Part shown: positions 1 through 33,910 of the stretch, in pieces
Layout: each line of letters begins with the position of its first letter
How positions within the stretch are numbered: the first letter of the stretch is position 1
IMG/VR virus record: IMGVR_UViG_3300014819_000032
Span: 1 to 33,910 of that record
Strand: one strand, 5' to 3'
Origin: a virus
Length of the DNA: 33,910 nucleotides
Made by a program: the position numbers and the translations under genes
The notes under the pieces: model-generated
The model's database searches: none
What the model was told of the DNA's origin: nothing
Seen by the model: the letters and a program-made list of their open reading frames with translations, nothing else

Positions 1-2070
1 TACAAGGTACACAGGGAACACAAGGCGTACAGGGTACACAGGGAACACAAGGCGTACAGGGCCGACAGGGAACACAGGGCGTACAGGGCCGACAGGGAAC
101 ACAAGGGACACAGGGACCTCAGGGGACACAAGGGACACAGGGATTGCAAGGAGTACAGGGCCGACAGGGATTACAGGGATTACAGGGATTACAAGGAACA
201 CAAGGCGTACAGGGTACACAGGGAACACAAGGCGTACAGGGCCGACAGGGAACACAAGGGACACAGGGACCTCAGGGGACACAAGGGACACAGGGATTGC
301 AAGGTGTACAGGGCCGACAGGGATTACAGGGATTACAGGGATTACAAGGAACACAAGGCGTACAGGGCCGACAGGGAACACAGGGCGTACAGGGCAGACA
401 GGGAACACAAGGCTTACAAGGAAGGCAGGGAACACAGGGCTTACAAGGAAGGCAGGGAACGCAAGGTGTGCAAGGAAGGCAGGGAACGCAAGGTCCGCAA
501 GGACTACAAGGTTTACAAGGACTACAAGGTTTACAAGGACTACAAGGTTTACAAGGACTACAAGGTTTACAAGGACTACAAGGACTACAAGGTGTACAGG
601 GATTTCAGGGTATTCAAGGTCTTGATGGATTCGCAGTAGCTCAAGGTATGCAAGGGACACAAGGCAGACAGGGTGTTCAAGGTTTACAAGGCAACCAAGG
701 AGTAGCAGGAATACCACAATCTTGGACATTGATTACTTCAAGTACTTTAGCAGGAAGTGATACAAGATATATAGCGAATACAAGTAGTGGACCATTCACA
801 CTTACATTACCTGCCAGTCCAGTGTTAGGACAAGTAGTTATTGTAACAGATGGAAATAATTGGGCAGCTAATAATTTAACAGTTGCAGGTAATGGTTCTA
901 CTATTCAAGGATCTTATACTGACCTGATTCTTAATATACAAGATATAACAGTTGAAATGGTGTATGACGGTACTACGTGGTTAGTAACAGCAACACTAGG
1001 TCAACGAGGCATTCAAGGACAAAGTGGTACTCAAGGATTGGGTGGCTTTCAAGGAGCACAGGGTACACAAGGATTTCAAGGTAGACAGGGTACACAAGGT
1101 CCTACAGCAGCGCAAGGTACACAAGGATTACAAGGATTACAAGGATTACAAGGAAGACAGGGTACACAAGGTCCTACTGCGTCACAAGGGACTCAAGGAC
1201 TACAAGGACTACAAGGACTACAAGGACTACAAGGACTACAAGGACTACAAGGACTACAAGGACTACAAGGTCCTATAGCAGCACAAGGCACACAAGGACT
1301 ACAGGGATTACAGGGATTACAGGGAAGACAGGGTACACAAGGTCCTACTGCATCTCAAGGCACTCAAGGCACTCAAGGCACTCAAGGATTTCAAGGTCTA
1401 CAGGGATTACAGGGATTACAGGGATTACAGGGACTACAAGGTCCTATCGCAGCACAAGGTACACAAGGTACACAAGGTACACAAGGTACACAGGGATTAC
1501 AAGGCAGACAAGGTACACAAGGTAATCAGGGAGTACAAGGAACTCAAGGTATACAGGGCTTTCAAGGTATACAGGGCAGACAGGGATTACAAGGACCTAC
1601 TGCTGCACAGGGCGCACAAGGTTTGTACGGCATTCAAGGAAATCAAGGTATTCAAGGTATTCCTGGCACAGTAGCAGCACAGGGTATGCAGGGTCCTCAA
1701 GGACTACAAGGAGTTCAGGGAACGCAAGGAACACAAGGATTACAAGGACCTACTGCTGCACAGGGCGCACAGGGAACACAGGGACTACAAGGTAATCAGG
1801 GGGTACAGGGGAGACAGGGATTACAAGGTCCAACTGCTGCACAGGGCGCACAGGGAACACAGGGACTACAAGGTAATCAGGGGGTACAGGGCAGACAGGG
1901 ATTACAAGGTCCAACTGCTGCACAAGGTGCACAAGGAACACAGGGATTACAGGGTTTAGGTACTCAAGGTGCACAAGGAACACAAGGTCTACAAGGCCCA
2001 ACTGCTTCACAAGGAACACAAGGTATACAGGGACTTAATGGATTATTTGCGGGACAGGGCACACAAGGTG
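1..2070 (+). repeat. Tandem repeats encoding Gly-X-Gln triplets
   Basis: Nested tandem repeats occupy about 1-640 and 1030-2070 inside the fibre gene. The 9-nt unit ggactacaa runs about eight times near 1196-1268. An 18-nt unit (ggactacaaggtttacaa) recurs about four times near 499-575. A unit of about 80 nt containing ccaactgctgcacagggcgc is repeated near 1747-1930. A longer block at about 30-150 recurs almost exactly at 210-320. Near-identical codon choice among copies shows recent expansion at the DNA level. Confidence 0.9.
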
Positions 2071-3200
2071 TACAGGGCCTAGCAGGAGCAGGAGGAGGTG
2101 GTAATGTAAGTGGTCCAGCAAGTGCCAGTGGTAGTCAAATAGCATACTTTACAAGTTCTACAACAATTGACACAGTACCAACTTTAATTTATGATCAACC
2201 TAATGGTTATATTGAGGTAAAATCGAAGGATTCATTTGATGGCGGTGTCATAAAGTTCTACAGTACTGGAAATACAAATTATACAATGTTTGGGCGTAAA
2301 AATAATGGTAGCAATGTAAGTCTTTGGGTACCTAACACAGCAGGCACAGATGGACAAGTATTATCTGTTATAAATTCTTCAACAAGTGAATCTCAATTAG
2401 GTTGGGCAACTGCGGCAACATACTATAACACAGGAAATTATAGAATTCCTATTTATGATCCTGATAATTCAAAATTAAGATTTTATGGACCTACCATAGA
2501 TATTGATAACGTTATTACAACACGTAATTTTTGGGCTTCAAATACTATAGGTGGGGTAGATGATCCTTACATAAGAGTTTCTGCACCATCTGCAAGGACT
2601 TATACACAATTTCAAAGAGCCGCAGGTGGCGCAAATACTACACTGTATTTGCCGACAGCCAGCGCAAATACTAGTTACGGTAGCTATTTGGGTGCAATTG
2701 ATAGTCAAAATCAACTACAATGGATGTTTGGTTTATGGGGCGATGCTGTACGAAGCGATACTACAAGTGCTGACTTTTATTATCCAACTTGGGTTAGAGA
2801 CTATTTTAACGGCGCAAATAATATTGTATATATTTCTTCAAGCACTAGTAAGTTTGGTTATAGGCCAAGCACAGGTACATTACAAGTTACTGTATTAACT
2901 CAAACTTCTACTATACAAGATAAAGAAAATCTAAGACCTATTACAAATGCACTCTCAACTTTAAATCAATTTAGTACATATTTATATGACAGAAAAGATG
3001 GGTCAGCCTCAAACGTTCCTGGTCTAATTGCAGAAGAAGTAGCTAATATCTTTCCTGAACTAGTTACTTATACAAGTAATAACATACCAACAGGGGTTAA
3101 CTATACACAATTTATTCCGTTATTAATTGAAGGAATTAAAAACCTAACAGAAAAAGTTAAGTTATTGGAAACTGAAATTAATAATCTTAAAAATCAGTAA
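1..3200 (+). CDS. Collagen-like tail fibre with C-terminal S74 chaperone domain (5' partial)
   Basis: The frame is open from base 3, so the true start lies left of the window; no start should be inferred from the internal TTG at 144. Most of the first 2070 bases encode Gly-X-Gln triplets (X mainly L, T, V, R, P), a collagen-like rod with Gln in the third position. A small globular beta-rich segment interrupts the rod at about 700-1010. After a Gly-rich hinge (about 2085-2110) comes a non-repetitive adhesin-like region. The last 97 residues (from 2907) match the intramolecular chaperone/Peptidase_S74 family: S-T-I-Q-D-K-E-N, then PGLIAEEV and a C-terminal coiled coil. The Ser-Lys spacing of five fits the known autocleavage dyad. 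It is inferred to be a trimeric receptor-binding fibre; its exact place on the virion is unknown. Confidence 0.88.
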
Positions 3201-3209
3201 GGATAATAA

Positions 3210-3830
3210 ATGATAACATTAGAATTACTTCAATCAATATGTACAAAAACAAAAGCAAGTGTTTTAGAACCTTATGTTAACCCACTAATAAAAGTAACTG
3301 AACACTATGATATGATTGAGAACCCAAAACGAGTGGCTGCCTTTTTAGCTCAAGTAGCGCATGAAAGTGGTGGATTTACCGCTGTTAAAGAAAATCTTAA
3401 TTATGGTGCTAAAGGATTAATGACAACTTTTAAAAAATACTTTCCTAACGAAGAACTAGCCAAACAATATGAACGTAAACCTGAAAAAATTGCAAATCGT
3501 GTATATGCTAATCGTATGAAAAATGGCGACGAAGCAAGTGGTGATGGATTTAAATTTCGTGGTAGGGGTTTAATTCAACTCACGGGCCGTGATAATTATA
3601 CTAGATTTGCAAAAAGTATAGGTAAGTCATTAGATGATACTGTTCTTTTTTTAGAAACACCCGAAGGCGCTGTTACAAGTGCTGGTTGGTTTTGGGATAC
3701 AAATAAATTAAACATTTATTGCGATAAGGATGATTTTGTTGGATTAACCAAACGTATTAATGGTGGTACAATTGGATTGGCAGATAGAAAACATCATTAT
3801 GAAATAGCATTATCTATGCTTAAAGGATAA
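3210..3830 (+). CDS. GH19 chitinase-like endolysin / peptidoglycan hydrolase
   Basis: A 206-residue protein with the hallmarks of glycoside hydrolase family 19: AFLAQVAHESGGF at 44-56 with candidate acid E52, candidate base E61 (spacing of nine, as in bacterial GH19 enzymes), and the substrate-cleft block GDEASGDGFKFRGRGLIQLTG at 106-126. In phages this family cleaves the glycan strand of peptidoglycan. There is no signal peptide, so release would need a holin (a candidate lies at 16067) or the protein could be virion-associated. A Shine-Dalgarno (aagga) lies 8-9 nt before the ATG. It sits between two fibre genes, nine bases after the collagen-like fibre, so a tail-associated role is possible; an endolysin role is the more usual one. 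Confidence 0.88.
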   Translation: MITLELLQSICTKTKASVLEPYVNPLIKVTEHYDMIENPKRVAAFLAQVAHESGGFTAVKENLNYGAKGLMTTFKKYFPNEELAKQYERKPEKIANRVYANRMKNGDEASGDGFKFRGRGLIQLTGRDNYTRFAKSIGKSLDDTVLFLETPEGAVTSAGWFWDTNKLNIYCDKDDFVGLTKRINGGTIGLADRKHHYEIALSMLKG

Positions 3831-3831
3831 T

Positions 3832-6708
3832 ATGGCTAGACCAATTTGGGAAACCCCCTATAACATAGGAACATTTTATTCTAATATTCCTATTAATATA
3901 CAACTTTTAGCTGTTCCTGTAACACCTGCTACGTCTGTAACATATAATCAAACAGGTGGTTCATTGCCTAATGGATTAATATTATATAGCGATGGTTACA
4001 TACGAGGTAGTATTGTTAATCCTAGCACCAATTCTAGTTTTTCAACAACAATAATTGTCCAAGCTGTAGATAATTTAGGTAATACTGCTAGTAAAACATT
4101 TTTACTAAATTTTCAGAATACATTAACACAACCAAATTGGAATACTAATTCAGGGACATTGGGAGTATTTCCTGCATTAATACCAGCTACAGTTCAACTA
4201 TCTGCTACCCCTGTATTACCAGCAGTAAGTTTAACTTATGCAATCATATCAGGTAATTTGCCTAATGGTTTAACTTTATCTGTTGATGGACTCATATCTG
4301 GAATTCCATTTGTTGTATCACAAGATACAACTAATACTTTTGTTGTAAGGGTAACAGATAATTACGATAATATACGTGATAGAACTTTTTCTTTAACTGT
4401 AACAGGTAACGCTGTGCCTGAAATTACCACACCGCCTGGCAATATATTGAACACATTTGATAGTGTATGGGTTGAATTACCATTACAATATACCAACCCT
4501 TTAACTAGCAATAATGTAAGACTACGTGTCATACAAGGAGCACTACCTCCAGGTCTTGAAATTAACGATTTTGGAGTTATAAGAGGTTATGCTCAACCAC
4601 CTACTTATCAAATAAATCTTCCTTTGCTTAACACCTCTGTGGTAGCTGTAACAAATAATGTTATTACAGCATTAACAACAGCAGGATTTGTTAATACAAG
4701 ACCTATTATATTCTCTGGTACATCATTTGGTGGTATCGAGGTAGGTAAAGTTTATTATGTAAAAAATATTATAAGCAATACTCAATTTACTATATCAAGT
4801 ACTGTAAATGGGGAAACAATTTTATTAAACAATAGTACAGGATTCATGAATGTTGAACTTCCCATTGTAGTAATAAATCAACCTACTAAGAAAACTTTTA
4901 GTTTTACTGTAGCCATTGAAAGTAATTTAGGAGGTAATTCAGTTGGGTACAATATTGTTGTTACTAATCAAAATTTACCAACAAATCAAGGTGGTCCAGG
5001 ATATCCTACAAACACAAGAAAACCCACTATATTTAATACACAGCCACCTACTTACAATATAGGATTTGGTCCTAATTTTGGTTATTATATATTACCACCC
5101 AATGGTAATGGTTTAACATATCCGCCTAGTATACAAGCACCAATCGGACAAATAGAAAGCGATAATTACTTCTCTTTTAAAATTTTAGGTTTTGATTTTG
5201 ATGGTAATCCATTAACTTATATTTTTAATGATCTACCATTAGGACTTGTAGGTGATAGTGTAACAGGTTATATTACAGGAACTCCTGTTATTTCAGATAA
5301 CAGCATAAGTCAATATTCTTTTAGTGTTTATGTGTCAAAAACAGTTAACCCCTCAATTCGTAGTGATATAATAAATTTTAACTTAAAATTAGCCAATAAT
5401 ATAACTGATATAGTGATTTGGAATACTGATAGTGATTTAGGTTCTATTTTGAATGGTTCAATAAGTTCATTACGTGTAGAGGCTATTGCAGATACACAAT
5501 TATTATATAGAATATCCGATGGGACATTACCACCGAATTTATCATTATTGCAAAATGGTGAAATTACAGGACAAACTGCTTGGCAACCAGGAGATAATTT
5601 TTTAAATCCAGGGACCACAACAGAGTTTACATTTGAAATTGAAGCATACTCCCCTTTATATTCAATTATATCAAGTAAAAAAACATTTACTGTAACAGTA
5701 ATAAATGAATTTAACACTCCTAGTGAGACTCTTTATATACAGGCTGCTCCTAGTTTAGCAGATAGAGATTTACTAAGAACATTATTAGATAATGAATTAC
5801 TAATACCATACGATTATCTATATAGACCAACTGATCCTAGTTTTGGTAAAGCTTCTAGTATAATATACGCACATGCATATGGTATAAATGCAAGTAGTTT
5901 CGCACAATATATTGAAGCAGTGACCAAAAACCATTATTGGAGAAACATAACGTTAGGTAGTTTATCTACTGCTGTAGCAAGAGATGAAAATGGTGAAATT
6001 ATTTACGAAGTAGTATACAGTAATGTAATTGATAACCTTATAAATCCTCAAGGTGTAAGTATTAGTGAAGAAATAATATGGCCTAGATTAATTAACTTAA
6101 GTTTAGGTCCATGGTATACAAGTTCAACAAATATATATACAAGTTATGTTTTTACTAGTTCTGAAGAAAATTTAATTACTGAAGATGGTATTGACTTAAT
6201 TACAGAAAATAATGTTATACTTAGTACTGAAGCGGGGCAGGCAACTTTCTATACAAGTTTAACACCTGGTTATGCAAGACTGTTATATCCAAACAGTTTA
6301 CCAAACATGAGAAATCGTGTTGGGCAGGTGTTGGGAGTACAAGATGACTATAGATTATTGCCTAAATGGATGATAAGCCAACAAAATAATGGTAGCACGT
6401 TAGGATTTATACCAGCATGGGTTATTTGTTATACAAAACCAGGATACAGTGAAATTATAAAAAATAACATAGAAAACAATTGGAAAAATCCAGCAGGACA
6501 AAATCTATACTTAAATCAAATTGATTTTAAGATTGATAGATTTACAGTAGATAAGAGTGCTACTTATAACTATGATAATAACACTTCACCACCAAGTTGG
6601 TTAACATATCCAAGTGCTGAACCTGTACCTGATCCAACAAATAGTAAAGATTTCTATGTGTTATTTCCAAGAGAAACAATTTTACCTACCAACACTCAGT
6701 ATAACTAA
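3832..6708 (+). CDS. Large virion protein with Ig-like (He_PIG-type) repeats
   Basis: A 958-residue protein, probably a fibre or baseplate-attached adhesin. The N-terminal half contains repeated beta-sandwich modules with the He_PIG-like signature LPNGL/LPPGL...G.I.G (residues about 46-57, 140-152, 235-247, later 470-490 and 565-580). A different module, near 275-340, has a GTSFGGIEVGKVYYVKNI core that recurs in the next gene. The C-terminal third (from about 640) is non-repetitive and ends in a Pro-rich tail. It starts at ATG 3832, one base after the GH19 stop. No catalytic motif was seen. The family is known from marine T4-like phages as an uncharacterised structural protein; the virion role is inferred. 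Confidence 0.75.
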   Translation: MARPIWETPYNIGTFYSNIPINIQLLAVPVTPATSVTYNQTGGSLPNGLILYSDGYIRGSIVNPSTNSSFSTTIIVQAVDNLGNTASKTFLLNFQNTLTQPNWNTNSGTLGVFPALIPATVQLSATPVLPAVSLTYAIISGNLPNGLTLSVDGLISGIPFVVSQDTTNTFVVRVTDNYDNIRDRTFSLTVTGNAVPEITTPPGNILNTFDSVWVELPLQYTNPLTSNNVRLRVIQGALPPGLEINDFGVIRGYAQPPTYQINLPLLNTSVVAVTNNVITALTTAGFVNTRPIIFSGTSFGGIEVGKVYYVKNIISNTQFTISSTVNGETILLNNSTGFMNVELPIVVINQPTKKTFSFTVAIESNLGGNSVGYNIVVTNQNLPTNQGGPGYPTNTRKPTIFNTQPPTYNIGFGPNFGYYILPPNGNGLTYPPSIQAPIGQIESDNYFSFKILGFDFDGNPLTYIFNDLPLGLVGDSVTGYITGTPVISDNSISQYSFSVYVSKTVNPSIRSDIINFNLKLANNITDIVIWNTDSDLGSILNGSISSLRVEAIADTQLLYRISDGTLPPNLSLLQNGEITGQTAWQPGDNFLNPGTTTEFTFEIEAYSPLYSIISSKKTFTVTVINEFNTPSETLYIQAAPSLADRDLLRTLLDNELLIPYDYLYRPTDPSFGKASSIIYAHAYGINASSFAQYIEAVTKNHYWRNITLGSLSTAVARDENGEIIYEVVYSNVIDNLINPQGVSISEEIIWPRLINLSLGPWYTSSTNIYTSYVFTSSEENLITEDGIDLITENNVILSTEAGQATFYTSLTPGYARLLYPNSLPNMRNRVGQVLGVQDDYRLLPKWMISQQNNGSTLGFIPAWVICYTKPGYSEIIKNNIENNWKNPAGQNLYLNQIDFKIDRFTVDKSATYNYDNNTSPPSWLTYPSAEPVPDPTNSKDFYVLFPRETILPTNTQYN

Positions 6709-6711
6709 ATA
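6705..6711 (+). promoter_or_regulatory. Late-promoter-like element (CTAAATA)
   Basis: CTAAATA overlaps the stop codon of the preceding gene and ends 18 nt before the ATG at 6729. It resembles the T4 late consensus TATAAATA, which needs no -35 box. Weak on its own in AT-rich DNA, but it matches similar elements elsewhere in the window. Confidence 0.35.
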
Positions 6712-6728
6712 CATATGGAATATAAATT

Positions 6729-8846
6729 ATGAGTACAATTAATACAAATGGCATCGATGTAAATTACCCTGTACCAGGAGTTAATAATAACTCACAGGGT
6801 TTTAGAAATAATTTTGCTGCAATTAAAACTAATTTAGATACTGGCGCTAGTGAAATTACTGACTTACAAAATAAAGCAGTATTGAAAGCTGCATTAGCTA
6901 ACACTACACTAAACAATGACATGGCTAATACATTAATTAGCAATGCACTTACACGTAGTTTTCGTGCCAGTACATATAATTTAGGAAACGCATTATCGGG
7001 TACTGTACTAGTAAATGCAAGTTTGGGTGACGTACAATACGGAAATATTGCGGGGGATATTACGTTACAGTTTGGATTTTGGGCTCCTGTTGGTACTGAG
7101 CAAAAAATTATGCTAAATTTAGGTGTAAGTAACCGTGATGCAGTAATTTCTTTTCCAGGGAATGTAGTAAGCAATAGTAGTGGTGGATTACAGATATTAG
7201 AAAATTATGCTAACATATCAAATGTTGGAACTATTTCTTTTCCTAATGATGTTGACCTAATATCTATTGAATGTAGCACCACTGATTGCGGAAACACAAT
7301 ATATTTAGATCCAGTTAATAGACCATTTCAATCTACACAAGTCATCAAAAAAACGCCACCTGTAACAGGTCAAAAAGGAGATGCAATTGGAAAAATTAGC
7401 ATTGATACTGATCCTGGAACTGAATTAACCATATCATCATCAACATCATCTGATTTTCTTGTTACTGGAAACACTGCAACATTATATAAAGGTATGCCTG
7501 TAATTTTAACAGGTACAAGTTTTGAAAGTAATTTAGTACCTGGAGTTACATATTATGTTGGTAATATAGCAAACTCAACACATTTTACATTATCATCATA
7601 TGCTAATGCTTTTGGTAATGTTAATTTAAATGGCGGAACAGGAAACTTATTTTTAAATCCAATAAGATACATGTACGTTGCAGTAGATGATTATAGTAGT
7701 AATGCAATTGCTAAAACAATTTTATCAACTACTTCTCCTAATATAATTACACTTTCTTCTACTTCTAATGTTGCTGTAAGTTACCCAGTTATATTTTCAG
7801 GAAACAATGTAGCAAATGCAAATTTAGTTAGTGATCAAGTTTATTACGTAAAGTCGCTTTCAGGCTCAAATATTACCTTAAGTGAAACAATTGATAATGG
7901 AATAGCAGGCGCTGAATTCAGTAACATTGCAACTTATACTGTAGTTGATCCTCTATCTTTTGGTATGGAGGTTTATGATGGTACTGATATATTTAGAAGA
8001 ATACCTTTAGCACCAGGAACAATTATTCCAAATAGTTTAGTTGCTCCAAATGTTTCAAATGTTAAGATTTATGGGGGAACTAATGGATATGTTCTCACTA
8101 CAGACGGTGCTGGAAATCTAAGTTTTACATTGGCGGGTGGTAGCGGGAATGGTATGGTTGGTGGTTCTAATACACAAATCCAATTTAATAATGCTGGATC
8201 ATTCGCTGGAAGTTCTAATCTTACTTTTAATACTACAACAAGTAATCTAACCGTAACTGGAAATATTAATTCAACTCAAAGTTTAACGGCAGCAGATTTC
8301 ACTTTAAGTAATTCAGCATCGATTACTGGTAATTTAATTGCTGGAAATTTACAATCTTCCGCTAATATTTTAGCCACTGCCAATCTTACTGCTAATAATA
8401 TTACATCAAATAATACTTTAACTACAATTGCTATTGAAAGTACAGGTAATGCAAATATAGGTAATTTGTTTGTTACCAGTATTGCAAACGCAAATGGTAA
8501 TATTTTTTCTAATTCTTATGTCATAGCTAATATTAATTTTGTGTCACAAGTAGCTAATACTCTAACTAGTAACGGAACTACGCAAGGAACTGCGTTGGCT
8601 TTGGCAAAACCAATTAATGTTGTAACCACAGTGGCAGCAAGTACAGGCGTAATCCTTCCCGTTGCACTGCAAGGAACTAGAATAATAGTAAGAAATGCAG
8701 GTGCTAATGCATTAAATGTTTATCCCGATTCGGGAGGCACAATTAATGCGTTAGGGCTAAATTCAGCTTATTCGTTGTCTACAGCAACAAGTATTGAATT
8801 TTTCTGTACTACAAGTGCCCCTAGCTCACAATGGTATACTTTATAA
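6729..8846 (+). CDS. Phage tail-fibre / virion structural protein
   Basis: A 705-residue protein rich in Asn, Ser, Thr and Gly. The N-terminal 120 residues (GIDVNYPVPGVNNNSQGFR onward, with a short helical segment ITDLQNKAVLKAAL) look like a conserved attachment domain of T4-like marine phage fibres. Two beta modules near 230-300 and 325-395 share a PVI(L/F)xG...YYV core with the upstream 958-residue protein. The segment around 475-510 has GGSNTQIQFNNAGSFAGSS, a motif recurrent in phage tail fibres, followed by N-T-G-N beta-solenoid-like repeats (TGNINS, TGNLIAGNL, TGNANIGNL). It is probably a trimeric fibre shaft and tip. No enzymatic domain was seen, and the exact organ (short fibre, long fibre or baseplate) is not determinable. 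Confidence 0.75.
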   Translation: MSTINTNGIDVNYPVPGVNNNSQGFRNNFAAIKTNLDTGASEITDLQNKAVLKAALANTTLNNDMANTLISNALTRSFRASTYNLGNALSGTVLVNASLGDVQYGNIAGDITLQFGFWAPVGTEQKIMLNLGVSNRDAVISFPGNVVSNSSGGLQILENYANISNVGTISFPNDVDLISIECSTTDCGNTIYLDPVNRPFQSTQVIKKTPPVTGQKGDAIGKISIDTDPGTELTISSSTSSDFLVTGNTATLYKGMPVILTGTSFESNLVPGVTYYVGNIANSTHFTLSSYANAFGNVNLNGGTGNLFLNPIRYMYVAVDDYSSNAIAKTILSTTSPNIITLSSTSNVAVSYPVIFSGNNVANANLVSDQVYYVKSLSGSNITLSETIDNGIAGAEFSNIATYTVVDPLSFGMEVYDGTDIFRRIPLAPGTIIPNSLVAPNVSNVKIYGGTNGYVLTTDGAGNLSFTLAGGSGNGMVGGSNTQIQFNNAGSFAGSSNLTFNTTTSNLTVTGNINSTQSLTAADFTLSNSASITGNLIAGNLQSSANILATANLTANNITSNNTLTTIAIESTGNANIGNLFVTSIANANGNIFSNSYVIANINFVSQVANTLTSNGTTQGTALALAKPINVVTTVAASTGVILPVALQGTRIIVRNAGANALNVYPDSGGTINALGLNSAYSLSTATSIEFFCTTSAPSSQWYTL

Positions 8847-8849
8847 AAA

Positions 8850-9080
8850 ATGCAACATCCATTTATTAATGACCTTTCTAACTTGAGTTTAGAAGAAATT
8901 CAAAGTAAAATATCAGAACTAAACAATAAATTGAATTTTGCTTATCGTTCGGGAAAAGGACCATTAATTCATCAAATAGGTATGGTCATAGAAAGTTATA
9001 GAGCAGAATATAGTAAAAAAATGGATGAAGCCATTAAAAAACAAAACCTTAAGACACAAATTAATATAGAGAAAAAATGA
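8850..9080 (+). CDS. Small conserved helical phage protein
   Basis: A 76-residue, mostly helical protein beginning MQHPFINDLSNLSLEEIQ and rich in Lys, Glu and Asn. It starts three bases after the fibre gene stop without a clear Shine-Dalgarno, so translation is probably coupled. It overlaps the next gene by 4 nt (ATGA). The sequence resembles a small uncharacterised protein that I recall from other marine T4-like phages near structural genes. No motif gives a function; a chaperone-like or scaffold-associated helper is only a guess. Confidence 0.7.
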   Translation: MQHPFINDLSNLSLEEIQSKISELNNKLNFAYRSGKGPLIHQIGMVIESYRAEYSKKMDEAIKKQNLKTQINIEKK

Positions 9081-9640
9081 CAAGAATTGAAAAAGATTGG
9101 AATTTTAACGCAGCAGTACATTTTGATGGAAAATTTATAATTAACAACTACGATTTAACAGTATCAATGATGGTTGAAACAGAATCGAACCATGAACAAA
9201 ATATTGCAATGGAGCGTTTAGATTATTTTATTAACAACATCTTAGATAGTTGCGTTTTTATATCAAATTCAGAAACAAAAAGTATTGAAAATTATACCAA
9301 TGCAGGAATAAAAACCTGTTTAGTTCCTGAAGAACCTTACGATCAAATTGTTGGTTTAATTTTATTGCTTAAATTAAATAGTATATTGGAAAATAGAATG
9401 ATTATTACCGACATTACTTTTAGTTCTAACTTAAGTGATAATGTACGATTCCATATCGTAGAAGAAATTGCAGAAAATTTATATTCAGGAGATAATTGGT
9501 GGAATGACAGTTCAACCAAATTATATGATTCACCAAAGTTAACCGATAAAAAAACAAAAATTGTAAAATTATTTGATGACGAATGGGTCAGCTTAGGGTT
9601 GTCTTGGAAAGAATTAAAACAACCTACCCAAGTTACTTGA
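9077..9640 (+). CDS. Conserved hypothetical phage protein
   Basis: A 187-residue soluble protein, acidic overall, with no signal peptide or membrane segment. It opens MTRIEKDWNFNAAVHFDGKF and has a conserved-looking patch LVPEEPYDQIVGLILLLKLN near residues 81-100. It overlaps the preceding gene by ATGA, so the two are probably one translational unit. I do not recognise the family; the context at the end of a virion gene run suggests a structural accessory role. The gene ends just where a probable promoter begins for the next gene, so it closes the first transcription unit. Confidence 0.7.
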   Translation: MTRIEKDWNFNAAVHFDGKFIINNYDLTVSMMVETESNHEQNIAMERLDYFINNILDSCVFISNSETKSIENYTNAGIKTCLVPEEPYDQIVGLILLLKLNSILENRMIITDITFSSNLSDNVRFHIVEEIAENLYSGDNWWNDSSTKLYDSPKLTDKKTKIVKLFDDEWVSLGLSWKELKQPTQVT

Positions 9641-9665
9641 CTTATCTAACATTATAACATAATAT
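9637..9665 (+). promoter_or_regulatory. Sigma-70-like promoter placing +1 at the ATG of the next gene
   Basis: TTGACT (9637-9642), a spacer of exactly 17, and TAATAT (9660-9665). The ATG at 9672 is seven bases after the -10 box, where transcription normally starts, and no Shine-Dalgarno is present. The -35 box overlaps the stop codon of the upstream gene. Confidence 0.55.
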
Positions 9666-9671
9666 TGTGTT

Positions 9672-10172
9672 ATGTTTACTGATAAGTTTGGTCAAATTAT
9701 TTTAAATGAAAATGACTTGTGTGAATTTTACTACACAAGAATTGGGCATGATATTAAAACATGCTTAATAGACAACAAAATAGAAAATATACTAGAGTTG
9801 GATAATTTTCCAAATTTATCAGAATATATAGAATTAGATTGTACTATTGAAGAATTTGATAACTTACAACAAGATAATTTGAAAATGCCAAATTATTATA
9901 AAACTTTTGATATAGCAGAATATGTGTTAAAGCTTTGTAAAACTGAACAGGAATTACAAAGGGCAGCGCATGAATTATTATTATTTCAAGAAAAAAACAT
10001 GTTTGATTTATTGCGTTATTTAAAGTATTTGGTGGATATAATTAAAGAAAATAATATTGTTTGTGGAGTTGGTAGGGGTAGTAGTGTAGCTAGTTTTGTA
10101 TTATTTTTAATTGGGGTACATAAAATAAATTCATTATATTATGATTTACCTATAGAAGAATTTATTAAATAA
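9672..10172 (+). CDS. Truncated DnaE-like protein (DNA polymerase III alpha 'GRGS' segment)
   Basis: A 166-residue protein whose last 70 residues match the palm-entry region of C-family DNA polymerases: a helical run (ELLLFQEKNMFDLLRYLKYL), then IVCGVGRGSSVASFVLFLIG (GRGSS at 134-138), then the equivalent of the IDPL...F region. It stops just before the place where PDxDxDF with the catalytic aspartates should follow, so it cannot be a polymerase by itself. The same GRGS region is present again in the larger polymerase at 31025-32725, so this is a paralogue and not its missing half. It may bind nucleotides or regulate the polymerase. It has no Shine-Dalgarno and may be translated from a leaderless mRNA. 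Confidence 0.7.
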   Translation: MFTDKFGQIILNENDLCEFYYTRIGHDIKTCLIDNKIENILELDNFPNLSEYIELDCTIEEFDNLQQDNLKMPNYYKTFDIAEYVLKLCKTEQELQRAAHELLLFQEKNMFDLLRYLKYLVDIIKENNIVCGVGRGSSVASFVLFLIGVHKINSLYYDLPIEEFIK

Positions 10173-10178
10173 TAAATA
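10171..10178 (+). promoter_or_regulatory. Late-promoter-like element (AATAAATA)
   Basis: AATAAATA ends 19 nt before the ATG at 10197 and overlaps the stop of the preceding gene. A strong Shine-Dalgarno (aaggag, 10185-10190) lies between it and the ATG. Confidence 0.35.
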
Positions 10179-10196
10179 ACACTCAAGGAGATTTAT

Positions 10197-10544
10197 ATGA
10201 AAATAAAAACAGCTTTAGGAAAGACGTTAGATATGGGCTCTCTCATTGCAAAAAATGAAAAAATGAGAGCAGTTGGGAATATGAAAGTAAATGCTAGGGG
10301 CGATACAATTGATGGTAACAACCGAGTTATTGTGCCAGCTAATGAAAAAGTAGCCAATAGTTATGCTAAAACTGTAGGTAATAGGTCTTCACATATTCAA
10401 GAAAAGAAAAAACCACCTACAAAAGTACAGCAAGCTACTCAGTTAACAAAAGAAGATTTAGAGATAAAAAAATCTTTAGATGAGTTTGACAGCGAAGATG
10501 CTGAAATAGATTTTTTAAAGGGTAAAACAAAAAACAATGAATAA
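10197..10544 (+). CDS. Hypothetical protein upstream of the GroES-like gene
   Basis: A 115-residue hydrophilic protein. The N-terminal half is basic (KTLDMGSLIAKNEKMRAVGNMKVNARGD), the middle is Lys/Pro-rich and the C-terminal third is strongly acidic (EFDSEDAEIDFLKGKT). It has no membrane segment and no recognised domain. It has the best Shine-Dalgarno in this area (aaggag, 6 nt spacing), so it is probably well expressed. It overlaps the GroES-like gene by 8 nt, suggesting coupled expression and perhaps related work in capsid folding or assembly; that is inference from position only. Confidence 0.7.
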   Translation: MKIKTALGKTLDMGSLIAKNEKMRAVGNMKVNARGDTIDGNNRVIVPANEKVANSYAKTVGNRSSHIQEKKKPPTKVQQATQLTKEDLEIKKSLDEFDSEDAEIDFLKGKTKNNE

Positions 10545-10899
10545 TTTTTTATACGATACAAAAAACATTAATAAACTTAAACCCCTATATGACACAGTTA
10601 TTGTAAGTGATATGCAGTTTGACGAAAGAATTAGTCAAGGTGGTATCGTTATACTTAACGATGATATGAAAGACTCAGGCATTAGACCAAGATGGGCAAA
10701 GGTATATGCTATTGGTCCTGATCAAAAAGACATACAGGTCGGGCAATATATTTTAATTAGTCATGGTCGTTGGACTAGGGGTGTTAAAATTGATGATGGT
10801 CAAGGGGTTAAGACCATACGTAAAGTAGATAATAATGACATACTTATGGTAAGTGATGAACCTGTTAACGATCAAACTATGAGTGATAAGGTAGTTTAA
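10537..10899 (+). CDS. GroES-like co-chaperonin (gp31 analogue)
   Basis: A 120-residue protein with the GroES/Cpn10 fold signature: KPLYDTVIVSDMQFDERISQGGIVILNDD at 15-43 matches the N-terminal strand, mobile loop and GGIV hinge of GroES, followed by a strand equivalent to KVYAIG and the QVGQYILISHG turn, ending ILMVSDE. T4 encodes gp31, which replaces GroES so that host GroEL can fold the major capsid protein; the same job is likely here. The extra C-terminal tail (NDQTMSDKVV) is not typical. It overlaps both neighbours (8 nt and 1 nt), so it is part of an operon. Confidence 0.82.
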   Translation: MNNFLYDTKNINKLKPLYDTVIVSDMQFDERISQGGIVILNDDMKDSGIRPRWAKVYAIGPDQKDIQVGQYILISHGRWTRGVKIDDGQGVKTIRKVDNNDILMVSDEPVNDQTMSDKVV

Positions 10900-11336
10900 T
10901 GGCTAAATGGCATGTAAGTACTGAGGATAAAAAGTCTGTTGAAGAACACGAATTTTGGGAAAAAGATGGAATGACCATAATTCGTGTTACAGGTTATCGT
11001 TGGGGTAGTTGGATCGTTACGACAACCAATGATGACGAACCTAACTTTTCTAGAACCAGAAATCCGTTAGGGGATGAAAAAGAAGATAGTATTGACATGA
11101 ACAATTGTTATGAAAATAACATTGAGGATGTTGAATTAGAATCACTAGATGATGGTTGGTATAGTGATATTATGTATCCTGATGATTTTTTAGATGAAGA
11201 ACATATGAATGAAATTTGGGATGAAGATTCATATGAGGGATGGGAAAGAGAAGGTTGGATACAGACAGAAACAGAGTGTTGGGTAAGTTGTAATTTAATT
11301 TGTGAAAAAATTGAGGACAAAAATGAAGTGGTTTAA
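10899..11336 (+). CDS. Trp-rich, strongly acidic conserved phage protein
   Basis: A 145-residue protein with a pronounced negative charge in its second half (runs such as NNIEDVELESLDDGWYSD and DDFLDEEHMNEIWDEDSYEG) and about ten tryptophans. The N-terminal 50 residues (MAKWHVSTEDKKSVEEHEFW, then RVTGYRWGSWIVTT) look like a small beta domain. Comparable acidic Trp-rich proteins occur in other aquatic T4-like phages, uncharacterised as far as I know. DNA mimicry or binding of a basic partner would fit the charge but nothing shows it. It starts on the last base of the GroES-like gene (TAATG). Confidence 0.72.
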   Translation: MAKWHVSTEDKKSVEEHEFWEKDGMTIIRVTGYRWGSWIVTTTNDDEPNFSRTRNPLGDEKEDSIDMNNCYENNIEDVELESLDDGWYSDIMYPDDFLDEEHMNEIWDEDSYEGWEREGWIQTETECWVSCNLICEKIEDKNEVV

Positions 11337-11616
11337 TAAATGGTTCGCCAAAAAGTGCAAAGAAGCATTAGAAGATTCAAACAGTATAGGCAAAGAACCT
11401 GCAGCACAGCTTAATACTGTATCAGCTAGAACAGGAATTGACAGTAATGGTATGAATTTTACTGTATTTCGTGCTAATGGCGGCCATGTAATTGAAACAA
11501 GACGTTATGATAGAAAACGTGATCATAGTGATCATTCGTTACATATTATAACAGATGATAAGGATTTGGGTGAAGAAATTGGACGAATTATTACTTTTGA
11601 ACATTTAAGGAGCTAA
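11323..11616 (+). CDS. Small hypothetical protein
   Basis: A 97-residue protein when read from ATG 11323, which has gagg 8 nt upstream; a longer version from GTG 11302 lacks a ribosome site and is less likely. The N terminus is basic-aromatic (MKWFNKWFAKKCKEALED), the middle has AARTG-like small residues, and the second half forms alternating strands (FTVFRANGGHVIETRRYD, then HSLHIITDDKDLGEEIGRII). It overlaps the previous gene by 14 nt and is followed by aaggag for the next gene. The family is not known to me; it looks like a conserved small T4-like protein. Confidence 0.7.
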   Translation: MKWFNKWFAKKCKEALEDSNSIGKEPAAQLNTVSARTGIDSNGMNFTVFRANGGHVIETRRYDRKRDHSDHSLHIITDDKDLGEEIGRIITFEHLRS

Positions 11617-11620
11617 AATT

Positions 11621-12313
11621 ATGTTTACAATGAGTGAATCTTTTAACCCTGTTTATAGAACTGCTGAAGAAATAAACACTGCTATGGCAGGTGTTTATAA
11701 ATGGATGTTTTTAGCAATTAGTGTAAGTATGGGTGTAGCATTTGGAATTGGTAATAATCCAGATTTACTAAATTTCTTTTTTACAGGCGTACTAAAATGG
11801 GTTGTAATTTTTGCCCCATTGGTTGCAGTATTTGCAATTTCAATGGCATTAAATGCTAATCCGCCTAAGGAACTAGCAGTACTAATGTTAATAGGGTTTG
11901 CAGCATTAATGGGATTAAGTTTTTCTACAATTTTTGCAATTTATAAATTAGGTAGTATTTTTACTGCATTTATGGGTGCAGGTATTTTATTTGGAGTAAT
12001 GAGTTTTTATGGATACTTTACAAAAAAGAGCTTGGATAGTATCGGAAAGTTTATGTTTATTGGTCTTATCGCTATTATTCTTGCCAGTATTGTCAACATT
12101 TTCATTGGTAGTAGTTTATTCAGCATGGTTATTAGCAGTATTGCTATCATTGTCTTTTTGGGACTCACCGCCTACGACACCCAAAAAATCCGTGAAATGA
12201 TTAGTTATGAAACATCTGGAAACATGGAAGTCCAAGGAGCATTGACATTATACTTGAATTTCATTAATATATTTCTATCTTTACTACAATTATTCGGTGA
12301 AAAGAAAGAATGA
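11621..12313 (+). CDS. Bax inhibitor-1 / YccA-YbhL family membrane protein
   Basis: A 230-residue integral membrane protein with about seven hydrophobic segments covering residues 25-225. Features of the BI-1/TMBIM (UPF0005) family: N-terminal MAGVYKWMFLAISVSM, the central AALMGLSFSTIF helix, and the C-terminal LGLTAYDTQKIREM block with the conserved Asp, followed by GALTLYLNFINIFLSLLQLFG. Bacterial relatives act as pH-gated Ca2+ leak channels or interact with the FtsH membrane protease. A phage copy may modulate host membrane homeostasis or proteolysis; this is inference. A strong Shine-Dalgarno (aaggag) precedes the ATG by 8 nt. It overlaps the clamp-loader gene by 4 nt. Confidence 0.88.
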   Translation: MFTMSESFNPVYRTAEEINTAMAGVYKWMFLAISVSMGVAFGIGNNPDLLNFFFTGVLKWVVIFAPLVAVFAISMALNANPPKELAVLMLIGFAALMGLSFSTIFAIYKLGSIFTAFMGAGILFGVMSFYGYFTKKSLDSIGKFMFIGLIAIILASIVNIFIGSSLFSMVISSIAIIVFLGLTAYDTQKIREMISYETSGNMEVQGALTLYLNFINIFLSLLQLFGEKKE

Positions 12314-13239
12314 AAAATAAATTATGGGTTGAAAAGTATCGTCCTAATACAGTAGATGAGTATGTTTTTACTGATGAAAAAACTAAACAACTAGTTACAG
12401 GTTGGATCAAAGAAGAAACTATTCCTCATCTACTATTATCTGGTGATCCAGGTACTGGTAAAACTACATTAGCAAAAGTTCTCATACATGAACTTGGTAT
12501 TGAAGAATATGATATTCTTGAAATTAATGCTAGTCGTGAAAATGGTATTGATACATTACGTGAAAAAATTAATGGTTTTGTACAAACAATGCCATTTGGT
12601 AAATTTAAAGTAGTATTGTTAGATGAGGCAGATTATTTAACACAACCAAGTCAGGCTGCTTTGCGTAGTGATATGGAAACATATCACATGACTGTTCGTT
12701 ATATTTTAACATGTAACTACGAGCATAAGATTATTCCAGCATTACGTGAAAGTCGTTGTCACAAAATTCATATCGCTAGACCTGATATGACAGAGTTTAC
12801 TGCAAGGGCTGCAACTGTTCTAGTTACTGAAAATATTGATTTTGATTTAGATGTATTGGATACGTTTATAAGAGCAACATATCCAGATTTGCGTAAATGT
12901 TTAAATCAATTACAAATTAATTCAAGTACAGGAAAACTAGTAAGTCCAAACAATGATACCGCAACTGAAAATGAATTACTTTTAGCTGCTACTAATTTGT
13001 TTAAAAATGGTAAAATTTTAGAAGGTAGACAGCAATTGATGCAATATATTGCTATGTATCCTACAAGAATAGAAGAAATTTATCGTTGGATGTATGATAA
13101 TTTAGACTTATGGGGTAATACTAATGAAAAGCGTGATGCAAGCATTTTGATTATACGAAACGGGCTTGCTAACTTACCATTAGTGGGTATTCCTGAAATA
13201 AGTTTGGCAGCAACTCTTTGCGAACTTACTACACTTTGA
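12310..13239 (+). CDS. 44: Sliding-clamp loader ATPase subunit (T4 gp44-like)
   Basis: A 309-residue AAA+ protein. LWVEKYRPNTVDEYV (5-19) is the classical clamp-loader box II, the Walker A is GDPGTGKTT (45-53), the Walker B VVLLDEADYL (101-110, DEAD form), and the SRC arginine-finger motif is at 148-150. Length and motif order match T4 gp44/RFC small subunits, which load the sliding clamp (gp45) for replication and, in T4, late transcription. No T4 gp62 homologue is recognisable downstream; the next gene encodes only 88 residues. Its ATG lies inside the end of the BI-1 gene (ATGA), so translation is probably coupled. Confidence 0.9.
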   Translation: MKNKLWVEKYRPNTVDEYVFTDEKTKQLVTGWIKEETIPHLLLSGDPGTGKTTLAKVLIHELGIEEYDILEINASRENGIDTLREKINGFVQTMPFGKFKVVLLDEADYLTQPSQAALRSDMETYHMTVRYILTCNYEHKIIPALRESRCHKIHIARPDMTEFTARAATVLVTENIDFDLDVLDTFIRATYPDLRKCLNQLQINSSTGKLVSPNNDTATENELLLAATNLFKNGKILEGRQQLMQYIAMYPTRIEEIYRWMYDNLDLWGNTNEKRDASILIIRNGLANLPLVGIPEISLAATLCELTTL

Positions 13240-13278
13240 CCGCTACTTTTGTGGATGTTCAGCACACTACTTAACGAA

Positions 13279-13286
13279 ACTAAATA
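13279..13286 (+). promoter_or_regulatory. Late-promoter-like element five bases before a start codon
   Basis: ACTAAATA ends at 13286 and the ATG is at 13292, leaving five bases between. A T4-type late start site would fall on the ATG. No Shine-Dalgarno is present upstream. Confidence 0.4.
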
Positions 13287-13291
13287 ATTCT

Positions 13292-13558
13292 ATGAGATAT
13301 TTATTAATAACCTTTTTAAGAAAATCAGGTGGGCAAATTGATGAAATGGTTAAGCTAAGTAAAAAACTTAAACCAGCAGATATGCAAACATGTAATGTAA
13401 TTTTAGATTATGCCAATCAAAAGATTAACAAGTGTGTTATTGAAGGCAAAAAACTTGACACAGATTGGGATAAAATGAATACGTATTATAAAAAAATTTA
13501 TCCCCAACTTATTGAACAACTTGAAAAAGAAGCTAAGATAACGGCGATAGAAAAATAA
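13292..13558 (+). CDS. Small conserved protein following the clamp loader
   Basis: An 88-residue basic protein (MRYLLITFLRKSGGQIDEMV, then KPADMQTCNVILDYANQKINKCVIEGKKL, then YYKKIYPQLIEQLEKE). The N-terminal strand-turn and central DYANQKINKCVIEGK segment look like a small alpha/beta fold. I recall similar proteins, uncharacterised, next to replication genes in aquatic T4-like phages. T4 has gp62, the clamp-loader partner, in this position, but this is half the length and shows no convincing similarity. The absence of a Shine-Dalgarno together with the TAAATA element suggests a leaderless transcript. Confidence 0.7.
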   Translation: MRYLLITFLRKSGGQIDEMVKLSKKLKPADMQTCNVILDYANQKINKCVIEGKKLDTDWDKMNTYYKKIYPQLIEQLEKEAKITAIEK

Positions 13559-13561
13559 ATA
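13554..13561 (+). promoter_or_regulatory. Late-promoter-like element (AATAAATAC)
   Basis: AATAAATA followed by CTATAT, overlapping the stop of the preceding gene and ending 23 nt before the ATG at 13584. A Shine-Dalgarno (gggag, 13574-13578) lies between. Confidence 0.45.
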
Positions 13562-13583
13562 CTATATTAGCCGGGAGAGCATA

Positions 13584-13964
13584 ATGGGTTGGCAAGCACT
13601 TATCGTAGTAAGAAATAATACAGAATATAATATTACTGTGGCTAATGCCTCAGGTGAGATTGCTAACATTTTGCCTTCTCAACGTTATAATTATTCAATG
13701 ACAGATCCTACTCTAGCAATGACATTCAAGCTTTGGCAACAACCAAATGTTTTTTATTTACAAGGTGTGTTGAATATAAGCCCAGAAACAGGTGTATATA
13801 TTGATAGAGGAAATTTACCTGAAGATAGTCAAAATATTAGATTACGTGCAGATGTGAATGGTACAGATTATTTACAGGAAACTAATGGTGGTAGTAAAGT
13901 TATTGAGTATAATGATTTTCCAAATGGAGCTACAATTAATTTAAGATATGAGAACGGGGCATAA
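13584..13964 (+). CDS. Hypothetical beta-rich protein, possibly virion-associated
   Basis: A 126-residue protein with alternating hydrophobic strands (MGWQALIVVRNNTEYNITV, then MTFKLWQQPNVFYLQGVLNI, then GATINLRYENGA) and no signal peptide. The Asn/Thr-rich beta composition resembles small capsid or tail decoration proteins. It is preceded by a late-promoter-like element and a good Shine-Dalgarno and followed directly by an intrinsic terminator, so it may be a single-gene late unit. I do not recognise the family. The stop codon lies in the loop of the terminator hairpin. Confidence 0.68.
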   Translation: MGWQALIVVRNNTEYNITVANASGEIANILPSQRYNYSMTDPTLAMTFKLWQQPNVFYLQGVLNISPETGVYIDRGNLPEDSQNIRLRADVNGTDYLQETNGGSKVIEYNDFPNGATINLRYENGA

Positions 13965-13976
13965 GCCCCGTTTTTT
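13953..13976 (+). terminator. Intrinsic terminator overlapping a stop codon
   Basis: A perfect 8-bp stem AACGGGGC/GCCCCGTT with a 4-base loop (ATAA) followed by T4. The loop contains the TAA stop of the preceding gene. The T run also holds the stop codon of the convergent PhoH gene on the other strand. Confidence 0.88.
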
Positions 13977-14793
13977 ACGCATATAATTTTAAAATATGTT
14001 CAATTATATGGTGCCTTCTGATATCTTCTACTTTAAATTCGCAAGTAACAAGACCATCAATCTTTAGTGTTTTGAGTTTATTTTTAAGGTCTAATAAACC
14101 ATTTTGAGTACCTTTTCTATCAGTTTGTTCTATATCTCCTGTAATAACTATTTTACTTCCATATCCAATTCTTGTCATTAACATTTTTAATTGACTTGGA
14201 GTTGCATTTTGAGCTTCATCTAATATTACCCAACTATTATTAAAATTTCTACCGCGGCAAAATGCTAACGGTGTTATTTCAATAATTTGTTCCTCAAACA
14301 TATGATTTATGTCCTTGGCTGTATAATATTCACGTAAAATGTCAAGTAAAGGTCTTACCCAAGGTTCCATTTTTTGGTTTAGATCACCTGGTAAAAACCC
14401 ATGCTTTTCATCATCTACTGTTACAGCTGGTCTTGTCAAAATGATCTTATCACAATCTTTTTCTCTTAACGCTTTTATTGCAGTAAGCATAGCCAAATAT
14501 GTTTTACCAGTACCAGCTGGCCCTGAAACTACAACAATATCTGTTGTTGGATCAGTTAAGTGGTCAAGGTAAATTTTTTGGTTTTCGCTTTGCGCTTTGA
14601 TAACAACAGATCGTCTATTTTTTATAGCATAAGTTGCTTGATTGAAATCTATTGTTTTTGATTGATTCATATAAAATGTATTTGATTCATCTAGACTGGC
14701 AATGTAGTTTTGTTTACTATCTTGTTTTCTTAAAGCTCCAGTTTTTCTTTTACCCAAATTAAACTCTCCCTTTTGTATTGTGATTGTACTCAC
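13975..14793 (-). CDS. phoH: PhoH-like P-loop ATPase
   Basis: A 272-residue protein with the PhoH domain: Walker A GPAGTGKT (91-98), the RPAV...KHGFLPGDL motif after it (121-137), GRNFNNSWVILDEAQNATP with Walker B DEAQ (192-195), and TGDIEQTDR near 220. PhoH homologues are frequent in marine phages; RNA-related ATPase activity and a link to phosphate stress have been proposed, but the phage function is unsettled. The likely start is GTG 14793 since no other Met occurs before residue 42. It is one of three minus-strand genes here, convergent with the previous unit and divergent from the next. TAAATA lies five bases before the GTG and there is no Shine-Dalgarno. Confidence 0.9.
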   Translation of the reverse strand: MSTITIQKGEFNLGKRKTGALRKQDSKQNYIASLDESNTFYMNQSKTIDFNQATYAIKNRRSVVIKAQSENQKIYLDHLTDPTTDIVVVSGPAGTGKTYLAMLTAIKALREKDCDKIILTRPAVTVDDEKHGFLPGDLNQKMEPWVRPLLDILREYYTAKDINHMFEEQIIEITPLAFCRGRNFNNSWVILDEAQNATPSQLKMLMTRIGYGSKIVITGDIEQTDRKGTQNGLLDLKNKLKTLKIDGLVTCEFKVEDIRRHHIIEHILKLYA

Positions 14794-14798
14794 AAATG

Positions 14799-14806
14799 TA
14801 TTTACG
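14799..14806 (-). promoter_or_regulatory. Late-promoter-like element five bases before the PhoH start
   Basis: On the minus strand CGTAAATA ends at 14799 and the GTG begins at 14793. No Shine-Dalgarno is visible. The spacing is identical to that at 13292 and 30145. Confidence 0.4.
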
Positions 14807-14852
14807 ATAACTAAATTGATAAAGTTGTCATAGTTAAAGCACGTTTATTATA

Positions 14853-14899
14853 GATAAATAATAGGCTAAGGTTTATTCCTAGTTTAAATTAGATAAATA
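14853..14899 (+). promoter_or_regulatory. Two late-promoter-like GATAAATA elements
   Basis: GATAAATA occurs at 14853-14860 and again at 14892-14899 (followed by CTATATG). The downstream copy ends five bases before the ATG at 14904, so its predicted start site is the ATG; the upstream copy would give a leader of about 40 nt. No Shine-Dalgarno precedes the ATG. Confidence 0.5.
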
Positions 14900-14903
14900 C
14901 TAT

Positions 14904-15518
14904 ATGGGAATCAAAAGAGCAGATAACTTTTTTAATGATGTTAATTTTATTAGCATCGTAGATAACGTCAAAGGCATATTTACTAGCGACGGTATAATGT
15001 CCACATTACTTGATTTTGAAAGGGTATTGGACGAAGCCGACATATATGCTTTTAAAAATTGGATCGTAGGCGAGTTAGTTGATGGTCCTAATTTAGGTCG
15101 TTATAATGTAAAATGTACATTTATGTGGCCCAAAAACTTAATGCCTGATCCAAGGGGTGCTAAACGATTATTGGCTATTGGGTGCAAATTGACATTTGCT
15201 AAATCTAAGATAAAAGTACCTATTGAAGTTAAAGATTATGAAGATTTTGTACCTGGCACAAAATATCCTAAAATGGTAGAAAAACCAGTTTGGTTTGTAG
15301 AAATTGAAATTCCATTGGAATTAATGGATGATATTAAAGAAGGTTCTATTGATATTGCAGATCAAACCATTGACTTAGATGAAATAGAAGATGCTTATAA
15401 TAAAGATTTAGAAAAGGAAGGGGCTACCCAAGAAAACCAAGGTGACCAGCAAAATATGAATCCTGAAGAACAGGGTATGGCTAGCCCAACAATGTCACAA
15501 CCTCAGACGGGAATGTAA
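14904..15518 (+). CDS. Conserved phage protein, possibly virion-related
   Basis: A 204-residue protein beginning MGIKRADNFFNDVNFISIVD. The first 160 residues look like a compact alpha/beta domain with MWPKNLMPDPRGAKRLLAIGCKL near 71-93 and a Trp-Phe-Val-Glu strand pattern near 130-140. The tail (from 170) is acidic then Gln/Asn/Met/Pro-rich and probably disordered. It forms an operon with the next two genes (gaps of 1 nt). I recall similar uncharacterised proteins from T4-like aquatic phages; the neighbouring holin-like gene and late-type promoters suggest late expression. Function is unknown. Confidence 0.72.
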   Translation: MGIKRADNFFNDVNFISIVDNVKGIFTSDGIMSTLLDFERVLDEADIYAFKNWIVGELVDGPNLGRYNVKCTFMWPKNLMPDPRGAKRLLAIGCKLTFAKSKIKVPIEVKDYEDFVPGTKYPKMVEKPVWFVEIEIPLELMDDIKEGSIDIADQTIDLDEIEDAYNKDLEKEGATQENQGDQQNMNPEEQGMASPTMSQPQTGM

Positions 15519-15519
15519 T

Positions 15520-16065
15520 ATGAAAGACAAGCTATTATTAGAAGGTCTTGATTACCACGATATGATAGGACAAATTGAACCAAAGGTTACAGTGGATGAA
15601 TATGCTGCTAAAATGGGTAAAGATAGTGATATTGTAACTATAACATTTACTGTTAATAGTAAATTAGCGGGAGATGATTTAGTTGGTTGGCTTGAGCGTG
15701 GATATGATTATATCCTCGATGCAAGTATTAGCGATGGTGAAATTGAACCTGGTAAATATTTAGTATTTGCAGAAATGAATCGTAGAACAACAGTTCCTGA
15801 ACGTATTATAAATATACTTGACGATTTACAAACATTAACAGATTTAAAATTAACTGATTGGGTTGTAAGTGTAGAAGATGAGGAACATGATGCTGATAGT
15901 GAATTATTAAAACAAGTAATGGTATTATCTCCGCATGAATATAAAAAGGACAAAGAAAAAGAAGAAGAATTAAATGAATATCGTGAATTGTCAGGGTTAG
16001 ATGTTAAAAAACTGTACGAAGATGATGAGTATATAAAAAGAATAAAATCAATGGCTGGAATGTAA
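15520..16065 (+). CDS. Conserved acidic phage protein
   Basis: A 181-residue acidic protein. The N-terminal domain (LLEGLDYHDMIGQIEPKVTVDEYAAK, then ITFTVNSKLAGDDLVGWLERGYDYILDASISDGEI) has a regular alpha/beta pattern with PGKYLVFAEMNRRTTVPERI in the middle. The C-terminal 50 residues are a charged helix (EEELNEYRELSGLDVKKLYE). It starts two bases after the preceding stop and runs two bases into the holin-like gene spacing, so all three are probably cotranscribed. The family is unknown to me; a virion assembly role is plausible from context only. Confidence 0.72.
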   Translation: MKDKLLLEGLDYHDMIGQIEPKVTVDEYAAKMGKDSDIVTITFTVNSKLAGDDLVGWLERGYDYILDASISDGEIEPGKYLVFAEMNRRTTVPERIINILDDLQTLTDLKLTDWVVSVEDEEHDADSELLKQVMVLSPHEYKKDKEKEEELNEYRELSGLDVKKLYEDDEYIKRIKSMAGM

Positions 16066-16066
16066 A

Positions 16067-16585
16067 ATGGATTTACCAAAGCGTTATACTGAAGAAGAAA
16101 TGCAAGTCATTACACGTAATGACGAGCACCATGAAGCCATTCACTCAGATAAGGAGTTTTACGAAAATATGCAACAATATAATCAAATGGCTAACCAGCA
16201 ATTAAACTTAACACAGGCTGGAAATAACGCAGCACAAAACGCAGAAGTTTTGGTAAAAAATAGTAAAGAAAGTGAAGATTGGATTAATAAAAAATGGCGT
16301 CCAAGTATGGGTTGGATGTATATGGCAGTTTGTATCACTGATTTTATTTTATTCCCAATACTTTGGTCACTATTACAGGCTTTAAGTAAAGGTCAGGTTA
16401 CAAGCCAATGGCAACCTCTTACATTAATGGGTGCTGGGTTATTTCATATTAGTATGGGTGCTATACTTGGTATCGCGGTATACGGTAGAACCAAAGAAAA
16501 ATTAGAGGGAGCACAAAACAACTCAGCCCCAGCATCACCAAATTTACCCACACCAGGTGGCGCAGGCTTGAATCCTTTTAAATAA
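16067..16585 (+). CDS. Holin-like protein (GTA_holin_3TM-type)
   Basis: A 172-residue protein. The first 70 residues are hydrophilic and Gln/Asn-rich; KKWRPSMGWMYMAVCITDFI (75-94) starts the first membrane helix (about 83-105), and a second follows at about 118-139 (LMGAGLFHISMGAILGIAVYG), ending in GRTKEKLEG. The WRPxxGW...H.SMGAILGIA...R.KEK pattern matches the holin family described from gene transfer agents and many tailed phages, which forms pores to release the endolysin. The GH19 lysin at 3210 is a possible partner. The Pro/Gly-rich C-tail is likely cytoplasmic. Confidence 0.78.
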   Translation: MDLPKRYTEEEMQVITRNDEHHEAIHSDKEFYENMQQYNQMANQQLNLTQAGNNAAQNAEVLVKNSKESEDWINKKWRPSMGWMYMAVCITDFILFPILWSLLQALSKGQVTSQWQPLTLMGAGLFHISMGAILGIAVYGRTKEKLEGAQNNSAPASPNLPTPGGAGLNPFK

Positions 16586-16596
16586 TATGTTATAAT
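16568..16596 (+). promoter_or_regulatory. Sigma-70-like promoter placing +1 at the dnaJ start codon
   Basis: TTGAAT (16568-16573), a spacer of exactly 17, and a perfect TATAAT (16591-16596). The ATG at 16602 is six bases after the -10 box. There is no Shine-Dalgarno, so a leaderless mRNA is predicted. The -35 box lies in the end of the holin-like gene. Confidence 0.65.
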
Positions 16597-16601
16597 GTTT
16601 G

Positions 16602-17387
16602 ATGGATTATTATAATATATTGGGCGTAGACAGAAATGCTACGCTCGATGAAATTAAAAAAGCATATAGAAAATTAGCAAGTCAACATCATCCTGATAAA
16701 GGAGGTGACACTTCAAAGTTTCAGCAAATACAAACTGCTTATGATACTTTGGGTGATGAAATTAAAAAACAACAATACGATAACCCTATCAATATGCATA
16801 GCCCAGGTGGTTTTGCATTTAATTTTGGTTCTGGTAGTATACACGATATTTTTGAACAATTTGGTGGCATACATAATATGTTTAACCAACAACGTGGGGT
16901 ACAAACCTTTCGTACCAGAGTGAATATCCATTTAATTGATGCTTATAGGGGCATTAAAAAAGCCTTGCAATTACACACCAATAATGGTCCTAGCATAATA
17001 AGTATTGATGTTCCAAAAGGTGTCATGTCAGGACAGCAAATAAAATATGAAAATTTACTACCAAATGCAAACTTATTGGTTGAATTTATAGTACAACCTG
17101 ATTTGCGTTATGATAGACAAATGCAGGATTTGTATTCAAATATACCCATTTCTATGTTTGATTTGATTACAGGCACTAAAATTCACTTTACTACGATATC
17201 TGGTAAAATGGTAGAGGTGGAAATAAAACCAATGACACAACCACACATGCAACTTAAATTAATCGGACAAGGTATGCCAGTCATTAATTCCACGCATTAT
17301 GGAGACCAAATACTCTTGCTTAAACCATTTATACCTGATAATATACACAACGAAATACTAGATATTTTGCGTAAGCATAAATCGTAA
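16602..17387 (+). CDS. dnaJ: DnaJ-family co-chaperone
   Basis: A 261-residue J-protein. The J domain spans 1-60 (DYYNILGVDRNATLDEIKKA, HPD at 30-32, then a helix ending DTLGDEIKKQQYD), followed by a Gly/Phe segment (GGFAFNFGSGS, DIFEQFGG) and a C-terminal peptide-binding region (FRTRVNIHLIDAYRGIKKAL, IDVPKGVMSGQQI). The Cys-rich zinc finger is absent, so it is a class B (CbpA-like) J-protein. It would stimulate host DnaK on chosen substrates, such as virion or replication proteins. I chose ATG 16602 over the TTG immediately before it because a strong promoter ends six bases upstream. It is followed by clpA in the same direction. Confidence 0.9.
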   Translation: MDYYNILGVDRNATLDEIKKAYRKLASQHHPDKGGDTSKFQQIQTAYDTLGDEIKKQQYDNPINMHSPGGFAFNFGSGSIHDIFEQFGGIHNMFNQQRGVQTFRTRVNIHLIDAYRGIKKALQLHTNNGPSIISIDVPKGVMSGQQIKYENLLPNANLLVEFIVQPDLRYDRQMQDLYSNIPISMFDLITGTKIHFTTISGKMVEVEIKPMTQPHMQLKLIGQGMPVINSTHYGDQILLLKPFIPDNIHNEILDILRKHKS

Positions 17388-17390
17388 ATA
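17384..17390 (+). promoter_or_regulatory. Late-promoter-like element (CGTAAATA)
   Basis: GTAAATA overlaps the dnaJ stop and ends 18 nt before the clpA ATG; a Shine-Dalgarno (aaagga) lies in between. Confidence 0.33.
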
Positions 17391-17407
17391 AAATAAAAGG
17401 ATCATAT

Positions 17408-19669
17408 ATGAATAATTCACCAGAGATTGAATCAATTATTGAAAGTGCAATTAATAAAGCAAAAGAAAAAAGCCATGAATATGTAACAATTGAACATTTA
17501 TTATTGGCACTAATTACCCATACTCCATTTAAAAAATGTTTAAATGGATTTAATATTGATGTGGATGGGTTAACAAATGAAATAGATTCTTATCTTAATT
17601 CATTACATGCAATTGAAAATAAAAATAATGTACAACCTAAAAAAACAAATACATTAGAACGTGTAATGAATCGTAGTGTTACACAGGTTTTATTTACAGG
17701 ACGTAGACAAGTTACTACCATTGATTTATATTTAAGTATTGCATTAGAAGGTAATAGTCATGCACATTACTTTTTGTTGAAATACGGTATTAATAAAACA
17801 GAATTTGTACAATACTGGCAACGTAATTATAAGCCTAGCGAATATGGTAGTAGTCTAACAGATTCGCAAGCAGATGAGATTTTGGATGAGTACACTATTA
17901 ATCTAACACATATGGCTAGACAAAATAAATTAGAGCCAGTAATAGGTAGAACAAAAGAAATTACTGATATTATTCATATTTTAGCTAAACGATTTAAGAG
18001 CAATGTATTAATGGTGGGTGATCCAGGTGTTGGGAAAACCGCAATTGCTGAGGGTATTGCTTCTGCTATTGTAAATGATGAAGTTCCTGACTTTTTAAAA
18101 GAACACGAACTTTATTCATTAGAAGTAGGATCGTTAGTTGCAGGAAGTCGTTATCGTGGTGACTTTGAAGAAAAAGTAAAACAAGTATTAGATGCACTTA
18201 ATACAAAGAAAAAAGCTATTTTATTTGTAGATGAAGCACATACTATGACCAGTGCAGGATCTAGTTCACAAGGATCATTGGATTTTGCAAACTTAATTAA
18301 GCCTGCCATTACAAAAGGTACATTAAAGGTTATTGCTAGTACTACATGGGAAGAATTTTATGAAAGTTTTGAAAAAGACAGAGCTTTTATGCGTAGATTC
18401 TACAAGATTAGTATTGACGAACCTAGTTATGATTCTACGATACGTATTTTAAGTGGACTAAGCGAACGTCTTAATGACTTTCATAGTGTTAAAATTACTG
18501 AAGAAGCAATTACAGCAAGTGTTGACAACGCTACCCGTTATATTCATGATAAGAAAAACCCAGATAAGTCTATTGATTTATTAGATGCTGCGTGTGCAAA
18601 ACAAAGAGCATTAGGTAATGTTGATGCTGTTATTACAAAAGAATTAATTTTTGAGCAAGTAGAAAAATATACAGGAGTACCTGCTGATAAATTAAACAGT
18701 GATAATTTTGACAAAGTAAACAATTTAGAAGTTAATATTAAGAGCAAGTTGTATGGTCAAGATGATACTGTTGAAAAAGTATTAGAAAGAGTTTATGTAA
18801 GTTTCGCAGGTATTGGGAATGATACTAAACCTATCGCTAGTTTCTTATTTTTAGGACCAACTGGCACAGGTAAAACTGAATTAGCTAAATTATTAAGTAA
18901 AAATTTAGATATGCCTTTATTAAAATATGACATGAGTGAATATAGTGAAAAACACAGTGTTAGTTCATTGATTGGTCCTCCACCAGGTTATGTTGGATTT
19001 AATGATAGCCAAGTACAAGGAGGTAGGTTAATTAGTGATTTAAGTAAAAATCCACATTGTATTATGTTATTTGATGAGGTTGAAAAGGCTCACCCTGATA
19101 TCTTTAATATATTCCTTCAAATTTTAGATGAGGGTAAGATTACAGGAAGCAATGGGAAAATGGTTACTTGTAAAAATTCTATTATTATTATGACAAGTAA
19201 TTTAGGTAGTGCTGATAATGAAAGAAATAATATCGGGTTTGGTTCACAAGAAAAAACAGGTGAGGATGACAGAGCATTACGTGAATTTTTCAAACCTGAA
19301 TTTAGAAATAGATTAGATATGGTATGTAAATTTAATAAACTTGATAATTTAGCAATTAAGAAAATTGTAATTAAGTTTACAGAACAATTAAAAACAACAT
19401 TATTAGAAAAGCACAATATTACATTAAACCTATCAGAACCTGTCATTGAATATTTGGCTGAAAAGGGTTATGATAATAAAATGGGTGCTAGACCATTATC
19501 AAGAAAAATTGACGAACTTATTCGTGTGCCATTAAGTAAAAAGATTGTGTTTGAGAAAATCAAAAATGCTAATGTTATGGCTGTCATTAAAGATGAAAAC
19601 ATTGAATTTGAGACACATAAAAAAGTTCAAGCAAAGATTGGAAATGATGGCGTTATTGAGGTATTCTAA
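17408..19669 (+). CDS. clpA: ClpA-like AAA+ unfoldase
   Basis: A 753-residue protein with full ClpA architecture: N-domain (about 1-150, adaptor binding), D1 with Walker A GDPGVGKT (204-211), pore loop GSRYRGDFE (246-254) and Walker B ILFVDEAHT (271-279); D2 with Walker A GPTGTGKT (483-490), pore loop GYVG (527-530), Walker B CIMLFDEVEK (551-560) and sensor 2 GARPLSR. There is no ClpB-type middle coiled-coil. An IGF tripeptide at 609-611 sits where ClpA/ClpX carry the ClpP-docking loop. ClpA unfolds tagged proteins and feeds them to ClpP; the phage encodes no ClpP in this window, so host ClpP is the expected partner. Shine-Dalgarno aaagga. It overlaps the next gene by 1 nt. Confidence 0.93.
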   Translation: MNNSPEIESIIESAINKAKEKSHEYVTIEHLLLALITHTPFKKCLNGFNIDVDGLTNEIDSYLNSLHAIENKNNVQPKKTNTLERVMNRSVTQVLFTGRRQVTTIDLYLSIALEGNSHAHYFLLKYGINKTEFVQYWQRNYKPSEYGSSLTDSQADEILDEYTINLTHMARQNKLEPVIGRTKEITDIIHILAKRFKSNVLMVGDPGVGKTAIAEGIASAIVNDEVPDFLKEHELYSLEVGSLVAGSRYRGDFEEKVKQVLDALNTKKKAILFVDEAHTMTSAGSSSQGSLDFANLIKPAITKGTLKVIASTTWEEFYESFEKDRAFMRRFYKISIDEPSYDSTIRILSGLSERLNDFHSVKITEEAITASVDNATRYIHDKKNPDKSIDLLDAACAKQRALGNVDAVITKELIFEQVEKYTGVPADKLNSDNFDKVNNLEVNIKSKLYGQDDTVEKVLERVYVSFAGIGNDTKPIASFLFLGPTGTGKTELAKLLSKNLDMPLLKYDMSEYSEKHSVSSLIGPPPGYVGFNDSQVQGGRLISDLSKNPHCIMLFDEVEKAHPDIFNIFLQILDEGKITGSNGKMVTCKNSIIIMTSNLGSADNERNNIGFGSQEKTGEDDRALREFFKPEFRNRLDMVCKFNKLDNLAIKKIVIKFTEQLKTTLLEKHNITLNLSEPVIEYLAEKGYDNKMGARPLSRKIDELIRVPLSKKIVFEKIKNANVMAVIKDENIEFETHKKVQAKIGNDGVIEVF

Positions 19670-20319
19670 TGTATAATCATGGTTTTCCTATAACTATTGT
19701 TGATAACTTTTTAGATGATCCCTATGAAACGGTAGAACTGGCTAACTCAGTAAATTATGAAATAGATACAGAAGGCCGATGGCCTGGAAAAAGAACTGAA
19801 CATGTAGGAGAATTTGCTCCTGTATTTTTTAATCGTGTTATTAAAAAATTTATTTCACTATATTATGGATCGGAAAATAAGTATTCATTTTATGCCAGTA
19901 TGTATTTTCAAAAAATTCCTTCAAATTTAAATGAAGGTTGGGTCCATGCGGATGTCCAAAGTTATGTAAATGGTATAATATATTTAAATCCCAAACCATC
20001 AATAAATGCAGGCACATCTATTATTATGCCAAATACTGTAAATTGGGATAATGCTATTAATATTGATGTAAAAAAGGAATGTTACAAAAACAGCAAAGAT
20101 GATGAAATTGCAAGAGAAGAAAATAATTGTCAATTTCATGAAAGTATTATTATAAAAAATAGATTTAATAGACTACTTGCATTTGATGGGCATATAAACC
20201 ATAAAGCTAATTTTGAAAAGGATACAAAAAATAAAGAAAGACTTACTTTAGTGTTTTTCATAACACAATTTGTTTCTGAAAATCCTTTACCCTTACACAG
20301 ATCAAGAATTTCATCATGA
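19669..20319 (+). CDS. 2OG-Fe(II) oxygenase-like protein (DUF6445-type)
   Basis: A 216-residue protein. A HxD iron-binding pair at H93/D95 (GWVHADVQSYVNGIIYLNP), a distal His in FDGHINHKANF (H175 or H178) and an Arg (R191 in ERLTLVFF) that would hold 2-oxoglutarate fit a double-stranded beta-helix dioxygenase. The sequence style fits the DUF6445 group; phage members are of unknown substrate and may hydroxylate proteins or modify nucleic acids. It begins on the last base of clpA with gagg about 9 nt upstream, suggesting coupled translation. It overlaps the next gene by 4 nt. Confidence 0.78.
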   Translation: MYNHGFPITIVDNFLDDPYETVELANSVNYEIDTEGRWPGKRTEHVGEFAPVFFNRVIKKFISLYYGSENKYSFYASMYFQKIPSNLNEGWVHADVQSYVNGIIYLNPKPSINAGTSIIMPNTVNWDNAINIDVKKECYKNSKDDEIAREENNCQFHESIIIKNRFNRLLAFDGHINHKANFEKDTKNKERLTLVFFITQFVSENPLPLHRSRISS

Positions 20320-21017
20320 ATATTGAAAATAGAAAAATATTGTATTACCACAAATATCTTTACAAAGCTAAGTTAGAAATACCATATGCAAGATATATGT
20401 CAATGTCAAAAACTTTTGGTGATTTTTGTGAGTTTGGGGCTAGGTTCAGTATTAACTTTGAAAAAGTAGATAAAGTAATTACGCAAGAGTTTATTAACTT
20501 CATAAATTCATATGATAAAAAACAATTAATTATTCGTATTGAAAATAAATATGTAAGTATTTTTTGCAATGACCTAAATAATCTTAAAACAACATCAAAA
20601 TTATTTGGTAATCCTATTTTTTATAAAGCAAATGCATATGATGATAACGTTATAATATTTAAAAACTATCCAAAGCATAAATTTAGAACTTATTTAAAAC
20701 AGGGATATTTAAATAAAAGTCAAAAACATTTAATATATGATTTTATTAATAGGCATGTTAAAGATCGATTAGACAAAACCATATCTAAATCTTTTTATAG
20801 GAAAACATTTGATTATATAAATCCATACAATGAATATTGGCATGGATCGCATTTTATTGATTATGATGATGAAAGTTTTAAAACATTAATTCACTTATTT
20901 ATTGGAAACTTAGCTGGCAAAACCTATAAACTTGTTTGGGTTCATGATAAAGATAAATACTCTTATAAAACGGAGTGTTTAGATGGCGAAAATAGTAGAG
21001 GAAATGCTAGTCATTAA
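20316..21017 (+). CDS. Hypothetical protein
   Basis: A 233-residue basic, Tyr/Phe/Lys/Asn-rich soluble protein with no signal peptide or membrane helix. Regions that look structured are ARYMSMSKTFGDFCEFG (25-41), QLIIRIENKYVSIFCNDL (70-87) and NPYNEYWHGSHFIDYDDESF near 169-188. Its start overlaps the stop of the oxygenase gene (ATGA), and its last 35 bases overlap the next small gene in another frame. I do not recognise a family. The coupling to the oxygenase suggests a shared pathway; nothing in the sequence names it. Confidence 0.65.
   Translation: MNIENRKILYYHKYLYKAKLEIPYARYMSMSKTFGDFCEFGARFSINFEKVDKVITQEFINFINSYDKKQLIIRIENKYVSIFCNDLNNLKTTSKLFGNPIFYKANAYDDNVIIFKNYPKHKFRTYLKQGYLNKSQKHLIYDFINRHVKDRLDKTISKSFYRKTFDYINPYNEYWHGSHFIDYDDESFKTLIHLFIGNLAGKTYKLVWVHDKDKYSYKTECLDGENSRGNASH
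20952..20959 (+). promoter_or_regulatory. Late-promoter-like element (GATAAATACTC)
   Basis: AGATAAATACTCTTATA lies inside the end of the preceding gene, 24 nt before the ATG at 20983, with a Shine-Dalgarno (cggag) between. It shares GATAAATACTC with the element at 23520. Confidence 0.5.
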
Positions 21018-21147
21018 ATTTAGTAAATTAGTAAAAGATTCAGAAAAGCAAGGATCACTTGTAAACGATGAAACATACCAAGCGTTAGAACAAGTTGTAC
21101 AAGAGTTAGTAGGCGACGGTGTCGTAGTTGAGGTTATTAAAGAATAA
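20983..21147 (+). CDS. Small conserved protein (54 aa) overlapping its upstream neighbour
   Basis: ATG 20983 to TAA 21147 encodes 54 residues (MAKIVEEMLVIKFSKLVKDS, then a helix NDETYQALEQVVQELVGD, ending VVVEVIKE). It is preceded by cggag at good spacing and by a GATAAATACT element, and its stop overlaps the next ATG (TAATG). The composition (balanced charge, regular helix-strand pattern) is that of a real folded protein. It overlaps the end of the 233-residue gene by 35 nt in a different frame. Function is unknown; a small regulatory or assembly protein is possible. Confidence 0.72.
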   Translation: MAKIVEEMLVIKFSKLVKDSEKQGSLVNDETYQALEQVVQELVGDGVVVEVIKE

Positions 21148-21533
21148 TGTCACAAGTAACTACATTAATTTTGTTGCCACAAACTGCCTATGTAAATCCT
21201 GGTAATGGAGCTCCATATACAGTGACGGGAAATAGCCAACCTGCTGCTGCTTATTTTTTAGGTAATCAAGATTTACAAACATTAAATTTGCGTGTTACAG
21301 AATGTACAGGCAACATTGTTTTAGAAGCAACATTAGCAAGTAGTCCAACAAATACAGATTGGTTTAAGGTTTATGAACTTGAAGCCAATGCAAATGCACC
21401 TGCTAATAGTGCAAGTTATATAGCAAGTAATGCTAGTTTATATTCAAACATAGAGGGAAATTTTGTTTACGTAAGAGCTAAAATTGAAGATTTTCAAGGT
21501 GGAGCAGTTAATTACGTAAAAATTTCATATTAA
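21147..21533 (+). CDS. Beta-rich protein, probably virion-associated
   Basis: A 128-residue protein with strongly alternating small and hydrophobic residues typical of a jelly-roll or Ig-like decoration protein: LILLPQTAYVNPGNGAPYTV, LQTLNLRVTECTGNIVLEATL, TDWFKVYELEANANAP, then NFVYVRAKIEDFQGGAVNYV at the end. No signal peptide or catalytic motif. It starts on the TAATG junction with the 54-residue gene and follows a late-type promoter, consistent with a late structural gene. I recall similar short proteins in marine T4-like phages, but cannot assign a virion location. Confidence 0.68.
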   Translation: MSQVTTLILLPQTAYVNPGNGAPYTVTGNSQPAAAYFLGNQDLQTLNLRVTECTGNIVLEATLASSPTNTDWFKVYELEANANAPANSASYIASNASLYSNIEGNFVYVRAKIEDFQGGAVNYVKISY

Positions 21534-21554
21534 GTTTTTTTTAAAGAGGAAAGC

Positions 21555-21743
21555 ATGGAAACAGTAAATCAATTAAAAGAGCAGTTTGAAGCATTTATGA
21601 AAGAAAATGATAAATTTGTAGGTGGTAATAATGCTGCTGGAACAAGAGCAAGAAAAGCGTTAGCTGAAATGGCAAAACTTGTTAAAGCAAGACGTGGTGA
21701 AATTACAGAAGAAAAGAACGCACGTAAGGAAGCCAAAGCCTAA
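21555..21743 (+). CDS. Histone H1-like (Hc1-type) DNA-binding protein
   Basis: A 62-residue Lys/Arg/Ala-rich helical protein: a helix (METVNQLKEQFEAFMKENDKFV) followed by GNNAAGTRARKALAEMAKLVKARR and a charged tail. The GNxAAGTRARKAL block is the signature of the Hc1 histone H1-like family (chlamydial Hc1 N-terminal domain and Bacteroidetes relatives), which condenses or coats DNA. It lacks the long Lys/Ala-rich tail of chlamydial Hc1. In a phage it could compact genomic or host DNA, or be packaged. Strong Shine-Dalgarno (agagga). It is directly joined to the nucleotidyltransferase gene. Confidence 0.8.
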   Translation: METVNQLKEQFEAFMKENDKFVGGNNAAGTRARKALAEMAKLVKARRGEITEEKNARKEAKA

Positions 21744-22550
21744 ATGAATGTTATAGCAGTTTATCCAGGTAGGTTTCATCCTTTCCATATAGGACATGCT
21801 GATAGTTATAAACAACTAGCAGATAAGTTCGGGAAGGATAATACTTATTTGGCATTAAGTGCTAAACAAGAACAACCCAAAAGCCCATTTAGCACAATAG
21901 ACCGTGCTAAAATGGCTATGGTGTTGGGTATTCCCAAAGAACAAATAATCAGTGTAACAAATCCATATGCTGCAAAAGAGTATATAGAAAGATTACAAAG
22001 CAAAGGTGGTGATCCTGAAAACACAGCAATTGTTTTTGGAGTAAGCAAAAAAGATATGGAAGGAGTTCCTGAACTTAATATTCCACCTGATCCTCGGTTT
22101 GAATTTAAGCCTAAAAAAGATGGTAGTCCAAGTTACTTACAGCCTTACACTGATAAACTTGAACCAATGACCAAACATGGATATGTCTACAGTACTGATG
22201 TAAAAGAGTTTCCTATTGCAGGAGAAATGATGCGTGATGCCAGTGCTATTCGCAAAGCATATCAAAACGCTGATGATAAAAAAGAATTGGAAATTTTACA
22301 AGATTTATATGGTAAAAACGCACATCTTGTTAAATCAATTTTTGATACACATTTAAATTTAAATGAAAGTATTAAACGTTTTATTAATCGTATTACTCCA
22401 TTAGTACATAGTGCATTACCTGAACAAAAAATTAAATTATTAAATTTATTAAAAGAAGCCAAAGCTATGCAAAAAGCCAAAACTTTAGAATATGAATTGC
22501 ATGAAACAAATACTATTATAGAAGATACGGATTATTTAGAAGAAAAATAA
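21744..22550 (+). CDS. Nucleotidyltransferase (NMNAT/cytidylyltransferase-like)
   Basis: A 268-residue protein. The N-terminal 190 residues form an HxGH-type nucleotidyltransferase: AVYPGRFHPFHIGH at 5-18, a KSPFSTIDRAKMAMVLGIP region, and a late EMMRDASAIRKA block that could stand for the ISSTxIR motif. Enzymes of this superfamily join AMP or CMP to NMN, phosphopantetheine or polyols; the substrate here cannot be told. The last 70 residues are a helical extension (INRITPLVHSALPEQKIKLL, then a Lys-rich and acidic end). It starts directly after the Hc1-like gene stop with little Shine-Dalgarno, so translation is probably coupled. Confidence 0.8.
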   Translation: MNVIAVYPGRFHPFHIGHADSYKQLADKFGKDNTYLALSAKQEQPKSPFSTIDRAKMAMVLGIPKEQIISVTNPYAAKEYIERLQSKGGDPENTAIVFGVSKKDMEGVPELNIPPDPRFEFKPKKDGSPSYLQPYTDKLEPMTKHGYVYSTDVKEFPIAGEMMRDASAIRKAYQNADDKKELEILQDLYGKNAHLVKSIFDTHLNLNESIKRFINRITPLVHSALPEQKIKLLNLLKEAKAMQKAKTLEYELHETNTIIEDTDYLEEK

Positions 22551-22568
22551 TCAACGCTATTGTACACA

Positions 22569-22575
22569 GTAAATA
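22569..22575 (+). promoter_or_regulatory. Late-promoter-like element (GTAAATA)
   Basis: GTAAATATG lies in the 46-nt gap before the glycosyltransferase, ending 22 nt before its ATG, with gagga at 22589-22593 as ribosome site. Confidence 0.35.
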
Positions 22576-22596
22576 TGTTATACTTATTGAGGACAT

Positions 22597-23478
22597 ATGT
22601 CAAACGAAGAAAACACAACAGAAAAAACAATTCCTGTAGAGGCAGTACAAGAATTAGTAGAGAACAAGCCTGCTGAAAATTCTGGTCCACAACCTGGACA
22701 AGTACAAGTTAATGTAGACTTTTTAAGAACAACAAAAGTACATATTGCTATGCCCTGTTATGGTGGCATGTTAACAGAATCAACTTTTATGAGTTTTATT
22801 AAGTTTGCTAACATGGCAAGACAGTTGGGTATTGATTGGACATTAGAAACAATGGTCAATGAATCATTAATTAGTCGTGCTAGAAATACATTAACTGCTA
22901 AATTTTTAGATATGCCAGAAGCCACGCATTTATTTTTTGTAGATGCTGATATTGGTTGGGAACCATGGCATTTGTTAGTATTATTAAATCGCAATGTTGA
23001 TGTTATTGGTGGTTTATATCCAATGAAAACCATGCCCATTAAATGGGTAGTTAATGGTTTTGAGGGTGCCGAAGAAGGTCCAGAAGGCTTACAAGAAGTA
23101 AGCAAAGCAGGCACAGGCTTTTTGTTAATGAAAAAACATGTGTTTCATAAATTAAATAGTCACCCAGCAGTAAAACAGTATAAGAATGATATTGGATTAG
23201 ATCCAAAATATGATCAACATTTAAAGACATACTTTGACACTGCTGTAAGACAAAATCGTTATTATAGCGAAGATTGGACATTCTGTGAAAACTGGCGTGA
23301 TTTAGGTGGAAAAGTTTATGTAGACAAACGTGTATTATTACGTCATAGCGGTAGTTATGTTTTCTGTATGGAAAATCAACAACATCTATTAAACACTGTT
23401 GGACCATTATATATGGCTGAAAAACGACAACAAGGAATGAAATTAATAGATAAAGACGGTAAAGAAATTACCGAATAA
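22597..23478 (+). CDS. GT-A type glycosyltransferase-like protein
   Basis: A 293-residue protein. After a 45-residue acidic leader comes VHIAMPCYGGMLTESTF (48-64), SRARNTLTAKFL, and HLFFVDADIGWEP (111-123) with the D-A-D metal/UDP motif; then GGLYPMK, GTGFLLMKKHVF near 172-184, and a late SEDWTFCENWRDLGGKVYVD with RHSG. This order fits the GT-A fold of glycosyltransferases such as the GT2/Anp1-like group. A phage enzyme might glucosylate modified DNA bases, virion proteins or host surface glycans. Shine-Dalgarno gagga; a terminator follows immediately. Confidence 0.8.
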   Translation: MSNEENTTEKTIPVEAVQELVENKPAENSGPQPGQVQVNVDFLRTTKVHIAMPCYGGMLTESTFMSFIKFANMARQLGIDWTLETMVNESLISRARNTLTAKFLDMPEATHLFFVDADIGWEPWHLLVLLNRNVDVIGGLYPMKTMPIKWVVNGFEGAEEGPEGLQEVSKAGTGFLLMKKHVFHKLNSHPAVKQYKNDIGLDPKYDQHLKTYFDTAVRQNRYYSEDWTFCENWRDLGGKVYVDKRVLLRHSGSYVFCMENQQHLLNTVGPLYMAEKRQQGMKLIDKDGKEITE

Positions 23479-23481
23479 ATT

Positions 23482-23501
23482 AGCCCCGAAAGGGGCTTTT
23501 T
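23482..23501 (+). terminator. Intrinsic terminator after the glycosyltransferase
   Basis: Stem AGCCCC/GGGGCT with a GAAA tetraloop and a T run, four bases past the stop codon. It closes the transcription units that began upstream and separates them from the head-protein block. Confidence 0.85.
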
Positions 23502-23519
23502 CTTGTTAACGCCAAATCT

Positions 23520-23527
23520 GATAAATA
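23520..23527 (+). promoter_or_regulatory. Late-promoter-like element (GATAAATACTC)
   Basis: GATAAATACTCATTATAA begins 18 nt after the terminator and ends 23 nt before ATG 23550; Shine-Dalgarno agga lies between. With a terminator on one side and a head-targeted gene on the other, this is the best-placed late promoter in the window. Confidence 0.6.
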
Positions 23528-23549
23528 CTCATTATAACAGGATTTGGCT

Positions 23550-24224
23550 ATGAGAGCAACAGATTTAATGGAAATGGGTACTGTAGCTGGAGCAGTTGCT
23601 ACAGTAGCGAAGCCTATGGGCGAAACACAAAAACGTGGCGTTAAAGTTGCTGGGTTACAACCAGCAGAAAAAGTTATGACTGGGAAGTCAAAGAAAAAAG
23701 GCCCATACCAAAATAGTATAAATGAAGGCAAAATGAAAGATTTATCATTAGACCTACGCAGTGATAAAGATGGTTTATCCGATATTGAATTTAAAAAGAA
23801 ATATGGTAAAACTAAAGAAGAAATGCGTAAATCTCTTAAAGCTAATAAAGAAAAAAAAGTTAATGAAGCTGAACTAAGTGAAGATGATGTTATATTAGTG
23901 CCAGGGCAAGGTAGGAAATTTAAGACTGGGTTTGTTCCAAAAGGACAAAGTAGAGTTGACCATGAAGTAGAAATGGCACGTAGTGATTTATTTCAAGCAG
24001 CTAAAAATGCTCAACAAGTATATAAATTAATAAAAAATTTAAGTGAAGATGATGGATTAGAAGGTTGGGTACAGGAGAAAATAATCAAAGCAAACGATTA
24101 TTTAAATTCAGTCCGTGAATATTTAGAACATAAAACTTATATGCAAGAAATGTCCGGTGGTGTCATTGCAGCAGGTGGTGTTGGTGAAAACCTTGATAAA
24201 TCAAAGAAAGTAAGTAAAAAATGA
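23550..24224 (+). CDS. Predicted head-packaged protein with capsid-targeting-like N terminus
   Basis: A 224-residue basic, Lys-rich protein read from ATG 23550 (agga 8 nt upstream; the TTG at 23544 has worse spacing). It begins MRATDLME, similar to MRAKEFITE and MRAIEFLQE of two genes downstream and to the capsid-targeting sequence of T4 internal protein III (MKTYQEFIAE). Hydrophobic-x-Glu sites suitable for a gp21-type prohead protease follow at LME (6-8), INE (57-59), VNE (104-106) and LSE (109-111). Modules between them include AGLQPAEKVMTGKSKKKGP (34-52) and a helical region VDHEVEMARSDLFQAAKNAQ (126-145). Likely loaded into the prohead and processed there. It overlaps the polyprotein by 4 nt. 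Confidence 0.68.
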   Translation: MRATDLMEMGTVAGAVATVAKPMGETQKRGVKVAGLQPAEKVMTGKSKKKGPYQNSINEGKMKDLSLDLRSDKDGLSDIEFKKKYGKTKEEMRKSLKANKEKKVNEAELSEDDVILVPGQGRKFKTGFVPKGQSRVDHEVEMARSDLFQAAKNAQQVYKLIKNLSEDDGLEGWVQEKIIKANDYLNSVREYLEHKTYMQEMSGGVIAAGGVGENLDKSKKVSKK

Positions 24225-27200
24225 GTTTTATACTAAAAGGTTTAGTTGATGATAAATCAGCTAAACAAAATAAATTAGTTATATTTGATATTGATGATAC
24301 TTTGGTTTATACTCAAACAAAAGTTCATGTAATTAAAGATGGTCAAATTGTTACTAGTTTAAATAGCCATGACTTTACACATTATAAGTTAAAACCAGGT
24401 GAGAGTTTTGACTTTGGAGATTTTAGAAACGCCCGTGAATTTTTTGATAATTCTAAACCTAATATACCAATGATGAATCAATTAAAAAGAGACATTAATA
24501 CTGGTAATAAAGTTGTCATGGTTACTGCCCGTGCTGATTTTGATGATAAAGAGTTATTCTTAGATACATTTCGTAAGTTTGGTGTAGATATTAATAAAGT
24601 ACATGTATATCGTGCTGGTAATAGCAATCAGGGGACAACTGAAGAACGGAAAAAACTAATAATTAAAAAACTATTAAATAATGGAAAATATGATAAAGCG
24701 ATAATGTACGATGACGCAAAGCCTAATTTACATACATTTATGGAATTAAAAAAAGAACATCCTGAAACAAGATTTTATGCTTGGCATGTAAGTTTAGATG
24801 GTAATGCTACTGAGTATATGCGTGAGCAAGCTGAATATCAAGGTGTGGGTAAAACATTAGTTAGTGAGGATGATGAAAGCACAGGCATGGAGTGGGAAGA
24901 AAAACTTATGGATGCTTGGGCACCCTATGCAGCCAAGTATATGGCTAAAGTAGTAAAGCAAGCTTTCAACACCCTTTATCCTGATGTAAAATTAAAAGTT
25001 TGGGCAGAAGCCGAAGGGGTTTCAGCTACAACTGATCTTACAAGTGATGATGTAAAAGCTGATGTGTTTGGTCAATATGGTAAAAAAGATTGGGAATGTA
25101 ATTTCTTTTGTGGACCTTTATATAATGAAGCCGATGATCGTAAATACCTTGAACTAATGGTTGATGATGCAGCTAGCGGGAGTTATCCTGGTGTATGGAA
25201 GATAATAGTTAGTGAATGGAAAAGATGGGCTACAAGCCAACTTAAGAAAACTGGTGCTGATGATGTTTGTTTTAGTGTAAATGAAGATATGAGCGGTGGT
25301 GCGTGGGGCAAAATTGCTAATGCTGTTGGTATCAAATTTATAGCACATGACCTAGATGAAGGTGTGGCGGAAGGCGAACAAATGAGTAAAAGTAAAGCAC
25401 TCAACGCACTTAGAAAACAACTAATGAATGAATATCCGTATATGAAATGTGAGAATTTGGAAGAATTTAAACAAAGATTGCAATGGCTCAGTGAGGGCAT
25501 GTTGAAGAATCACTTGACCAACGATAAAAATTACATAATAAATCAAGAAGAAATTGCTCTATACCAAGAATATCGTAAAAAACGAGAGCATATTCAACAG
25601 GGATCGCAAGGTGTAGCGGAAGAGTTAAATTATGATAGAGAACCTTTGTATCATGCTACATTAAAAGCATTTGAGCCTAGTATTATAAAATCAGGACTGT
25701 TACCTGGCGGTAATTTAAGAATGTTTGACTGGAGTGACAAAAAGTATGTATACCTTAGTAACTATCCTGACATAGCACGAGATTTTGTTGATCCTGGAGT
25801 AATAGAACCAAGTCAAGAACACGAAGACCAAATATTTAAATTAATGAAACAGGGCGGTGTTATATTTAAAATAGATCAAAACAAATTAGATAGAAAGTTG
25901 TTAATGTCTGATCCACATTTTCAAAGTGACGCAGATGATGGGGCAGAAACTTATGTATATAGTGGTATAATTCCACCAAGTGCTATAATAGGAAAAGAGT
26001 ATTTTAGAATAGATGAATCAGTTGGGGTGGAAATGGTATTGGACAAGGTGCATGGTATGAATGAAAGTAATAGATTATATAAGTATCATCAAAAAGTTAT
26101 TGCCGAAGCTGAAATGAAACCATCTAAAGCAGGAGATATGGCAAAACAAATTGCTCAAAGCACTAATGGAATTTATTCCCGTCAATATGGTCGTACACAT
26201 ACCGACGGTTATGGTAGAAGGAGCAAAGATCCAAATGATTATGTAAGATACCAAGATAAAGACAGCTATGATGATGCCATGAATTGGCTAGAAACTAAAG
26301 GCAAAAAGATTTATTATCGTAATCGTGACAATCAATTACGAACAGCTATACAAATTGGCAGGTTTATTGTGGAACCACGTATTGTTACGCAAGGTCCATT
26401 CAGTGACAACCCAATAACCACATACTCAGTAAGCGTAAGATCAGCCAAAGCTATAGGCAGCGGTGGTAGAACTATCGCAGACATAACTGACCAACAAGCA
26501 GCAGCATTGCATGACATCGCAATAAGTAGAGAAGAAACAGCCATGCAAAAGTTGCAGGCAATGATGAATGTATTCAAAGGTGAAGAGGATTTAAAAAATA
26601 TTATTGATCGCAGTAAAAAGATTAGGCCCGACGATAAAGCTAAACTAGATGCCATTATTGCAGGAGCAAAGAATTTTAAAGATTTTGATGAGGGTATATC
26701 TGAAAGTAATAGATTATATAAGTATCATCAAAAATTAAGAAAACAAGCTGGTTTACCTGACCCACAAGAATACTTAAGAATGCGGAAACAAAAGTTAATT
26801 GAACTAATATTACTTAATGATCCTAACCAAGAATTAAACGTATTAGAATTAGCAACTATACCTGAGTTAGAAGAAATATATCAAATGGTTAAGAAAGTTG
26901 ATGAAGATAATACATATCAATTTGCTGCTGAAAAGACTCCAGTAATTAGTCCATACGCAGGTGTCAAAGATAGTCAATTTCGTGGTGCGATTGGTGAAGG
27001 TATCAGACAAATGTTTGAAGAACCAAATCAAAGTCCAACTGATGCAGGGTACCAAGAAGGTGGTTGGAGAGTAATGAATAAAGACGGAATGAATGAAGAT
27101 TTACGCAAATGGTTTAAAGAAAAATGGGTAAGATTTGGACCAGATGGTAAGATTCGCGGTGCATGTGCTAGGGGTGATGATAGTGAGGGTAAACCAAAAT

Positions 27201-28141
27201 GTTTGCCACAAAGTAAAGCACATAGCTTAGGCAAAAAGGGTCGTGCTAGTGCTGCTGCTAGAAAACGTAGAGAAGATCCTAACCCAGAGCGTAGCGGCAA
27301 GGCAATTAACGTTGCTACAAAAAAGAAAAAATCAAATGAGGGAAGTAATATGTATGAAGCTAGTGATATCTCAGGTTTATTGGCAGCTAGTCATTTAAAT
27401 AAGTCGTTTATTGTGACTGCTATTACAGCAGAAGGGCAAAAAAAGAAATTTCGTGTTAAAGCACAGAATGAAAGAGTTGCTAAAGAAAAGTTTCTAAAGC
27501 ACCATAGTATGGCAAAGATACTTAATGTAAAAGAAGCAAATTTTAATGAGTCTACTAACGGAAATGATAGTAAATCCAAAGCAGTAATGAAAATACAAAA
27601 AATGTTAAATGACAAGTTTGATGCCAACTTAGATGTTGATGGAGTTATGGGAGATTTAACAATTAAATCGATTATGCAATTTTTACCCAAAGCTAGTAAA
27701 AGTTTAGCAGATCAACCTAATAAAAATACAAGAGTGCAAGGAAAGCAAGAAAAAGAAAATATAGCAGAAGAAAAATGCCCACATTGTAGTGGTCCAATGT
27801 TTGAAATGAGTTTAATGAATGAAAAGAAAGATGCTTGTTATTACAAAGTTAAAAGTCGCTATAAAGTATGGCCATCAGCATATGCCAGTGGTGCTTTAGT
27901 AAAATGTCGTAAAAAAGGTGCTAAGAATTGGGGCACTAAATCTGAAAGTTCAATTATGAAGGGTTTGCAAAGTGAAGGACAAATTTATAGCACTGGTGGC
28001 GGAGCAGGACAAGCACAGCGTTATTATACTCCAAAAGATAATTTAGGCGAAGAACAACTTGATGAATTAAAATGTTGGCCTGGTTATAAGCGTAAAAAAG
28101 GAGTTAAAGCAGGAGCTCCAGGTAGTTGTGAGAAGATATAA
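24221..28141 (+). CDS. Giant modular polyprotein, predicted head cargo with HAD and ART-like domains
   Basis: A 1306-residue protein. Module 1 (17-205) is a HAD hydrolase: IFDIDDTL (21-28), VTAR (101-104) and IMYDD (161-165). Module 2 (222-378) is unrecognised. After GVAE (381-384) comes a short helical module; after a second GVAE (464-467) a module with PLYHAT (475-480) and KYVYLSNYPDIARDF (508-522), like KptA/ADP-ribosyltransferase folds. Two modules begin SNRLYKYHQK (616, 829), each after a G-hydrophobic-x-E site. Then a basic DUF5872-like stretch (960-1022), a small domain (1050-1105), a peptidoglycan-binding-like stretch (1120-1155), CPHC (1186-1189), a basic Cys module DACYYKVKSRYKVWPSAYAS (1204-1223), and after QLDE (1279-1282) a CWPGYKRKKG tail. 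Hydrophobic-x-Glu punctuation suggests prohead-protease processing. Start ATG overlaps the previous stop. Confidence 0.72.
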   Translation: MSFILKGLVDDKSAKQNKLVIFDIDDTLVYTQTKVHVIKDGQIVTSLNSHDFTHYKLKPGESFDFGDFRNAREFFDNSKPNIPMMNQLKRDINTGNKVVMVTARADFDDKELFLDTFRKFGVDINKVHVYRAGNSNQGTTEERKKLIIKKLLNNGKYDKAIMYDDAKPNLHTFMELKKEHPETRFYAWHVSLDGNATEYMREQAEYQGVGKTLVSEDDESTGMEWEEKLMDAWAPYAAKYMAKVVKQAFNTLYPDVKLKVWAEAEGVSATTDLTSDDVKADVFGQYGKKDWECNFFCGPLYNEADDRKYLELMVDDAASGSYPGVWKIIVSEWKRWATSQLKKTGADDVCFSVNEDMSGGAWGKIANAVGIKFIAHDLDEGVAEGEQMSKSKALNALRKQLMNEYPYMKCENLEEFKQRLQWLSEGMLKNHLTNDKNYIINQEEIALYQEYRKKREHIQQGSQGVAEELNYDREPLYHATLKAFEPSIIKSGLLPGGNLRMFDWSDKKYVYLSNYPDIARDFVDPGVIEPSQEHEDQIFKLMKQGGVIFKIDQNKLDRKLLMSDPHFQSDADDGAETYVYSGIIPPSAIIGKEYFRIDESVGVEMVLDKVHGMNESNRLYKYHQKVIAEAEMKPSKAGDMAKQIAQSTNGIYSRQYGRTHTDGYGRRSKDPNDYVRYQDKDSYDDAMNWLETKGKKIYYRNRDNQLRTAIQIGRFIVEPRIVTQGPFSDNPITTYSVSVRSAKAIGSGGRTIADITDQQAAALHDIAISREETAMQKLQAMMNVFKGEEDLKNIIDRSKKIRPDDKAKLDAIIAGAKNFKDFDEGISESNRLYKYHQKLRKQAGLPDPQEYLRMRKQKLIELILLNDPNQELNVLELATIPELEEIYQMVKKVDEDNTYQFAAEKTPVISPYAGVKDSQFRGAIGEGIRQMFEEPNQSPTDAGYQEGGWRVMNKDGMNEDLRKWFKEKWVRFGPDGKIRGACARGDDSEGKPKCLPQSKAHSLGKKGRASAAARKRREDPNPERSGKAINVATKKKKSNEGSNMYEASDISGLLAASHLNKSFIVTAITAEGQKKKFRVKAQNERVAKEKFLKHHSMAKILNVKEANFNESTNGNDSKSKAVMKIQKMLNDKFDANLDVDGVMGDLTIKSIMQFLPKASKSLADQPNKNTRVQGKQEKENIAEEKCPHCSGPMFEMSLMNEKKDACYYKVKSRYKVWPSAYASGALVKCRKKGAKNWGTKSESSIMKGLQSEGQIYSTGGGAGQAQRYYTPKDNLGEEQLDELKCWPGYKRKKGVKAGAPGSCEKI
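26062..26095 (+). repeat. Direct repeat copy 1 inside the polyprotein gene
   Basis: 34 bases identical to 26701-26734, coding E-S-N-R-L-Y-K-Y-H-Q-K at a module boundary. Identity extends through synonymous positions. Confidence 0.92.
26701..26734 (+). repeat. Direct repeat copy 2 inside the polyprotein gene
   Basis: 34 bases identical to 26062-26095, about 640 bp downstream and in the same frame. The sequence after it diverges at once. Confidence 0.92.
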
Positions 28142-28142
28142 T

Positions 28143-28553
28143 ATGAGAGCGAAAGAGTTTATTACCGAAACCATAGTAAAACCAGTAGATCCTATTACTA
28201 AAATTCAGCGTGATAAACCACGTCAACCACAAACACATTTAAGTAAATTAAAAAAGCCAAGTGAACCTGCTGCTAAAATAAGTTTTGCACATGAGTTAGA
28301 AAAATACAAACGATTACCTGAGGGTAATGATGAAGAATTTCACACAGGTGGTAGTCCAGGAATACCTTTCCCTACAACATATGAACAAGAATATAAACCA
28401 TTTACCCATAAAGGACAACGAAGAATTACAGCAATGACTAATGAAGAACAAGTTGATGAAAAATGGAGTAATAAATATAAGCGTAGTATAAATTGTAATA
28501 ATCCAAAAGGGTTTAGTCAAAGAGCACATTGTCAAGGAAGAAAAAAGAAATGA
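28143..28553 (+). CDS. Small basic head-cargo protein with capsid-targeting-like N terminus
   Basis: A 136-residue, strongly basic protein starting MRAKEFITE (ATG 28143, one base after the polyprotein stop; the GTG at 28128 would spoil the motif). I-T-E at residues 7-9 is a good gp21-type cleavage site. The middle is Pro/Lys-rich and probably disordered. After EEQVDE (101-106) comes a Cys-containing basic tail, KYKRSINCNNPKGFSQRAHC (111-130), ending GRKKK. The polyprotein ends in the same manner (EEQLDE then a basic Cys tail), so both proteins belong to one modular family. DNA binding inside the capsid is inferred from charge. Confidence 0.72.
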   Translation: MRAKEFITETIVKPVDPITKIQRDKPRQPQTHLSKLKKPSEPAAKISFAHELEKYKRLPEGNDEEFHTGGSPGIPFPTTYEQEYKPFTHKGQRRITAMTNEEQVDEKWSNKYKRSINCNNPKGFSQRAHCQGRKKK

Positions 28554-28600
28554 TTGATTATAGTTTTTATTGGAATAGAAAAGGATATCCGAGGTAAATT

Positions 28601-29044
28601 ATGTTAACAGATGCATTAAAAGTTTTATTGGCAACAAGTTATGCTTTTGTAATTAAAGCACAAAATTTTCATTGGAACGTAGAGGGTCCAGATTTTCCTG
28701 AGTACCATAAGTTCTTGGGAGATTTGTATGAAGAAGTGTACGAAAATAGTATTGACCAAACGGCTGAGTACGTTCGTGTACTTGGAGCTTATACTCCTGG
28801 CTCTATTAGTCGTTTCGCTGAATTAAGCCAAATTCCAGATCAAACCAAAATTCCACGGGCAGAGTTAATGTTTGTAGAATTACAGCAAGATAATCAAACA
28901 ATTACTGATATGTGGAAAAAAGCATTTCATCTTGCAGAAGAAGCAGATGAACAAGGCATAGCGGATTTTATAGCAAGTAGAATTGATGCTCACGGAAAAC
29001 ATGGTTGGATGTTACGTAGCATATTGAAAAAAGAAAGAGCATGA
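28601..29044 (+). CDS. dps: Dps/ferritin-like protein
   Basis: A 147-residue four-helix protein of the Dps family: QNFHWNVEGPDFPEYHKFLG with H24 and H36, then D52 and E56 in SIDQTAEYVRVLGAYTPGS, corresponding to ferroxidase ligands H51, H63, D78 and E82 of E. coli Dps (with one extra residue between the second and third). Dps oxidises iron with peroxide and in many bacteria coats DNA. A phage copy could protect phage DNA from oxidative damage or help compact DNA. The basic tail is short. Strong Shine-Dalgarno (gagg, 28590-28593). It overlaps the next gene by 4 nt. Confidence 0.88.
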   Translation: MLTDALKVLLATSYAFVIKAQNFHWNVEGPDFPEYHKFLGDLYEEVYENSIDQTAEYVRVLGAYTPGSISRFAELSQIPDQTKIPRAELMFVELQQDNQTITDMWKKAFHLAEEADEQGIADFIASRIDAHGKHGWMLRSILKKERA

Positions 29045-29568
29045 TAAATGAAGCCAGTCCAAACACGTTTGAAGGAAGCATATCTAGGGATATGCTTAAA
29101 AGTCGTATTTGGATCAGCGATAAGTTAAAAGAAACAAAAATACCTATTAAAAATTGTGTTGTCTTGGGCAGCTGGTATGGAATACTACCATATGTATTAA
29201 AAAAATATAATCATATAGAAAATATATACGCAAATGATATTAACGAAGAATATATTAAAATAAGTGAAAAATTAAATCCAAATATTAGACACATTAAAGG
29301 TGATTGTAACCGTTTAAAATATAACAATATTGATTGTGTGATTAATCCATCAGCAAATGATATTGTTAACAATGGATGGTTTGAACGTATACCTAAACAC
29401 ACAACTTGTTTATTGCACATAGGGAATGGAATTACAAAAGGCTGCCCAAGAGACCTTAACGAACTAAAACGTATGTACCCGTTAGATGAAGTATATTTTG
29501 AAGGTAAATTAAATAGTATAGATAACGAAGGAAAATTCGTTAGACACATGATAATAGGAAAAAAATAA
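29041..29568 (+). CDS. SAM-dependent methyltransferase-like protein
   Basis: A 175-residue Rossmann-like protein: CVVLGSWYGILPYVLKKY (39-56) replaces the usual glycine-rich SAM loop, IYANDINEEYIKISEKLNP (62-80) has the acidic D that binds the ribose, then GD (86-87) and DCVINPSANDIV (97-108), where NPSA stands near a DPP(Y)-type motif 4. Methyltransferases of this shape often act on nucleic acids or small molecules; the target is unknown. The N-terminal MINEASPN includes an I-N-E site but not the MRAxEF targeting motif. It is coupled to Dps upstream by ATGA and to the nuclease downstream by a one-base overlap. Confidence 0.68.
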   Translation: MINEASPNTFEGSISRDMLKSRIWISDKLKETKIPIKNCVVLGSWYGILPYVLKKYNHIENIYANDINEEYIKISEKLNPNIRHIKGDCNRLKYNNIDCVINPSANDIVNNGWFERIPKHTTCLLHIGNGITKGCPRDLNELKRMYPLDEVYFEGKLNSIDNEGKFVRHMIIGKK

Positions 29569-29999
29569 TGAAAAAAATATTATTAGTTTTGTTTTTACTT
29601 TGTAATGTAGCATACGCACAAAAAACACCACAAGGTGTTACATATGATGCAAAAATTGTAAGAGTTAATGACGGGGATACAGTGGTGATAGCTGCATCAT
29701 TTTTACCTGCTCCCTTAAAGCCTGAGTTAGCAGTAAGAGTATATGGTGTGGATACTCCAGAAAAAGGTTTTAGAGCTAAATGCCCACAAGAGGATCAACG
29801 TGGACAAGCTGCGTCAGCATTTACTAAAAACGCAGTTGCTAAATCAACTAAACACCAAGTCATTATATATGATTGGGATAAATTTGGTGGTAGAATACTA
29901 GGCGACATGATTTTGGATGGTTATAGTTTACGTGAGTTATTAATAAAGAATGGGTATGCAAGAGCTTATTTAGGAGAAGCTAAACAAAGCTGGTGTTGA
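29568..29999 (+). CDS. Secreted thermonuclease (staphylococcal nuclease-like)
   Basis: A 143-residue protein with an N-terminal signal peptide (KKILLVLFLLCNVAYA, predicted cleavage after AYA at about 17). The mature part is an SNase domain: VNDGDTVVIAA (33-43), AVRVYGVDTPEKG with R57 and E65, and FGGRILGDM with R109, the equivalents of R35, E43 and R87 of S. aureus nuclease. It would be exported to the host periplasm or outside and cleave DNA or RNA non-specifically. It ends KQSWC, a usual C terminus for this group. Shine-Dalgarno agga lies 9 nt upstream. A coding-looking frame continues in +1 after the stop. Confidence 0.85.
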   Translation: MKKILLVLFLLCNVAYAQKTPQGVTYDAKIVRVNDGDTVVIAASFLPAPLKPELAVRVYGVDTPEKGFRAKCPQEDQRGQAASAFTKNAVAKSTKHQVIIYDWDKFGGRILGDMILDGYSLRELLIKNGYARAYLGEAKQSWC

Positions 30000-30117
30000 A
30001 ACAAGTCAGCAGTTAAGAGCACAGGATAGAGAGGTCGATCAAAAATTAAAAGCCTTAGATAAAAAGTTAAATGAGGCCCTTAAGAAAGCTTTAGATAATC
30101 CATTGGCAAACAAATGA
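29974..30117 (+). pseudogene. Coding-like +1 frame tail after the nuclease, without a start codon
   Basis: After a TAG at 29971, the +1 frame stays open for 47 codons to TGA 30117 (ends NPLANK). It contains no ATG, GTG or TTG near its beginning. The translation is a charged amphipathic helix (SQQLRAQDREVDQKLKALDK and so on), unlike random AT-rich noise. It may be a C-terminal extension of the nuclease lost by a frameshift, a programmed frameshift product, or a sequencing error. It fills most of the gap between the nuclease and the next gene; the remaining 27 bases hold only the late-type element. Confidence 0.45.
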
Positions 30118-30131
30118 AAACATAATTTATA

Positions 30132-30139
30132 GATAAATA
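30132..30139 (+). promoter_or_regulatory. Late-promoter-like element five bases before a start codon
   Basis: GATAAATA ends at 30139 and the ATG starts at 30145. No Shine-Dalgarno is present upstream, so the transcript may be leaderless. Confidence 0.45.
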
Positions 30140-30144
30140 TTTAG

Positions 30145-30735
30145 ATGAGAGCAATTGAATTTTTACAAGAAAGTCCTATTACCGAAGCACCTGAGATCGA
30201 GTTAGCCAAGCGCCTACCTAGTTTATCTAAGCACAATTATAACACAATAGATAAGCTAATGCGTGAAATAAGTAAAAAGCATAGCATAACTGGAAAAGCC
30301 CTTCATGATTTATTTGTTAGAAAGTTTCGTAAAACACCAGATAGTTGGATTAAGAGTAAATTAGATGAAACTGACGAAGATAGTGGAATCGCAGATGAAG
30401 TGCAGAAATTTGGTCAATGGGCTAGTAAAATACTTAAATTACGAAATCCACCTGCAATTAAATTAAGCCAAGATACTGGTGAGGCGCAAACAAATCATCA
30501 TACAGGAAGACATGTGGATGGTGAAGATAGTGTTTGGGTATATGTAAGAAATAGAAATTTAGTTGATATTCTTAGAACAGTATTCCACGAACTTGTACAT
30601 GTAAGACAGGGTGAATTGGGAAAGATTAAACCTGGTTCTAGTTATCCAGGTAGTCCAATTGAAGCCGAGGCAGATGTTTTAGCAGGCAAGTATATTAAAA
30701 TATACGGTAAAGAAAACCCACATATTTTCCAATAA
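30145..30735 (+). CDS. Predicted head-packaged zinc metallopeptidase-like protein
   Basis: A 196-residue protein starting MRAIEFLQESPITEAPEIE, a capsid-targeting-like N terminus with two hydrophobic-x-Glu sites (LQE 7-9, ITE 12-14; the second followed by Ala as in T4 gp21 sites). A helical region (30-110) follows. The catalytic motif is HELVH (148-152) within TVFHELVHVRQGE, and E173 or E175 of SPIEAEAD is a candidate third zinc ligand, as in gluzincin-type enzymes. The target could be a host protein after injection or a virion protein in the head. No Shine-Dalgarno. It ends abutting a convergent gene with no terminator between. Confidence 0.72.
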   Translation: MRAIEFLQESPITEAPEIELAKRLPSLSKHNYNTIDKLMREISKKHSITGKALHDLFVRKFRKTPDSWIKSKLDETDEDSGIADEVQKFGQWASKILKLRNPPAIKLSQDTGEAQTNHHTGRHVDGEDSVWVYVRNRNLVDILRTVFHELVHVRQGELGKIKPGSSYPGSPIEAEADVLAGKYIKIYGKENPHIFQ

Positions 30736-31035
30736 TTAATTACTTTTTATTTCATCAAATGATTTAATAATTTCTAATTGAGAAGGGTCATGTTTTTTAT
30801 TATATGGAACAGGAAGTGATTGCCATTCTTGTTCACTAATATCACAAGCTATAATTACCTGATACTTATGCCCATCACTTGTATATAGTTCAATGGTATC
30901 TAGTCCAATTACTGATTTACTTGTTTTTATTAATGCTTCACCTAAGGCTCTGAGTGCCTGTTTTTCTCCAACAATATATGCTCTACCATTTGGTTCTGCA
31001 TGATTATGCATATGTAATCTTGATTTAACTTGCAT
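30736..31035 (-). CDS. Hypothetical protein downstream of the DnaE-type polymerase
   Basis: A 99-residue protein (MQVKSRLHMHNHAEPNGRAY, then IVGEKQALRALGEALIKTSK, then TIELYTSDGHKYQVIIACDI). The ALRALGEALIKT helix and TIELYTSDGHKYQVII strand pair look like a small alpha/beta domain. It overlaps the end of the polymerase gene by 11 nt on the same strand, so it is probably cotranscribed and translationally coupled. I do not recognise the family. A polymerase accessory role is suggested only by position. Confidence 0.68.
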   Translation of the reverse strand: MQVKSRLHMHNHAEPNGRAYIVGEKQALRALGEALIKTSKSVIGLDTIELYTSDGHKYQVIIACDISEQEWQSLPVPYNKKHDPSQLEIIKSFDEIKSN

Positions 31036-32725
31036 TTAATAAATCTTTCAAACTTAGTCGTTTATGTTTCTTAACTGTAACATATTCTGTGTTGTTTTTG
31101 TAGCCTAATTTACCCACACCCCATACTATTGGGTAATCATGTAAACTAACCGCTTTATCTAATATAACATCAATATAACGATTATTACCTGTTCCTAAGG
31201 TAACGAATGTAATATATTCTTTTGGTTTACTTTTAAATACACGATAATTGGCTACTAGTCCACAAAACTCTACCTCACCTGGTTTCCTCAACTCAGTACA
31301 AAAAGGTAAAAACTTTTTACTATGCCAATGACCCTGTGTCATTAATTCATTGATTTCATTGCCTTCGTACACACTTGTTATTGCGCCTGCCAATTTGGCC
31401 TCATGATGGTATACCCAACGGCTATAACTACCTTGGCAATGTTTCAAAACAGCACGCCAAAACTTTTCAGGATTATGTGCTTTTTGATACGCAATTGCCC
31501 ATATCAAACGTCCTAAATTAATCGCATGTGCTCTACATAATCCAAAATTACTTAATTCTGTTAATGCATAAAAAACTTCTTCTTTGTTTTCATGGTTACC
31601 TATCAAATCCATAAACTCAAATATTTTTTCTTCATTACGTTTAGCAAAGGCACGACGCCACATATCTGCTTCATATTGGTTACAATCTAATAGTTTACTA
31701 ATTAACATGATTGCATCATCTTCAAACACAATAGTATTATCAAATGTGTCTTTGCTCCAATCACGGAAAAAACTGGCTTTGCGTCTACCTTGTGTTGCAA
31801 CTGGTCTAATTAATGCTGTAGCTAATACACAATCTTCACGTTTGGTTGGTTTTATAGCCCTAAATAATCTACGCATTGCAGGACTCTCTGCTTGTGTAAC
31901 TCCCAAAACATTACCACTACGTAATAACTCAGCAGTTTTTTCATCATATTCAGGATAGTCCAACAAGTTTTTTGTAGGGTCTATTTCATAGAGTTGAGAT
32001 AGTCCTCGATTAGATAATATGTCAATTTTAAAATGTTCTAAATCTTCAATTTCATATTTGTCTAATAGTATTTGATTTTCTGCATTGATTAGACTTTTCG
32101 GGACAGCACGATCAAATATTAATATACCACCACAATGTTTACTGATACAACGTTTTTTACCTAATAATTTATTAACCAAGCGTTTTGCTTCATCAGCAAA
32201 TTCTGGTACAACTTTGTCTAAGTCTATATTTCTAGGTAATCTACCCTTCGCACCATATCGTTTTGCTGCCTCACGTATAGCACTTTTTTCTTTATAGGTA
32301 ACATAATTGCTTACCCGTGCTGATTGACCTTTCCAATGATTAAAGATACGATTCATTACTGTTTCTTGTTGATAATGCGGGAAGTCTAAATCAATGTCTG
32401 GTAAATCATCACGTTTTGGGTTCATAAAACGTGCTAACGGTATTTTTTCTTTAATTGGGTCAACATCACTGATACCAAGTAGCCAACACAATAAACTACT
32501 TCCTGCACTACCACGAGTCATATGCGGTATATCTTTGGTTAGTTCCAATATTTCTACTACACGTAAAAAATGTTTTGCAAAACCTAATTTTGCTATGAGT
32601 TCTAGTTCTTCTTCTAACCTATTTTCGTATTCTATTTCGTTTGGTAAATTTCTTGTAAATTTCTTTATTAATGTTTCTAGTTCTTTATATCTACTTTCCA
32701 TATTTGTGCCTATTGTATGTGCCAT
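31025..32725 (-). CDS. Compact C-family (DnaE-type) DNA polymerase lacking the PHP domain
   Basis: A 566-residue protein from ATG 32725 (a TTG nine codons upstream is less likely). It matches bacterial DNA polymerase III alpha from the palm onward: HMTRGSAGSSLLCWLLGISD (68-87), LPDIDLDF with catalytic D112 and D114, FKIDILSNRGLSQL with the third Asp (D235), LGVTQAESPAMRRLFRAIKP, ALIRPVATQGRR, EADMWRRAFAKR, and GLCRAHAINLGRLIWAIAYQ. The C-terminal FCGLVANYRVFKSKPKEYIT is OB-like. The N-terminal PHP exonuclease domain is absent and the length is half of E. coli DnaE. All three active-site aspartates are present. Probably active, role unclear since a gp43-type polymerase starts at 33726. Confidence 0.88.
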   Translation of the reverse strand: MAHTIGTNMESRYKELETLIKKFTRNLPNEIEYENRLEEELELIAKLGFAKHFLRVVEILELTKDIPHMTRGSAGSSLLCWLLGISDVDPIKEKIPLARFMNPKRDDLPDIDLDFPHYQQETVMNRIFNHWKGQSARVSNYVTYKEKSAIREAAKRYGAKGRLPRNIDLDKVVPEFADEAKRLVNKLLGKKRCISKHCGGILIFDRAVPKSLINAENQILLDKYEIEDLEHFKIDILSNRGLSQLYEIDPTKNLLDYPEYDEKTAELLRSGNVLGVTQAESPAMRRLFRAIKPTKREDCVLATALIRPVATQGRRKASFFRDWSKDTFDNTIVFEDDAIMLISKLLDCNQYEADMWRRAFAKRNEEKIFEFMDLIGNHENKEEVFYALTELSNFGLCRAHAINLGRLIWAIAYQKAHNPEKFWRAVLKHCQGSYSRWVYHHEAKLAGAITSVYEGNEINELMTQGHWHSKKFLPFCTELRKPGEVEFCGLVANYRVFKSKPKEYITFVTLGTGNNRYIDVILDKAVSLHDYPIVWGVGKLGYKNNTEYVTVKKHKRLSLKDLLNAS

Positions 32726-32765
32726 AAGTTTTTTATTTATTTGGTAAAACAACGAACCAAAAGAT

Positions 32766-32794
32766 TTGTAAAAACGACAGAAACAAAGTATAAT
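32766..32794 (+). promoter_or_regulatory. Sigma-70-like promoter in a divergent intergenic region
   Basis: TTGTAA (32766-32771), a 17-nt spacer and perfect TATAAT (32789-32794). Expected start near 32801, giving an 18-nt leader with aagga as ribosome site for ATG 32819. It would drive the DsbA-like gene, the oxygenase and the DNA polymerase. Confidence 0.62.
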
Positions 32795-32818
32795 TACATA
32801 ATACTATAAGGATATTTT

Positions 32819-33076
32819 ATGTCAAGAACTTTTACTGGTGAAGCAAAAAATAAATTAACCCAACTTATTAATGAAGGTTGTGCAGTGATGCATGAAATTG
32901 AAACATTGCAAGGTGGGCTTAGTGATACCATTAAAGCCGTAGCAGAAGAATTAGAAGTAAAACCAAGTGTGCTTAAAAAAGCTATTCGTATCGCTCATAA
33001 AGCTAATTTGGGTGCTGCAAATAAAGAACACGAAGAACTCAACGAAATTTTGGAAACGGTTGGAAAAACACTTTAA
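32819..33076 (+). CDS. dsbA: DsbA-like dsDNA-binding protein (T4-type late transcription factor)
   Basis: An 85-residue helical protein: MSRTFTGEAKNKLTQLINEG, then VMHEIETLQGGLSDTIKAVA, ELEVKPSVLKKAIRIAHKAN, and a C-terminal ELNEILETVGKTL. The length, the ELxVKPxVLxKAIR helix and the closing TVxxxL pattern fit the T4 DsbA family, a small double-stranded-DNA-binding protein at late promoters (this is not the thiol oxidase of the same name). A late-transcription role is inferred by homology. Shine-Dalgarno aagga lies about 8 nt before ATG. It overlaps the next gene by one base (TAATG). Confidence 0.66.
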   Translation: MSRTFTGEAKNKLTQLINEGCAVMHEIETLQGGLSDTIKAVAEELEVKPSVLKKAIRIAHKANLGAANKEHEELNEILETVGKTL

Positions 33077-33729
33077 TGGATTTTGAGTTTAAATTATTTC
33101 CTAATATTGGTTACATGATAATCAAATTATCAGAGCATAAATTACGTCCAATAAAAGAAGAAGTTAAAAAAATTAAAAACAATTTAAATAACTATCCAAA
33201 GTATAATAGTTCTTTAGCCGGTAATATAGAGCATGAATACCAATTAAAACAATCGTTTGATTACTCTGAAAACTTATTCTTACCTTATGTGCAAAAATAT
33301 ATTGATTATTATAATATACTATACCACTATCGCCATTATGGATCAGATCAATATATTAGACTTTATGATATTTGGGTAAATTTTCAGAAAAAATATGAAT
33401 TTAACCCTAAGCATGAACATTTTGGTATATTATCGTTTGTTATTTGGATAAACGTGCCATATACTTTGGAAGATGAAATATATAATGGAATTTCAAAAAT
33501 ATCAGCAGCACCTAGTGCAGGATCTTTTGAATTTGTGTATGTTGATACCTTAGGTAGAACACAAACTATTGTATTACCTGTGGGGAAAGACTCAGAAAAT
33601 ACCATGATTTTATTCCCAAGTAACTTTATTCATCAAGTATATCCGTTTTATAATACTAGTGGATATAGAATAAGTGTATCAGGTAATTTTGTTTTAGCTA
33701 AAGATCCATACGAAAAAGTTAGAAAATGA
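33076..33729 (+). CDS. 2OG-Fe(II) oxygenase-like protein (2OG-FeII_Oxy_5-type)
   Basis: A 217-residue protein. WVNFQKKYEFNPKHEHFGIL (100-119) with H113 and H115, followed by SFVIWINVPY, then MILFPSNFIHQVYPFYNTSGYRISVSGNF with H186 and R198, has the order of the 2OG-Fe(II) oxygenase family common in aquatic T4-like phages (H.H..G.LSFV.W...P....LFPS...H.V.P......R.S...N). H186 would be the distal iron ligand and R198 the 2-oxoglutarate clamp. The substrate is unknown. It is embedded between dsbA-like and gp43 by overlaps of 1 and 4 nt, so it is part of the replication operon. Confidence 0.82.
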   Translation: MDFEFKLFPNIGYMIIKLSEHKLRPIKEEVKKIKNNLNNYPKYNSSLAGNIEHEYQLKQSFDYSENLFLPYVQKYIDYYNILYHYRHYGSDQYIRLYDIWVNFQKKYEFNPKHEHFGILSFVIWINVPYTLEDEIYNGISKISAAPSAGSFEFVYVDTLGRTQTIVLPVGKDSENTMILFPSNFIHQVYPFYNTSGYRISVSGNFVLAKDPYEKVRK

Positions 33730-33910
33730 GTTATATAGACGCCATACACGATAGAGATAGTGATAAAATTTATGTAGTGGAACGCACTACAGACGGAAAA
33801 CGTACCTATAAAGAATTTCCAGCTAATTATACATTTTATTACAGTGATCCTAAAGGTAAATATCGCAGCATATATGGAGATACTGTAGCCAAATTTAGCA
33901 CAAGAAAACG
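33726..33910 (+). CDS. 43: DNA polymerase, family B (gp43-like), N-terminal fragment
   Basis: ATG 33726 overlaps the oxygenase stop (ATGA) and the frame is open to the right edge. The 61 visible residues (MSYIDAIHDRDSDKIYVVER, TTDGKRTYKEF, YYSDPKGKYRSIYGDTVAKF) align in pattern with the N terminus of T4 gp43: YIxxxxxxDxIxVxER, a G-K-R turn and the KYxSIYG motif. The family is the replicative polymerase with 3'-5' exonuclease activity. The rest of the gene, including exonuclease and polymerase motifs, lies outside the window. Confidence 0.8.
   Translation, partial: MSYIDAIHDRDSDKIYVVERTTDGKRTYKEFPANYTFYYSDPKGKYRSIYGDTVAKFSTRK

Follow-up and report, generated by a model that had tools for sequence, protein, structure and literature searches.

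A modular protein gene of an uncultured T4-type phage as a probable precursor of head internal proteins, with protease-site-like joints and a recurrent DNA seam

The locus described here raises the question of why a phage would string unrelated protein modules together in one long reading frame, and whether the resulting chain is taken apart again in the phage head. The window, by which we mean the whole stretch of DNA that was analysed, is a 33.9-kb IMG/VR fragment (33,910 nucleotides), and all of the features given below are on its forward strand. The gene at 24221-28141 encodes a modular polyprotein of 1306 residues with relatives in other phages, and its boundaries are exactly those of a first-pass annotation that had read it as a polyprotein cut up inside the head. 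Uncultured T4-type phages have a large family of such modular proteins, of which this is one, and sequence comparison makes it likely that the window protein is a precursor of head internal proteins, cut by a gp21-type protease and exchanging its cassettes along the joints.

The chain begins with the capsid-targeting-like leader MSFILKGLVDD (residues 1-11; 24221-24253), in which Asp replaces the scissile Glu of its relatives (MSSIIKGLVNE). There follow a HAD/polynucleotide-kinase-type phosphatase module with profile matches, ending in LVSE at residue 216 (24254-24868), an alpha/beta module (residues 217-384; 24869-25372) and a helical module (residues 385-467; 25373-25621), both ending in GVAE, an ADP-ribosyltransferase (ART)-like module with an LYHAT motif (residues 468-615; 25622-26065; ending GMNE), and two SNRLYKYHQK modules, of which the first (residues 616-828; 26066-26704) ends in GISE and the second (residues 829-895; 26705-26905) in VDE. 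Next come a module beginning DNTYQFAAEKTP (residues 896-959; 26906-27097; ending GMNE), preceded by a hydrophobic-x-Glu (phi-x-E) sequence in several other contexts, a basic Cys-containing module beginning DLRKWFKEKWVRFGPDGK (residues 960-1046; 27098-27358; ending MYE; phrog_23735/727), a relative of which is found in the S-CREM2 virion protein gp160, and a module beginning ASDISGLLAASH (residues 1047-1110; 27359-27550; ending FNE), preceded elsewhere by VAE or VDE. The chain closes with a peptidoglycan-binding-like module (residues 1111-1183; 27551-27769; ending NIAE), a zinc-ribbon-like CPHC piece followed by LMNE and a DUF5872-like module (residues 1184-1282; 27770-28066; ending QLDE), and a C-terminal module beginning LKCWPGYKRKKG (residues 1283-1306; 28067-28141, including the stop codon).

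The module assignments of the first-pass annotation fared unevenly. The HAD/polynucleotide-kinase phosphatase is backed by phrog_415 (5e-12) and PF03767 (8e-5), and it also occurs as a stand-alone gene in three contigs (L003, L004 and L226) behind MRAxEI leaders; the leader Glu is missing from stand-alone HAD genes too (MRAKEIQPKK, MRATEISPRK). The DUF5872-like module falls under the curated Pfam cut-off and is retained on a phrog_727 match (2e-24), and the peptidoglycan-binding-like call comes down to a weak match (phrog_2649, 7e-4). The ART-like and alpha/beta modules gave low-confidence AlphaFold models (mean pLDDT 56 and 55), for which Foldseek returned no significant match, with none in the PDB for the alpha/beta model; the ART-likeness therefore depends on the LYHAT motif together with a weak Tpt1/KptA H-box match (E 0.019). 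The multidomain content thus consists of a supported HAD module, weak ART-like and peptidoglycan-binding-like modules, and basic modules. No peptidase domain was recognised in the protein by Pfam, PHROGs or NCBIfam, and PADLOC assigned it to no defence family. A metalloprotease-like gene (HELVH; 30145-30735) is present in the window, separate from the polyprotein.

All of the phi-x-E sites proposed as joints in the first-pass annotation are in place: LVSE 213-216, GVAE 381-384 and 464-467, GMNE 612-615, GISE 825-828, NIAE 1180-1183, LMNE 1198-1201 and QLDE 1279-1282. Comparison with relatives adds four joints (VDE895, GMNE 956-959, MYE1046 and FNE1110) to that list. The protein has 31 [LIVM]-x-E sequences versus 19.1 +/- 3.6 in shuffles, and 19 of the form phi-[ASTNGD]-E, with a small middle residue, versus 7.1, and neither phi-x-D nor phi-x-x-E is enriched over shuffles. 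The excess in one protein could be accidental, and the test was therefore extended to relatives. Phi-x-E is also found within modules (e.g. 332, 404, 425 and 885), so cutting at the joints alone would require that these be protected by folding.

A single IMG/VR scan returned 126 stretches encoding relatives, and 365 phage records, mostly of T4-like cyanophages, hold some module; a separate scan with the first SNRLYKYHQK module returned no relative. The order and combination of modules vary among the relatives, and their boundaries coincide with phi-x-E: in a non-redundant set of 52 relatives 154 of 237 module starts (71 +/- 7 expected) and 129 of 194 module ends (58 +/- 7 expected) are near one, and in an enlarged set 91 of 109 clean insertion seams (83%, versus 36% at random positions) have one, these counts being not fully independent since modules recur across comparisons. 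A clean insertion seam is a place where stretches adjacent in one protein are 30-350 residues apart in another. Several seams read x-N-E with no hydrophobic residue at the third position, which counts against the precursor reading. The QFAAEKTP-type module start is preceded by VDE, VAE, VSE, VGE, FNE, VEE, IKE or VKE, and this variation of the joint before one and the same module argues for selection on phi-x-E itself.

The nearest relative, G001, is a 130-kb contig in which the next two downstream genes are 97-99% identical to those of the window. The two polyproteins are colinear and differ by insertions and replacements of whole modules, each bounded by phi-x-E. The HAD module is missing from G001 (MSSIIKGLVNE|DEAAGM, compared with ...KTLVSE|DDESTGM in the window), as is the first SNRLYKYHQK module, with GMAE in place of GMNE...GISE; an additional 57-residue module stands between GVAE and DVAE, and the peptidoglycan-binding-like module is swapped for another between two phi-x-E-type sites.

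Some of the joints are constant at the DNA level too. The consensus over 377 GVAE joints is AGCAAGGTGTGGCGGAAGGC, rare codons included (in these genes GTG accounts for 14% of Val codons and GCG for 9% of Ala codons), with 1.5-1.7 bits of wobble information at Gly, Val and Ala; VAE without Gly at the same loci gives 0-0.1 bits at the Val and Ala wobble positions. QGVAE joints are encoded by CAAGGTGTGGCGGAA in 33 of 47 cases. In the window the element is present at 25358-25374, encoding GVAE381-384 with one mismatch to CAAGGTGTGGCGGAAGG, and at 25607-25623, encoding GVAE464-467 with two mismatches. The latter is the site of the 57-residue G001 cassette, which is flanked by CAAGGTGTGGCGGAAGGC and CAAGATGTGGCGGAAGCG where the window has the empty site CAAGGTGTAGCGGAAGAG. 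In 3.3 Mb of retrieved DNA the 12-nt core of the seam was counted 336 times, compared with zero for four permuted controls; part of this DNA was retrieved via the element itself, so that 336 is not a density and it is the frame and context that are informative: of 303 distinct contexts, 297 place the core within a long open reading frame and in the frame that gives GVAE. A 16-mer gave single matches to unrelated organisms among bacterial genomes, about chance level for 257 Gb, and its IMG/VR scan includes a few chance matches (the out-of-frame L225, L242 and L256).

Recent exchange between contigs tends to break off at this element. Breakpoints of at least 97% identity fall on the seam at 21 of 64 endpoints (0.7 expected), and those of at least 93% identity at 58 of 227 (2.2 expected). 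For twelve cassettes each border is a copy of the seam in either contig of the pair, and the flanks are no more identical than random; the clearest case is 186 bp at 99.5% between L069 and L149. Both constant border DNA and exchange at that border, as expected for an integron-like or other site-specific cassette system, are found. LDE, MNE and ISE joints show less DNA conservation than GVAE joints, and therefore only part of the joints would act as seams. The GVAE joints look like protease sites and recombination seams at once.

The N termini of these proteins and of the flanking genes are of the type that targets proteins to the T4 capsid. Many family members have a constant leader, either MSxILKGLxNE or MRAxEFIxE as in T4 capsid-targeting sequences. 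We find 31 distinct leaders of the form MSxI[LIM]KG[LI], every one at the start of an open reading frame or close to it, with many unrelated sequences behind them, and the M[RKN]..EF[ILV]xE leader is N-terminal in 113 instances and internal in five, among 21,548 internal Met. The capsid-targeting-like N termini reported by the first-pass annotation for the flanking genes are there: the downstream gene (28143-28553), which has a terminal WSxKYKxSIN...GFSQxAHCxG module, begins MRAKEFITE, and the metalloprotease-like gene begins MRAIEFLQE. The gene upstream (23550-24224) has an MRATDLME leader, and its relatives start MKITQIISE, MKFSEISE or MKFNEIFE. The family and both downstream leader genes share a leader of the 10-20-residue type with a terminal site of the protease type; the window protein has its leader, but this ends in LVDD, without x-Glu. 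The IPIII leader of T4 is MKTYQEFIAE. Ten IPIII residues suffice for targeting, and Asp at position 10 blocks processing and leaves targeting intact (PMC9026906); because of this we predict that the window leader directs targeting while escaping cleavage, so that the first cut is probably missing.

Leaders and joints are used before the same modules. The ART-like module is preceded by QGVAE, QDVAE or AMAE in polyproteins and in L130 forms a separate gene, directly behind the leader MRAAEIILE, and the WSxKYK module stands behind MRSNEFISE in one gene, elsewhere behind a VAE or LDE joint. A joint Glu and the final Glu of a leader are therefore interchangeable.

A protease of the expected type is present in relatives. 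In the first set, all five relatives of 249-525 kb have their gp21-type protease (PF03420) and gp23-type capsid protein (PF07068) genes close together, separated by that of a gp22-like scaffold. Among nine seam-bearing large contigs five have both gp21 and gp23, and the four without them, two of which are over 260 kb, count against the reading unless they are incomplete; gp21 was undetected in 19 of 29 contigs tested, mostly fragments, although two of these measure 343 and 266 kb. The protease and capsid genes of the window phage itself, which would lie outside the 33.9-kb fragment, we infer from G003, which has gp21 and gp23 and shares synteny with the window along 26 kb, mostly at 46-86% identity.

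The first-pass annotation had made its reading depend on the specificity of capsid cleavage, and as far as sequence tells the predicted processing site of the relatives has the same phi-x-E form. All nine capsid proteins that were read have phi-x-E just ahead of the conserved core (LLAE|S, LLSE|S, YLAE|S, LLE|N, LKE|N, HLAE|S), and the alignment to mature T4 gp23 starts directly after it. The observed/expected ratio of phi-x-E is 0.24 in mature capsid protein, 2.14 in scaffold, 1.66 in the polyproteins and 1.18 in other proteins, and for phi-x-E with a small middle residue it is 2.75 in the polyproteins.

Homologous modules have been found in virions of two cyanophages, and it is these, not the window protein, that the mass-spectrometry support concerns. 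In CsCl-purified S-CREM2 virions ORF160 was detected with 7 unique peptides (PMC10665884 Table 3), and the authors caution that non-structural proteins may be co-purified (PMC10665884). Its product, gp160, has three family modules with joints LEE|KKNCWPGY and ISE|GKKDACYHKVK, and its N-terminal stretch matches the major head protein phrog_696 (E 4.8e-10). F[LIVMFN]xE leaders are present in 5 of 50 virion-detected S-CREM2 open reading frames versus 0 of 151 undetected ones (p = 0.0008). Proteins 139 and 140 of S-SZBM1 are virion proteins (PMC9146016 Table 1); the former holds a CWKGY module, and the latter, a cytidylyltransferase, has the N terminus MRFRQFIIE|A.

For the window protein we infer cleavage, packaging and injection, as well as module functions and recombination machinery, along the following lines. 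The N-terminal leader would carry the whole chain into the prohead core, where a gp21-type protease would cut behind phi-x-E at the joints and free up to a dozen small proteins (about a dozen products of 18-216 residues are predicted), among them the HAD phosphatase, the ART-like enzyme and several small basic Cys-rich proteins. These would be retained in the head beside the DNA and delivered to the host with it. Gain, loss and swapping of cassettes between phages would stay in frame through the constant 20-nt seam encoding (Q)GVAE(G), each incoming cassette bringing its own cut site; a dedicated recombinase could move the cassettes, or the phage's ordinary homologous recombination at the repeat, which might suffice. 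We judge the chances to be evenly balanced that these phages have such a cassette system in full, with the 20-bp seam AGCAAGGTGTGGCGGAAGGC serving as recombination border and protease-site code at once, in-frame cassettes of about 50-170 residues being exchanged among phages, and every newcomer automatically packaged, cut free and delivered. The first-pass proposal of a polyprotein cut in the head is supported by module boundaries that lie on phi-x-E far above chance, leaders of the T4 capsid-targeting type, homologous modules in purified virions of two cyanophages and the matching capsid site in relatives.

The chain might instead be an effector of the polyvalent type, packaged and injected whole, its Glu-rich linkers left intact, or cleaved only once host proteases reach them after entry. 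Multidomain effectors bearing domains of the ART, ParB, phosphatase and peptidase kinds have been described for phages (PMC5512222), several such domain types are present in the window protein's family, and many phi-x-E lie inside modules; yet the joints match the capsid processing site in form and show scaffold-like enrichment, the terminal Glu of the leader is interchangeable with that of the joints, and no embedded peptidase was recognised, so that we hold this to be unlikely. The scaffold-like density of phi-x-E and the many small, basic modules would also suit an expendable filler of the prohead core, cut small like gp22, gp67 and gp68 and mostly lost before packaging, with modules that play no part in the host. 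Against this, modules with enzyme-like conserved motifs (HAD, ART-like) are preserved, GH19 and KptA-like domains are encoded by leader-bearing stand-alone genes, and homologous proteins are retained in mature virions; the filler explanation appears quite improbable.

Least probable of all, in our estimate very improbable indeed, is that the joints serve only recombination or translation, for instance through rare-codon pauses between domains, and resemble protease sites as a by-product. The rare GTG and GCG fixed in GVAE joints speak for it, whereas most joints (LDE, MNE, ISE, NIAE) are without the DNA element and keep phi-x-E while their synonymous codons vary, and the motif is common to leaders and capsid proteins that do not have the element. 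Rare-codon pausing in particular is unlikely, given that the common codons of the element are fixed as well and that exchange breakpoints lie on it.

If the precursor reading is correct, a single gene would yield, by means of one leader and one protease, a whole set of proteins carried in the head. We found no description of such a polyprotein strategy for DNA phages in the open-access literature, a text search of which turned up neither a phage polyprotein cut by a prohead protease nor such a DNA seam. The shared seam would explain quick reshuffling of the set between phages, plausibly against host defences. There would also be a reading rule, leader plus phi-x-E joints, by which many 'hypothetical proteins' of uncultured T4-type phages become predicted injected proteins with defined ends.

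The proposed arrangement has features in common with several known systems. The polyvalent proteins of phages and conjugative elements likewise join unrelated effector-type domains in one chain, are predicted to be delivered with DNA and were likened by their authors to RNA-virus polyproteins (Iyer 2017, PMC5512222). They differ in having embedded peptidases or in being uncut, whereas the joints here fit a prohead protease acting in trans, no peptidase being recognised; the likeness to RNA-virus polyproteins would extend to the present chain if its joints are sites of a virus-encoded protease, and their motif takes the same form as the one predicted for capsid processing in nine relatives. Ejection proteins of the giant phages SPN3US and phiKZ are also packaged in the head, and a gp21-related protease cleaves them on the C-terminal side of Glu, but the reported substrate cuts, the protease's own excepted, remove N-terminal propeptides at A-x-E or S-x-E, and a multi-cargo chain is undescribed there (PMC10052503, PMC5694885). 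The same small basic modules are found in phrog_727, phrog_3477 and DUF5872 proteins of T4-like cyanophages, where they form shorter chains (the two cases read span ~300-460 aa) that are annotated merely as hypothetical proteins. The proposed mode of working is that of T4, whose gp21-cut IPI, IPII, IPIII and Alt also have a short leader ending in phi-x-E (here MRAKEFITE, MKTYQFITE) followed by unrelated cargo, and whose gp21-type protease, gp22-like scaffold and gp23 recur in the relatives of the window protein. The T4 internal proteins are diverse anti-host proteins with only the leader in common (PMC3012670, PMC9026906). In T4 each gene has a single cargo, whereas here many stand behind one leader with internal cut-type sites between them, and some of the joints bear a conserved DNA seam.

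The GVAE joints between modules of the polyprotein are encoded by a DNA element of ~20 nt that is conserved with its rare codons included. Two copies of this seam lie in the window (25358-25374 and 25607-25623), and more than 300 others are found outside it in other loci; nearly all are read in the same frame, and exchange breakpoints coincide with them. No match to gp21 or gp23 was found in G023 (the 343-kb contig of locus L191) or G024 (the 266-kb contig of L193), despite an in-frame GVAE seam in each.

The short capsid-targeting-like leader of the HAD module in the window polyprotein (24221-24253) ends in LVDD and lacks a scissile Glu, as do the leaders of stand-alone HAD genes at L003, L004 and L226 (MRAKEIQP, MRATEISP and MRAHEFEP). 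GH19 chitinase and GGACT domains sit behind leader-type N-termini in three other loci (L012:4725-5603, L042:14294-15667 and L131:5875-7005), these being MRATEFITE, MRAIEFINE and the looser MRYRDFRPE, and the head cargo may therefore include an endolysin-like enzyme. A leader is also present on a metalloprotease-like protein (HELVH; 30145-30735), whose gene lies near Dps and a nuclease with an N-terminus resembling a signal peptide, and recurs as a conserved polyprotein neighbour in contigs G001 and G003.

Elsewhere in the window, a DnaE-type DNA polymerase III alpha subunit is represented by two separate pieces on opposite strands and a wide distance apart (31025-32752, minus; 9672-10172, plus). 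The larger is 99.7% identical to the copy in G001, the nearest relative, and was not found in contigs G003 or G019. A collagen-like (QGxQG)n repeat protein (1-3200) is probably a tail fibre; the repeat part of its gene has about 49% GC, compared with ~33% for the contig.

In cyanophage S-CREM2, the virion protein gp160 (L135:33343-34236) has the N-terminal stretch FTGAAAPEGPVAGYDPLM, which matches phrog_696 (4.8e-10) and is close in sequence to FTGAAAPGGPNAGFDPVM, the N-terminal arm of that phage's own capsid protein; this capsid-arm-like N-terminus is possibly another route to capsid docking.
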